Part shown: piece after piece, positions 1 to 56,799 of the stretch | Layout of the letters: each line of letters opens with the position of its first letter | Numbering within the stretch: the first letter of the stretch is position 1 | Assembly (NCBI GenBank): GCA_947629415.1 | Contig: CANRDP010000005.1 | Span: 1-56,799, forward strand | DNA from: an uncultured Bacilli bacterium | Lineage (GTDB): Bacteria; Bacillota_I; Bacilli_A; RFN20; CAG-449 | Direction: 5' to 3' | Length of the DNA stretch: 56,799 nt | Program-made: the position numbers and the translations under genes | Notes under the pieces: model-generated | Seen by the model: the letters and a program-made list of their open reading frames with translations, nothing else | What the model was told of the DNA's origin: nothing | Databases searched by the model: none

Positions 1-43
1 CAAGCCTAAAAATAAGAAAGTTTTCAAATTTTAAAAGTTCTTC

Positions 44-72
44 TTGCTTTTTATAGCGGATTTCTTTATACT
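44..72 (+). promoter_or_regulatory. Predicted sigma-A promoter of first lipoprotein
   Basis: A -35 box TTGCTT (44-49) and a -10 box TATACT (67-72) are separated by exactly 17 bases. They lie about 40 bases before the start codon at 112, which has a GGGAGG ribosome site at 96-101. The first 43 bases show nothing else. Confidence 0.6.
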
Positions 73-111
73 ACACAACATATTTACTTTTTTTTGGGAG
101 GATATGATTTT

Positions 112-2093
112 ATGAAAAAAGGTTTTCTTACATTTTTTTCAATTACAATGCTACTCGTAGCTTGTCAAAATTTGCCTGAAACCTCACTAAGTGGATCATC
201 CTCTACATCTTTTGGAGCAACCTCCTTACCCGATTCGTCGAGCAACGGGGGGGGTATAGTTTAAGCGAAAGCGGAACAAGTGCATCCAATTCTGTAGCAG
301 GCGGTTCTTCATCCTTAACTAGCGATAGTGCTAGTGTAGGAACATCTTCTAGTTCTTTTTCCACTCTTGATGAGAAAGGAACAATGGATTTTGATGAAGT
401 TCTTAATCTTTTATCTACACCTATTGTAAATGAAGCTCTTTATGCATCAAGCGCACAAATAAAAGATACTACTTATAATGGAGATATTACCATTGAAAGC
501 GATGAAAAACATCAAACTTTTGCTGATTATACTGCTTATGTAGAAGGGACTGTAACTAGTGAAGATAAAAGTTCTGCTGAAATCAAAAGAACAACAGATA
601 CTTATAAAAGAAGACAAATGTCTGTACAAGAAAAAATTGAAGAAGAAAATAAATTATATACATTCAATATGTATGAAAATGTAATAGATTTTGAAAAAAA
701 TTCTCTTAGTGGTCATGCTTATCAAGATGCTGCAAGTAAAATATTTATTTTTGATTCACAAGAAGAAGCAGATGATTCTATGTTAACTGATAATAGTTAC
801 ATTCTTGATAGCGCATATAAAATCGAAACATCACCTAAAGCTGCATATAAAACACAATTATTCATAAGAACAATACAAAGCAATGCTTATTTTATGCAAT
901 TAGGAAATACAACAATGTCCTATACTAAAACTAATGAAGAATATAATTTTAGTTTTACTGTTTCATATTCTTATGATGGTGATTGGGGAGAAGATATAAA
1001 AGATAAAATAACAGATACAATTTCACTTGAATTTTCTCTTTCTTTAGACTTATCAAAAATATTATCAGTGAATTATAGTTTTGTTTCAAATGATGTCCTA
1101 ACCGAAGATGATAGTTATTTATCTGGATATGCTTGGCAAGCTGAAGTGAATTATGAAGAAAGAAAAACTGTGCCAAGCGATATAATGGATACTACAGAAT
1201 ATTTCTTAGAAACAGTAAGTGAAGTTCAAATGATTGCTAGAAATAATGGAGATCATGCTGTAGATTCTAACAAAATAACATTAGACACTTCATATTTATT
1301 TGCAGATGCTAAAGTATATACTCCAAATAAAGCTTTAAGTTTAAGACTTAATAACGTTGATTCATCAAATTCTTCAGTTGTGGAATTAGAAAATGATGGT
1401 TTTTTACACGTTGTCGGAAAAGGTACAACAACATTAACTTTTTCTTATTACAAAAAATGCGATGATGGAATATTCCGTTACACTTTAATAGAGGAAGAAG
1501 TAACAATTACTGCACCTGCACCAACATCTGTTTCCTTTCATCCATCTGATAGTATAGAAGGAGACACTTTATTAATAGGTCAAGTTTATAATTACAGAAC
1601 ATATGTAATGCCAATGGAAGCTGATCAAACAATAATTGCAACTAGTAGTGATGGAAATAAATTAGAAGTTACCGTTGATGAAAATAATACTTTAATCTTA
1701 ACTCCAAAAGAAGTGGGAGATGTTGTCATTACCATAAAATCATCAATAGATGAAAATATTGTAGCCAGCAAAACATTCCATATTATGAGTAATGAAATTG
1801 ATTTTAAATCCATTATTACAACAAAAACATATATTTATAGTGAATCTCAATATACAATGACATTAGAATTTAAAGAAGATGGAACTGGTAGCGTAACTCA
1901 ACTAATATTAAGTAGCAAAAAGACTTATGTTGATACTTTTGAATACACTTTAAAAGATAATAAAATTTCCTTTAGCAATTGGAGCGCTGCTGCTTTTAAA
2001 GAATATGATGAAGCCACAATTCTTGAAAATGGAAATAAAATAAGTTGTTACGAAGAAAAAACATATACAACACATGTATATAATGTGCAATAA
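112..2093 (+). pseudogene. Surface lipoprotein with Ig-like domains, out of frame at a poly-G tract (probable phase-OFF)
   Basis: The ATG at 112 follows a GGGAGG ribosome site and starts a lipoprotein signal peptide (MKKGFLTFF..., lipobox LLVAC), so the product would be anchored outside the membrane by a lipidated Cys. The frame reaches a run of eight G (247-254) and stops at 262-264 after 50 codons. One added G (nine) joins it exactly to the open frame running to 2093. That frame gives a Ser/Thr/Gly-rich linker and then about 570 residues of beta-rich sequence. The last 250 residues hold two stretches resembling bacterial Ig-like (Big_2) domains, including VGKGTTTLTFSY. There are no catalytic motifs, so a structural or adhesive role is inferred. 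The broken frame is either true phase variation or a homopolymer sequencing error. The next lipoprotein begins 3 bases after the stop. Confidence 0.75.
247..254 (+). repeat. Poly-G8 tract, candidate phase-variation switch
   Basis: Eight consecutive G in very AT-rich DNA, inside the codons just after the lipoprotein signal peptide. Eight G leave the gene out of frame; nine or six restore it. A slipped-strand switch is inferred from this frame logic. Confidence 0.7.
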
Positions 2094-2096
2094 AAA

Positions 2097-2963
2097 ATGA
2101 AAAGAAATTTATTTTTATTTATAAGTTTATTCTTGATTGGATGTTCTCCGATGAATAAAAATACATCTAGCGTCCAATCACTTGAAAGCTCAAATAGTTC
2201 AAGCATAAATAGTTATTTTGCTACTTCGTATTCTGAAAAAGAAAATTTGCAAAATTTTTTAAATAATCTTATCTCTTTAGAGGGACAAGTTGTTTCAACA
2301 AATCAAACAATTACATGTACTGATTATTATTTAACAGATTCATTTCCTCTAGATATAACTATGAAACAAGAATCAATAACCACAAAATATTATACTAATG
2401 ATAATGCTCCGCTTATAAAAGAAGAAGGAGAAATTGGAATTTTAGATGCGGAAGATTTTCAAAGTGAACATTATTTACTACAAAAAAGTCAAGACGAACA
2501 ATATCTTTATCAAATTATCGATTATGATAAATCAAATGATGAATTGATAATTTATCAAAGATCACAAACAGATAATCTATTTTTCAATATCGGTTTTCCT
2601 TATAGTGAATATGAAAATATTATGTTTATGATACAAAATTATGATAATAAATTATATTCTTTTAATTATCAAAATTTAAATAAGTATATATTGGATGGAA
2701 TATGGGATTATAGTTATGAAGTAATATTTTATGAAAGCGAAAATTCATCAATAACAAATATGATTAAAGAAGCACATCGATATACAAATCAATTAGTAAT
2801 TGAAGATGGAATTATTCGTTCAAGTACACAAGATGTAAGTCATGAATTTTATTATGGAGGAATAAAAGCTAATTGGAGTGAATATCATATCATAAGAAGC
2901 TATAATCAAGGACAAATTCAATTATATACAGGAACACTATTAAATCCAAATGATTATAAATAA
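2097..2963 (+). CDS. Putative lipoprotein, function unknown
   Basis: This is a 288-residue protein with a lipoprotein signal peptide (MKRNLFLFISLFLIGC, Cys16 lipidated). A Ser/Asn-rich linker follows to about residue 45, then a globular, Tyr/Asn/Asp-rich extracellular domain with no motif I recognise. The Ser-rich linker resembles that of the preceding lipoprotein, so the two may be related surface proteins. Its ATG lies 3 bases after the preceding stop (TAA at 2091-2093), and the 20 bases before it contain no Shine-Dalgarno. Translation may therefore depend on ribosomes finishing the upstream, probably phase-variable, gene. Certain as a coding region; function unknown. Confidence 0.8.
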   Translation: MKRNLFLFISLFLIGCSPMNKNTSSVQSLESSNSSSINSYFATSYSEKENLQNFLNNLISLEGQVVSTNQTITCTDYYLTDSFPLDITMKQESITTKYYTNDNAPLIKEEGEIGILDAEDFQSEHYLLQKSQDEQYLYQIIDYDKSNDELIIYQRSQTDNLFFNIGFPYSEYENIMFMIQNYDNKLYSFNYQNLNKYILDGIWDYSYEVIFYESENSSITNMIKEAHRYTNQLVIEDGIIRSSTQDVSHEFYYGGIKANWSEYHIIRSYNQGQIQLYTGTLLNPNDYK

Positions 2964-2978
2964 ATTGAAAATTATATT

Positions 2979-3033
2979 AAGAGGCTGTTGAAAAACTCAA
3001 TGTAAAAAATGGGTGAAACAACACCTCTTTTTT
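2979..3033 (+). terminator. Possible terminator after lipoprotein pair
   Basis: AAGAGG-C-TGTTG (2979-2990) pairs with CAACACCTCTT (3019-3029) apart from one bulged C, and is followed by T's. The loop is long (28 bases), so the call is tentative. The left arm could instead be the end of the transposase remnant downstream. Confidence 0.4.
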
Positions 3034-3053
3034 ATTATCAAAATCTGAATAAA

Positions 3054-3076
3054 TTCAACAAGCATAGCTTGTTGAA
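3054..3076. repeat. Perfect 10-bp inverted repeat
   Basis: TTCAACAAGC and GCTTGTTGAA flank a 3-base centre (ATA). The right arm runs into GTTGAAAAAC, a string also present at 2987-2996. Repeated GTTGAAAAAC close to a transposase fragment suggests leftover insertion-sequence ends, though this was not matched to a family. Confidence 0.5.
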
Positions 3077-3175
3077 AAACCTAAAATTCCCCCCTGCTTT
3101 TGCTTGTATATTTTTTGATTGATTTTTCTTTTTTTGAAAGAGTTTCCAACGTGGAACAGCAAATTTTTTCCGGCT

Positions 3176-3466
3176 CTAAATTTTGTGGCGCAACCCAGTA
3201 TGCCAAAAGTAAAGAAGTGTCATAAAATCGAAATAATCTGTTCGATTAGATGAAACGTAATATGCAAAAACAAATAAAATCGCAGCGAAAAAATTATAAT
3301 AATTTACGTTTGGTCGTCCTCCCATGGAAGTTTCGTTTTTAACATACTTAGTAATAACTTTTTGAACATCAGAATCATCTAAAAACTGCAAAAAACGGTT
3401 GATTTTTTTGGTTTCCTTCAAATCTAGATCGAAAGAAGATAGCAAAAAAAATCTTTTTTGTGGCAA
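3176..3466 (-). pseudogene. Truncated transposase remnant (IS1182-like N-terminus)
   Basis: The open frame covers about 96 residues, begins with a non-ATG codon (TTG) and stops abruptly. The segment GGRPNVNYYNFFAAILFVFA, followed by SSNR, resembles the N-terminal region of IS1182-type transposases, where a G-R-P then a hydrophobic helix precedes S-S-R-E. Full enzymes of that type are roughly 450-550 residues. No DDE catalytic region is present here, and the DNA to the left is non-coding. The only good ribosome site (AAGGAG near 3490) serves an ATG in another frame that stops after 34 codons. This supports a decayed element. Family assignment is from pattern memory. Confidence 0.5.
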
Positions 3467-3544
3467 AATAATACATATAAAATATATCTCCTTAAGCAGG
3501 ATATTTTATCATAAAATGAGATCTTGTAGATTTTGCCTTTTTTT

Positions 3545-3573
3545 GCAAAAAAAAGAATCGATCAACGATTCTT
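3545..3573 (-). terminator. Rho-independent terminator of rpsU
   Basis: Read on the minus strand, an 8-bp stem (3566-3573 with 3553-3560) closes a 5-base loop and runs into a T-tract. It starts 7 bases past the rpsU stop codon. Confidence 0.85.
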
Positions 3574-3579
3574 ATTTAT

Positions 3580-3753
3580 TTAATATGATTTTTTTCTTGC
3601 GTTTTCTATCTTTTGCTTACGTTTAAGTCCTCGCTTAACATAGAATTCGCGTTTACGTGCTTCAGCAATAGTTCCTGCTTTGTTCACCTGTCTTTTGAAT
3701 CTACGAAGTGCTTCATCTAACGTTTCGTTTTCGCGGACGACAGTTTTTGGCAT
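3580..3753 (-). CDS. rpsU: 30S ribosomal protein S21
   Basis: The 57-residue protein [10 protein letters not shown]...[11 protein letters not shown] is a full-length S21, a small basic protein of the 30S subunit near the 16S rRNA 3' end that helps initiation. The basic tail ([19 protein letters not shown]) is typical. I chose the ATG at 3753 because AGGGGTG lies just before it and because the family begins MPKTVVR. An ATG 24 bases further upstream would add an unrelated octapeptide. The gene has its own promoter and terminator and is divergent from dnaE. Confidence 0.95.
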
Positions 3754-3767
3754 TAAATTCACCCCTT

Positions 3768-3787
3768 TTGAGCTCAATTACGCTCAA
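3768..3787. promoter_or_regulatory. 20-bp dyad in the rpsU leader
   Basis: TTGAGC and GCTCAA are arranged as an inverted repeat with an 8-base centre, between the rpsU promoter and its ribosome site. It could be an operator or an RNA hairpin for autoregulation; nothing identifies the regulator. Confidence 0.35.
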
Positions 3788-3795
3788 CATTTGCT

Positions 3796-3824
3796 ATTAT
3801 AGTGAACAAGAAAACTTAAATCAA
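3796..3824 (-). promoter_or_regulatory. Predicted rpsU promoter
   Basis: On the minus strand TTGATT (3819-3824) and a perfect TATAAT (3796-3801) are 17 bases apart, about 43 bases before the rpsU start. This is close to the sigma-A consensus. Confidence 0.75.
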
Positions 3825-3992
3825 CATATTTTTTCATTATTTGTTACTTTGTGCACAAGATTACATCTTTTTTACCATTTTTATACTGATAATTTTCAAC
3901 TTTAAAACCAAAAATGAAATTCCAAAACCTATTTCTTTTACTACGCATTCATGCTTATTTTGTCTTATAATAAAAATAGGAGTTAAAGAAAT

Positions 3993-6900
3993 ATGCCCTA
4001 TTTTCCTTTACATGTTATATCCGGCTATACTTTTCTTAGCAGCACATTAAAGATTTCCCCTTATGTGCAACGCGGAAAAGAACTTTCTTTTTCCACTTTA
4101 GCTATTGCGGATGAAAATGCCTATGCTTTTCCAGAATTTGATTTAGCTTGCAAAAATTTCGGAATACAACCTGTTTTCGGTGCATCTTTTACTTTTTTTT
4201 ACAAAGAAAAACAAAGAAAGATCTATCTTTATATCCAATCCGAAGTAGGTTATCGTAATTTCTGTTTACTGTTTCATGATGTAAAAGATGGGATTTACCA
4301 GGGATATTTTGAAAAAACCGAAGGATTAATTGCCATTGTTCCTGCTTTATCTTCGAACTTTTTCACTACCGAAGAAAAAGATGAACAAACAAAAGAAATG
4401 TTACAAGAATTAAAAAAGCATTTTTCAAAATTTTATATCGGCAGTGAATGTTATGATAAACAGCAATATCCTTTTCTTAAACGAATTTATCATTTTGCCG
4501 ATCAATATGGTTTTTTAACTGTAGCTTTTCCAAAGACACTATGTTTAAAAAAAGAAGATGGATTGGCATTAGAAATTCTTGCCTGTTTAAAAGAAGATTC
4601 CCATTTGGAAGATATAGAAGAAAAGACAACACCCTATTATTTATTTAATGAAAAAGTGGCACGAAAAATTTATCGCGAACAAGATTTTGATTTTTTTAAC
4701 GAAAATTTCTTTTCTTCTTTTGTTTTTCAAAAAAAACGAGGAAAATTATTGGAATTTAGTACCTCTCAAAATAAAAAAGAAGAAATTTATCAACAGGCCA
4801 TTCTTCGATTAAAAGCAGAAAATCGAATGAATGATCTTTATGATAGACGTTTAAAATATGAATTGGATGTTATTGAAAAAATGGGCTATCTTGATTATTT
4901 TTTGATTGTTCAAGATTATGTTCATTATGCCAAAACGCATCACATTGCCACTGGTCCGGGGCGAGGTTCTGCCGCGGGATCATTAATCAGTTATGCTCTT
5001 GGCATTACGGATATTGATCCGATTCAATATAATTTATTATTTGAACGTTTTTTAAATCCCGAGCGAATTTCAATGCCGGATATCGATATGGATTTTGCCG
5101 ATTATCGTCGCGAAGAATTAATTCAATATATTCAGGACCGCTACGGGAAAGATAAGGTAAGAAATATTATCACTTTTCAAACCATCGGTCCGAAACAATC
5201 GATTCGTGATGTCGGACGAGTCTTTCTTTTTAATCCCAGTGATATCAACGCTCTATGCTCTTCTATAGGATATGAAAAAAACTTCGTCGATGTTTATAAA
5301 TCCGCTCCTGCATTTCGCAAATTAATCGAGGATGAACATTTCAAAAAAATTGCATCCTTAGCAAGAAAAATAGAAGGATTACCCAGACAAAAAGGGTTGC
5401 ATGCCGCAGGTATCCTTATCAATAATGATCCTTTAAATGAAGTGCTTCCTATGATGGGTGATGAACAAGCTCCAGCTCCGTTTGAGGCTATTTATCTTGA
5501 GAATCTCGGCTTTTTAAAAATGGATATTCTCGGATTGAGAAATCTTACGATTATTGAAAATATTTTGAAAAAATGGCAAAAATCCGATATGGATCTCACC
5601 AAAATTCCTTTGAACGATGAAGAAACATTACATATACTTTCCAGTGGTTATACCAAGGGGATTTTCCAACTGGAAAGTGCAGGAATCACCGATAGTTTAA
5701 AACTTGTTTGCGTAGATTCTTTTGAAGATATTGTTGCCGTGAATGCTCTTTATCGTCCTGGACCGATGAAAAATATTCCTTTATATGCCAAACGAAAAAA
5801 GGGACAAGAAAAAACAATTTATATGGATCCGCGTCTTGAGCCGATTTTAAAAGAGACCTATGGAGTCATTGTATATCAGGAACAAGTCATGCTTGTTACA
5901 AGAATTATTGCTTCTTTCAGTTTAGGAAAAGCCGACATCTTGCGAAGAGCAATTTCCAAAAAAGACAGTGAAAAACTAGCCTCTCTTAAAAAAGATTTTA
6001 TAAAAGGTGCTATGGAAAACGGTTTAAGTGAAAAAGACAGTGAAAATATTTATCAATATATATTGGAATTTGCCAATTATGGTTTTAATAAATCTCATAG
6101 TGTTTGTTACTCTTGTATTTCATATCAAATGGCTTACTTGAAGGCAAAGGCACCAAAAGAATTCTTCGCCGCATTATTTGATTCGCAAAAAAGTGCGACG
6201 ATGTATGGTTACTATGCGAATGAATTAAAACATTTTTCTATTAAACTCTTATTACCGGATATCAATAAAAGTGAAGATAATTTCCATGTGGAAGAAGAAG
6301 GAATCCGTATGCCTTTCAATGCGATTCATAGTTTCCCTTCGACTTTTGAAAGTGCCATCCTGAAAGAAAGAGAAAAAGGTCCATTCACTTCCATCACCGA
6401 TTTCTTTTTACGAATGCAAGGAAAAAATATCAATGAACAAGGTATTGTTTCCTTAATTAATGCCGGGGCTTTTGATTCTTTCAAATATAATCGGGAAACC
6501 CTGAGAAAAGCAATAAGTACTTTCTTGCTTTTTGCGATGAATATGCAAGGTATTTATGAATTAACCGAGGAAGAAAGAAAAATCATGGAACCGAAAATTA
6601 CGATTTACAAAGAAAATATTTCTTTAAAAAATCAACTGGAATTTGAAGCATTAGGTATTTTGCTCTCCGGTTCTTTATTCGATAATTACTCTTCTTATTT
6701 TCAAAATAAAACCGTTGATAACATTGAAAAAGCATACGAAAGGCAAAAAAGATTTACCACTTTTCCTGCTCTGATAGCGGCGACAAGAATCATCGAAACG
6801 AAAAAAAATGAAGAAATGGAACTTATAACATGTTATGATGAACAATATCAATTAAAAATTATTGTCTTTCCGAGTTTATTTAAAACATTACCTTTTTTGC

Positions 6901-7004
6901 AAAAAGGAGATGCGATTTTAGTAACAGGAAATTTCAGTAAAGACAAACGCGGTATATCTTTTATTGCAAAAGAAATTATAAAAATGGAGGAAAAATATGA
7001 ATAA
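3993..7004 (+). CDS. dnaE: DNA polymerase III alpha subunit, DnaE type
   Basis: This replicative DNA polymerase alpha subunit has 1003 residues, somewhat shorter than the usual 1050-1160. The N-terminal PHP domain (about 1-200) has lost metal ligands: LHVISGY replaces the usual H-x-H, and ADENAY replaces a D-H pair, so PHP proofreading activity is unlikely. The C-family polymerase core holds TGPGRGSAAGS near residue 320 and the catalytic MPDIDMDFAD near residue 360. A helix-hairpin-helix (NINEQGIVSLINAGAFDSF) lies near 810, and a C-terminal OB-like region follows from about 910. The ATG follows AGGAG. The end overlaps polA by 8 bases, which suggests translational coupling. Whether a separate PolC exists cannot be seen here. 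Confidence 0.95.
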   Translation: MPYFPLHVISGYTFLSSTLKISPYVQRGKELSFSTLAIADENAYAFPEFDLACKNFGIQPVFGASFTFFYKEKQRKIYLYIQSEVGYRNFCLLFHDVKDGIYQGYFEKTEGLIAIVPALSSNFFTTEEKDEQTKEMLQELKKHFSKFYIGSECYDKQQYPFLKRIYHFADQYGFLTVAFPKTLCLKKEDGLALEILACLKEDSHLEDIEEKTTPYYLFNEKVARKIYREQDFDFFNENFFSSFVFQKKRGKLLEFSTSQNKKEEIYQQAILRLKAENRMNDLYDRRLKYELDVIEKMGYLDYFLIVQDYVHYAKTHHIATGPGRGSAAGSLISYALGITDIDPIQYNLLFERFLNPERISMPDIDMDFADYRREELIQYIQDRYGKDKVRNIITFQTIGPKQSIRDVGRVFLFNPSDINALCSSIGYEKNFVDVYKSAPAFRKLIEDEHFKKIASLARKIEGLPRQKGLHAAGILINNDPLNEVLPMMGDEQAPAPFEAIYLENLGFLKMDILGLRNLTIIENILKKWQKSDMDLTKIPLNDEETLHILSSGYTKGIFQLESAGITDSLKLVCVDSFEDIVAVNALYRPGPMKNIPLYAKRKKGQEKTIYMDPRLEPILKETYGVIVYQEQVMLVTRIIASFSLGKADILRRAISKKDSEKLASLKKDFIKGAMENGLSEKDSENIYQYILEFANYGFNKSHSVCYSCISYQMAYLKAKAPKEFFAALFDSQKSATMYGYYANELKHFSIKLLLPDINKSEDNFHVEEEGIRMPFNAIHSFPSTFESAILKEREKGPFTSITDFFLRMQGKNINEQGIVSLINAGAFDSFKYNRETLRKAISTFLLFAMNMQGIYELTEEERKIMEPKITIYKENISLKNQLEFEALGILLSGSLFDNYSSYFQNKTVDNIEKAYERQKRFTTFPALIAATRIIETKKNEEMELITCYDEQYQLKIIVFPSLFKTLPFLQKGDAILVTGNFSKDKRGISFIAKEIIKMEEKYE

Positions 7005-9597
7005 AGTCGTAGTAATTGATGGTAACTCTTTACTATTCCGAGCGTATTATGCTACTTCATATCAAGGAAATTTAATGTCCACGAAAAACGGAATTCCGAC
7101 AAATGCCATCTTCGCTTTTTCGAATATGATGAATAAAATAATTTCGAATTTAAAAGATGGAGATCGAATTTTTGTTTCTTTCGATACCAATCAGAAAACT
7201 TTTCGTCATGAAGCTCTTGCAAGTTATAAAGCGCAACGAAAACCCATCGAGGAGCAACTGGCCATTCAACTTCCCATTGCCCGAGAATTTTTAACTGCGT
7301 TAAATGTCTATCATTATGAATTACCCGGGCACGAAGGAGATGACATTGCCGGGACTATTGCAAAAATGGCAGGAAAAAAAGGATATAAGGTAGAAATATA
7401 TACTTCCGATAAAGATTTTTTGCAATTAATCGACGATAAAATCGAAGTTCACTTAATCCGAAAAGGGCTTTCCGATGTTGACATTATGACAAGAGAAACT
7501 TTGATGGAAAAAATGGGATTGACACCAGAGCAAATAACCGATTACAAAGGTTTAACCGGTGATGCCTCAGATAATTTGAAAGGAATTGCCGGGATTGGTG
7601 AAAAAACAGCTTTGAAACTTTTGAAAGAATATGGTTCTTTGGAAAAAATTATTGAAGCAATGCAAGATGACACTTCAAAACTCGGTGAAAAAATCCGTTT
7701 GGGAAAAGAAGAAGGTTTGCTTTGTAAGCAAATTGCCACCATCGAATTGGATGTTCCGATTACATTCACTTTAGATGATCTTATTTATGAAGGCTATGAT
7801 TTTAATGAATTATCGAATTTTTATACGAAGTACGAATTTTCTTCTTTATTAAAAAAATTGAAGGTAAGTGACAAAAGAACAAAGAACAAAAAAGACGCAC
7901 CTGTCGAATTTCAAAAGCATTTTGTTCATTCTTTCAAAGAATTACCACAAAATCTTTCGACATTTATTGCCGATATTGAAGGACACAATTATAAAAATAT
8001 TCTCTTGCGGGGATTTGTATTCAGTGACGAAAAAAATTGTTACTATTTACCCTATTCTTCGAATAATATTGATGAAGATTTAAAAGCATATCTGGAAAAT
8101 CCTTCCATAAACAAAGATACCTTTGATAGCAAAACATTAGCTCTTGCTCTGAAAAAAGATAATATCGAATTAAGAGGTATTCAATTGGATTTACTCCTTG
8201 CTACTTATTTATTAAAATCTTCATTAGAGCAAGATCCTATCAGTATCTATGCATATTATGGATTCAATATTTTATTTTCCGAATCCTATAATCTTTTTGA
8301 TCCGGATCCGAAATTATTTCACATGGCCTTTTTATTTCATAAAATTCGTAGTTCTTGTTACCAACAACTTGATGAAACGAATTGTCGAGAACTTTATGAA
8401 AAAGTCGAATTACCTTTGAGTAATGTTCTTGCCAATATGGAATTTGAGGGATTCCCTTTGAATATTTCAACCTTAAAAGAGATCAATGAAAGATATCAAA
8501 ATCGACTTGATGAAATCAGTGAACAAATAATGGAAATGGCGGAAGATAAAACTTTAAATATTTCCTCGCCAAAACAAATTGCCGATTTATTATTCCGACG
8601 CTTAAATCTTCCCAATCCAAAGAAATCTTCGACATCGATTGAGATATTGCAATCGATCAAACATCTCCATCCTATAGTACCTTTGATTATTGAGCATCGA
8701 AAATATTCCAAGCTGGTTTCCACGTATTCTTCCGGCCTTGCCGATTATATTTTGGGAGACCAAAAAATACACGCTACCTTCAATCAAGCTTTAACGACGA
8801 CGGGAAGATTATCCTCTTCCGATCCGAATTTACAGAATATTTCCGTTCGCAGCGAAGAAGGAAAAGAAATTCGAAAGGCCTTCTTCTATAAAGAGGATGA
8901 CTTATATTTGTTATCTTTAGATTATTCTCAAATTGAATTACGCGTTCTTGCTTCATTAAGCCATTGTACTCCTTTGATTCAAGCCTTTCAAAAAGATGAA
9001 GATATTCATGAACAAACGGCTCGGAAAATCTTTTCCATTCCCGATGAGGTGGAATGTCCTCCGGAATTGAGGAGAAAAGCAAAAACCATTAATTTCGGTA
9101 TTGTATACGGAATCTCCGATTGGGGCCTTTCGGAACAATTGGAAATCAGTATTTCCGAATCCAAAAAAATCATCACAAAATTTTATGAGCATTATCCTGA
9201 AATTCAAAGCTACTTCAATTCTATTTTGGCTTTTGCAAAAGAAAATGGTTATGTAGAAACCTTATTTCATCGAAGAAGATATATTCCGGAATTAAATTCC
9301 GAGAATTATCAAACCCGTGAATTTGGTAAACGTGCCGCGATGAATGCCCCGATTCAAGGGACTGCCGCAGATTTAATTAAAATGGCCATGGTAAAAATTT
9401 CACAATTATTGAAAGAAAAAGAATATAAAAGTAAAATTGTTTTGCAAATTCATGACGAATTAATCTTAAAAGTTTATAAAAACGAAAAAGACGAGATTTA
9501 TAAACTTGTCAAAGAAACAATGGAAAACATTTATGAATTCACTTGTCCTTTAAAAGCAAATGGTTCTATTGCCAAAACTTGGTATGATGCAAAGTAG
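6997..9597 (+). CDS. polA: DNA polymerase I
   Basis: This 866-residue enzyme fills repair gaps and removes Okazaki primers. Residues 1-285 form the 5'-3' exonuclease (VVVIDGNSLLFRAYY, GDDIAGTIAK, TSDKDFLQL). The middle 3'-5' exonuclease fold (about 305-460) lacks the D-x-E metal site (FIADIEGHN in its place), so proofreading is probably absent, as in Bacillus enzymes. The polymerase domain shows motif A (SLDYSQIELR), the O-helix (RRKAKTINFGIVYG) and motif C (QIHDELIL). The gene lies between dnaE and mutM-coaE, and its stop abuts the next gene's ribosome site. The order polA-mutM-coaE is a familiar Bacilli arrangement. Confidence 0.96.
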   Translation: MNKVVVIDGNSLLFRAYYATSYQGNLMSTKNGIPTNAIFAFSNMMNKIISNLKDGDRIFVSFDTNQKTFRHEALASYKAQRKPIEEQLAIQLPIAREFLTALNVYHYELPGHEGDDIAGTIAKMAGKKGYKVEIYTSDKDFLQLIDDKIEVHLIRKGLSDVDIMTRETLMEKMGLTPEQITDYKGLTGDASDNLKGIAGIGEKTALKLLKEYGSLEKIIEAMQDDTSKLGEKIRLGKEEGLLCKQIATIELDVPITFTLDDLIYEGYDFNELSNFYTKYEFSSLLKKLKVSDKRTKNKKDAPVEFQKHFVHSFKELPQNLSTFIADIEGHNYKNILLRGFVFSDEKNCYYLPYSSNNIDEDLKAYLENPSINKDTFDSKTLALALKKDNIELRGIQLDLLLATYLLKSSLEQDPISIYAYYGFNILFSESYNLFDPDPKLFHMAFLFHKIRSSCYQQLDETNCRELYEKVELPLSNVLANMEFEGFPLNISTLKEINERYQNRLDEISEQIMEMAEDKTLNISSPKQIADLLFRRLNLPNPKKSSTSIEILQSIKHLHPIVPLIIEHRKYSKLVSTYSSGLADYILGDQKIHATFNQALTTTGRLSSSDPNLQNISVRSEEGKEIRKAFFYKEDDLYLLSLDYSQIELRVLASLSHCTPLIQAFQKDEDIHEQTARKIFSIPDEVECPPELRRKAKTINFGIVYGISDWGLSEQLEISISESKKIITKFYEHYPEIQSYFNSILAFAKENGYVETLFHRRRYIPELNSENYQTREFGKRAAMNAPIQGTAADLIKMAMVKISQLLKEKEYKSKIVLQIHDELILKVYKNEKDEIYKLVKETMENIYEFTCPLKANGSIAKTWYDAK

Positions 9598-9606
9598 GTG
9601 AAAAAA

Positions 9607-11004
9607 ATGCCCGAATTACCTGAAGTTGAAACCGTACGTACCTTATTGAGCCGACAAGTTCTTGGAAAAACAATCGATTATGTCGAAATTTTGGATTTCC
9701 ATATGGCACAAAAGTCTACATATCCTTTGACAAAATTAAATCATCAAACCATTCAAAAGATTGCTCGAAGAGGAAAATTTTTAATTTTTTATTTGGATTC
9801 CGATATTTTAATTTCGCATCTTCGTATGGAAGGAAAATATTATCTTCAGGAAGAAACGGAAAAAAATACCAAATATGCACGTATTCTTTTTCATTTTACC
9901 GATCAGACCAAACTCATTTATGATGATATGCGTCGCTTTGGCATTATGGAAGTCTATCCGTTAGAAGAAGAAAAAAATATTCCTTGTTTGAAAAAATTGG
10001 GAAAAGAACCTTTTCAAATAACTCCGGAAGAACTCTTTTTAAAATTACAAAAAAGTACGACAGAAATCAAAGCTTCCTTAATGAATCAATCTTTTCTTGC
10101 AGGAATCGGTAACATTTATGCCGACGAAATTCTTTTTAAAAGCAAAATTTCTCCTTTTCAACCTTCAAATAAGATTACCCTACAAGAATGTGCCTTGTTG
10201 ATTCAAAACGCACAAAATATTTTGAATAGAGCCATTGAACTCGGTGGTTCCACCATTCTTAGCTACCATCCCGGGAAAGGAATCGATGGTCTTTTTCAAG
10301 AAGAATTAAATGTCTATGGAAAAAAAGAAAATATCTGTCCCGATTGTCATCACCATTTAAAAAAAGCACAGATTCATGGTCGTGGATCCACGTATTGTCC
10401 TTTTTGCCAAAAGGTAGCAAAAATCGTGGGAATATATGGTCGAATTGCATCCGGTAAATCCACGGCATTATATTATTTTAAGTCCAAAGGTTACCCTGTT
10501 TTTTCTGCAGACGAAGAAGTGAATAATCTTTATAAAAAAGATAAATTTTTTCAAGCATACTGCCTTCATCTTTTCGGTGAAACGATTTTAAGTACGTATG
10601 GAACCATCAATAAAAGTGTAATTAAAAAAATTATTCTTGAAGATGAAAAGAAAAAGACGGCATTAGAAAATTATATTTATCCGCAAATTGAAAAAAAATT
10701 AAAAATTTTTATCAAAAAAAATCGAAATCAAGAATTTGTTTTTCTGGAGGTCCCTTTACTTTTCGAAGCTCATTGGGATCATTATTGTGATTATATTCTT
10801 GCTCTTGATGCTCCAATAGAAATGCAAATTGCCAATTTAAAGCGAAGAAAATCAAAAACGATATCAAAAGATTTGGAATTTAATGCCTCGCATCAGTTTG
10901 AAAAAAACATAAAAAAATGTACCGATTATCTTTTAAATAATGGTAGTCTTTCGGATTTTCATCAAAAGTTAGAACAATTCTTACAAAAAATAAAAAAAGA
11001 CTGA
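9607..11004 (+). CDS. mutM-coaE: Fused formamidopyrimidine-DNA glycosylase and dephospho-CoA kinase
   Basis: One uninterrupted 465-residue frame joins two housekeeping enzymes. Residues 1-267 are Fpg/MutM, which excises oxidised purines: MPELPEVETV with the catalytic Pro2 and Glu3, ARRGKF, LRMEGKYY, DDMRRFG, AGIGNIYADE, and a zinc finger CPDC (244-247) and CPFC (264-267). Only a few residues later CoaE begins (KIVGIYG), with the P-loop GRIASGKST from 278 and FLEVPLLFEAHWD further on. CoaE phosphorylates dephospho-CoA in the last step of CoA synthesis. I use the ATG at 9607, not the GTG at 9598, because Fpg needs Pro right after Met and AGGTG lies just upstream. Separate genes for these two enzymes are the norm. 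A weak internal GTG (10426) could allow separate CoaE. Confidence 0.93.
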   Translation: MPELPEVETVRTLLSRQVLGKTIDYVEILDFHMAQKSTYPLTKLNHQTIQKIARRGKFLIFYLDSDILISHLRMEGKYYLQEETEKNTKYARILFHFTDQTKLIYDDMRRFGIMEVYPLEEEKNIPCLKKLGKEPFQITPEELFLKLQKSTTEIKASLMNQSFLAGIGNIYADEILFKSKISPFQPSNKITLQECALLIQNAQNILNRAIELGGSTILSYHPGKGIDGLFQEELNVYGKKENICPDCHHHLKKAQIHGRGSTYCPFCQKVAKIVGIYGRIASGKSTALYYFKSKGYPVFSADEEVNNLYKKDKFFQAYCLHLFGETILSTYGTINKSVIKKIILEDEKKKTALENYIYPQIEKKLKIFIKKNRNQEFVFLEVPLLFEAHWDHYCDYILALDAPIEMQIANLKRRKSKTISKDLEFNASHQFEKNIKKCTDYLLNNGSLSDFHQKLEQFLQKIKKD

Positions 11005-11005
11005 T

Positions 11006-11308
11006 TTAAGAAACAACATAAAATTTCCAAATCACTTCTTTTTTCATAAAGAATAGAAGACAAGAAATTTCTTTTTTTAAAACAATTGGTACAATGTTTT
11101 CTTTATTTGTTGCATCAAAATCAAATAAAATCTTATTTTCCATGAGCATTTCTTTTATTTCATCTTTTAATTCAAAATCCTTTTTCAGAGCATCTCTTAA
11201 AACTACTTCCATGGACATTAATTCTTTCATGGTAAGCATATAACTTCCGAGATCGTGAAAAAACAAAAGATTCAGGAAAAAAAGTACCATCAAAGAAAAT
11301 TTTTTCAT
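11006..11308 (-). CDS. Small single-span membrane or secreted protein, last gene of a five-gene operon
   Basis: The protein has 100 residues. An N-terminal hydrophobic helix (about residues 3-22, FSLMVLFFLNLLFF) is followed by a short helical and beta segment outside the membrane. I recognise no family. The ATG at 11308 is preceded by GGAGG; a longer upstream frame would merely read the preceding gene out of frame. The start overlaps the stop of the polytopic membrane protein by 4 bases (ATGA), so the two are coupled. A small protein with one N-terminal helix next to a GspF/TadC-like protein could be a pilin-like component, but no prepilin cleavage motif is clear. Confidence 0.7.
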   Translation of the reverse strand: MKKFSLMVLFFLNLLFFHDLGSYMLTMKELMSMEVVLRDALKKDFELKDEIKEMLMENKILFDFDATNKENIVPIVLKKEISCLLFFMKKEVIWKFYVVS

Positions 11309-12348
11309 AAATAAAAACCTCCATAGATAATGAAAAGAAAAAATGCTCCGTTTAAAAGAAAAGGAAAAAGAGAAAACCAAGAAAACTTTTCTTTCTTTTC
11401 TATGACGGGAACTTCTTTACACAAATGTGTTTCTTTAATGGAATGAGAAATATAAAGAATACTTTTTTGTTCCTCTTTACTTAAAGTAGAAAAAAACGAT
11501 AGAAATTTTTCACTATTTTCTCCCAAAAGAAGATCTCGTTTTTTCCAAAAAGAAAATCCGTAATCTTTCGAAATTTCACAAGCTTTTTCAAAAGCTTCAT
11601 AAGGCTTTAGAAATTGACCATATGCCCGAAAATAAGTTAAAAGCTCTTCTATTTTCAATTTCCTTTCTTTTTCTTCTTCATATTGGATAAACATCGGTCC
11701 GAAGATAAAAAGAAGAAAAAGAATTCCAAAATAAATGCTCCCCACAAAAGAAGAACAAAGAGGAGCAAAAAAAGAATGATTCAAAAGAAGAAAGATATGA
11801 AGAAAAGAAAAGAACAACGTCATGACATAAAAAGAAAAAAGATTGGATACATATCGTTTTATCTCATCTTTTTTCTCCGGAAATAAAATATTCATTACAG
11901 CGATTAAACGATCATAAGAATTAATCTTTGAAAGTGCAACAAGAAAAACTTCCAAAGCAGGATCTTCGTATCGTGTTCTCAATTTGGCATATAATTTTTT
12001 TATATCGTTTTCTTTTTTTTCATTTGCTGCCATTTTTAAAATACTCTTTAAGGAATCTTTCTTCCAAAAGCATAAAACACGATGTGCAAAATCGAATAAG
12101 TTCTCTTTATTTTCTATTTTTTTTAAATAGGGATATATTCGAAAAATCATAAAAAACATTTCAAAAAGAAGATAAAGTAATCCAATACCAAGAGAAAGAA
12201 AAAAATTATGAAATAAAAAATCAAAGAAGAGAAAAAAACAGATACTAATGAAAAAAATCAAAAGACTTAAGAGAAAAATCCGGTATAATAAAGTGTCTTT
12301 TTGATGTGCCCTTTGATGTAGTGAACTGCGATGGATATGGAATTGCAT
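11305..12348 (-). CDS. Polytopic membrane protein, possibly GspF/TadC-like platform protein
   Basis: This 347-residue protein has two hydrophobic segments at about 22-70, a cytosolic helical region (75-165), two more spans (about 168-215), a second cytosolic helical stretch and a C-terminal span (about 325-347). The second stretch (KIEELLTYFRAYGQFLKPYEA) recalls the half-domain of type II secretion F / TadB-TadC platform proteins, where a helix pair precedes a terminal membrane span. This is inference from topology and pattern only. The ATG at 12348 has a strong AAGGAG site, so its 82-base overlap with the preceding gene looks genuine. Confidence 0.7.
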   Translation of the reverse strand: MQFHIHRSSLHQRAHQKDTLLYRIFLLSLLIFFISICFFLFFDFLFHNFFLSLGIGLLYLLFEMFFMIFRIYPYLKKIENKENLFDFAHRVLCFWKKDSLKSILKMAANEKKENDIKKLYAKLRTRYEDPALEVFLVALSKINSYDRLIAVMNILFPEKKDEIKRYVSNLFSFYVMTLFFSFLHIFLLLNHSFFAPLCSSFVGSIYFGILFLLFIFGPMFIQYEEEKERKLKIEELLTYFRAYGQFLKPYEAFEKACEISKDYGFSFWKKRDLLLGENSEKFLSFFSTLSKEEQKSILYISHSIKETHLCKEVPVIEKKEKFSWFSLFPFLLNGAFFLFIIYGGFYL

Positions 12349-12629
12349 TGTTGATTCTCCTTATAGTCATAATGAATTTTTGTTTGAAGAAAAGATAAAC
12401 CATAATCTTCCTTTAATTTCGTTAAAGAGGAAAGAAAAAAGGTTTCAAAGATATCTTCCGAAAAAGAAAATCGTTCTTCTTTTTCTTCAATACTCTGTTG
12501 CAAAGATAGCTCAAAACTATAACGAATTTCATTTTCTGTTTGATGAAGAAAAAGATGTACTTGAGTAAAAAGAAAAATTCCCAAAGAAAGAAAAATCATT
12601 CCTCCGCTATATAAAAAACTCTTTTTCAT
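12267..12629 (-). CDS. Single-span protein, possibly pseudopilin or TadE-like
   Basis: The protein has 120 residues: a short N-terminus (MKKSFLYSGG), one hydrophobic helix (about 9-28), then an amphipathic helical stretch rich in Glu and Gln, and a beta-rich end. This N-anchored helix plus small globular domain is the architecture of minor pilins and TadE-like proteins. No G-F-x-x-x-E cleavage site is evident, so the assignment is tentative. It overlaps the upstream secreted-protein gene by 23 bases and the downstream polytopic gene by 82 bases, in a different frame each time. Confidence 0.65.
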   Translation of the reverse strand: MKKSFLYSGGMIFLSLGIFLFTQVHLFLHQTENEIRYSFELSLQQSIEEKEERFSFSEDIFETFFLSSLTKLKEDYGLSFLQTKIHYDYKENQQCNSISIAVHYIKGHIKKTLYYTGFFS

Positions 12630-13446
12630 AAAAATCTATCTTCTTTTCTTCCGTTGTTATGGAAAGTCCTTCTTTTATTGCTTTTTCTATTTGTATGGAA
12701 AAAGGATAATGAAAGACCATAATGCCAATATGATACTCTACTTCACAAAGAAGAGTTCCTTGAATATCTCTTCGTGGAATAATAACACTATTTTGTATTC
12801 CATCCTTTGTTTGAATCCATTTTCCGTTTTTGGTATATTGATATCCATTTGCCAATTCGAAAGAATAGATTTTTTCTTTTTCCACGGCTTTCAAAGGGAA
12901 CACATATTTTCCATCAAAAGGAATATCAGGGAATAAATCTCCTTTATCAAAAATTTTTAATTTTCCCGAAACAGATAAATTTCCATCATAAAAAAAGGAG
13001 CCATAAAATGCATTTGGTATTTCTTTTAAAAATTCTCTTTGAAATTCATTTGGCAAAGATGAGAAACGAATCGTTTTGCAAAATGTGTTCTCAACGTAAC
13101 AATTCACTTGTTGTGTTTTTAAAATATACCCGATGGAATATTGTTTCTCCTCTACTTTTATATCTTGTTTTTTATAGGTATTGATAAGATCAACAACCAC
13201 AGAAGAAGTTTTTGTTTTTGCAACTATTGTCATGCTTGAACCAATATTGTCAATCGGAATAGACAGTGTATTCCCCGAATAAACCGTATCCCTCTGATTC
13301 AATTCATAAAAAAGTATTTCTCCTTCTGGAGCATTGAACTCTAAAATAATACTCTTATTTTTATATTCCTTTGTTTTGACAAACCAGATTTTTGATGGTA
13401 CAGATAATGTTATAACGAATAATGCAACCATTATTCCATTAAACAT
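12607..13446 (-). CDS. Secreted or membrane-anchored beta-rich protein of the five-gene operon
   Basis: The protein has 279 residues. An N-terminal hydrophobic segment (MFNGIMVALFVITLSV) acts as signal or anchor, followed by a largely beta-strand extracellular region (residues about 25-260) with two Cys close together (CYVENTFC) that could form a disulfide. No family was recognised. The ATG at 13446 follows TGAGGA at good spacing and overlaps the first gene of the operon by 16 bases. Context suggests it works with the neighbouring membrane proteins at the cell surface. Confidence 0.75.
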   Translation of the reverse strand: MFNGIMVALFVITLSVPSKIWFVKTKEYKNKSIILEFNAPEGEILFYELNQRDTVYSGNTLSIPIDNIGSSMTIVAKTKTSSVVVDLINTYKKQDIKVEEKQYSIGYILKTQQVNCYVENTFCKTIRFSSLPNEFQREFLKEIPNAFYGSFFYDGNLSVSGKLKIFDKGDLFPDIPFDGKYVFPLKAVEKEKIYSFELANGYQYTKNGKWIQTKDGIQNSVIIPRRDIQGTLLCEVEYHIGIMVFHYPFSIQIEKAIKEGLSITTEEKKIDFYEKEFFI

Positions 13447-13787
13447 AAAAATTCCTCAATGGCCTTTTTTCTCAGGCGATAAAACGAGGAACGAGTGTAG
13501 TATCGCATCCACCAAAATCGTTCCACTTGAAAGAAATATTCCTTCCAAAGAATCATCGCTTTTTTCTTTTCCATGCAGGATAAAGCAAAATTCACTTTTA
13601 AAATAAAACGTTTCCCTTCATTTTTTTCACCTTGCGATGCTCTTAATAATTCTTTTGCTTCTTGATTCGGATCGAAAAAAAGATTTTCCTCCTCTGCAAA
13701 AGATCGTTCATTCATGCATGCCGTTAAATTCTTCTTGTATTTTAAAGCATACTTTTTCACTTCAAAATCAGATATTCTACTAACCAT
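13431..13787 (-). CDS. Small helix-turn-helix-like protein (possible sigma-region-4 or ArpU-type regulator)
   Basis: This 118-residue soluble protein is the first gene of the operon. The C-terminal 40 residues (from WKEYFFQVERFWWMRYYTR to RLRKKAIEEFL) resemble the DNA-recognition helices of sigma-70 region 4 and ArpU-like proteins, and the pattern W-x-x-x-Y-x-x-S-S-x-Y-R-L-R-x-x-A recalls small mollicute proteins of the MG284/MPN403 type. That link is from memory and untested. The ATG follows a near-perfect AGGAGGT site. As the leading gene it may control the operon or act as a dedicated transcription factor. Confidence 0.65.
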   Translation of the reverse strand: MVSRISDFEVKKYALKYKKNLTACMNERSFAEEENLFFDPNQEAKELLRASQGEKNEGKRFILKVNFALSCMEKKKAMILWKEYFFQVERFWWMRYYTRSSFYRLRKKAIEEFLCLME

Positions 13788-13887
13788 TTTTAACCTCCTG
13801 AATAATTTGACAATACAAAAAAATTATTCCTATTTACATAAATTTTTCAAGATATTTTCAAAAGAAATGTTTTGTTTCATTTTTGTG

Positions 13888-13907
13888 CACATTTCGTTTC
13901 AAATGTG
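13888..13907. promoter_or_regulatory. 20-bp inverted repeat, candidate operator
   Basis: CACATTT and AAATGTG are perfect inverted arms around a 6-base centre (CGTTTC), in the leader of the five-gene operon about 100 bases before its first start codon. The size and symmetry fit a dimeric repressor site; the protein is unknown. Confidence 0.4.
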
Positions 13908-13986
13908 ATAAGGAATTTCCCATTTTTTTCCTTCTTTTTAAAAAGGCCCTTTTTGGTGTAAAATTATCGGCAAAATGTCTTTTCAC

Positions 13987-14014
13987 TTTATATAAATCGA
14001 ATTTACTTTGTCAT
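13987..14014 (-). promoter_or_regulatory. Predicted promoter of the five-gene operon
   Basis: On the minus strand ATGACA (14009-14014) and TATAAA (13987-13992) are 16 bases apart, giving a leader of about 195 bases. The -35 box lies inside the 22-base repeat (13999-14020). Confidence 0.4.
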
Positions 14015-14020
14015 TTAACT
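13999..14020. repeat. 22-base repeat, copy 1
   Basis: The sequence starting GAATTTACTTTG and ending TCATTTAACT is identical to 56551-56572, 42.5 kb away, and in the same orientation. Both copies lie upstream of minus-strand genes. A shared operator or promoter element is possible. Confidence 0.55.
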
Positions 14021-14047
14021 TCTTTTTTTTAATTACTACCGCGATAC

Positions 14048-14076
14048 TTGATTTTACTTAAAAAAATACTTATACT
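14048..14076 (+). promoter_or_regulatory. Predicted promoter of the thioredoxin-like lipoprotein
   Basis: TTGATT (14048-14053) and TATACT (14071-14076) are 17 bases apart, with a GGAGG ribosome site at 14091-14095 and ATG at 14104. Confidence 0.7.
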
Positions 14077-14103
14077 CTAAACAAAAGAACGGAGGTAAAA
14101 CAG

Positions 14104-15084
14104 ATGAAAAAATCAATAATTTTTACTATTCCCTGCCTTTTATTCTTTTCTTCTTGTTCCAATGAGTCGGAAAATGAAAAGATATTATCCTATTTTCATG
14201 AAGATTTAACTTCTTTTGTTTATACGAATGATCAAGAATTAAAATTACTATCCACGAATAAAGAAGATTTTATTTTATTTGTTTTTTCGGATTGCGGTTG
14301 CGGAGGACATACCGATTCCGTATTTACTACCATGCAAAAATATATTTCGGAAACACACCGATTGATTTATGCCATCGGAGATACCGATTATAAACAACTG
14401 CCCATTTCTTTGAGTGAAACTTTTCCTCTTTATCCCCAAAATGCAACAGAAGAAATCGAAACTATGCCGGCACTTTATTTTTATAAGAATGGAGAACGGA
14501 TTTTTTCACAAAATTATAATGAATCCATGTTGCAATTGGATACCCTATCCACCATAATTGAAAATAAAACAACACCCCATGGCCTTTATCTTTTGAATGA
14601 TCTCGATTCTTATACGTATAAAGGATATGATTTTTTCAAAATAAAAGAAAATTCAACGACATTATTAGACGAAAAAATTTCGCAGAATGAGTGTTCTATT
14701 TTATATTCTTGGAAATCTTGTGGAGATTGTTATTCTTTAAAACAAATTTTAAGTTCTTATTATTTGGAACAACAAACAAAATTATATTTTTTTGAAGTGA
14801 ATTACTATCGTAATGGGGAAAATAAAGCAACCTTGTGGGATAATGGTTTCCCCGTGAAATATCAATTTTCCGATTATCGTGGAGGAAAGGTACCTTCCAT
14901 TGTCCATTATAAAGATTCTCAACGTATCTCTTTTTTGGTCTATCATAATGATGTCGTGACCGACGGAATCGTTACCGAATCCTTCTTTGAAGAATTGATC
15001 GGCAGTCAAAAAACAGAAGAAGAACGGGAGCAATACCATCAAGAAAAAGTGGTGGAATATCTAAAAGATTTGGAGAATAAATGA
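14104..15084 (+). CDS. Lipoprotein with two thioredoxin-like domains
   Basis: This 326-residue lipoprotein has lipobox FFSSC with Cys18. It carries two thioredoxin-fold stretches. The first has FVFSDCGCGGH near residue 60, with a C-x-C arrangement, and a MPALYFYKNGER strand after the cis-Pro position (about 122-133). The second has a canonical C-x-x-C, WKSCGDCYSL (about 205), and KVPSIVHYK (about 265). It is probably an extracytoplasmic thiol-disulfide exchange protein, with substrates unknown. It overlaps the following DUF3267-type gene by 4 bases (ATGA), so the two form an operon. The last 25 residues are highly charged. Confidence 0.75.
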   Translation: MKKSIIFTIPCLLFFSSCSNESENEKILSYFHEDLTSFVYTNDQELKLLSTNKEDFILFVFSDCGCGGHTDSVFTTMQKYISETHRLIYAIGDTDYKQLPISLSETFPLYPQNATEEIETMPALYFYKNGERIFSQNYNESMLQLDTLSTIIENKTTPHGLYLLNDLDSYTYKGYDFFKIKENSTTLLDEKISQNECSILYSWKSCGDCYSLKQILSSYYLEQQTKLYFFEVNYYRNGENKATLWDNGFPVKYQFSDYRGGKVPSIVHYKDSQRISFLVYHNDVVTDGIVTESFFEELIGSQKTEEEREQYHQEKVVEYLKDLENK

Positions 15085-15860
15085 TGAAATTAGAAGAACT
15101 GGATGAAAAATACGGATTATATAAAACAATTGATATCCTCAAGGACTCCCGTATCAATATTTTTTGTAAAGCTGGAGGAGGATTTTTATTCTTTACACTA
15201 CTTATTGTCGGTTATTTTATCGATAATCAAAATCTTCTATTCCCGTTTTCAAGAGATTATACGTTAATTATTCAATATGCTTCATTAATTATCGGATTCA
15301 TTCTTTATGCATTTCTTCATGAACTCCTTCATTTCATTGCTGCGAAAATAACAAAAATCCAAGTAAAGTTTGTTCCTTCCGGCTTATTTCCCTACACAAC
15401 GATTCAAGGAGATATTACCTCAAAGAAAAAATATTTTTTCTTTGTATTGGCTCCTTTTGTTCTTTTCACTCTTCTTTTGATTCCCGCGGTAATTTTAACA
15501 AAAATTTTTGCTCCTAATTGGTTTTGGCTTCCTTATATTATTCTCATGCAAAATATTGCGACATCCTCCGGTGATTTCGTGGCTATCTTCTATTTAAATC
15601 GCTATCATGATTGCTTTGTTCAGGATGACGATGAACGTATTCTCGTTTATATTCCCACAGAAGATTTTTCAATTTATCACGAAAAAGAAAAAGCATTTTA
15701 TGAAAAGAAAATGGCCAAAAAAGAAAAAAAGCGCCTTCGAAAAAAACGTTTTCAAGATGCTGCTAAATTAGGAAAAGATTTGGCAAAAAGTCAAAAAGAA
15801 AATCCCCATGAAGATGAGGATTCCAATGATTTAGATGATTTATCGAAATTAGATATGTAA
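15081..15860 (+). CDS. DUF3267-type membrane zincin protease, putative
   Basis: The protein has 259 residues with four or five membrane spans (about 30-47, 63-84, 110-135, 140-160). A zinc-binding HELLH motif (near 88, AFLHELLHFIAAK) sits at the end of the second span. The later NIATSSGDF matches the N-x-x-x-S-G-D signature of DUF3267 proteins, which are regarded as putative intramembrane zinc peptidases. The C-terminal 70 residues are very basic and then acidic, and are likely cytosolic. It is translated with the thioredoxin-like lipoprotein. The substrate is unknown; the pairing hints at surface-protein maturation. Confidence 0.75.
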   Translation: MMKLEELDEKYGLYKTIDILKDSRINIFCKAGGGFLFFTLLIVGYFIDNQNLLFPFSRDYTLIIQYASLIIGFILYAFLHELLHFIAAKITKIQVKFVPSGLFPYTTIQGDITSKKKYFFFVLAPFVLFTLLLIPAVILTKIFAPNWFWLPYIILMQNIATSSGDFVAIFYLNRYHDCFVQDDDERILVYIPTEDFSIYHEKEKAFYEKKMAKKEKKRLRKKRFQDAAKLGKDLAKSQKENPHEDEDSNDLDDLSKLDM

Positions 15861-15861
15861 G

Positions 15862-16317
15862 CTAGGATAGATTTGCCAATAAAAGGAAAACTCCCACGAT
15901 TGCAGCAATATCCAAAACAATACTTAAAATCAAGGCGATAAAACCAATCGCCTTTTTATTTAGTCTTAATTGATAAATTGCATAAACGAAAGCCGGAAGG
16001 GCAGCCGATACATAAGAAACAATAGACATGGAAAAGAAAATAATGATGCCAAAAAAAGTAAGAATAATAAGGAAAACTCCTTGAATAAAGCCCTCATCAC
16101 CCGATCCACTCAAACCATGAAAACATAGAATACCTAAGTAAAAAAATCCGATCGTCAATAAAGAACCGATAACACTTAAAGCAATACTACTTGCTCCAAA
16201 TGAGGTACTTGTTTCTTTGCGACCTTGTTGTATAATACGATCATATTTCAAAGAAATTTTTGTCCAAAAATAGAATACTTTTTTTATTAACGAAAATATG
16301 CCAAGAAAAATTTTCAT
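15862..16317 (-). CDS. Small membrane protein, function unknown
   Basis: The protein has 151 residues: a basic N-terminal amphipathic segment, then three hydrophobic spans (about 48-68, 79-112, 127-149). The ATG follows AGGAGAG. It converges tail to tail with the zincin gene, 1 base apart. No conserved motif is recognised. Confidence 0.65.
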   Translation of the reverse strand: MKIFLGIFSLIKKVFYFWTKISLKYDRIIQQGRKETSTSFGASSIALSVIGSLLTIGFFYLGILCFHGLSGSGDEGFIQGVFLIILTFFGIIIFFSMSIVSYVSAALPAFVYAIYQLRLNKKAIGFIALILSIVLDIAAIVGVFLLLANLS

Positions 16318-16415
16318 ACATCTCTCCTTTTTTTTATGATAACATATTTTTCTATTTGAAAATAGAATTCTTATTTTATTTTAAAGGAGAAAAGAAAATA
16401 CTTTTATTTTGTGCT

Positions 16416-16443
16416 ATTAAAAAAAGCGGTATAAAACCGCTTT
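16416..16443 (-). terminator. Rho-independent terminator
   Basis: An 8-bp stem (16423-16430 with 16436-16443) closes a 5-base loop. On the minus strand it runs into T's. It ends transcription from the gene at 16459-16914. Confidence 0.85.
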
Positions 16444-16458
16444 AAATTCCATAATTTT

Positions 16459-16914
16459 TTAAGATTCATTTACAATCTTTAAAAACTTTTTCCATAATTT
16501 TGTTTTTTTGAGATGTCGTATGGAAAATCCGTCTTCATAATAGAAATATAATTTCCCATGATGTTGCTTCAAAAGGCTGGAATGAACAAGGTTACTAAGA
16601 TCGATACTCATTTCCGCGTGAGGAGCAATTTCAATACTCGCTTGCTCCGTCATGGAAGGATGAGCAAGAGGTACATGATAAGGGTGCACCATTAATCCAT
16701 AGTTTTTTATAAAAGTACCCTTTCCCCTTGTATTTCTCAAAGTAACAATATAATGTGTTTCTTTTTTAAAGATATCGGTATCAATTTGTTCATTGATAAC
16801 AAGTCTTCCGCTATGTAACATTCTTTGAATAAGAAGAATCAAAAAAAGAAGGAAAAAGAAGGAAAGAACAATTATGAAAATCGTTAAAATTAAAGATAAA
16901 GTCGATTCGCTCAT
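16459..16914 (-). CDS. Membrane-anchored protein with one span, function unknown
   Basis: The protein has 151 residues starting MSESTLSL. One long hydrophobic helix (about 6-30) is followed by a basic, beta-rich domain of about 115 residues. The ATG at 16914 was chosen because GGAGG lies directly upstream, and the longer frame to 16962 has no ribosome site. No family was recognised. It stands alone between terminators. Confidence 0.7.
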   Translation of the reverse strand: MSESTLSLILTIFIIVLSFFFLLFLILLIQRMLHSGRLVINEQIDTDIFKKETHYIVTLRNTRGKGTFIKNYGLMVHPYHVPLAHPSMTEQASIEIAPHAEMSIDLSNLVHSSLLKQHHGKLYFYYEDGFSIRHLKKTKLWKKFLKIVNES

Positions 16915-17081
16915 TTTAAATCCTCCGAACTTAGTATTTTCGTTTGAAGGAAAAATATGCAAATTGATCCTTATCTTATTCCATTAAATTTTACGATCAA
17001 AAATCAAAAGAATTTTTCGAATAAATTTCTTCTTGTATTTTACCCAAAATCTATCTTTTCTTATAGAAAACTTTTTCCGAT

Positions 17082-17107
17082 AAAAAGAGGATCCCATAAG
17101 GATCCTC
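17082..17107 (-). terminator. Rho-independent terminator
   Basis: A perfect 8-bp stem GAGGATCC/GGATCCTC with a 5-base loop and a T-tract on the minus strand, just past the gene ending at 17120. Confidence 0.88.
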
Positions 17108-17119
17108 CAAAAGTATTTC

Positions 17120-19378
17120 TTACTTTCTTATAATTTGATATACCATTCCACCGGTAAGAAGAACAAGTTTCACCGCTTCTTTATCATAAGAGTCCACGAA
17201 CACCGTTATTTTTTTACTTAATCCCGTACGAGCTTTCAAATGAATAAGTTCTTTTGAAGCAGGTATCTGCTGTACAGCATGCAAGGTTTCATAAGAGATT
17301 TCATTTTCCACATATTTCAGTGCCGTATCCAAGTAAACATTATTAACATCTTCACTTTTCGGTTTTTCCTTTTGAATTTTCGGGATAAATTTCAGAATAT
17401 TGTCACTTAAATTCTCGGCATCTTCCAAAGTTGCAATTTCTTTTAAAGAAGATAAAGCACCGACACGTTCAAGTAATGCTTTGCCATCAACAATAAGATC
17501 CTTTGTATAATCTTCGTATACATAATCTTTTTTCTTTTTAATTTGACGCTCTTCCATGAGGATTGCAATCAATTCTTTGGCTCTTTTTAAGCTTAATTTC
17601 GAGCGGATTTTCATACCGAAAGGTACTTCCTTAAAAGTTTTCTTCTCGGAAAAATCTTTTTGATGATATTTTTCAATATCATAAGCATTAGGATCTAATG
17701 CTAAGTGTAAACGTAAAGATTTTCCCATAACAACAATCTTTGCAATCAATCCGCCTTTACGAAAACATTCTGCTCTTTTGGTCATTCTCGATCGAATCTT
17801 ATAAGATAATAAAGTATTCTTCAATTCATTATAATAATTTTTACTGGAATCACTTAAAAAGCATAATTTATTTCTCATGGAACGAGAAATTCCATGAAAT
17901 TGAAATTTTTTATTTTCCTCTTTCAAAGAAATCATTTCCTCTTCTTTTTCTTCTGCTACTTCGCTTTCTGTTATTTCCTTTTCCACGACATAATTTACCT
18001 TTGCAGTATCACTTGTCGCTTTTACTTCTTCTTGGTCGGAAACAACCACTTTTACTTTCACTTGTACTTCATCATCCGCAATTGGCTCCGGAGAGTCTTT
18101 TGCAAGGAAAAGAATACGGAAAAGAGAAAGACCGATCCCTACCCCAAGAGGTACAAAAATCAAAACACAACGAAGAAGTGTCACTCCATCGCTTATTAAC
18201 ATTATCGAAGATCCGGCCGAAGCAATGGTCAAAATAAAAATCGCAACGTCAAATAAATTTATTTTTTTATTAAAAAATCCTCTCTGCAATAATCCGACAA
18301 CAAGAAGTGCAAAGATACAAAGAGCAAGAAAGATTGCAAGGAAAAAGGGAATACGTATTTCATTTTCCATTCCGAAATTAAAAACTTCATCCAATAAAAC
18401 TTTTCCCGATTCTTGTATACTGGAACTCATGAAATTCATAAGAAACGCTAAGACAATTCCTATAGCCTGAGGAAAGAAACGAGGATATTTTTGAAAAAGA
18501 GAACCATAATAATTGGAAGTCGTCTTTTCTTGTACAAGATAAGGAACATGTACCGAGACAACATAACTCCGCACAATGATGGTCAAAAAAGTAAAAGCAA
18601 AGGAAAGCATGAAAAGGGTTTGCAACAAATGATGATCGACAAATTGATTCTCACCGATTTTCGTAAAATCAGGAACTCCTTTTAAGGTAAAATAAAATGC
18701 TCCGCTAAATAATATAATTACTTCAAGTAATAATAAAACAGCATCAAGGCAAGATACTTTAGCTTTTTTACCGCGGAAAGCAGAGGCAAAAAGAACCACC
18801 AAATCAAAAGCAAAAAGAGCACCGATCACATAATAAATCTTTCCCTCTTCTAATAATGCCGTCGCATCCATATAATATAAAGAAATAAGCGAAACGCAAA
18901 ATCCTAAAATAACAATAAAGGCATAATCATATTTTCGCGCTACCAAAGCATGGTAATCACGACTTGTGGTTTCCTTGCTTTCTTCTTCAACATAGAAATT
19001 TCTTTTTACAAGCAAAAGTAATCCGCATACAAAAGAACAAGCAAATAAAACGATGGCAAAAGTATTTTGTAACGATATAAAACTTCCTAATCCCACCAAA
19101 GAAAAAGCTTCAAGTCCAAAAAGCATTGAATCCATCAATAAAACTTTTTTACTCTTCATTCTCATTAAAATCGCACCATAGAAAAATACCAATAGTGCAA
19201 TAAGGAAACTCCAATACATTGGTTTCAGAAAATGGACTTGAGATGGAAAAAATTGACCTATCCAATCATATTTTTCAACAAAAAATACGGCAAATCCAAA
19301 AAATAAACCAACGACAATCGAAAGAAAAAGATCTTTTGTTCTCCACAATTCTTTTAAATAAGAATATTTTTTCTTCAT
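17120..19378 (-). CDS. Large polytopic membrane protein with cytosolic C-terminal domains
   Basis: This 752-residue protein has about twelve hydrophobic spans in residues 1-430. A Glu/Val-rich linker (about 431-495) and a cytosolic region follow. Residues about 496-620 (SRSMRNKLCFLSD, NYYNELKNTLLSYKIRSR, LRLHLALDPNAYDIEKYH) match a domain I recall from large proteins of gut Firmicutes without a known function. The final 65 residues (ARTGLSKKITVFVDSYDKEA, VKLVLLTGG) resemble the tail of ribosomal protein uL15, which is often appended to that domain. These links are from memory. The ATG has an AAAGGAG site. It could be a sensor or a cell-envelope organising protein. Confidence 0.65.
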   Translation of the reverse strand: MKKKYSYLKELWRTKDLFLSIVVGLFFGFAVFFVEKYDWIGQFFPSQVHFLKPMYWSFLIALLVFFYGAILMRMKSKKVLLMDSMLFGLEAFSLVGLGSFISLQNTFAIVLFACSFVCGLLLLVKRNFYVEEESKETTSRDYHALVARKYDYAFIVILGFCVSLISLYYMDATALLEEGKIYYVIGALFAFDLVVLFASAFRGKKAKVSCLDAVLLLLEVIILFSGAFYFTLKGVPDFTKIGENQFVDHHLLQTLFMLSFAFTFLTIIVRSYVVSVHVPYLVQEKTTSNYYGSLFQKYPRFFPQAIGIVLAFLMNFMSSSIQESGKVLLDEVFNFGMENEIRIPFFLAIFLALCIFALLVVGLLQRGFFNKKINLFDVAIFILTIASAGSSIMLISDGVTLLRCVLIFVPLGVGIGLSLFRILFLAKDSPEPIADDEVQVKVKVVVSDQEEVKATSDTAKVNYVVEKEITESEVAEEKEEEMISLKEENKKFQFHGISRSMRNKLCFLSDSSKNYYNELKNTLLSYKIRSRMTKRAECFRKGGLIAKIVVMGKSLRLHLALDPNAYDIEKYHQKDFSEKKTFKEVPFGMKIRSKLSLKRAKELIAILMEERQIKKKKDYVYEDYTKDLIVDGKALLERVGALSSLKEIATLEDAENLSDNILKFIPKIQKEKPKSEDVNNVYLDTALKYVENEISYETLHAVQQIPASKELIHLKARTGLSKKITVFVDSYDKEAVKLVLLTGGMVYQIIRK

Positions 19379-19466
19379 AATACTGCTCCTTTGTTTCTTT
19401 TTTTATCTTAAAATTTTTTTTTATCATTTTCAATGATAGCCCTTCATTTTTTTTACTTTATAAAAC

Positions 19467-19507
19467 AAAAAAAAGAAGATGTTTTGTTTTTATAAAACAA
19501 ATATCTC
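19467..19507 (-). terminator. Terminator of the ABC exporter operon
   Basis: Read on the minus strand, GGAGATATTTGTTTT pairs imperfectly with AAAACAAAACATCTTC around ATA, and eight T follow. It lies 10 bases past the last exporter gene. Confidence 0.65.
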
Positions 19508-19516
19508 CTTTTTCGT

Positions 19517-21427
19517 TTATTCTAATTCAAATGCTCCGGTATAAAGTTGATAATATTTTCCTTTTTGTTTCAACAAATCTTCATGGTCTCCTCTTTCAAT
19601 AATGCGACCGTTTTCCAAAACCATAATGGCATTCGAATTTCTTACCGTGGAAAGTCGATGGGCAATCACAAATACCGTTCTCCCCTTCATTAACGAATCC
19701 ATTCCTTTTTGCACGAGACTCTCAGTCCATGTATCAATGGAAGACGTTGCTTCATCCAGAATCAAAACCGGAGGATCGATGATTGCCGCGCGGGCAATGG
19801 ATAATAATTGTCTTTGCCCTTGCGATAAATTTTCTCCGTCGCCGGTGATATAGGTATCATACCCTTGCGGTAACCGTTCAATGAAATGATCGGCATTTGC
19901 AAGATGTGCAGCCTTTTCTATTTCTTCTCTGGTTGCATTCTTTTTTCCATAAGCAATATTTTCCGCAATTGTCCCGGAAAATAAATGCGTATCTTGTAAA
20001 ACCATTCCTAAAGATTTTCTTAAATCCTTTTTCTTGATGTGATTAATATTAATTCCATCATAACGTATTTTACCATCCTGAACATCATAGAAGCGATTAA
20101 TAAGGTTGGTAATGGTTGTCTTTCCGGCACCGGTGGCACCGACAAAAGCAATTTTTTGACCTGCTTCGGCGTATAAAGAAATATCATGCAAGACAATCTT
20201 CTTATCATCATAGCCAAAATCAACACCGAAGAAGCGTACATCCCCTTTCAAAGGAACTAAAGTCACTTGTCCATCACGATATTTTTTCCAAGCCCAGTGT
20301 CCGGTGTGTTCTTCACATTCCGTAAGTTCATCATCGCTGCGGACATTCACCAATGTCACATCCCCTTCATCCACTTCGCTTTTTTCATCCATGACATCGA
20401 AAATTCTTTTTGCGCCGGCTAAGGCCATCATGACGAAGTTCACTTGGTTTGAAACTTGAGAAATCGGCATCGAAAAGTTTTTGACAAAAGCCAAATAACC
20501 GGAAAGTTGACCAATACTCAATGTAATGGTCCACCCGAAAAGAACCGGTTTATGAATAAATAGCAAAGCCCCGATAATGGTGGTCAAAGCAAAAGACAAA
20601 TAACCGATATTATTTGCTACCGGACCAACCAAAGAAGAAAACATATTCGCAAAATAATTGGAATGCTCCAATCCATTATTAATTTCTTCAAATTCTTCAT
20701 TACATTTTTCTTCATGATTAAAAACTTTTACAACTTTTTGCCCCTCAAAAATTTCTTCGCAAAAACCATTTATCCGTGATAAATCTCTTTGTTGTTTCAA
20801 AAAGAATTTTCCCGAGCGTTTTGTTAAAAATCTCGTAACAATAACTAAAATGGTCGTCAAAGTAACCGTAATCAACGTCAAAACCGGAGAATAAATTATC
20901 ATGACAACCAAAACCGATATAATGGTAAATAAAGAAGATAAAATCTGAGGTATACTTTGGGAAATCATTTGACGAAGAGCATCGACATCATTGGTATATA
21001 ATGACATTACCGCACCCGTAGATCTTGTATCAAAATATCGCAAAGGAAGAGATTCCATATGCGCAAATAAATCATCCCGAATCTTTTTTAAAGTATCTTG
21101 AGAAATATTCATCATGATTCTTGCATAGATATAGGTGAAAATAGCTAAAAGGAGATAAAATCCGGCCATACAGAAAGCAGGGATTAAAATCTCTTTAAAA
21201 TCAAAGCCGACAAAAGTTCCGTGTGCATCAAGATAATTTACCAAAACATCAACGATTCTCGATAAAAAAGAAAGAGCAAAAGTTGTACATAAGCTTGATG
21301 CAATAATCAATGCAAAAACAACATATAACGCAATGGGATGCACATGAAAAATCATTTGAAAAACTCTTTTGATAATTCGAAATGGATGCTCTACTTTGGC
21401 ACCCGCTGGTCCTCGCATCGGTGGCAT
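19517..21427 (-). CDS. ABC multidrug-type exporter, canonical half
   Basis: This 636-residue half-transporter has six spans (about 25-330) and a nucleotide-binding domain: Walker A GATGAGKTT, signature LSQGQRQ, Walker B VLILDEATSS with the catalytic Glu, and H-loop VIAHRLST. An acidic insert of about 35 residues (from DEGDVTLVNV to YRDGQ) sits between the membrane and ATPase domains, as in BmrD/TM288-like proteins. It pairs with the neighbouring gene to form a heterodimeric exporter. Its signature deviates (LSQGQ for LSGGQ), which places the weak element in the composite site built with its partner's degenerate Walker B. Probable drug or lipid export. Confidence 0.9.
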   Translation of the reverse strand: MPPMRGPAGAKVEHPFRIIKRVFQMIFHVHPIALYVVFALIIASSLCTTFALSFLSRIVDVLVNYLDAHGTFVGFDFKEILIPAFCMAGFYLLLAIFTYIYARIMMNISQDTLKKIRDDLFAHMESLPLRYFDTRSTGAVMSLYTNDVDALRQMISQSIPQILSSLFTIISVLVVMIIYSPVLTLITVTLTTILVIVTRFLTKRSGKFFLKQQRDLSRINGFCEEIFEGQKVVKVFNHEEKCNEEFEEINNGLEHSNYFANMFSSLVGPVANNIGYLSFALTTIIGALLFIHKPVLFGWTITLSIGQLSGYLAFVKNFSMPISQVSNQVNFVMMALAGAKRIFDVMDEKSEVDEGDVTLVNVRSDDELTECEEHTGHWAWKKYRDGQVTLVPLKGDVRFFGVDFGYDDKKIVLHDISLYAEAGQKIAFVGATGAGKTTITNLINRFYDVQDGKIRYDGININHIKKKDLRKSLGMVLQDTHLFSGTIAENIAYGKKNATREEIEKAAHLANADHFIERLPQGYDTYITGDGENLSQGQRQLLSIARAAIIDPPVLILDEATSSIDTWTESLVQKGMDSLMKGRTVFVIAHRLSTVRNSNAIMVLENGRIIERGDHEDLLKQKGKYYQLYTGAFELE

Positions 21428-21428
21428 A

Positions 21429-23204
21429 TTAATTTTCTCCTTTCTTTACGGAATCACTTTCATCAGCGATTCCTTTCATTTGAGAATTGGTAATCTCACG
21501 ATAAATTTCGTTTTCTTTCATTAACTCTTCATGTGTACCAAAACTGATTACTTCGCCTTTATCCAAGAAAAGAATCTTATCCGCATCCATAATGGAAGAA
21601 ATACGTTGTGCGATAATGATTTTTGTCGTTGAAGGAATATACGATTTAAAGGCCGCACGAATTTTTGCGTCGGTAGCGGTATCTACCGCCGACGTGGAAT
21701 CATCCAAAATTAAAATCTTTGGTTTTTTTAATAAAGCTCGCGCAATACATAATCTTTGTTTTTGTCCACCGGAAAAATTTACTCCGCCTTGTTCGACTAT
21801 TGCATCAAGGCCCTCTTCTTTTGTCAAAATAAATTCATCCGCGGAAGCAAGTTTTAAAACTTCCATCATTTCTTCTTCCGTTGCATTTTCATTTCCCCAA
21901 AGTAAATTGCTCCGTACGGTCCCGGAAAAAAGTACATTCTTTTGCAAAACAACAGAAACCTGATCTCTTAAAGTGAAAAGATCATATTCTTTTACATTTC
22001 TTCCTCCAACAAAAACTTCTCCTTCGCTGGCATCATAAAGACGAGAAATCAAAGAGATAAGCGAACTTTTTCCCGATCCGGTTCCACCGAATATACCGAT
22101 AGTTTCTCCGGAATGAATTTGTATATTAATATCTTTCAGTACCGGTTTTTTATTTTCTTTGGAATAAGAGAAAAATACATGTTTAAAATCGATAGAACCA
22201 TCCGCAACATCGTAAACGGGATTCTCCGGATTTACCAAATCACTCTTTGTTTCAATCACTTCAAAAATTCTTTCCAAAGCAGCTCGGGACATCACGATAT
22301 TCAGCAAAACCATAGAAACCATAATAAGAGAAGATAAAATTTGCTGTGCATACATTATAAACAGAGTAATGTCACCATATTTTGTGCCCAAAATATTTTC
22401 AACAACCATATGCGCTCCAACCAAAATAATGATAATATTCGCAGCACCCATAATTAATTGACAAAGCGGTTGTTGTAAAATAATGATTTTTTCCGCTTTT
22501 TTGGAATATGTCATCACATCATTACTGGACATATAAAATTTTTCTTTCTCTTCTTCTTCCGTGACAAAAGCTTTTACTGTCCGAATTGCATTAACATTTT
22601 CTTGAACCACCAAATTCAATCGGTCATACTTTTTAAACATTACTTTGAAATAAGGATGAGCCCGCATCATAATCACGATGATTACTCCGAGTAAAAAAGG
22701 ACAAAAAGCTAAAAAGATTAAAGCAATTTGCCAATTTTTAATAAAAGTCAAAACCAATGCCGTAATGAATAAAATCGGAGCACGAAATAATATTCGTATC
22801 ATCATTTGGAAAGCCATTTGCACATTATTGACATCCGTTGTCATACGAGTAACGAGCGAAGATGTGGAAAAGGAATCAATATTACTAAACGAATAAGTTT
22901 CAATCGATTGAAACATATCCTTTCTTAAATTTTTCGCTACACCGGCAGAAGCTTTCGTTGCAAAAACACCCGATAAAATCCCAAACAGCAAAGAAACAAA
23001 AGCTAAAATAACCATTAAGAGTCCGCACTCCCAAATAATATTTAAATTCGCAGGAGTTGTACCCGTACCAAGGCCATTATTTATAATTTCGGACATTAAA
23101 AGAGGAATCAAAACTTCAACAATCGCTTCGATAGTAACACAAATCGGAGATAAAATTGTTTGCAGTCGATATCCTTTGGAATAACGAAATAATTTTCTAA
23201 ACAT
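21429..23204 (-). CDS. ABC multidrug-type exporter, degenerate half
   Basis: This 591-residue half-transporter has six spans (about 15-310). Its ATPase domain has Walker A GGTGSGKSS and a proper signature FSGGQKQR, but the Walker B Glu is Asp (ILILDDSTSA) and the H-loop His is Gln (IIAQRISS). These are the changes seen in BmrC/TM287-type subunits, in which one of the two ATP sites of the heterodimer is catalytically weak. The stop lies 1 base before the partner's start codon, and the start overlaps the MarR gene by 8 bases. The three genes form one regulated unit. Confidence 0.9.
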   Translation of the reverse strand: MFRKLFRYSKGYRLQTILSPICVTIEAIVEVLIPLLMSEIINNGLGTGTTPANLNIIWECGLLMVILAFVSLLFGILSGVFATKASAGVAKNLRKDMFQSIETYSFSNIDSFSTSSLVTRMTTDVNNVQMAFQMMIRILFRAPILFITALVLTFIKNWQIALIFLAFCPFLLGVIIVIMMRAHPYFKVMFKKYDRLNLVVQENVNAIRTVKAFVTEEEEKEKFYMSSNDVMTYSKKAEKIIILQQPLCQLIMGAANIIIILVGAHMVVENILGTKYGDITLFIMYAQQILSSLIMVSMVLLNIVMSRAALERIFEVIETKSDLVNPENPVYDVADGSIDFKHVFFSYSKENKKPVLKDINIQIHSGETIGIFGGTGSGKSSLISLISRLYDASEGEVFVGGRNVKEYDLFTLRDQVSVVLQKNVLFSGTVRSNLLWGNENATEEEMMEVLKLASADEFILTKEEGLDAIVEQGGVNFSGGQKQRLCIARALLKKPKILILDDSTSAVDTATDAKIRAAFKSYIPSTTKIIIAQRISSIMDADKILFLDKGEVISFGTHEELMKENEIYREITNSQMKGIADESDSVKKGEN

Positions 23205-23625
23205 GGAAATCCTCCTTTAATTTAAAACGAATTTTTTTTAATATCGCAAAAAGCATTTTTTGTTCTTCCTCATTTAAAAGGTCATTCAAATATTTTTCAT
23301 TTTCTTCAAACTTTTTTTTCATTTCTTTCACAAGTTCACTACCATTTTCCGAGATCGTAATCCATTTTTTTCTTTTATCGACAGAAGCATCTGCCCGACA
23401 CACATATCCCCATTTTTCTAACGATTGAACATGCTCGGAAACGGTCGATCTTTTCATATTGAATTCATTGGATATATCCTGTGCGGTTATTTGCGCATTT
23501 TTCGTAGCAATATAAATCAATATTCTTCCTTGCGAAGTACTCAAGTGAAAGGATTCCAGAATGCGATCCATAAAACGACATATACTGCGATTTGTACACA
23601 TCATTTGACGAGCGATATCTTCCAT
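23197..23625 (-). CDS. MarR-family transcriptional regulator
   Basis: This 142-residue winged-helix protein has the MarR layout: an N-terminal dimer helix, then DISNEFNMKRSTVSEHVQSL as the helix-turn-helix (about 50-70) and the wing (CRADASVDKRKKWITISENG), with the usual D-x-R-x-x-x-I-T-I/L. I start at the ATG at 23625. The ATG 15 bases upstream overlaps the AAAGGAG ribosome site that serves it. It is likely an autorepressor that releases the exporter genes when a substrate binds; a palindrome overlaps its promoter. Confidence 0.9.
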   Translation of the reverse strand: MEDIARQMMCTNRSICRFMDRILESFHLSTSQGRILIYIATKNAQITAQDISNEFNMKRSTVSEHVQSLEKWGYVCRADASVDKRKKWITISENGSELVKEMKKKFEENEKYLNDLLNEEEQKMLFAILKKIRFKLKEDFHV

Positions 23626-23643
23626 ATTTTCTCCTTTCAAAAT

Positions 23644-23659
23644 TGTTCGATACCTAACA
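23644..23659. promoter_or_regulatory. Candidate MarR operator
   Basis: TGTTAGGTATCGAACA (minus strand) is an imperfect 16-bp palindrome, matching its own complement at 12 of 16 positions. It lies immediately downstream of the -10 box of the marR promoter, a usual position for MarR autorepression. Confidence 0.45.
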
Positions 23660-23686
23660 TTTTAGCATGCAAAAAAGAATAGTCAA
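23659..23686 (-). promoter_or_regulatory. Predicted promoter of marR-ABC exporter operon
   Basis: On the minus strand TTGACT (23681-23686) and TAAAAT (23659-23664) are 16 bases apart, about 30 bases before the MarR start codon. Confidence 0.6.
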
Positions 23687-24009
23687 TAATAGATAAAAAT
23701 TTCTTTATTTCTTCCTTTCCCATTATATGCGAATTTTTCATTTGTTTAAAAAAAATTCACGAAATACCTATTCTCTTTTATCTTCATTTTTATTTTTAAA
23801 AAAATAAAGGAATTTACCTCAAAGCGCTTAAACGATTTAAAGTAAATCCCTGAAAGAAGTTTGACTTTCATAAAAAACATAATATATGATTAAATGAATG
23901 TAAGAAAGTATTATAGCAAAAAACTCCTATCTTATGGAAAAAAGTCTTACATTATAAAATCAAATTCTTTCGAAGAAATAGAAAAAAAGGACATAAGGAG
24001 ACGATAGTA
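23687..24009. promoter_or_regulatory. Intergenic region with nadE promoter and upstream dyad
   Basis: No gene is seen. TTGACT (23861-23866) and TATGAT (23885-23890), 18 bases apart, form a likely nadE promoter with a leader of about 110 bases. Just upstream lies a nested dyad: GGAATTTAC (23809-23817) faces GTAAATCC (23842-23849), with CTTAAA/TTTAAAG inside. It could bind a regulator of NAD synthesis; no known riboswitch core was recognised. Confidence 0.45.
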
Positions 24010-24735
24010 ATGAAAGAAAAAATTGTTCAATGGATCAGAGATTATTTTGAAGAAAACGGCAAAGGATGTAATGCCATCATTGGTATTTCCGGTGGAAAAG
24101 ATAGTTCTATTTGTGCCGCATTGCTCGTGGAAGCTCTTGGTAAGGATCGCGTCATCGGTATTTTGATGCCTCAAGGTGAGCAATATGATATAAATATGTC
24201 CTACGAATTAGTGAATTATTTAGGTATACGTCATTTTTGTGTCAATATAAAAGATATATGTGAAAGTTTTATTACCGCCATTACCGAAAGCGGTATTCCC
24301 GAAAAAACATTGCGAAACGAAAAAGGATACTTTTCCAACACTCCCGCGCGAATAAGAATGACAATATTATATGGATTTGCCGCACTAATGAATGGACGTG
24401 TCGCAAACACTTGCAATAAATCCGAAGATTATGTCGGTTATTCCACAAAATTCGGTGATAGTGCCGGTGATTTTTCCATTTTAAGTGATCTCACCGTACG
24501 TGAAGTAAAAGCTTTAGGCTATGAATTGGGATTACCGAAAAAATTTATTGAAAAAATTCCAGAAGATGGTTTATCTTCAAAAACAGATGAAGAAAATTTT
24601 GGATTTACTTATGAAGTACTCGATGATTATATTGAAAACGGCAAAATCGACAAAGAAGAAATAAAAAAGAAAATTGATGCCTTACATCAAAAAAATCTTC
24701 ATAAAATTACTCCGATGCCTTCTTATAAAAAATAA
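24010..24735 (+). CDS. nadE: NH3-dependent NAD+ synthetase
   Basis: This 241-residue enzyme makes NAD from deamido-NAD, ATP and ammonia. The PP-loop SGGKDSS (about 27-33) binds pyrophosphate. NTPARIRMTILYG, GDSAGDFSILSDLTV and DGLSSKTDEENFGFTYEVLD are NadE signatures. The length matches the single-domain, ammonia-using type with no glutaminase domain, so free ammonia or a separate glutaminase is needed. The ATG has an AAGGAG site. The gene is transcribed alone. Confidence 0.95.
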   Translation: MKEKIVQWIRDYFEENGKGCNAIIGISGGKDSSICAALLVEALGKDRVIGILMPQGEQYDINMSYELVNYLGIRHFCVNIKDICESFITAITESGIPEKTLRNEKGYFSNTPARIRMTILYGFAALMNGRVANTCNKSEDYVGYSTKFGDSAGDFSILSDLTVREVKALGYELGLPKKFIEKIPEDGLSSKTDEENFGFTYEVLDDYIENGKIDKEEIKKKIDALHQKNLHKITPMPSYKK

Positions 24736-24780
24736 TCTCTTTATCGAATTCAAAAAATTTACAATTTTCTTATTTTAATA

Positions 24781-25566
24781 TTATCTGTTCGGAGTCGGAA
24801 CTCCATCGACATAAGACCATTGCCCATTCCAATAGGTGGGACGGTCACAATTCCAAGAAATATCCCATTCTTGAGGCTTTTGTATTGCCTCACAATAAAT
24901 ATTCAGCGAATCACATTGAAGAAACGCTTGATTTCCAATACTTTTCACACTATCGGGGATAATAACAGTTTTTAAAAAGGAACAATTTGCAAAAGCAAAA
25001 TTACCGATTTTATCCGGATTTTCCAAAAGAATATTTTCTTTATCGTATAATTCATCCTGAAGATATAGATTTCCCATATAAAGCGGATTGGAATAATTAT
25101 TTCCAAAATTAATCGTGACCCATTGAGAAATCGTTCCTTCATAATTTACTTTTTCTAAGGTATCACATCCTTGAAAAGCAAAGGAATCAATATTTTTTAG
25201 AGTATTCGGAAGAACAACATTATTTAAATGATAACATAGAGAAAAAGCAGAGGCGCCGATGCTTTCTACTGAAGACGGAATCACAATGGAAGTAATATCC
25301 CATCGATCATAAAAAGCACGCGGTTCAATCTCCGAAATTTTTTTTCCATTATATTGACTCGGAACCAAAATGTCGGTAGTATTTTCAGGCATTTTTTTTA
25401 AACTGATGGCATAGGTATTATCGTGTTTTAGACGAAAATTAAAGTATTCCGCATTTCTTTCATCTGAAGATTTGCTGGAGCTATCATACTTTGTCGATCC
25501 AAAATTCGCACATCCCGTGAAAAGGAAGAACAAACTCAATAGAAATACTTGCTTTCTTTTCTTCAT
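24781..25566 (-). CDS. BspA-type leucine-rich-repeat lipoprotein with a poly-G promoter
   Basis: The protein has 261 residues. The signal peptide MKKRKQVFLLSLFFLFTGC ends in a lipobox, and a short Ser linker follows. Then come repeats of the BspA/LRR_5 type, recognisable by I-x-x-x-A-F-x-x-C/W-x-x-L/I-x-x-I/V-x-I-P (EPRAFYDRWDITSIVIPSSV, GASAFSLCYHLNNVVLPNTL, IGNFAFANCSFLKTVIIPDS, and one more). These proteins are surface-exposed and often bind host or partner cells. I chose the ATG at 25566 because the signal peptide begins there; the frame extends 9 codons further upstream. Expression probably depends on the G9 spacer of its promoter. Confidence 0.85.
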   Translation of the reverse strand: MKKRKQVFLLSLFFLFTGCANFGSTKYDSSSKSSDERNAEYFNFRLKHDNTYAISLKKMPENTTDILVPSQYNGKKISEIEPRAFYDRWDITSIVIPSSVESIGASAFSLCYHLNNVVLPNTLKNIDSFAFQGCDTLEKVNYEGTISQWVTINFGNNYSNPLYMGNLYLQDELYDKENILLENPDKIGNFAFANCSFLKTVIIPDSVKSIGNQAFLQCDSLNIYCEAIQKPQEWDISWNCDRPTYWNGQWSYVDGVPTPNR

Positions 25567-25597
25567 AAAAACTCTTTCAAACATTAAAATCAATTTT

Positions 25598-25627
25598 ATA
25601 TTACCCCCCCCCGTTGATGTTAGTCAA
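25598..25627 (-). promoter_or_regulatory. Promoter with G9 tract in its spacer (candidate ON/OFF switch)
   Basis: On the minus strand the -35 TTGACT (25622-25627) is followed by AACATCAAC, nine G, and directly by a TAATAT -10 box (25598-25603). The spacer is 18 bases, so loss or gain of a G shifts it to 17 or 19. The lipoprotein start lies about 32 bases beyond the -10. Confidence 0.65.
25604..25612. repeat. Poly-C9/G9 tract
   Basis: Nine C on the plus strand (G on the coding strand of the repeat lipoprotein). This is the longest G/C homopolymer I found in the window, and it sits exactly between -35 and -10 boxes. Confidence 0.8.
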
Positions 25628-25698
25628 GTTAAATGCCCAAAATAATGAAAGAAAAAAACGAAAAACGATTTCCTAAATTATATTAAAACAAAAATTTC

Positions 25699-25733
25699 TT
25701 CATAAAAAAAACCAAGAATTTTATCTTGGTTTT
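25699..25733 (-). terminator. Rho-independent terminator
   Basis: A 10-bp stem AAAACCAAGA/TCTTGGTTTT (25708-25717, 25724-25733) with a 6-base loop and T-run on the minus strand. It overlaps the last bases of the membrane-protein gene. Confidence 0.85.
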
Positions 25734-26376
25734 ATTCACTTCTTGTTTCTTCTTTTCTTTCCTCAGCAAAGGAATCTTTTTCTTTCTTTTTCCCTTGAGG
25801 CTTACTCATAATACCCAGAACAATACTGAATATTCCTAGAAGCAGCAATACGGAAACAAAAATCCATAGAATCACTAAGGAAGAAATAAGATCCGTGGAC
25901 ATAAAGAACACGCCGAAGGAAAGTAAAACAATATCGACACAAAATTGCCATAAAGGATATTTTTTATCTCCATGAGCGTCATAAAAATATCCATGAAAAA
26001 GGCCTACCACTCCGCGCAAGAATAAAGCAATACCCAAAATTCTGGATGGTGTAAAAAATTCCGGCAAAACTTGCACAAATTGCGATACCACACAAAGAAC
26101 ATCCAAAATGGCAAGAAGAATAAACTCTACCAATTGCAAAGTATAGACAACGGCAATTTTTCTTTTTTGCACTTGTTTTAACAAATAGAAAATCAAATAT
26201 AGCGTCAAGAATAAAGCCATGATGCAATAAATGATTTTACTGCCCCAATCTTTCCAAGGAACATCCACTCCGTTCCAAAATGGTGCCAAAAACACAAAGC
26301 CGACAATAAATAAGGCCGCTACAATAAAATAAATCCAAAACAATTTTGTTTTACGAAATGAAATAATTTTTTTCAT
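25732..26376 (-). CDS. Membrane protein with about six spans, function unknown
   Basis: This 214-residue protein has hydrophobic spans at about 12-30, 47-66, 75-98, 108-128, 141-158 and 163-188, and a charged cytosolic tail rich in Lys and Glu. The paired helices recall small HdeD-like membrane proteins, but no diagnostic motif is present. The ATG follows TTGGAGG. It lies downstream of atpC on the same strand, about 60 bases away, so it may be partly co-transcribed with the ATP synthase. Confidence 0.65.
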   Translation of the reverse strand: MKKIISFRKTKLFWIYFIVAALFIVGFVFLAPFWNGVDVPWKDWGSKIIYCIMALFLTLYLIFYLLKQVQKRKIAVVYTLQLVEFILLAILDVLCVVSQFVQVLPEFFTPSRILGIALFLRGVVGLFHGYFYDAHGDKKYPLWQFCVDIVLLSFGVFFMSTDLISSLVILWIFVSVLLLLGIFSIVLGIMSKPQGKKKEKDSFAEERKEETRSE

Positions 26377-26435
26377 AAAGCTACCTCCAAGAAATAATTC
26401 TATCCGTTTTCATAGATAGAAACAACCATTTTTGT

Positions 26436-28243
<1,808 letters not shown>

Positions 28244-28250
28244 TTACCTC

Positions 28251-29099
28251 CTATGCACTTACACGCGCACCTGCGACCACATCAATCAATTCATTGGTAA
28301 TAGAAGCTTGTCGTGCTTTATTATATTGTAAGGTTAATTTTTCGACGAGTTCATCGGCATTATCCGTGGCATTATCCATAGCATTTCTTCGTGATGCTTG
28401 CTCGGAAACCAATGCTTCCACGAGTTTTCCATATAACATGGTTTCGATATATTTGGGAACGACATTTTCCAAAAAAACTTTTCGATTCGGTTCATAAATC
28501 GGTGCATAACCGAGTTCTTCCTTTTTATTCATTGCCAAAGGAAATATAGGAAAAGTCGTCGGTTCAAATGTAATCGAATTTTTATATTCTGTATAAACAA
28601 GGACACAAGATGTGTAAATCCCTTTTTCATATTCTTTTTCGATTTGGTGTGCCAATTTTTTTACTTTGGCAAAATCAATTCGATCCAGAATATCTCTCTC
28701 ATCGAGATTTACATCATAATTTTCCTGATACTTCATTTCGGCCTTTGTTCCGATGAGAAGTAGCTTATCTCCTTCCTTATAAAGAGTATCCATGAATTTA
28801 AAAATATTGTAATTATATCCTCCGCATAAACCTAAAGAAGAAGTAACGACAATCAATAATTTCTTCTCTGCTTTGGGAAAATAAGAAAAAGCAACCGGTA
28901 AAGAAGTTTCCTCTTCTTGAATACCATCAAAACATGTTGAAACGATTTCTTGTAATGTTTCCGAATAATTTCGAATATTTTCCAAAATATGTTGTTGCTT
29001 TTTTAATTTAACGCTGGCAACTAGTTCCATCGCTTTGGTAATTTTTCGCGTAGAATCAACCGAACGTATTCTTTCTTTGGTACGGTGCAATTGCGACAT
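28251..29099 (-). CDS. atpG: ATP synthase gamma subunit
   Basis: This 282-residue central stalk of F1 has N- and C-terminal coiled-coil helices (RIRSVDSTRKITKAMELVAS at the start; ASRRNAMDNATDNADELVEK near the end) and the conserved TSSLGLCGGYN segment. It transmits rotation of the c-ring to the alpha/beta head. The gene follows atpA after 2 bases. Confidence 0.97.
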   Translation of the reverse strand: MSQLHRTKERIRSVDSTRKITKAMELVASVKLKKQQHILENIRNYSETLQEIVSTCFDGIQEEETSLPVAFSYFPKAEKKLLIVVTSSLGLCGGYNYNIFKFMDTLYKEGDKLLLIGTKAEMKYQENYDVNLDERDILDRIDFAKVKKLAHQIEKEYEKGIYTSCVLVYTEYKNSITFEPTTFPIFPLAMNKKEELGYAPIYEPNRKVFLENVVPKYIETMLYGKLVEALVSEQASRRNAMDNATDNADELVEKLTLQYNKARQASITNELIDVVAGARVSA

Positions 29100-29101
29100 A
29101 C

Positions 29102-30604
29102 TTATGCTCCAAAAGCCTCTTGAAATTCATCCAAAGCTTTTTTTAATGCGGTACGAAGCTCGTCCGTCAATTTTTTGGTTTCTTTGATTTCATCGATAAT
29201 ATTCTTATGTGCGGAAAGAAGATATGTCCAAGCCTGATCCAAGAAATCCGCTATTTGTTTCTTATCTAGTGTATCCAAATATCTTTGCTGTGCCGCAAAA
29301 ATTTCCATCACTTGTCTTTCCATCGTCATCGGAGAATATTGATTTTGTTTCAACACTTCCATTAAAGCTTCACCATGACGCAATACTTTCTTTGTATTTT
29401 CATCAAGATCACTGCCAAATTGCGAAAAGGATTCCAGTTCCCGATAATTTGCAAGTTCGATTTTCAACGATCCGGAAACTTTTTTGATACATGGGAATTG
29501 TGCCGCACCACCAACACGCGACACCGATAATCCGCTATCAATAGCAGGACGTTGTCCACTGTTAAATAAATCACTCATCAAGAAAATCTGTCCATCCGTA
29601 ATGGAAATGACATTGGTAGGAATATACGCGGAAATATCTCCTTCTTGTGTTTCAACAATAGGTAGAGCCGTAATCGATCCTCCATTAAATTTTTCCGATA
29701 AGCGACATGCTCTTTCTAATAAACGGGAATGCAAATAGAAAACATCACCGGGATAAGCTTCTCTTCCCGGAGAACGCTTCAATAACAAAGATAAAGTACG
29801 ATAGGCTACCGCATGTTTGGATAAATCATCATAAACAATCAAGACATCTTTTCCTTGTTCCATCCATTCTTCTGCGATAGAAACACCGGTATAAGGAGCA
29901 ATATATTGTAAAGGGGCCAATTCACTTGCCGTCGCTGATACAACCGTAGTATATTCCATGGCACCATAATCTTTTAAACGCTTAACAATAGAGGCAACCG
30001 AAGAATTCTTTTGTCCGATAGCAACATAAACACAATAACAATTCTTGCCCTTTTGATTTAAGATCGTATCGATGGCAATCGCGGTTTTCCCGGTTTGTCG
30101 ATCGCCGATAATCAATTCTCTTTGTCCACGACCAATCGGAATCATTGCATCAATTGCTTTGATACCCGTTTCCAAAGGTACCGAAACCGATTTTCGGGTC
30201 ATAACTCCCGGAGCTATTCGTTCAATAGGACGCATTTTTTTATACGCAATTTCTCCATAACCATCGATAGGTTGACCTAAAGCATTTACCACACGTCCCA
30301 ACATTTCATCGCCAACGGGAACTTCGACAACCATTTTTGTTCTTTTTACGACATCGCCTTCTTTAATCAAGCGATCGTCTCCCAATAAAACAGCTCCGAC
30401 GGAATCTTCATTGAGATTCATGACCATTCCGTACACATCATGAGGAAAAAGCAACAATTCACTATTCATGGCATCATCCAATCCGTAAATCAAAGCAATT
30501 CCATCACCAACCGAAAGTACGGTTCCCACATCGTGAGCTTCCACCTTATGTTGGTAATGTTTTATCTGTTCTTTAATCAATGCACTGATTTCATCCGTTT
30601 TCAT
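29102..30604 (-). CDS. atpA: ATP synthase alpha subunit
   Basis: This 500-residue non-catalytic F1 subunit has P-loop GDRQTGKTA, the arginine-finger region ([16 protein letters not shown]) and a normal N-terminal helix for delta binding. The start codon overlaps the atpH stop by 4 bases. Standard in length and motifs. Confidence 0.98.
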
Positions 30605-31143
30605 TTTTTGTTATCTCCTTCCTTTTTTAAAGAGAGTTTCATATTCTCTAGTTTGTTTTTTAAACTTCCGTCATAAATTCGGTCGCCAAGAACGACACGA
30701 ATACCTCCGATCAAAGTAGGATCTAATTCATGTTCCAAAAGTACTTTTTTCTTTTTCTTTTCCAGAAAAGTCTTTTGAATTTTTTCGATTTCTTTCTCGC
30801 TTAATTTTTCCACCGAATAAATTTTTCCCTTTTGAATGCCGATTTTTTGATAGTATTTTTCAAAAAATTCATCAATAATATTTTCCAAAAAACAAATTTT
30901 GTGACGAACAATCAAAATTTTAAGAAAATTTCGAATATTTGTCTGATAAGAAGCAAAGGTCTTATCGACAATTTCTTTTCGTTCGGAAACGGTCAAAAAT
31001 TGACAATCCAATAAAGAAAGAAAAGTATCATTCTTTTTTAAAATCTCTTTTATTTCCGTCAATTCATGATAATAATTTTCCAAACGATCTTCTTCTATGG
31101 AAAGATCAAATAATGCTGAAGCAAATGGAGAAGTACTTTCCAT
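30601..31143 (-). CDS. atpH: ATP synthase delta subunit
   Basis: This 180-residue peripheral-stalk subunit links b to the top of F1. The N-terminal helical bundle begins [14 protein letters not shown], and the C-terminal part ends with [20 protein letters not shown] and [11 protein letters not shown], the conserved G-G-x-x-x-x-x-G-D-x-x-x-D pattern. It is two bases downstream of atpF. Confidence 0.95.
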
Positions 31144-31145
31144 AA

Positions 31146-31706
31146 TTATTCCTCATCCATTTTGTCCAGAAATTCATCCAAAAATTTCTGATTATCTTTT
31201 TTCTCTACTTCGCGCTTTAATAAGGCTTCCGATGCCTCAAAAGCAACATCGATAATATCCGCACGAATCTCTTCCTGCGCTTGCTTTTTTTCTAAGAGCA
31301 TTTCTTCTTCCGCATTCTTTTTTCTTCGGGCAATTTCTTCTTCCGTCTCCTGAATCATTTTTTCTTGCACTTTTTTCGCATCTTGTTTGGCTTGTTCCAC
31401 CATCTGCGAAGCTTCCAAACGAGAACGACGAATTTCTTTTTCGCTTTTTTCCAATTGTTCTTGAGCAAGACTTTCTTTTTCTTTTGCAGACTTCAATTGA
31501 TCCGCAACAAAATCTTCGCGCTTTTTCAGATAATTTTTTACCGGTTTATAAGCAAACTTAATCACGATAATTACCATGACAATAAAAGCGAGCAATTGTA
31601 CTAAAAAAGCCCACACATTCGGAATCAATTTGTGAAGAATATCTTCCTGATTTGGTAAGGACAAAGAATCATCCGCCAAAAGGGAAAAAATAAGGCATGA
31701 AGTCAT
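31146..31706 (-). CDS. atpF: ATP synthase b subunit
   Basis: This 186-residue stator subunit has one membrane helix (about 29-50) and a long charged coiled coil (52-165) that reaches F1. The 28 residues before the helix are longer than in many homologues but lack a lipobox, unlike the lipoprotein b subunits of some mycoplasmas. The ribosome site overlaps the atpE-atpF gap of 15 bases. Confidence 0.95.
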   Translation of the reverse strand: MTSCLIFSLLADDSLSLPNQEDILHKLIPNVWAFLVQLLAFIVMVIIVIKFAYKPVKNYLKKREDFVADQLKSAKEKESLAQEQLEKSEKEIRRSRLEASQMVEQAKQDAKKVQEKMIQETEEEIARRKKNAEEEMLLEKKQAQEEIRADIIDVAFEASEALLKREVEKKDNQKFLDEFLDKMDEE

Positions 31707-31721
31707 AATAAGCTCCTTTCT

Positions 31722-31934
31722 TTAGCCTATGAAAAGGCAGAGAATGGCAATAAGCAAAGCATAAATACTTGTTGTTTCGTCCAAAGCACAGCCAAGAATC
31801 ATGGATGAACGCAATTTGGAATACATTTCCGGATTTCTTGCCATACCATCCAAGGCATGAGAAACGATTTTCGATTCTCCGTAAGCACAGGCCATACCGC
31901 CCAAAACAGCGATTGCAGCAGCGATATAATTCAT
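31722..31934 (-). CDS. atpE: ATP synthase c subunit, two-carboxylate Na+-type
   Basis: This 70-residue hairpin of two membrane helices forms the rotor ring. The loop is ARNPE (32-36). Helix 2 has the essential Glu53 followed by Thr54 and Tyr58 (ALDETTSIY). Helix 1 has Glu20 (AYGES) at the place where Na+ rings of Ilyobacter have Gln32. Glu at both positions matches the two-carboxylate Na+ ring described for Fusobacterium nucleatum. Na+ coupling is therefore predicted but unproven. Asp52 next to the ion Glu is unusual. Confidence 0.95.
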   Translation of the reverse strand: MNYIAAAIAVLGGMACAYGESKIVSHALDGMARNPEMYSKLRSSMILGCALDETTSIYALLIAILCLFIG

Positions 31935-31946
31935 AATTTCACCTCC

Positions 31947-32753
31947 TTAATTTCCTTCAGGTTCTGGTTTTTTTAAGATGAGCATTTCTTCTTCCGAAGT
32001 ATCAGGATCTTCTTGTGAAACAAAGATCATCGTCAACATCACAAACACCAAGGTCTGAATACCACCAGAAAATAAATCAAAATATAAATGCAAAAACGGA
32101 GTTACGAAGGGAGCCAAAAAGACTTGATTCACTCCGGATTGAATAAAAGCAAAAATCGTACTGGAAATTTGCCCGAAGAAGGCATAAATGATGGTCATCA
32201 ACACATATCCGCTCAAAGCATTTCCGAATAAACGTAAACTTAATGACAACAAAGGAGACCACATCGACAATAAATTAATCGGAAAGAAAAAGGGAATATA
32301 AGGTGGAAACGGATCAAAGAATCGATTGAAATATTTCCATTTATTTGCTTTCATTGCCGTTACATGTATCAACACAAAAGTGCAAAGCCCTAGACTCAAA
32401 GGAACCGCAAGATATGTCGCAGGAGACGGTAATCCGGTTAAAGAAAAAGTAAAGGCAAGAAAAACATAAAGAAATAATGCCAAAACATATCCGGCAAAAC
32501 CTTCCCATTTCTTCCCCATCAGTTCTATTGTAAAATTCCGCACATAAGAAACCGCGGAAGAAAGAATCAAAACAAAGCCATGAGGACGTTCTTCCAAAGG
32601 ATCGGCATGCTTAAATTTAAAATAAATGACAAAACTCAAAAGACAAATCAAAAGCATAACAATTAAGGAAGAATAAATTTCTCCCGGAATATCAAAGTCA
32701 AACATATGCGATAAAGCATCCGAAAAGGAAGAATAAAAATTTATATTATTCAT
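31947..32753 (-). CDS. atpB: ATP synthase a subunit
   Basis: This 268-residue membrane stator carries the ion half-channels. The essential Arg lies in LSLRLFGNALSGYV (about 190), which faces the c-ring Glu. Five to six spans are visible, and the last helix region (FSGGIQTLVFVMLTMIFVS) holds the conserved Gln. The C-terminal tail is acidic and longer than usual. It overlaps the preceding atpI-like gene by 8 bases. Confidence 0.95.
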   Translation of the reverse strand: MNNINFYSSFSDALSHMFDFDIPGEIYSSLIVMLLICLLSFVIYFKFKHADPLEERPHGFVLILSSAVSYVRNFTIELMGKKWEGFAGYVLALFLYVFLAFTFSLTGLPSPATYLAVPLSLGLCTFVLIHVTAMKANKWKYFNRFFDPFPPYIPFFFPINLLSMWSPLLSLSLRLFGNALSGYVLMTIIYAFFGQISSTIFAFIQSGVNQVFLAPFVTPFLHLYFDLFSGGIQTLVFVMLTMIFVSQEDPDTSEEEMLILKKPEPEGN

Positions 32754-33150
32754 TTTTTAAATCTCCTGTGGTTTCTTTTTTTTGCCTCATCATTAGAATC
32801 GGTATGATTAAAAAAGGAAGTGTCGCGGCAATGACATTCAGATATCGATACGGACTATCATCTTTCCGAGTAAGATAAAGAATAAGCGCGGGAAGAAAAA
32901 TTCCCAAAAAAGCAACGAGCATGCGAAGAAAAGTAAAAACATAAAAAAGAATTATATTTTTATTTTCCATATCTTTACGAATGAAATTCATTCCTTTAAA
33001 AAGCAAAAAGAAATAAACAATACCAAAAACCGTACCGACAGATACCGATAAAAGTATTTCATAATTATGGAAAAACAAACCGATAAGGGAAAGCAAAATC
33101 ATCATAAGACATACGATAAGATAAATGAAGAATGTCTTTTCTTTCGTCAT
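32746..33150 (-). CDS. atpI: AtpI-like assembly protein
   Basis: This 134-residue protein has four hydrophobic spans (about 7-27, 33-53, 67-92, 102-118) and is the first gene of the atp operon. Position and size match AtpI/UncI, which helps c-ring assembly in other bacteria; the sequence itself is weakly conserved. The ATG follows AAAGGAG. A perfect TATAAT (minus strand, 33187-33192) lies about 37 bases upstream and probably marks the operon promoter, but no good -35 box was seen. Confidence 0.7.
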   Translation of the reverse strand: MTKEKTFFIYLIVCLMMILLSLIGLFFHNYEILLSVSVGTVFGIVYFFLLFKGMNFIRKDMENKNIILFYVFTFLRMLVAFLGIFLPALILYLTRKDDSPYRYLNVIAATLPFLIIPILMMRQKKETTGDLKNE

Positions 33151-33271
33151 AGATCATGAACTCCTTTGGTTTACTTTCTATACATCATTATAAAGAATTT
33201 CCGAAGAAACTTCCATACTTTTTTCTTACCCCTATCCGGATTTGTTTTTCTTTATGCTCTATGACAAAAAA

Positions 33272-34111
33272 TTAACTTCTCAACCGCTTATAACTGCCGA
33301 TTTCTTTTAAAGAATCCAAATACTCCATATCTTCTTTGGAAAGTAGGAAATCGACATCCAAATTTTCCCGAATACGATTTTCATGTACCGATTTCGGCAA
33401 AGGAAGCGTTTCTTTTTGCAAACAATATCTTAAGCAAATTTTCGCGGGACTAACCTGATATTTTTCAGCCATTTTTTCTAACACCGGATGGTGAATGATT
33501 TCTCCCGTGGCAAAAGGAGAATACGCTTCAATTAAAATATTCTTTTCTTTGCAATAGTCATAAACCTTTTTTTGAGTATTTCCGATAAAAAAGCGAATTT
33601 GATTTACCATCGGCACCACTTGTGTCGCTTCAATCAAAGGTTCGATATCCTCTTTTTGAAAATTGGATACGCCAATCGAACGAATTTTTCCTTCTTGATA
33701 AAATTCAACCATCGCTTTCCATACGGCAATATTTCCTTCTTTACAATTTTTTCCGATTTCTTGCCAAGGCCAAGGAGCATGAATGAGATAAAGATCAATA
33801 TAATCACTATGCAAACTTTTTAGCGAAGAAAGAAAATGCTCTCTTGCTCCTTCGTAAGTTTTTATGTGCGCGGGAAGTTTCGTAGTAATAAAAATTTCTT
33901 CTCTTTTTCGTCCGCTTTCTTTGATACCTTTCGCAACACTTTCTTCATTCCCATAAGCATAAGCCGTATCAATATGACGATAACCTGCATCGATTGCCCA
34001 TTTCACGGCATCGACACATTCTTTTCCATCTTTTGCTTGCCATGTTCCAAGACCGATTTTGGGAATCTGAACTCCATTATATAAGGTAAAAACTTCATCT
34101 TTCACACTCAT
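33272..34111 (-). CDS. Aldo/keto reductase
   Basis: This 279-residue NADPH-dependent (beta/alpha)8 reductase has GLGTWQAKDG near the start, DAGYRHIDTAYAYGNEESVAKG with catalytic Asp and Tyr, the catalytic Lys (TTKLPAH), the His of YLIHAPWP, GVSNFQ, and KSVHENRIRENLDV at the cofactor end. It resembles the 2,5-diketo-gluconate/methylglyoxal reductase group; the physiological substrate is unknown. The start at 34111 is set by AAAGGAG and the usual N-terminus. The longer open frame to 34384 merely reads through the two tRNA genes. Confidence 0.93.
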   Translation of the reverse strand: MSVKDEVFTLYNGVQIPKIGLGTWQAKDGKECVDAVKWAIDAGYRHIDTAYAYGNEESVAKGIKESGRKREEIFITTKLPAHIKTYEGAREHFLSSLKSLHSDYIDLYLIHAPWPWQEIGKNCKEGNIAVWKAMVEFYQEGKIRSIGVSNFQKEDIEPLIEATQVVPMVNQIRFFIGNTQKKVYDYCKEKNILIEAYSPFATGEIIHHPVLEKMAEKYQVSPAKICLRYCLQKETLPLPKSVHENRIRENLDVDFLLSKEDMEYLDSLKEIGSYKRLRS

Positions 34112-34195
34112 TTTTTTCTCTCCTTTAAGATAATTCAAGTATATCATGAAAAAAAGAAATATGAAAAGAGGAAAAACAGAAGAAAAATTTTGAAT

Positions 34196-34230
34196 AAAAA
34201 AAACACGTTTTTTCCCTGAAAATCGTGCTT
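34196..34230 (-). terminator. Terminator after the tRNA pair
   Basis: On the minus strand AGCACG-A-TTTTC pairs with GAAAAA-A-CGTGTT around a short loop and runs into T's, 12 bases past tRNA-Glu. Confidence 0.6.
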
Positions 34231-34241
34231 TTGATTTTTCT

Positions 34242-34318
34242 TGGTGACCCGTACGGGATTCGAACCCATGAGTGCATGCGTGAAAGGCATGTGAGTTAAG
34301 CCACTTCTCCAACGGGCC
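34242..34318 (-). tRNA. tRNA-Glu (anticodon TTC)
   Basis: The 77-base cloverleaf has a 7-bp acceptor stem (GGCCCGT/ACGGGTC with one G-U), T-arm GGGTTCGAATCCC, anticodon loop CTTTCAC in a CATGC/GCATG stem, and an encoded CCA end. It is close to Bacillus tRNA-Glu. Confidence 0.95.
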
Positions 34319-34323
34319 GTAAA

Positions 34324-34398
34324 TGGCGCCAAGCATAGGGCTCGAACCTACAACCGATCGGTTAACAGCCGATTGCTCTACCATTGAGCTAGCTTGGC
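34324..34398 (-). tRNA. tRNA-Asn (anticodon GTT)
   Basis: The 75-base cloverleaf has acceptor stem GCCAAGC/GCTTGGC, D-arm AGCTCAATGGTAGAGC, anticodon loop CTGTTAA in an ATCGG/CCGAT stem, T-loop GTTCGAGCC and an encoded CCA end. It lies 5 bases upstream of tRNA-Glu in the same transcript. Confidence 0.95.
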
Positions 34399-34536
34399 AC
34401 TTTCACAAGCAATTAAAATACTACCATTCCACCTTCGGAAATGCAATAGTTTTTTTTATTTTTCATTTTTTCATATTTTCAAGGTAAAAACCATGATTTT
34501 ATAATGGAATAATCGCAATTTTCTTTAAATACATAA

Positions 34537-34569
34537 AGAAAAAGAGGCTGGAAAATAATTCCAACCTCT
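34537..34569 (-). terminator. Terminator of eno
   Basis: An 11-bp stem (34543-34553 with 34559-34569, one G-U pair) with a 5-base loop precedes T's on the minus strand, just past the enolase stop. Confidence 0.85.
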
Positions 34570-34580
34570 TCAAACATTTT

Positions 34581-35903
<1,323 letters not shown>

Positions 35904-35964
35904 CTAACATCAAAATTATACAATACACCAAAAGAAAAATAAACAATTATCAAAAGAGACGCTT

Positions 35965-36192
35965 TTATTTTGCCAATTTTTTTTCAATGGCATCATAAAC
36001 ATCTTGTACCGTTTTTAATTCCAGCATTTCTTCTTCTTCAAATTGAATGGAAAATTCTTCTTCAATCGACATTAAAACCTCTACAAGATCTAGTGAATCT
36101 AGTCCCAAATCTTTTAATGATGAAGATGGTTCGATATCGGTTCTTTTACTCACCTTTGAAAATATTTTTTTAAGACGTTCGTTTATATTCAT
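35965..36192 (-). CDS. acpP: Acyl carrier protein
   Basis: This 75-residue acidic four-helix protein carries acyl chains for fatty acid and phospholipid synthesis. The phosphopantetheine attachment Ser lies in LGLDSLDLVEVL (about 34). The ATG follows AGGAGG. It has its own promoter and no fatty acid synthesis neighbours. Confidence 0.95.
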   Translation of the reverse strand: MNINERLKKIFSKVSKRTDIEPSSSLKDLGLDSLDLVEVLMSIEEEFSIQFEEEEMLELKTVQDVYDAIEKKLAK

Positions 36193-36222
36193 AGATTCCT
36201 CCTATCTTTTTTTGCCAAGTTC

Positions 36223-36251
36223 ATTCTAGCATGCTTCTTTTTTTCATGCAA
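36223..36251 (-). promoter_or_regulatory. Predicted acpP promoter
   Basis: On the minus strand TTGCAT (36246-36251) and TAGAAT (36223-36228) are 17 bases apart, ending about 30 bases before acpP. The -35 box lies 1 base past the glpK stop codon. Confidence 0.7.
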
Positions 36252-36252
36252 C

Positions 36253-37740
36253 TTAATTAAATTGACGGGCACAACTTACGGCCAATTGCCATTTTTTATA
36301 TTTTTCTTCTCTTGTTTTCTCATCCATCCGTGGTGAAAAAAGAGCTTTATATCGGTGCATTTTTTTGATTTCATCGAGATTTTTAACTTTTCCCATAGTA
36401 AGCAAACAAAGATAAAAAACACCTAAAGCCGTCGTTTCCGCAATCTCGGATTTTTTTACTTCACATCCGAGAAGATCGCTTTGAAATTGCATCAAATAAG
36501 CATTATTCGATGCCCCTCCGTCGACTTGCAAGCATGGGATTTTTTTCTGTGTTTCTTTTTCGATTACTTTTAAAACATCCAAAGATTCATAAGCAATGGA
36601 TTCCAGGGTTGCTTTGACAAATGCATCTTTATTCGTCGATCTTCTTAAACCGAAAACGGCACCTTTACAGCGATTATCCCAATAAGGAGTACCCAAACCG
36701 ACAAAAGCAGGAACCACATACAATTCTTCTTCCTTTGCGTTCCGTGCACAAGTTTCGCTTTCTTCCGCGGTTTTAATGATTTTAAGTTCATCCCGTAACC
36801 ATTGGATAGCCGCTCCTCCAATCAATACCGAACCTTCCAAGGCATAAGTTATTTCCCCATGCATTCCCCAAGCAATCGTTGTCAATAGTCCTTGCGAATA
36901 CCACTTCGGCTTTTTACCTATATTCATTAAAAGAAAACAACCGGTCCCGTAAGTGTTTTTTAACTCCCCTTCTTCAAAACAAGTTTGTCCGAACAAAGAA
37001 GATTGCTGATCTCCTAATATTCCCGCAATCGGAATCGGTACATTCGAGAAAAGAGAGGTATAGCCGAAAATAGAAGAAGAATCTTTTATCTCCGGCAAAA
37101 TTTTTCGGGGAATATGAAATAAATGTAACAAATCATCATCCCAGGTTTTTGTCTTAATATTGAGTAAAAGCGTTCTCGAAGCATTTCCTATTTCCGTGAA
37201 GTAGGATTTTCCTTCCGTCAAGCGATACAATAAATATGTTTCAACGGTTCCAAAGAGCACTTCTCCTTTTTCCGCCTTTTCCATTAAATCATATTGATCC
37301 AATAAATAACGAATTTTCGACGCGGAAAAATAAGGATTTAAAATCAATCCGGTTCTTTCTTGAATAAAAGATTCCCATTCTTTCAAAGATTCACATATTT
37401 TTGAGGATTGTTTGGATTGCCACACAATCGCCGGGCAAAGAGGTTTTCCTTTTCTATCAAATAAAATCGTAGTTTCCCTTTGATTGGCAATTCCCATAGC
37501 CAATATTTCGTTCGGTGTTATTTTTCCTTTTTCTAGACAAGAGGTTATCACGGATAGAATCGAAGTATATAATTCCTCGGCATCTTGTTCTACCGCGCCA
37601 TCAAAAGGATAAAAACAATGTACTTCCTTTTGAGCAACGGAAAGAATATTTCCTTTGCAATCGAAAACAATGGCTCTTGAAGAAGTTGTTCCTTGATCAA
37701 GTGCAAGAATATATTTCTTCATTTTATCTTGAGGCTTCAT
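36253..37740 (-). CDS. glpK: Glycerol kinase
   Basis: This 495-residue kinase phosphorylates glycerol to glycerol-3-phosphate for glycolysis and lipid synthesis. The FGGY-family motifs are ALDQGTTSSRAIVFD, ANQRETTI, GILGDQQSSLFGQ, AFVGLGTPYWD and QVDGGASNN. The ATG at 37740 follows GAGGATGAGTT and lies inside the end of malQ (17-base overlap). A second in-frame ATG at 37722 (MKKYILALDQ) matches the usual family start but lacks a ribosome site. Last gene of the alkD-hydrolase-malQ-glpK operon; no glpF or glpD lies beside it. Confidence 0.96.
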   Translation of the reverse strand: MKPQDKMKKYILALDQGTTSSRAIVFDCKGNILSVAQKEVHCFYPFDGAVEQDAEELYTSILSVITSCLEKGKITPNEILAMGIANQRETTILFDRKGKPLCPAIVWQSKQSSKICESLKEWESFIQERTGLILNPYFSASKIRYLLDQYDLMEKAEKGEVLFGTVETYLLYRLTEGKSYFTEIGNASRTLLLNIKTKTWDDDLLHLFHIPRKILPEIKDSSSIFGYTSLFSNVPIPIAGILGDQQSSLFGQTCFEEGELKNTYGTGCFLLMNIGKKPKWYSQGLLTTIAWGMHGEITYALEGSVLIGGAAIQWLRDELKIIKTAEESETCARNAKEEELYVVPAFVGLGTPYWDNRCKGAVFGLRRSTNKDAFVKATLESIAYESLDVLKVIEKETQKKIPCLQVDGGASNNAYLMQFQSDLLGCEVKKSEIAETTALGVFYLCLLTMGKVKNLDEIKKMHRYKALFSPRMDEKTREEKYKKWQLAVSCARQFN

Positions 37741-39286
37741 AACTCATCCTCTTTAAATGTTCCGCTAAAGCTTTTGTCATATCGCTTTTCAAACAACGGA
37801 AGCACCAATTCCCTTCCCGCTTCCCGGGAAAATTCATCCGGTATTTTTCAGAGAATTTCAAAAGATCTTGCATGGTAAAAATAACAACATCGGCACGACT
37901 TCTTATCAAAGAGCCGAGCAAAGTATCAAAAATATCTTCTTCTTTCTTAATCTGGAGATAATCCATCATCGACTTCCACTCTTCTTTATGCTCTTCTAAA
38001 TAAGATTTTAAAGGAGCATTATCATGTGTACCGATATAGGCAACACAATTTTCTTCATAATTATGAGGTAAATAAGGATTCGTCAATAAAAATTCTTTCT
38101 TTTGCTTTTTTGTCCATTCGTTTTCATGTAATTTCAAATATTCTTTTCGTTCTTTCAAAGGATTTTTCAAACATTCTTCATAATCGGAAAAGGCAAATTC
38201 GTATACTTTCAATCCCGGAAATTGCGTTTTCTTCAAAAGTTCCGACACATCTTTACTGGCAACACCCAAATCTTCAGCGATAATTTGCACATCGGGAGCA
38301 ACAGATCTCATTCTTTCAAAAAAAGGATAGCCCGGGCCTTTTTCCCATTTTCCATTTTTGGCATTTATCGCATTTTTGGGAATGGTATAATAAGAAGCAA
38401 AAGCACGGAAATGATCGATTCGGACAAAATCATACAGACGATTGGCCATTTTCATCCTGCGTTTCCAAAAACGATAATCCCTTTTTTCCATATATTCCCA
38501 ATTATACAAAGGATTTCCCCACAATTGACCGTCTTCGGAAAAATAATCCGGGGGAACTCCGGCAACTTTCTTCGGATTTCTTCTTCCATCCAATAAAAAT
38601 TCTTTGGGATTTCCAAAAACATCCGCCGAATCTTCCGAAACATAAATCGGCATATCTCCGATAATGGAAACTCCATACTTATTGGCATATTTTTTTAAAG
38701 CCTTATATTGAGAAAATGCTTCATATTGCACAAAAATCCAAAAAGAAAATTCTTTTTCTTCTTTTTTTATGATTTCTTCGATAACCATCCTTTTATGCAA
38801 TTTCAAATCTTCGGGCCAAGAAGAAAAAGGAGCACCATTCTGCATGGTCTTTATTGTCATAAAAACGGCATAATCTTTCAGCCAATATTTTTCCTTACGA
38901 TAAAAGCGATTTATTCTTTCTTTTTCCACCGCATAAGCTCGTTGAGATGCCGTTCTTAAAATATCAAAACGGGTGGCATATAAGAAGCCATAATCGACTT
39001 TTCTTCCACTTTTGGACTCTAAGGCCTCCAATTCTTCTTGTCTCAAATACCCTTTTTTCATCAAAATTTCCAAATCAATAAAATAAGGATTCATCGCAAA
39101 AGCCGAAAAAGACTGATAAGGAGAATCACCGAAAGAAGTCGGATTTAAAGGTAAAATCTGCCAATAACTTTGGTGTGCCCGCTTTAAAAATCGTATCCAT
39201 CTTCTTGCTTCTTTACCAAAAGTTCCGATTCCGTATTTTGAAGGAAGCGAAGAAATATGCAATAAAATACCTGATCCACGTTTCAT
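37724..39286 (-). CDS. malQ: 4-alpha-glucanotransferase (amylomaltase)
   Basis: This 520-residue GH77 enzyme disproportionates maltodextrins, releasing glucose. Motifs are SLPSKYGIGTFG, GDSPYQSFSAFA, GDMPIYVSEDSADVFGNP, the nucleophile region VRIDHFRAF, the acid/base IIAEDLG and the stabiliser YIGTHDNAPL. Its start overlaps the preceding hydrolase stop by 4 bases. It serves glycogen or maltodextrin use; no phosphorylase lies in the window. Confidence 0.96.
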   Translation of the reverse strand: MKRGSGILLHISSLPSKYGIGTFGKEARRWIRFLKRAHQSYWQILPLNPTSFGDSPYQSFSAFAMNPYFIDLEILMKKGYLRQEELEALESKSGRKVDYGFLYATRFDILRTASQRAYAVEKERINRFYRKEKYWLKDYAVFMTIKTMQNGAPFSSWPEDLKLHKRMVIEEIIKKEEKEFSFWIFVQYEAFSQYKALKKYANKYGVSIIGDMPIYVSEDSADVFGNPKEFLLDGRRNPKKVAGVPPDYFSEDGQLWGNPLYNWEYMEKRDYRFWKRRMKMANRLYDFVRIDHFRAFASYYTIPKNAINAKNGKWEKGPGYPFFERMRSVAPDVQIIAEDLGVASKDVSELLKKTQFPGLKVYEFAFSDYEECLKNPLKERKEYLKLHENEWTKKQKKEFLLTNPYLPHNYEENCVAYIGTHDNAPLKSYLEEHKEEWKSMMDYLQIKKEEDIFDTLLGSLIRSRADVVIFTMQDLLKFSEKYRMNFPGKREGNWCFRCLKSDMTKALAEHLKRMSYEASR

Positions 39287-40008
39287 AGATTTTCTCCTCC
39301 GTTTTCTTTTTTATTCTCGTCTATATTTTCATTCTTTTCTTCCTTTTGAATAGGTTCATCTTTCAAAAACGCTTCCCAAATAGGCAATAACTCATCCCGA
39401 TGGGAAATTCCCATTCCATGAGGATAAGGGAAAGACAATACTTGAGAATTTTTCATATATCCTTCCAGATATTGTACCGATTTTTTTATAAGTTTATCCT
39501 CGGAAACGGAATAAAAAATCAGAGCTTTTCCCTCAAAATCTTTGATACTTTCCTGCAAAAGAAAAGAAGAATTATCTTTCAGCATTCGAATAAATTTTTT
39601 CTTTTCCATTTCTCCGCTTTTAGGATAATAGGAAATTTTAGCGCTGATCGAAAGCATCCATTTCAGAAGACCGGTAGGTACACATAATGGTGATTCCAGG
39701 ATCGCATGTGTAAAATATTTCGGATCCATTTCCATCATCTGAATGGCAATTTGTGCTCCTAATCCACGAGCAATAATTTTGGCCTCTTGATATTGTTCTT
39801 TAACAAGTTTCAGTAATTCTTCCGCATTTTCATAAATGGAAGTATATGGTCCTTCATCTTTTCCATGCCCGGATATCGTCGGAATCCACAGCGAATAATT
39901 TTCTATCCATTTCTCTTTTCCGTCTTCCCATTCTGCTTCCGAAGAATTCCCGGAATGCAATAAAATCAATAAAGGTTTGTCTGAATCATAACGTTCTATT
40001 TTCATCAT
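39283..40008 (-). CDS. Alpha/beta-hydrolase-fold protein lacking the nucleophile Ser
   Basis: The 241-residue protein has an alpha/beta-hydrolase outline: LLILLHSGNSSEAEW as oxyanion strand, an elbow region IIARGLGAQIA, GKALIFYSVSEDKLI with the acid residue, and GMGISHRDEL with the His. The elbow, normally G-x-S-x-G, reads A-R-G-L-G here, so the nucleophile Ser appears to be Gly. It may be inactive or use another residue. The C-terminal 30 residues are a charged tail (KEEKNENIDENKK). The start at the ATGATG near 40008 is backed by CAGGAG; the upstream frame lacks one. It overlaps alkD by 23 bases. Confidence 0.75.
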   Translation of the reverse strand: MMKIERYDSDKPLLILLHSGNSSEAEWEDGKEKWIENYSLWIPTISGHGKDEGPYTSIYENAEELLKLVKEQYQEAKIIARGLGAQIAIQMMEMDPKYFTHAILESPLCVPTGLLKWMLSISAKISYYPKSGEMEKKKFIRMLKDNSSFLLQESIKDFEGKALIFYSVSEDKLIKKSVQYLEGYMKNSQVLSFPYPHGMGISHRDELLPIWEAFLKDEPIQKEEKNENIDENKKENGGENL

Positions 40009-40669
40009 ACCAACTCCTGAGTTTATTTTTTTGTTCTTCTGAAACACGATAAGAATCGAAAATTTTTCTTACCGTATTTTTTATCAAAGGATTTTTTTTA
40101 TCCAATTCTTCCATTTTTTGATAAACCTTCTCCGCATCCAAAAGAAAAAAAGAAGATAACAACCATGCTTCTGCCATCATCACATAATAACGATCATCTT
40201 CACGAATCAAAGTAAAGATTGTATCCATATATTCTTTCTTCTTAAAATTATGAAGAAAAAGAAGATAGGAAAATCGCACCAAAAATTCTTCTTCCCGGCA
40301 GAGAATATTTTTTTTGCTATAAATGTAAGTATCGGAAAACCGATTTGCTTTTATGGAAAAAGAAGAGGAAAGAATATCCACGGCCGCCCAATTGTCTTCT
40401 TCTTTCATAAATTGTTCAAAAAAAAGAAATTTTTCTTCTAAACTATGTTTGGAATAAGCATAAGATAATCCCCTTATGACATCCATTTCATAACTTTCAT
40501 GTCGAGGAAAAGATATTTCTTCTTTCGCGGCAAGTTTTGCTATTTTTTTTAAATCGGAAGTTTTAACACCATACATTTTCTTTTTGCTTTGAATGATTTT
40601 CCGATCAAATAATGCTTTCTTCTCATCCGCATGTTCGATAATGAAATTTCTTATATCCTCAAGTTTCAT
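39986..40669 (-). CDS. DNA alkylation repair protein, AlkD-like
   Basis: This 227-residue, all-helical, HEAT-like protein matches AlkD glycosylases, which remove bulky cationic alkylated bases. Supporting stretches are KKMYGVKTSDLKKIAKLA near residue 30, EEDNWAAVDILSS near 90, and YYVMMAEAWLLSSFF near 160. The key Asp/Trp layout of AlkD is plausible (DNWAAVD) but not confirmed. The ATG follows GGAAGA. First gene of a four-gene operon whose other members concern sugar use. Confidence 0.85.
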   Translation of the reverse strand: MKLEDIRNFIIEHADEKKALFDRKIIQSKKKMYGVKTSDLKKIAKLAAKEEISFPRHESYEMDVIRGLSYAYSKHSLEEKFLFFEQFMKEEDNWAAVDILSSSFSIKANRFSDTYIYSKKNILCREEEFLVRFSYLLFLHNFKKKEYMDTIFTLIREDDRYYVMMAEAWLLSSFFLLDAEKVYQKMEELDKKNPLIKNTVRKIFDSYRVSEEQKNKLRSWYDENRTL

Positions 40670-40730
40670 ACAAATCTTCCAAAAAAGATTCTATCATATT
40701 TTGTTAAAAAGCGATACTTCTATCTCTTTT

Positions 40731-40762
40731 TTCAAAAAAAAATTCCCTTTAAAGGGAATTTT
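40731..40762 (-). terminator. Rho-independent terminator
   Basis: AAAATTCCC (40739-40747) and GGGAATTTT (40754-40762) flank TTTAAA, and nine T follow on the minus strand. It ends the SHOCT membrane-protein transcript, before alkD. Confidence 0.85.
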
Positions 40763-40783
40763 GATAAAACCTATTTTTTCTTT

Positions 40784-41377
40784 TTATTTTTTTTCTTTGT
40801 CCTTTTGATTTAATTTCAAAACTTCGGTTCTTTTTGCTTCAAACTCTTCTCTTGTGATGATTTCTTCATTCAAAAGTTCCTTCCATTTTTTGACTTCCAT
40901 AATTCGTGCATCCGTGGATTTTGTATTATCCATACCGGAAACAAACATTTCGAAAAGATAAAGAACGACAGCACAGCAAAAGAGAATAACTCCGACAAGT
41001 GCCAATATACTTCCTATTCCGATACTGACCGTCTTGGAAGAAGAAGAGTCCGATGCAAGATTAACGGCAGCGCAAACATTGAAAAATCCGATTAAGGCTT
41101 CCAAAGCAGAGCATCCGACCATAGCAAATCCGATTCTTGAAGCAAGTTCATTCTTGGAAAAATTAATGACCGCACCAAGGAATAAGGTTATGAGATAAAT
41201 CGTAACACTGATTCCGGAAAGAATCACAATCTCAGAAAATGCAGGATTGGCTGTGGAACTTGAAGATGTGGTAAGACTCGTCGTGGTTGTTCCATCCAAA
41301 AGAAGACAAATACCCAATAAAAGAACGGACAATAAGAATAAAACTTTGCGAACAATTTTAAGAATATTAACTTTCAT
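40784..41377 (-). CDS. Four-span membrane protein with C-terminal SHOCT domain
   Basis: This 197-residue protein has spans at about 9-27, 48-70, 83-105 and 121-145. Two Ser/Thr-rich extracellular loops (TTTTSLTTSSSSTAN and SDSSSSK) separate them. The last 35 residues (VKKWKELLNEEIITREEFEA) fit the SHOCT pattern L-x-x-L-x-x-x-G/E-x-I-T-x-E-E-F-x-x-K, a short helical oligomerisation module. The function of the membrane part is unknown. The ATG follows AGGAGGG. Confidence 0.75.
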   Translation of the reverse strand: MKVNILKIVRKVLFLLSVLLLGICLLLDGTTTTSLTTSSSSTANPAFSEIVILSGISVTIYLITLFLGAVINFSKNELASRIGFAMVGCSALEALIGFFNVCAAVNLASDSSSSKTVSIGIGSILALVGVILFCCAVVLYLFEMFVSGMDNTKSTDARIMEVKKWKELLNEEIITREEFEAKRTEVLKLNQKDKEKK

Positions 41378-41430
41378 TTTTTCCCTCCTATATGTTCTAT
41401 AAAAATTATATTTCTTTTTTCATTGTTTTT

Positions 41431-42660
41431 TCAACATTTTTCACCATTTTTTATTGTTTTTTCGATTTCATCCGGATCTTTTATTATTTCTTTTGATAAA
41501 TTGATGCAACCATCGTCAACAATCAAAAGATCATCTTCAATCCTTACTCCGATTCCGTATTTTTCAAAATAAAGTCCCGGCTCATCGGTAATGACATTTC
41601 CCGCTTCCAAGATGGTATCTCTTCCCATCGGATCATGAACATCTAGACCTAAATGATGCGATACGCGGTGAAAATAAATATCTTTCATTTCTTCTTTGGA
41701 ATCAATCAAATTTGCTTTTAAACATTGTTCAGTCAGAAATTCCACCGTCTTGGATTGCAATTCCGTCATACGAACACCGGGACGTGCCATTTGGATTACC
41801 CGTTGATTTGCTTCCAGAACGATTTCATAAATTTTTCTTTGTAAAGGAGAAAAAACACCTTCAATTGGATATGTACGGGTAATATCCGCATTGTAATAAT
41901 CTTTTCTTGCACCTAAATCCAAAAGAATCATACTCTTTTTTTCTAAAGGCATATTATTTTCATGATAATGCAAAATCGTCGCGTTTTTTCCACTCCCGGC
42001 AATGGTATCAAAAGAAGGCGTAGCTCCTCCTAAAGCAAGGATCCTTTCTTCAAAAAGAGCCTGAACTTCTTTTTCTTTTTCTAATTTCGGCAACTTTTTC
42101 ATAACTTCATCCAAAGCAAGTTTTGTAAGATGAATGGCATTTTGAATTTTTTGGATTTCTTCTTTTTCTTTAATTGCTCGTAAAGAAAGAAGAAAAGGAT
42201 AAACATCTTCAATATCGATATCCTTTTTTTGTTTTCTTGCCATTAAAGAAAAATATTCTCCGTATTGAATTCCCCCTTTAGAGGAAAATTTTTCTAAATC
42301 CAAATATAATTTTTCCGAAGAAAAAACTTTTTCCAATGTTTTTTCTAATAAGGAAAGCGAATAAACTTCGGATACCATGGAAATTCTTTTTGCTTCTTCA
42401 AAATCAAGATAAGCACCAATCCATCTTTCTAATATCGGATCCGTATTCAATAAAAATAATTTCTCTTCTTTGGTTTTTAAATTAACCACAAGAAAAGAAT
42501 CTTTCTGATCAATTCCGGTTAGATAGAAAAAATTCCGATTTACCGAAAAAGGATAATTTTCATCCGCGGAACGATGAACTTCAAATCCCGAGCATAATAG
42601 CAAATATCCTTCGGAATCTAATTTTTGATAAAGCTTTTCTCTTCTTGATTTATAATTCAT
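41431..42660 (-). CDS. pepP: Xaa-Pro aminopeptidase (M24B)
   Basis: This 409-residue metallopeptidase removes N-terminal residues preceding Pro. It has an N-terminal creatinase-like domain (1-165) and a pita-bread domain with the metal ligands: two Asp in LLDLGARKDYYNADITRTYP, His in HRVSHHLGLDVHD, and Glu in ITDEPGLYFE and GVRIEDDLLI. All five are present. The start overlaps the mrp stop by 4 bases. It is the last gene of a long minus-strand set. Confidence 0.93.
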   Translation of the reverse strand: MNYKSRREKLYQKLDSEGYLLLCSGFEVHRSADENYPFSVNRNFFYLTGIDQKDSFLVVNLKTKEEKLFLLNTDPILERWIGAYLDFEEAKRISMVSEVYSLSLLEKTLEKVFSSEKLYLDLEKFSSKGGIQYGEYFSLMARKQKKDIDIEDVYPFLLSLRAIKEKEEIQKIQNAIHLTKLALDEVMKKLPKLEKEKEVQALFEERILALGGATPSFDTIAGSGKNATILHYHENNMPLEKKSMILLDLGARKDYYNADITRTYPIEGVFSPLQRKIYEIVLEANQRVIQMARPGVRMTELQSKTVEFLTEQCLKANLIDSKEEMKDIYFHRVSHHLGLDVHDPMGRDTILEAGNVITDEPGLYFEKYGIGVRIEDDLLIVDDGCINLSKEIIKDPDEIEKTIKNGEKC

Positions 42661-43502
42661 TTTCTTTTTTTCTCCTTTACTTTCAACTCTTTTATCATAG
42701 TAACGATTTTATCAAAATCTTTCGTTTCATAATCTTCGATGCGACCGATATCCGCGAGTGAAGAAAGTTTGGGATCTATGGGTAATCTTGATAACACAGG
42801 TAAAGAAAAAGAAGCATAAGGATTTTCTTTTCGATTTTCGTATATTTCTATTTTTTCCTTACAATGCGGACAAAGAACATACGACATATTTTCCACAATT
42901 CCCAAAACCGGTATTTCCATTAATTCCGCCATTTTTAAAGCTTTTCTTACAATCACGGAAACTAATTCCTGAGGTGTCGTAACCACCAATATTCCATCAA
43001 GTGGTATGGATTGAAACGCGGTTAATGCCACATCCCCCGTTCCCGGTGGCATATCGATGACAAGTACATCTTTTTCATCCCAACGTACCTCTTGATAAAA
43101 TTGACCCACGAGATTGGAAATAAGACTCCCTCTCCATAAAACCGGATCATCCTCTTTTTCCAAAAGCATATTGGAAGAAATAATTTCAATACCTAATGTT
43201 TCCGTTACCGCCGGATAAATATAGGTTCCATCACTTAACGCGGAATCATGAATACCGAAAACATGTGGTATCGAAGGGCCCGTAATGTCCGCATCCAAAA
43301 GTCCGACACGAAAATGAGCCCGAGCCAAAGCACATGCCAATAAGGAAGATACCATTGATTTTCCCACTCCGCCTTTTCCAGAAACAACTCCAATAATTTT
43401 TTTGATATCGGATTTTTCATTTTGAGAAAAAAGCATTTCTTCTTTGGAAACTCTGCTATCGCAATTTTCTTGACAATTTTCACATTGATGATTACAGGAC
43501 AT
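42657..43502 (-). CDS. mrp: Mrp/NBP35-type Fe-S cluster carrier ATPase
   Basis: This 281-residue P-loop ATPase has a deviant Walker A (SGKGGVGKS), a Mrp signature (DADITGPSIPHVFG), VIDMPPGTGDV, and a C-terminal CPHC pair that binds a bridging Fe-S cluster. The N-terminus also has a Cys cluster (CNHQCENCQENC), as in Nbp35. It probably delivers Fe-S clusters, fitting the cluster-rich hydrogenase-like protein upstream. The start at 43502 follows GGGAGG; the ATG 15 bases earlier overlaps that site. Confidence 0.92.
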   Translation of the reverse strand: MSCNHQCENCQENCDSRVSKEEMLFSQNEKSDIKKIIGVVSGKGGVGKSMVSSLLACALARAHFRVGLLDADITGPSIPHVFGIHDSALSDGTYIYPAVTETLGIEIISSNMLLEKEDDPVLWRGSLISNLVGQFYQEVRWDEKDVLVIDMPPGTGDVALTAFQSIPLDGILVVTTPQELVSVIVRKALKMAELMEIPVLGIVENMSYVLCPHCKEKIEIYENRKENPYASFSLPVLSRLPIDPKLSSLADIGRIEDYETKDFDKIVTMIKELKVKEKKRK

Positions 43503-43550
43503 AAAAAAACCTCCCAATAAAAAAATTATAACATAAATTCCCTTGGGACA

Positions 43551-44183
43551 CTATTTTTTCCATACGAAAGCATAACTTTCATCCACAAATTTTTGGTAAA
43601 ACGAAATTGGCTTTTGTGCATCCAAAAGTACACTTACCCAATGATTTTTATTCATATGATATGCCGGAAAAACGTATTGAAAATCGACTGTTTCCCGCGG
43701 ATTGGATTTTACATTCATTACCCAACATAAAGAGGTATCGCCTTTTTGAAAAAGATCTTTTTCTAATTCCATAAAAAGCGCCACCCATTTTCCCTTTTTA
43801 TTTTTCAATACTTTGTAAGTATAATCCGAAAAAGGTTGATCCACAAAACAAGCATATTTTTCTTCGCCATAACGACATAAAGCCGGAACAATATTTTCAT
43901 CGTTTCTTTGCAAAAGAAGAATTTCACGGATATAATTTTCCACTTCTTCTTTTACTTTGCTCACCAAAGGATTAAAAAATCCTTCGCGATAAAAGGGAAG
44001 ATATTCTTCTTTCAATTCATTATCATAAACATCAACTTCAAGATTTTGATTTTTTATTCGAAAAACAGCATAAAATTGTCCGTTATGAATTTCTTTCCTT
44101 AAAACATATTCCTCTTTTACTTTTAAAAAACCATAAGAAAACAAATTTTCTTCCAATTCTTTACTAAAACGAAAAGGAATCAT
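43551..44183 (-). CDS. MmcQ/YjbR-family protein
   Basis: The protein has 210 residues. The C-terminal half has the YjbR-like fold: YACFVDQPFSDYTYKVLKNK, KWVALFMELEK and PAYHMNKNHWVSVLLD, the last being the most conserved part of the family. The N-terminal half (about 1-95) is an extra domain seen in some Firmicutes members (LRKEIHNGQFYAVFRIKNQN). Members are thought to bind DNA, but the role is poorly known. The start overlaps the GH4 stop by 4 bases. Confidence 0.85.
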   Translation of the reverse strand: MIPFRFSKELEENLFSYGFLKVKEEYVLRKEIHNGQFYAVFRIKNQNLEVDVYDNELKEEYLPFYREGFFNPLVSKVKEEVENYIREILLLQRNDENIVPALCRYGEEKYACFVDQPFSDYTYKVLKNKKGKWVALFMELEKDLFQKGDTSLCWVMNVKSNPRETVDFQYVFPAYHMNKNHWVSVLLDAQKPISFYQKFVDESYAFVWKK

Positions 44184-45586
44184 TTCTCATCCTCAATTAA
44201 AAATTCATCGGAAAAATCATAATCTTTTTTCAAATACTCTTTGGTATTTCTTACCATTTCTATAAATAGTTCTTTTGCATTTTGCAACGAAAGACCCGAA
44301 CATAAAGATTGTGCCAGAAAGGAAGTGAAAATCATTTCAAAATTTCGCTTTTTTATACCTTCATAACAAAGATCCAAACTATTTAAATTCCGTAAAACCA
44401 AGGCCCTTGCACCAGTAGAAAGAGGTTTTGCTAACAATGGTGTTACTCCGTCATGAGCGAAAAGGCAATTGGTTTCCACAATACTTCCCAAAGGAAAATC
44501 CGGCATTTGTCCTCGATTGGGAAGATTAACATTGCTTATTTTTGTACGGAATCCCAAAATAGCTTCCATCAATTCCACAACTTCTTCCGGTGATTTTTCC
44601 ACGACAACTTTCTTTTTTCCTTCTGCCATTGCAATGGATTCTTCAACTCTTTCTTTCTGTTGCTTTTCTCGAAAATTCACGGAAGTTAATTGAAATCCCC
44701 AACGTTTTATTGCTTCCATCGAAGATAAATAGTAAGAGCCTTCTAAAAATTCCACAAGATGTCGATCCCCTGCCGCAGGTAAAGCTCCGTATCGCTTATA
44801 TAAATCGTATTTTACTTTGTTTTGATAAGCAAAAGGATCCCAAAGATATTGATCAAAGGGACCATGTTCATAATATCCTTCCTTATGATGAGCAAAAAAA
44901 TCATCCAAATAAGATAATAAATCTATATCTTTGTATTTTGCTTCCGTAAACCAAGTAAAATGATTGATTCCAGATACTTCAAAACGTACTTCATTACGTT
45001 TTAAAGGAAGATTTAAACACTCTTTTGCTACATCACAAAGAAGATCCTCGGTATGGAACACTTCGTGACAACATCCGAAAGCACGAATTTCCGGGAAAAC
45101 ATCATATAATGTTTTCACACACAAATTCATCGGATTCGTTAAATTAATAACCCATGCTTTGGGACAGCATTCTTGAATTTTTTTTGCAAAATATTCATAT
45201 GTCGGTACGGTTCGCATTGCCCGCAATACACCACCCGGTCCCACGGTATCACCAACCGATTGATAAATTCCGTATTTTTCCGGTGTATGTACATCACTAT
45301 GCATTTCATGAAATGTTCCCGGCAAAATGGAAATTACCACTACGTCACTTCCTCGTAAAGCGGTTTCTATGGTAGGATGAACTTCATAAATCCATGGTGA
45401 AATTGTATTGGGGTCTTCATTCATCTTCTCTCCGATTTTTTTATTTCTTTCCGCAGCTTCTCTATCAATATCATAAAGAGCAATCGTTCCTTCGAGAAAT
45501 GGTGATAAAGCAAGATCCGACATAAAGATTCTTGCCCACATTTTGGAACCGCCTCCGATATAACAAAGTTTTATTTTCTTTTTCAT
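44180..45586 (-). CDS. GH4 alpha-glycosidase (CHEV subgroup)
   Basis: This 468-residue NAD- and Mn-dependent glycosidase has the Rossmann start CYIGGGSKMW, VINLTNPMNLC, the metal-binding GCCHEVFH and GINHFTWF. GH4 enzymes cleave glycosides by oxidation and elimination. The CHEV motif points to an alpha-acting enzyme (alpha-glucosidase AglA-like, or alpha-galacturonidase LplD-like) rather than a 6-phospho-beta-glucosidase (CNVP). The exact substrate cannot be read. The gene follows the hydrogenase-like gene by 10 bases, an odd pairing. Confidence 0.9.
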   Translation of the reverse strand: MKKKIKLCYIGGGSKMWARIFMSDLALSPFLEGTIALYDIDREAAERNKKIGEKMNEDPNTISPWIYEVHPTIETALRGSDVVVISILPGTFHEMHSDVHTPEKYGIYQSVGDTVGPGGVLRAMRTVPTYEYFAKKIQECCPKAWVINLTNPMNLCVKTLYDVFPEIRAFGCCHEVFHTEDLLCDVAKECLNLPLKRNEVRFEVSGINHFTWFTEAKYKDIDLLSYLDDFFAHHKEGYYEHGPFDQYLWDPFAYQNKVKYDLYKRYGALPAAGDRHLVEFLEGSYYLSSMEAIKRWGFQLTSVNFREKQQKERVEESIAMAEGKKKVVVEKSPEEVVELMEAILGFRTKISNVNLPNRGQMPDFPLGSIVETNCLFAHDGVTPLLAKPLSTGARALVLRNLNSLDLCYEGIKKRNFEMIFTSFLAQSLCSGLSLQNAKELFIEMVRNTKEYLKKDYDFSDEFLIEDEK

Positions 45587-45596
45587 AATTTACCTT

Positions 45597-47087
45597 CTAA
45601 TAATCTTTTTTCTTTTCATATGTCGGTTGAAGACCATCTACATCGAGTGTCGTAGTAACATCGGCAATTTTTGTCGCTTGAATTTGAATATTTTCTTTTC
45701 GATTGGCTACTTTTGTAAAAACCGGAGGTGCTCCTAAAGATACCGGCCCGGAGGTGCATCCACCCATACACATCATTCCTTCTAACAAATTTCCCTCTAA
45801 CTGTCCTTTTTCTAATTTTTTCAAACATTCGTTACATTCCAATGCTCCGCTTGCAGCAATCGGTTTTATATAGGAAGCATCTTCCCCTTTTTGTGCAAAG
45901 TACTCCAAAATCGAAGAAGAAACTCCTCCGGAAAAGCAATAACCTCTTCCTTCTTTTGAACCATGAAGATATTCCCCATCGCATTCAAATTCCAAAGGAT
46001 CGATATTTTTTGCTTTGAACATTGCATAAAGTTCCTCAAAAGAAAGAACATGATCCATATATCCTTGTGCTTTAGGTAATTTAAATTCATATTTTTTGGC
46101 AACACATGGACCGATAAAAACAAGTTTTGCATCCGGATATTTTTTTCGTAAAGTACGAGCAAGCATCAACATCGGAGAAATTGTTTCCGAAGAGTATTTT
46201 TCATAAATATTCGGATAATGAAGTTTTATTAATTGCAAAAAGGCAGGGCAGCAGGAAGTTGTCAATGCTCCGCCGTTTTTTAATTTTTCTTTTGCTTCTT
46301 CCGCTTCATGAATCGTTGTTAAATCCGCTCCCAAAGAAACTTCATAAACTTCATCAAATCCCAAAGCCCGAATTGCATCGAAAATCTGGGGCAATTTTGC
46401 TCCTTCTATTTGACCTTGAATGGCCGGAGCAACAAGAGCAATCACTTTATCATCACTTAAAATCTGCGAAATTACTTTCGTCATACAAGAAACTTCGGAA
46501 ATGGCTCCGAAAGGACAATTTGCCTGACATTGTCCACAATTGATACACTCGCTTTCTTCAATATAAGCAATTTCATTATCAATATGCTTCAAAGCACCGG
46601 TAGGACAAGATTTGCGGCAAGGACGTTCGGATTGAATAATGGCACTATAAGAACAGGCTTTTGCACACATCCCGCATCCTTTGCATTTTTCATAATTAAT
46701 ATGCATTTTATTTTCGCCCATATAAACGGCATCAAAACGACAAACTCTTTGACAATTTCTTGCTAAACATAACCGACAAGAATCCGTTATTCTTACCTTA
46801 TGAATATCACATCCATCACAGGCTGCTTCACAAACATATACTAATTGTTTACCATTTGGCTCCGAACCATCCGGCTTTTTCCCCATGCCAAGATTGGCAA
46901 ATTCCCGAGATATCTCTCTTTCTTTATAAACGCAGCAGTGATGTGTCTGAGCAACTTGACGATTCGGGTATAAAATTTTCCCGATTTCCTGAGGAAATTG
47001 ATCCGTGAGTTCTCCTTTAAATGCCAATTCGGCAAGTTTCGTCAACACTTTTCCTTTTTCCATATTGTACAAATTTAAACTCAACAT
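45597..47087 (-). CDS. [FeFe]-hydrogenase catalytic subunit, group B-like
   Basis: The protein has 496 residues. The N-terminal half carries several Cys clusters for [4Fe-4S] centres (CRLCLARNCQRVC, CKGCGMCAKAC, CINCGQCQANC). The H-cluster domain has TSCCPAF (about 280), GPCVAKKYE (about 330) and EGMMCMGGCTSGP (about 440). These are the L1-L3 signatures in the form typical of group B (M2a-like) enzymes. It would reduce protons or oxidise H2, or act as a sensor. Maturases HydE/F/G are not in the window. A partner NuoE/F-like subunit is also absent, so ferredoxin is the likely electron partner. Confidence 0.88.
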   Translation of the reverse strand: MLSLNLYNMEKGKVLTKLAELAFKGELTDQFPQEIGKILYPNRQVAQTHHCCVYKEREISREFANLGMGKKPDGSEPNGKQLVYVCEAACDGCDIHKVRITDSCRLCLARNCQRVCRFDAVYMGENKMHINYEKCKGCGMCAKACSYSAIIQSERPCRKSCPTGALKHIDNEIAYIEESECINCGQCQANCPFGAISEVSCMTKVISQILSDDKVIALVAPAIQGQIEGAKLPQIFDAIRALGFDEVYEVSLGADLTTIHEAEEAKEKLKNGGALTTSCCPAFLQLIKLHYPNIYEKYSSETISPMLMLARTLRKKYPDAKLVFIGPCVAKKYEFKLPKAQGYMDHVLSFEELYAMFKAKNIDPLEFECDGEYLHGSKEGRGYCFSGGVSSSILEYFAQKGEDASYIKPIAASGALECNECLKKLEKGQLEGNLLEGMMCMGGCTSGPVSLGAPPVFTKVANRKENIQIQATKIADVTTTLDVDGLQPTYEKKKDY

Positions 47088-47091
47088 ATTT

Positions 47092-47709
47092 TTACTCCTT
47101 TATTTCTTTAAAGGGAACGAAACTTTCACTTTCCCCTTGATTTATGATTTCGCTTTCTCCGCTAACTTGATCCGTTAAATTCTTTTCTATAATTTCCTCT
47201 TTAGCAATTACCAAATGAACTTTATCTGAAAATTCTTTTTTTATAATGGTAAATCCGTTTTTATAGAGATAACGAAGAATTTTATCTGTGTTATTGCTAT
47301 AGTCAAAGATGAATTCTACTTTTTTTAAATACTTTTTTTCATAAAAATCACATTTATTTAATCCTTCGCTTAGACTTTGGACATAAGAGCGAAGAAGGCT
47401 ACCTGCGCCTAACTTAATACCCCCAAAATATCGAACCGTTATAGCGAGGATTGCATCCAAAGCTTTACTTTTTAATACTCCGAGCATGGGTCTTCCGGCA
47501 GTACCGCTTGGTTCACCGTCATCCGAAGAATGCATTACGGAACCAAATACATAAGCATAACAATAATGTGTTGCTTTGGGATGTTCTTTTTTCACTTGAT
47601 TTAAATAATCTTTGACTTCCTCTAAGTTTTTCAAAGGAAATACATACGATAGAAATACGGACTTTTGTATTTCATAGCGATATTCATATGGTTGTAAAAT
47701 GTACTTCAT
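47092..47709 (-). CDS. IMPACT/YigZ-family protein
   Basis: This 205-residue protein belongs to UPF0029: FLSYVFPLKNLEEVKDYL, THYCYAYVFG, SSDDGEPSGTAGRPML and VRYFGGIKLGAGSLLRSY. Homologues (YigZ, YvyE) are linked to translation or nucleotide binding but have no settled reaction. The C-terminal EF-G-IV-like half is present, followed by a short acidic tail. The ATG at 47709 has only a weak ribosome site. It lies between the giant CvpA-like gene and the hydrogenase. Confidence 0.9.
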   Translation of the reverse strand: MKYILQPYEYRYEIQKSVFLSYVFPLKNLEEVKDYLNQVKKEHPKATHYCYAYVFGSVMHSSDDGEPSGTAGRPMLGVLKSKALDAILAITVRYFGGIKLGAGSLLRSYVQSLSEGLNKCDFYEKKYLKKVEFIFDYSNNTDKILRYLYKNGFTIIKKEFSDKVHLVIAKEEIIEKNLTDQVSGESEIINQGESESFVPFKEIKE

Positions 47710-47754
47710 AATTTTTTCTACTTAACAAGGAAATATACAAATCCAAATTTTCAC

Positions 47755-50700
47755 CTAAAGATGAGGTAAAAGATGTTGTGTAGCAGCGGCAATGATTTTT
47801 GTTGCCCACGAAGAAGATGAAAATTCAATCGGTACCGATTCTTCCATAGTAAAGCATTGAGCACCCTCATCAATTATATCATGATTTGCCAGTGCTTTTT
47901 CAAGATAGCCACCGTTTAACAATTGATAACAGATATTGGAATTCCATCCGTCTTTCAAAAGTGTTTTTTCTGCATCTCGGAATGGAGCTTCTTTGCTCGT
48001 TCCCGGACCCATTTTCCGGATAATATCCGTATCAAATTTCAATTGACTCACATTACTTCCGTTAATACCACCCAGAGTTATAAATACCTTCAAAATAGCA
48101 AGAAGTCCTTCTTTTTCATAATCATTAAAACACTCGTAATTATAGGTACTATGAATGTCTTTAAAATATGAAACCGAATAATCTTCAAAACTTTGATCAA
48201 AGAAATTCAATAGTATTTCACTGGCAATATAAGCACGCTCATAGTTCATAGGATCCACCATCGCCCCAATGGCAATGCTATTATCTGCATTCGGCGAATA
48301 ATCATATGCAGCTCCAGAGTAATTATAAACACTTGTGAAAATTTTGGAAATGGTTTCTACCGGACTATTTTCTTCTGTCAATTCTCCATCAAAGGATACA
48401 CCGTTTTTTACAATATTCAATAATTTATCCATGGCATCACCTTCCTTTGCCCATTCCGAAGATGTGCCATTTTCTTTATCAATTTGCGGACGAATTCTTT
48501 CATTTATAAGATATTGAATCGTATTTCTTCTTTGTTGCGAATTCGTTTCTTTCTTCAGTACTTCCCCATTGCATGTAACTTCACCTTCATAAATAGAAAT
48601 CTTATTACTTAATCCGGCTTTATCTAAAAGTGTATATAAGAAATCACTATACATCGGTTTCAAAATACGTGATGCTCCCGTCACGGATAATAATTCGGAA
48701 ATTGCAGGAACCGCATCTTCTCCTCCAAACATATTCCCAAGAGAATCACCGGTAACAAAAGTGTCCAAAGTTTCTTTCATCTTTAAAATATTGGTAATTT
48801 CATCGTTCCATTCTTTCACTTGAGAACCGAAATCAAGCATTTCGCCACGGATATATTTATCAAGATAATAATCCGGTAAAGTGGCGGTCTCTTCTTCATC
48901 CATACGGAAATCCGCGGCAATATTCGTTTGATCTAAAACGATTTTGATTAAGTTACCTACGGCATCATGTGTTAAATAGCATTCATTCAAATTTTTTAAC
49001 AAAGGTTCCAATTCTTCTACATTCAAATCATTGACGGCATTAGAACTGGTAATATTTTGTAAGGTTTCGTTTTGGGAAATATTTGTCAACATACTTTCCA
49101 AACTTTCCAATTCTTCATCCCAGGTTCTTTTTGTATCTTGATCATTTTGAACCAGTAAAGTAGAAAGATTCAAAATTTGCTTTTGTGTCTTATTTGCAGC
49201 ATTTTCTTCGTCATTTTCCGAAGTTATAAACAAAGCATCTCTTTCGCTATCATAATTTAAAAGCGATAATTTGGATTGTTTCATAATTAAGCCCATGGCA
49301 TCTTCAAAGAAAGTGGTTTCCAATTCTTCTCTTCCGTAACGCCCTTTATGGAAGAAAGCCGAATCTTTCATTTCATGCAAAATGGAAAAAATGGTAGGAA
49401 CATTTCCACTAAAAGAGGCAAGTGTCGGACTTTCATCTTCCAGAATATCTTTCAGCGTAGAAATATTTTCTTCAATATTCAATAAAGAACCCAGTGCTTC
49501 TTTTCGGGCCTCAATTTCCGCCAAACGAGTCAAAACATTTGTTTCGTGTTTGGGAGAAAGATAATCATACTCCTCATTTAAAAGGCTTTGATGGATTTTA
49601 TTTAAAGATAATCCTTCAATTCCAAATTGAGATGTTTGTCCGAAGAAAGAAGTAGCAATACTCGATAAAAGTGTGCGCATAATGTAAAGATCATTAATAC
49701 CATAAATATTGCCTTCAACGGAATCATCTTTTCCAAGCAAAAGTGCTCGTAAAGCTTTACGACTATCGGCATCCACTCCGACAATATTGAATGTTTTATT
49801 CCCTTCTTCATCTTCTATTATGAAGGATTTCATGGAAGAAAAAACATCCATCAATTCTTGAATTTCGGCATTCCAATAATCGACTCGAGTATATATTTTA
49901 TCTTCTGTCAAATGAAAATCTTCCGGCTTTATATTCAATTCATCCAAATAATAATAGAAAGAAAATTCTTTTTGAATCTGAGGAGTATTTTCTTCGGAAA
50001 AATATTCCTGGAATGCCAATTTCATGATACGTGTAAGGAAATAACCAAAACGATCTTGAGGTGCATCTTCTTCGAAAAAGAGTTCTCCATCCATCATTTT
50101 TAAGGACACCATGGTATTTAATAACGAATGGATTTCCGTATCCTTTTCCTGAATAATTCCCAACCAATCGATTTCATCAAAACTTTCTTCACCCAATAAT
50201 CCTTTGATACCATCCAATAAATCCCCTAAAGTGCTTGCTTCTTCATACCATTCCTCTTTCGAAGCCGCATCCATTAATTCATAATTGAGATAAATACCAT
50301 TGGATTCCAGCATACCTCCGGCTTGTTTTTGTAAAATATTTGCAATACAAGGTCGGAAAAACTCCGAATCCGCGACAACATGAATAAATAATTCGATATC
50401 ATCGCCATTTAAATCCTGAAGAGTTACTTCCTGATCGGAAGATAAAAGTTTATTTAATCCATTATTTTCATCCCGGACGGTATCAAGAATCTGGATGATG
50501 GAAGAGATTTCTCCATTTTCACCATTCATTCGATTTCGATTTGCTTCATACGTTTCATCGGTTAATTCAATACCGATTTGATGCATTTCTTCCGTATTAA
50601 AAAGCCCCATCAACATTTTTTTAAAAACATTTTTATTGGGATCAAGTTCTTCAAATTCATCGGATGGATTAATAATTTCACACGCTTCCATTTCCAAAAG

Positions 50701-52908
50701 TGCTTCTTTTAGTTTCGTTGTATCAAAGGAAGTATCCGTTAAAAAGTTCCCACTTAAATTAGCTCCGGCAATATAACCATAAGCATCCAATAATTTTGAT
50801 AATTCTGTTCCCAATCCGGTATTTTCCGTAAAATAAGTGAAATTAAAATCATCAATATCAATTCCAAAATCGGCAAAAATCGCTAAGGATTCCACATTCA
50901 ATGTATCTGCAATCACCGCGGGAAGTAACGTAGAAGCAACAATGGAGCCATCAATATATGTCAATGCTTCCTGAAGTGCAATTCGTTGATTTTCTTCTTC
51001 TATATTGATATAGCCTAATTCACCGATTCCTCCGTTTCCATCGTCATTCAATAAAGGTAAATCCGGATTATTGTAAAGAAGAGAAATAAATTTCATCAAA
51101 TAATCCAGTTCATTGGCCCATTCTTCCTTTGTATCGTATGTTTTAATAACCTCTTCGATTCTGTCTTTCATTTCTTCGGTAAGAGTAAAACCTCCGGCAT
51201 TTTCATCCGAAGAACAAATTATATTTAAAACCATATCCAAAATCACAGGGAAACAGTCCAAAATCAATGAAGAATCCAGTAATCCGTAATCGTAAGTATT
51301 TTCCGCTGTCTCTAATCCGGAAAACAAAGATAAGGAACGAATTTTTCTCTCCGCGTCGCGCGAATCCTTTACACCATCAAAGACATTTTCTCTTTCAAAA
51401 AACATCTTTAATAAATTTTTGGATACTTGGTCAAAATTATTATTGCTGAGATTATTTTCCGTATCCAAAGTTTCTTTATAAAAATCATTTAGATTGAATA
51501 AAACATCGGAAAAAACACGTAAAGTATTAATCATATCATACTTTTCATACTCCTCAGGCGAAGTCGGAAGTATGGAGGATAAGGAAAAATCACTTGAATT
51601 TGAGGATCGAACCATTGCCGCCAATAAAGGAGGAGCAATCACATCCAAAATGGTTTTCTTTCCCTCTTCATTACGAATGGCATCCTGTGCTTCTTCAAAT
51701 ACATCCAAAGCATCATTCAAAATATCCTGATTTTCACGAGAAAATTCAAATACAAATCCTTCGGAAGAAACCATACTGCTTGCAATACCGTTTTTTTCCA
51801 GAATCTTAAAGAAATTCAAATACGAAGAAAGATCCGCTTTAAAATCAAGAAAATCAATATCTTGAGTAATTCGATCCGCATCCTCAGTACTTAAAATAGC
51901 ATTTTCACCATTTGCCAACATGGATACACCAAGAGAAGCTATCACCGGGAATAAATCGGAAACAATATAAGCCGAAGAAAGAATTTTATCCATAAATATA
52001 TCCAAAGTGTGCTCGGATAAAGCCGCGGCAATCAGTGCACTTTGAGACGTATCTTGTGCCGTAGAAAGTGCCGAACAAGCGACAGAAAAGAATTGCCCCG
52101 TAAGATTTAAAAAATTTACTTCATTCCCATTTTTCGAAATAACCGTAAAGAAAGTATTATAAGAACCTTCCCCGGTTACAAGCGAACAAAATTGATGCAG
52201 TATTGATCCTTGATATCCGAATATAATCGGATAAATCATATTCCAATAGGCGTTGGAGCTTGCCTCATCATAAGTATAATCTTCTCCGATACTATCTTCG
52301 TAATTTTTCAATAATACCTCCGTAGTCGAAAATAAAGGCATTAAAAAACATACCGCAACCAAAGCGGTCTTAATTCCATTGAAGAAAAATCCCCCGATTC
52401 GTAGCTTATGTTTATCAAAGAACTTTCCGAAAATCGGTCGAAGAATTAATCGATATAAAATAAAAGTTAAAATTGGTGAAAGCAGTAAGCATAAAAACAA
52501 ATTTATAATAAGAACCGCAAAAGAAAGAATACTCATGGCTAGAGAAGTCACTGCCGCAGTTGAACTTTCCACCTTCAATACAATCAAAAATTGTTCAACA
52601 ATACCTCCGAGAGACTGTGTAAGAGGAATAGAGGTATCATTATAAACAATCTCTTTTGGCACTGGTAAAGCATTGATAAGAAAAGATAAGTCAAAATTAA
52701 AATAAAATTCTGTAAAACGGATATTTTGGGTATAAACAACCAAAAGTAAGCCAATCCAAACAATCAATTTTACTAAGGATTTCCACAATCCTTTTTTAAT
52801 ACCGAGGAAAGCAGAAACCAAACAAAACAATGCAAAAACAAGAAGAACTAAATTGCAAATTAAGCTAATATTTCCTGATGATAATGAAATTTCTAAGAAT
52901 GTAATCAT
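47755..52908 (-). CDS. Giant CvpA-like membrane protein (1717 residues)
   Basis: Residues 1-200 have four hydrophobic spans (about 15-36, 44-60, 124-155, 177-195) with the CvpA/colicin-V-production layout (AFLGIKKGLWKSLVKLIV near 33, RIGGFFFNGIKTALVAVCF near 170). The remaining 1500 residues have no membrane helix. They are mostly helical, Asp/Glu/Asn/Ser-rich, probably extracytoplasmic, and lack LPxTG, lipobox or enzyme motifs. A faint internal pattern of short acidic helical units is visible but was not aligned. An ordinary CvpA is about 170 residues. The frame is intact over 5 kb. Function is unknown; an envelope scaffold or adhesin is possible. Confidence 0.85.
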   Translation of the reverse strand: MITFLEISLSSGNISLICNLVLLVFALFCLVSAFLGIKKGLWKSLVKLIVWIGLLLVVYTQNIRFTEFYFNFDLSFLINALPVPKEIVYNDTSIPLTQSLGGIVEQFLIVLKVESSTAAVTSLAMSILSFAVLIINLFLCLLLSPILTFILYRLILRPIFGKFFDKHKLRIGGFFFNGIKTALVAVCFLMPLFSTTEVLLKNYEDSIGEDYTYDEASSNAYWNMIYPIIFGYQGSILHQFCSLVTGEGSYNTFFTVISKNGNEVNFLNLTGQFFSVACSALSTAQDTSQSALIAAALSEHTLDIFMDKILSSAYIVSDLFPVIASLGVSMLANGENAILSTEDADRITQDIDFLDFKADLSSYLNFFKILEKNGIASSMVSSEGFVFEFSRENQDILNDALDVFEEAQDAIRNEEGKKTILDVIAPPLLAAMVRSSNSSDFSLSSILPTSPEEYEKYDMINTLRVFSDVLFNLNDFYKETLDTENNLSNNNFDQVSKNLLKMFFERENVFDGVKDSRDAERKIRSLSLFSGLETAENTYDYGLLDSSLILDCFPVILDMVLNIICSSDENAGGFTLTEEMKDRIEEVIKTYDTKEEWANELDYLMKFISLLYNNPDLPLLNDDGNGGIGELGYINIEEENQRIALQEALTYIDGSIVASTLLPAVIADTLNVESLAIFADFGIDIDDFNFTYFTENTGLGTELSKLLDAYGYIAGANLSGNFLTDTSFDTTKLKEALLEMEACEIINPSDEFEELDPNKNVFKKMLMGLFNTEEMHQIGIELTDETYEANRNRMNGENGEISSIIQILDTVRDENNGLNKLLSSDQEVTLQDLNGDDIELFIHVVADSEFFRPCIANILQKQAGGMLESNGIYLNYELMDAASKEEWYEEASTLGDLLDGIKGLLGEESFDEIDWLGIIQEKDTEIHSLLNTMVSLKMMDGELFFEEDAPQDRFGYFLTRIMKLAFQEYFSEENTPQIQKEFSFYYYLDELNIKPEDFHLTEDKIYTRVDYWNAEIQELMDVFSSMKSFIIEDEEGNKTFNIVGVDADSRKALRALLLGKDDSVEGNIYGINDLYIMRTLLSSIATSFFGQTSQFGIEGLSLNKIHQSLLNEEYDYLSPKHETNVLTRLAEIEARKEALGSLLNIEENISTLKDILEDESPTLASFSGNVPTIFSILHEMKDSAFFHKGRYGREELETTFFEDAMGLIMKQSKLSLLNYDSERDALFITSENDEENAANKTQKQILNLSTLLVQNDQDTKRTWDEELESLESMLTNISQNETLQNITSSNAVNDLNVEELEPLLKNLNECYLTHDAVGNLIKIVLDQTNIAADFRMDEEETATLPDYYLDKYIRGEMLDFGSQVKEWNDEITNILKMKETLDTFVTGDSLGNMFGGEDAVPAISELLSVTGASRILKPMYSDFLYTLLDKAGLSNKISIYEGEVTCNGEVLKKETNSQQRRNTIQYLINERIRPQIDKENGTSSEWAKEGDAMDKLLNIVKNGVSFDGELTEENSPVETISKIFTSVYNYSGAAYDYSPNADNSIAIGAMVDPMNYERAYIASEILLNFFDQSFEDYSVSYFKDIHSTYNYECFNDYEKEGLLAILKVFITLGGINGSNVSQLKFDTDIIRKMGPGTSKEAPFRDAEKTLLKDGWNSNICYQLLNGGYLEKALANHDIIDEGAQCFTMEESVPIEFSSSSWATKIIAAATQHLLPHL

Positions 52909-52931
52909 TCGGATTCCTCTTTTCGTGGTTC

Positions 52932-52940
52932 ATTATATCA
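52932..52940 (-). promoter_or_regulatory. Extended -10 promoter of the giant gene and its operon
   Basis: On the minus strand TG-A-TATAAT lies 24 bases before the start codon, an extended -10 element. No good -35 box was found, which is acceptable for this class. Confidence 0.55.
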
Positions 52941-53405
52941 TATTTCCTGCATTTTAATAGCAAAATGCCATGAATTATTTTATTTTATTTATCCCAATCG
53001 AAAAAGAAAAATCTTTTTTTTATGAAAAGAAAAAAATGACACTTTTACCTTCTGAACTTTTCAAAAAAAGAAGAGTCAATAGAATTCCCAACAAATTTTG
53101 CGATAGTATTGAAAGTAATAAGAAGGATGCAATGCTCCTTTTCCCTTATCCATTAGAAGATTCATTCCTACTTTTGTTCCGCAATTAAGAAAATCACTCG
53201 AAATAGTTATCCTATATTTTCAATATATTTATAAAAAAATTCCTTGTGTTAAAGAAAATCTTTCTATATTTTTCATAGAATAGAAAATTTATTTCTTTTT
53301 TTTAAAATTCTTATTATAATTTCTATTAGAAAGGTACTTCCCAAGACGGATATTTCATTCATCCGCAGTAAATTGATTGCAATTTTGAAGAAAAGGAAAG
53401 GTGAA
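52941..53405. other. AT-rich intergenic region between divergent genes
   Basis: No convincing gene: an open frame at 52970-53188 lacks a ribosome site. A TATAAT box at 53315-53320 may drive the plus-strand protease gene, although the sequence 17 bases upstream (TTTCTT) is a poor -35. CGGAT/ATCCG near 53348-53366 could form a small leader hairpin. Confidence 0.4.
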
Positions 53406-54188
53406 ATGATGAAAATATTATGGAAGAATATCATTCAAAAATGGAAAACTTTCGATAAAAACATAACAGTTCCTTCGTTTTCTTTTTTATTTCCTTTGAT
53501 CTTTTTCCTTCTTGGTCTTTTGGGATTAAGCGTTTTCTCTTTATTTTTTGGTACGATTTTCGGGAATTTATTTCTTTCAAATTTTGGTGAAATACAAGCA
53601 AATGCCATATTATTGTTCCTAGTATACTTAGCTTTATTTATCGTGATGATGCTTTTGCTTGTTACCAATAAAGAAATTCTTCCATGGTTTAAAAAGCAAT
53701 TTATCCAAAGTAATTCCTTCTTAGAAGGAGCAAATATTGCCATATTAATGATTTGTTGTGCCACTTTATATAGTGTCATTTCCAATTTGATTTTTCCACA
53801 TGCATCAAATAATAATCAAGATTCTCTGAATCAAAGTTTCGAAGTACAACCGTTTTTATCTTTCTTTTGTATCGTTCTTTTTGCTCCTTTTTGCGAAGAA
53901 CTTGCTTATCGCTTTGGCCTTTTTGGAATGATTGCCAAAAAATCCAATACACTTGCTTATGTAATTACAATCTTCGTCTTTGCTTTTTTACACTTTGATT
54001 TTGCGGCTAGAGGAGAAGATTTAATTATAGAATTTATTAATATTCCCGCTTATTTAATCGGCGCATTCTTTTTGTGTTATGCTTATCAAAGAAAAGGAAA
54101 TATTGTAACTTCCATCACGGCACACACAATTTATAATGGCTTTGAATTTTTATTGATGTTTATCTCGATCTTTGTTTTACGGCAATGA
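53406..54188 (+). CDS. CPBP-family intramembrane metalloprotease
   Basis: This 260-residue protein has six to eight hydrophobic segments. The catalytic EE-x-x-x-R motif is in CEELAYRFGLFG (about residue 163), followed by FAFLHFDF with the metal His (about 195) and TSITAHTIYNGFEF with the H-x-x-x-N motif near the end. The family (Abi/Rce1-like) cleaves membrane-bound peptides and is linked to bacteriocin self-immunity in other Firmicutes. The start at the ATGATG (53406) follows GAAAGGTG. It overlaps the TraX-like gene by 4 bases. Confidence 0.9.
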   Translation: MMKILWKNIIQKWKTFDKNITVPSFSFLFPLIFFLLGLLGLSVFSLFFGTIFGNLFLSNFGEIQANAILLFLVYLALFIVMMLLLVTNKEILPWFKKQFIQSNSFLEGANIAILMICCATLYSVISNLIFPHASNNNQDSLNQSFEVQPFLSFFCIVLFAPFCEELAYRFGLFGMIAKKSNTLAYVITIFVFAFLHFDFAARGEDLIIEFINIPAYLIGAFFLCYAYQRKGNIVTSITAHTIYNGFEFLLMFISIFVLRQ

Positions 54189-54979
54189 AAATATTTCAAA
54201 AACTGACTGCATTTCATTTAAAAATCATCGGTATGCTTACCATGCTCATCGATCATCTCGGTGTGTTTCTTTTCCCCGATATTTTATGGTTACGAATCAT
54301 CGGAAGAATTTCTTTTCCGATTTTTGCTTTTTTAACCGCGGAAAGTATGGTACATACCAGAAATAAAATACGTTATTTTTCAGTATTATTCGCGATGGAT
54401 GTGGTACTTTCTATGTTAGGTTTTCTTATCACGCATCAATATCAAGCCAATGTATTTTCTGTTTTGGCCTTATCTTCTCTTGCTATTTATTTTTTGGATC
54501 AAAAGAAAATTTATTGGAAGTTTGGTGCTCTTCTTCCTTTGATTTATGTCATCTTTTCCACATTTGCTTTTACTCCTTTTAAAGTGCAATTCGGAATTTA
54601 CGGATTTGCTCTTTGTGTTGGTTTTCATCTTGTTTATCGCTTGGTTTTATATTTTTTCAAAAGTAACACGATAACAGAGGATTTTGAAAACGGCCATCCT
54701 GAAAAATCCGATTTATTCCGAATGAATCTCAGCCTTTTTTCTGCTTTATTTCTTTTAACTTATACATTGTTATGCTATTATAGTTCCCCCATTCTTGTGG
54801 AATATTTTCCAAACGATAATATGAATTATTATGCACAAGGATCTGCCATTTTAGCCGTTCCATTTCTTCTTTGTTATTCCGGTGCAAAAGGATATTCTTC
54901 CAAAGTTTTTCGTATTGGTTGCTATGCTTTCTATCCTCTTCACATTGCCGTTCTTTCCATTATTTCTTCTCTTGTTTAA
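54185..54979 (+). CDS. TraX-family membrane protein
   Basis: This 264-residue protein has about eight spans. The opening KIIGMLTMLIDHLGVFLFPD followed by RIIGRISFPIFAFLTAES is the TraX signature (M-x-x-D-H, then G-R-x-x-F-P-I-F-x-F). F-plasmid TraX acetylates pilin, and chromosomal relatives are probably acyl- or acetyltransferases acting on surface molecules. The substrate is unknown. It is translated with the CPBP protease gene (ATGA overlap, no independent ribosome site). Confidence 0.88.
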   Translation: MKIFQKLTAFHLKIIGMLTMLIDHLGVFLFPDILWLRIIGRISFPIFAFLTAESMVHTRNKIRYFSVLFAMDVVLSMLGFLITHQYQANVFSVLALSSLAIYFLDQKKIYWKFGALLPLIYVIFSTFAFTPFKVQFGIYGFALCVGFHLVYRLVLYFFKSNTITEDFENGHPEKSDLFRMNLSLFSALFLLTYTLLCYYSSPILVEYFPNDNMNYYAQGSAILAVPFLLCYSGAKGYSSKVFRIGCYAFYPLHIAVLSIISSLV

Positions 54980-54980
54980 C

Positions 54981-55009
54981 TTGGAGAACCAAGAGAAATA
55001 CTATATAAT
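54981..55009 (+). promoter_or_regulatory. Predicted trxA promoter
   Basis: A perfect TATAAT (55004-55009) lies 17 bases after TTGGAG (54981-54986). The -35 overlaps a small CTTGG/CCAAG hairpin just after the TraX gene. Confidence 0.5.
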
Positions 55010-55048
55010 AAAGAAAGAAAATTCTTGAAGAAAACAGGAGGAAAAACA

Positions 55049-55360
55049 ATGTTACATATCGAATCCAAAGAACAATTTTATGAAGAAATCAAAAATGGAA
55101 AAGTTATCGTCGATTTTTTTGCTACTTGGTGTGCTCCATGTCGCATGTTAAGTCCCGTATTGGAAGAAATTGAAAAAGAAACGGAAGATTTAAGGATTTT
55201 GAAAGTCAATGTCGATGATCTTATTGATTTAGCCGCGGATTTTCAAGTATCTTCCATTCCTTTGCTTCTCTTCTTCCAAGATGGAAAGAAAATCGGAGAA
55301 AGCTTAGGCTATTTACCAAAACAAAGTATTTTACAAAAAATCAATACGATTTTTCATTAA
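55049..55360 (+). CDS. trxA: Thioredoxin
   Basis: This 103-residue thioredoxin is the cytosolic disulfide reductant. The active site FFATWCAPCRML (about 28) and the cis-Pro segment VSSIPLLLFF (about 70) are intact. The start at 55049 follows AGGAGG; the ATG at 55025 lies before that ribosome site. It converges with the GH105 gene, overlapping it by 20 bases at the 3' ends. Confidence 0.95.
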   Translation: MLHIESKEQFYEEIKNGKVIVDFFATWCAPCRMLSPVLEEIEKETEDLRILKVNVDDLIDLAADFQVSSIPLLLFFQDGKKIGESLGYLPKQSILQKINTIFH

Positions 55361-56459
55361 TTTTTTTTCGATATTTTTGATATTCCAAAAGGCATAAAAT
55401 CATAAGACTTTGACCATAAGCCATCGGTTTTTTTAAAATGTTACCATAGGCTTCTTTTGTTATGGCAATTCCTGTTCCACAAGAAACATCCAAAACATTT
55501 CCTTCTTCGTCAATATGATTTAATAGTGCCTTTATCCCTTCTTCTATTTTAAAAGTATTTAATGTTTTTAAATAATTTTCATTATATGCCAAGAGAATTC
55601 CTCCTAAAATTCCCGCGCTGCCACTGGTTTCAATGTAATATGTCGGTTCATCGATTAAAGTATGCCACATTCCTCCATCTTGATAGGATAATAATGCATC
55701 AATTTGTTGCTCTAAAATTCTCAAATAAAGCTCTTTTGTTTTGGAATCCAATGAAGTATGAAATTTTAAAAATAAAGGTAACCCCAAAGTAAACCAAGCA
55801 TTTCCCCGTGCCCAAAAAGCTCCTGCAAAATGATCTTTTCGGAGAAAAGAATAACCATGATACATTAATCTTTTTTCTTCATCAAATAAATATTTTAAAT
55901 GCAAATCCATTTGATATTTTGCTTCATCAAGGCATTCTTGATCTTGATGCGAAGAGCCATAAAAAGCTAAGAAAAGGCAAGACATAAAAATCGTATCTAC
56001 CCATAATTGCTGTTCATGACGACCGATTTCTTGTGCATTGGTTTTCCCGGAAGTAATGTGCTCAAATCCTCTTTCCTGAGTACGTGGCAAATCATAAAGT
56101 AAAAAATTACGATATTGCAGCATCAAGTCCTCGTATTGAGGATTTTTTAATTCTTCATTCATTCGGGCAAGTGTCAATAAAGGAATTGTCGTATTGATAT
56201 TTTTACTTGGAAGTCCTTCTTTTATTCTTTTTTGGAACCATTGATCTAAATAAAGCATGTAGGCGCTATCTTTTGTTTCTTCATACATAGTATAAATGGC
56301 ATATAAACCTATTCCTTGAGGCCAATCAAAATAATTCATTCCGAAATCTCGCTTAAAAATGCCTCTTTTTTCCGATTCAATCGTTTGTTCTGTATCCGAT
56401 TCTTTTAAATGAAATAATCGATTCATAACGACTTCTAATTTCTTGTCAACATTTTCCAT
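55341..56459 (-). CDS. GH105-type unsaturated glucuronyl/rhamnogalacturonyl hydrolase
   Basis: This 372-residue (alpha/alpha)6 barrel enzyme shows FDWPQGIGLYAIY, LWVDTIFMSCLFLA with the catalytic Asp, FWARGNAWFTLGLPLFL, DGGMWHTLID and ETSGSAGILGGIL. It hydrates the unsaturated uronic acid left by polysaccharide lyases on pectin or glycosaminoglycan fragments; the YteR-like pectin type seems closest. No signal peptide, so it works on imported oligosaccharides. The promoter region has TG-T-TAGAAT (56485-56493) and repeated elements upstream. Confidence 0.9.
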   Translation of the reverse strand: MENVDKKLEVVMNRLFHLKESDTEQTIESEKRGIFKRDFGMNYFDWPQGIGLYAIYTMYEETKDSAYMLYLDQWFQKRIKEGLPSKNINTTIPLLTLARMNEELKNPQYEDLMLQYRNFLLYDLPRTQERGFEHITSGKTNAQEIGRHEQQLWVDTIFMSCLFLAFYGSSHQDQECLDEAKYQMDLHLKYLFDEEKRLMYHGYSFLRKDHFAGAFWARGNAWFTLGLPLFLKFHTSLDSKTKELYLRILEQQIDALLSYQDGGMWHTLIDEPTYYIETSGSAGILGGILLAYNENYLKTLNTFKIEEGIKALLNHIDEEGNVLDVSCGTGIAITKEAYGNILKKPMAYGQSLMILCLLEYQKYRKKINEKSY

Positions 56460-56511
56460 ATTTTCACTATCTTCCTTTACTAATATTCTAACAAATTTCT
56501 TTTAAAAACGC

Positions 56512-56533
56512 ATCGATAAGAAATCGATAAGAA
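56512..56533. promoter_or_regulatory. Tandem 11-bp direct repeats upstream of the GH105 gene
   Basis: ATCGATAAGAA occurs twice, back to back, followed by two copies of GAATTTACT (56531 and 56551) 20 bases apart. Spacings near one or two helical turns suggest a regulator site, probably sugar-responsive. Confidence 0.45.
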
Positions 56534-56550
56534 TTTACTACATTTCTACT

Positions 56551-56572
56551 GAATTTACTTTGTCATTTAACT
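56551..56572. repeat. 22-base repeat, copy 2
   Basis: Identical to 13999-14020, about 90 bases upstream of the GH105 gene. The flanks of the two copies differ, so the identity is confined to these 22 bases. Confidence 0.55.
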
Positions 56573-56799
56573 AGTCTTTTTATATTTTGTTAATCTAAAT
56601 TGAAAAAACAACACAACGTTGCAAAACGAAAGTGTTGCAAAATGAAGCGAAAAAAGGAATAGGAAAAGGAAATAAATTGCAAGGAAAGAAAAAATTTGAT
56701 AAGATAAGGATGTCCTTAAGAGCACAAAAAAAGTATAGTAAAAATAAAGTGTCAAGATGTTCAATTGAAATCACAACACTTTGAAAGAGAATAAGCTAT
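56573..56799. other. Non-coding end region with short repeats
   Basis: No gene is seen. GTTGCAAAACGAA (56618-56630) is repeated as GTTGCAAAATGAA (56634-56646), one base changed, with a 16-base period. AAGGATGTCCTT (56707-56718 region) is a short palindrome. This may be the control region of a gene beyond the window. Confidence 0.4.

Follow-up and report, generated by a model that had tools for sequence, protein, structure and literature searches.

To our knowledge, random on/off switching of surface genes by homopolymeric runs is known mainly from pathogens. A stretch of 56,799 nucleotides from an uncultured Bacilli bacterium, probably of animal-gut origin (contig CANRDP010000005.1; here called the window), raises the question whether such a switch may also operate in a commensal, since a run of nine G's lies between the putative −35 and −10 boxes of a lipoprotein gene. 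The initial annotation had proposed a transcriptional switch acting through promoter spacing, and this is the best-supported reading of the sequence, given the recurrence of the promoter geometry and the nonrandom set of tracts to which this one belongs. The G9 tract is very probably a slipped-strand contingency locus for spacing-based phase variation of a BspA-like lipoprotein.

A homopolymeric tract between the promoter boxes of a lipoprotein gene

The target of the G9 promoter is a surface component, as judged from its lipoprotein signal (FLFTGC) and from a match to PF13306 (LRR_5; E = 6e-26, 91.2 bits against a curated cutoff of 27.7). No clear full-length orthologue of the 261-residue protein was found in the genus. 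ATP-synthase-like genes (neighbor types judged by eye) lie beyond the upstream open reading frame. The upstream gene is closed by an intrinsic terminator, so that the lipoprotein gene is most likely served by a promoter within the gap (Table 1).

The elements named in the initial annotation (TTGACT, an 18-base spacer, nine G's, and TAATAT) were located on the minus strand of this gap, with every base as described. They are read there in the order TTGACT-AACATCAAC-GGGGGGGGG-TAATAT, followed by 31 nt and the ATG at 25566. The spacer of 18 nt includes the G9 homopolymer (threshold, at least 8) and falls inside the range of 16 to 20 nt in which a single base matters; the assembly is built from short reads, and the count of nine could err by one. 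By itself, the TTGACT/TAATAT match would be weak, being no better than shuffled DNA: a consensus scan returned 2 promoter-like sites versus 1.5 in shuffles. The case for this promoter is strong because its geometry recurs across the tracts of the genus, as detailed below.

Among gut bacteria, no phase switch is better described than promoter inversion. That the promoter is invertible, instead of being switched by slippage, is extremely improbable, as the repeats around it are imperfect A/T-rich pairs (79 to 92%) or a 10-nt match, and no inverted repeats resembling recombination sites were found flanking it.

TABLE 1 Coordinates of the promoter site, its neighborhood, and other tracts (window positions unless a contig is given)
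Feature	Position	Strand	Basis or remark
BspA-type leucine-rich-repeat lipoprotein, 261 aa, MKKRKQVFLLSLFFLFTGC...	24781..25566	−	Lipobox read directly; PF13306
−10 box TAATAT	25598..25603	−	Abuts tract
G9 homopolymer tract	25604..25612	−	Proposed slippage switch
9-nt prefix AACATCAAC, constant length	25613..25621	−	Lineage flank AC at its end
−35 box TTGACT	25622..25627	−	Read from sequence; consensus scan
Intrinsic terminator of upstream gene	25708..25733	−	
Upstream open reading frame, 214 aa	25732..26376	−	Same strand as lipoprotein gene
Signal peptide and lipobox part of G8 lipoprotein	112..264	+	Assembled frame stops just past tract (OFF)
G8 tract in lipoprotein reading frame	247..254	+	Translational type
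Rest of G8 lipoprotein	255..2093	+	Other frame, open from tract through Ser-rich linker
Exopolysaccharide-locus tracts L010 and L013	G000:C10:26900 and 29253		

Long G tracts across the genome

A genome-wide search for G/C runs, suggested in the initial annotation, was carried out on the genome containing the window (G000; 1.19 Mb, 49 contigs, 91% complete). It returned 11 runs of at least 8 nt, nine of them 9 or 10 nt long, and the run lengths are bimodal with a dip at 7 to 8 (14 G6, two G7, two G8, six G9 including one that is a C9 on the coding strand, and three G10). Under a first-order Markov model built on the window, the genome would be expected to hold 5.0 runs of at least 8 and 1.0 of at least 9, against 11 and 9 seen, and this model is already too generous for runs of at least 5 (27 predicted versus 10 seen).

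The random distribution of G runs that the initial annotation had named as evidence against a switch is not what was found: the runs sit in promoter spacers, lipoprotein reading frames, and the exopolysaccharide locus. The full promoter geometry is present at 4 of the 11 tracts (the site at 25598 to 25627, C11:42229, C19:22568, and C22:11265), and another two are noncoding tracts of the exopolysaccharide locus that precede genes for a sugar transferase (PF02397) and a Wzz protein. One of these two lies upstream of a −35 box (TTGTCA-17-TATAAT) and hence outside the spacer. The remaining five are within reading frames, namely, those of a GDSL-type lipoprotein, a secreted protein of 604 residues, the G8 lipoprotein of the window, another lipoprotein, and an LRR_5 lipoprotein (the C9 tract). 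Two lipoproteins, the G8 one at the start of the window and one on contig C10, are out of frame in the assembly. Both of the switching modes put forward at the outset, promoter spacing and reading frame, are present as architecture in the whole-genome search. The suggested set of variable surface lipoproteins holds in that it extends genome-wide and includes lipoproteins, but it was drawn too narrowly, as the exopolysaccharide locus is a target too, along with other genes, envelope-related or unknown.

A recurrent promoter geometry

Three congeneric genomes (G000, G001, and G002) contain 39 tracts. At 17 of them, the motif TTGAC or TTGTC begins exactly 15 nt upstream of the tract, and at one it begins 14 nt upstream; the other matches within 40 nt are six in number and scattered. 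TAnnnT directly follows the tract in 23 of the 39. The spacer length equals 9 plus the number of G's, giving 17 for G8, 18 for G9, and 19 for G10, and the distance from tract to ATG is mostly 27 to 50 nt.

Elsewhere in gut Bacilli and Clostridia, the cassette takes the form TTGACA-N9-G8..11-TATAAT. With tracts of G7 or longer allowed, an exact cassette search hit 10 of the 279 genomes in the order and 23 of the 394 in the class; a reversed control pattern had zero matches in the same scans. At least 120 public-genome stretches carry the cassette, from Bacilli, Clostridia, Selenomonadaceae, Streptobacillus, Helicobacter, Saccharibacteria, and spirochaetes. In one genome (G293; L357 and L360), a C9 run occupies the spacer of a TTGACA promoter, the tract being possible on either strand.

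Homopolymers are poorly counted in metagenome assemblies, and in some genomes the tracts are often close to contig ends, which would fit an assembly or sequencing artifact (poly-G error) or chance. The occurrence of the cassette across many hosts and many independent assemblies, the zero matches to the reversed control, and the position of the tract between matching promoter boxes largely refute this explanation, to which we give almost no weight. In G283 and G289, many tracts lie within ~100 nt of contig ends; this may stem from families of repeated promoters, or the assembly may have been broken by tracts of mixed length.

Spacer and tract lengths

Among tract promoters with spacers of 16 to 20 nt in the order and class scans, 48 of 59 have spacers of 18 to 20 nt, whereas 21 of 31 ordinary TTGACA-TATAAT promoters in four of those genomes have spacers of 16 to 17 nt (Fisher P = 6e-6; 5e-5 without near-duplicates). 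Tract promoters peak at 18 to 19 nt, and ordinary promoters peak at 16 to 17 nt. Spacers of 18 to 19 nt also dominate among the 71 tract promoters with seven or more G's. An outright avoidance of a 17-nt spacing was discarded, since it arises in part from requiring nine G's; with at least seven G's, this spacing occurs in 9 of 71. The shift may mean that most assembled populations sit in the weaker state, or G-rich spacers may call for one or two additional bases. G-rich spacer DNA is shorter per base than ordinary DNA.

Sequence comparison of assemblies shows that tract length differs among paralogues and among related species. The homologue in G002 of the window's G8 lipoprotein carries G10, and the paralogues in G002 carry G10 and G9. 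Two tandem arrays of surface-protein genes have a tract promoter 35 to 42 nt ahead of each gene start, with G8 and G9 behind near-identical flanks in L418 (G577:C6:8000-27900) and G8, G9, and G10 behind near-identical flanks in L419 (G282:C4:4000-23900). A separate TTGACA-G8/9-TATAAT promoter precedes every L418 gene, the products being paralogous secreted proteins of ~440 to 520 residues (MKNLKMFAIGL...); the L419 genes encode surface proteins of ~1,200 residues with one G8, G9, or G10 promoter apiece. The L419 array is, as far as its sequence tells, a combinatorial repertoire.

The tract could instead be a promoter spacer that evolves slowly, adjusting expression from strain to strain without switching within populations. 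The presence of MutS agrees with this, as does a precedent in Cutibacterium acnes (PMC4746626). Such slow tuning is nevertheless unlikely: tract lengths cluster at 9 to 10, the same genome has tracts in reading frames, two of which are now out of frame, and promoters of the tandem arrays are nearly identical yet one G apart.

These observations favor a switch in which replication slippage would gain or lose one G in the tract, moving the distance between the −35 and −10 boxes by single bases (17, 18, and 19 for G8, G9, and G10). This spacing would set transcription of the surface BspA-like lipoprotein cell by cell, and the G9 tract would be one of ~11 in the genome that switch envelope genes via promoter spacing or reading frame. 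We infer that slippage takes place in living cells, that it affects transcription, and that the benefit is surface heterogeneity in the gut. Both MutS and MutS2 are present in the genome of the window, so that a loss of mismatch repair was rejected and repair may limit slippage. In Neisseria, phase switching also occurs with mismatch repair intact.

Sequences flanking the tracts

The tracts of the genus share their immediate flanks, with C just before the tract in 36 of 39, A before that in 36 of 39, and T after it in 34 of 39. The combination AC-Gn-T is found at 30 of the 39 tracts (10 of the 15 in coding sequence), compared with 9 of the window's 428 short runs, and it is absent from all ten G6/G7 runs examined in the window genome. 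Twenty bases, AACATCAAC-G9-TA, are identical between the promoter tract at 25604 to 25612 and the tract inside the GDSL lipoprotein gene. Other genomes have AT, TC, or CC as the 5′ flank; TC is the flank of a Clostridia genome and also of a different family within the order.

After similar sites were collapsed, the flank signature was retained in 23 of 28 sites of the window genus, 4 of 4 in G009, 5 of 7 in G034, 7 of 10 in G293, 5 of 6 in G286, and 6 of 9 in the Helicobacter genome G280. G288 was left out of this test because its TA-flanked sites had been picked; over all of its sites listed, TA precedes 7 of 13. Paralogy, through promoter duplication, accounts for the uniform flanks of G283 and G289 and for most of those in G286, but not for those of the window genus, G009, G034, G293, and G280. 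The flank rule is not universal, as several Bacilli genomes (G560, G568, and G524) mix flanks and a Streptobacillus genome (G279) has no dominant one. The Helicobacter genome (Helicobacter sp. 16-1353; L194) contains 137 G tracts of at least 8 nt in 1.9 Mb, and its dominant 5′ flank is AT or TA.

Lineage-specific flanks could point to a sequence-specific process that creates, copies, or homogenizes tracts, in place of slippage alone, a suggestion that we regard as tentative and rather doubtful. Short-patch gene conversion between tracts and an unknown trans-acting factor are possible processes, and the uniformity may also have an undetected compositional or selective cause. Writing of the tracts by a reverse transcriptase is not supported, as PF00078 matched nothing in G000, G001, or G002. 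A phage origin was rejected, with no exact match among viral contigs.

That promoter and coding tracts have lineage flanks in common would also suit a regulator site formed by tract and flank, at which length would alter the binding of a protein or small RNA and not promoter spacing; RepG of Helicobacter offers a precedent (PMC8295292). The −35 and −10 boxes are fixed around the tract, which points to RNA polymerase and makes a regulator site quite improbable. If the −10 box is used, the spacer is not transcribed, and this excludes a small RNA at the 25604 to 25612 site. Spacing-based slippage remains the preferred reading of the G9 promoter.

Comparison with known systems

The mechanism itself is already known, and analogy with porA, opc, fetA, and gut Bifidobacterium favors this interpretation of the G9 promoter. 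For porA of Neisseria meningitidis, a 1995 paper reportedly ties transcription to a homopolymer tract in the core promoter. In N. meningitidis, each promoter of this kind is a case of its own. The locus described here resembles porA, opc, and fetA in placing a G or C homopolymer in the core promoter of a surface-protein gene, and it differs from them in that one stereotyped cassette with a fixed 9-nt prefix occurs at many genes, and in its host, an uncultured gut member of the Bacilli rather than a Gram-negative pathogen. At the opc promoter tract of N. meningitidis, one-base changes step the transcription of a surface protein (PMC3960869), and fetA expression in the same species is high with 9C or 10C, intermediate with 11C, and low with most other lengths (PMC13293289).

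Among gut commensals, Bifidobacterium shows G-tract slippage, with enrichment in vivo (PMC9187656). The tracts of Bifidobacterium breve act on sortase pili, and the same paper refers to additional G tracts located in promoter spacers (PMC9187656). The present case shares with B. breve a gut commensal host and, as proposed, slippage of a G tract at a surface structure; the published switch there is translational, however, and the spacer cases are mentioned without description. In C. acnes, likewise a Gram-positive commensal, G/C tracts lie inside genes and between the −10 and −35 boxes; their lengths changed slowly and followed clades, not active switching (PMC4746626). A stereotyped cassette is not among the features reported in the available part of that paper. 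In Campylobacter and Helicobacter, poly-G tracts are numerous and typically found at surface genes (PMC8355987), whereas the ~11 tracts of the window genome have a different flank, and a clear share of them occupies promoter spacers.

The genome and its relatives present a multilocus simple-repeat repertoire in uncultured gut commensals, and because the promoter signature is searchable, the question can be tested in existing metagenomes. The lineage flanks, if they hold, raise the question of how contingency tracts first arise. Against the known systems, what appears to be new is a stereotyped, multilocus tract repertoire in uncultured commensals, together with its flank rule.
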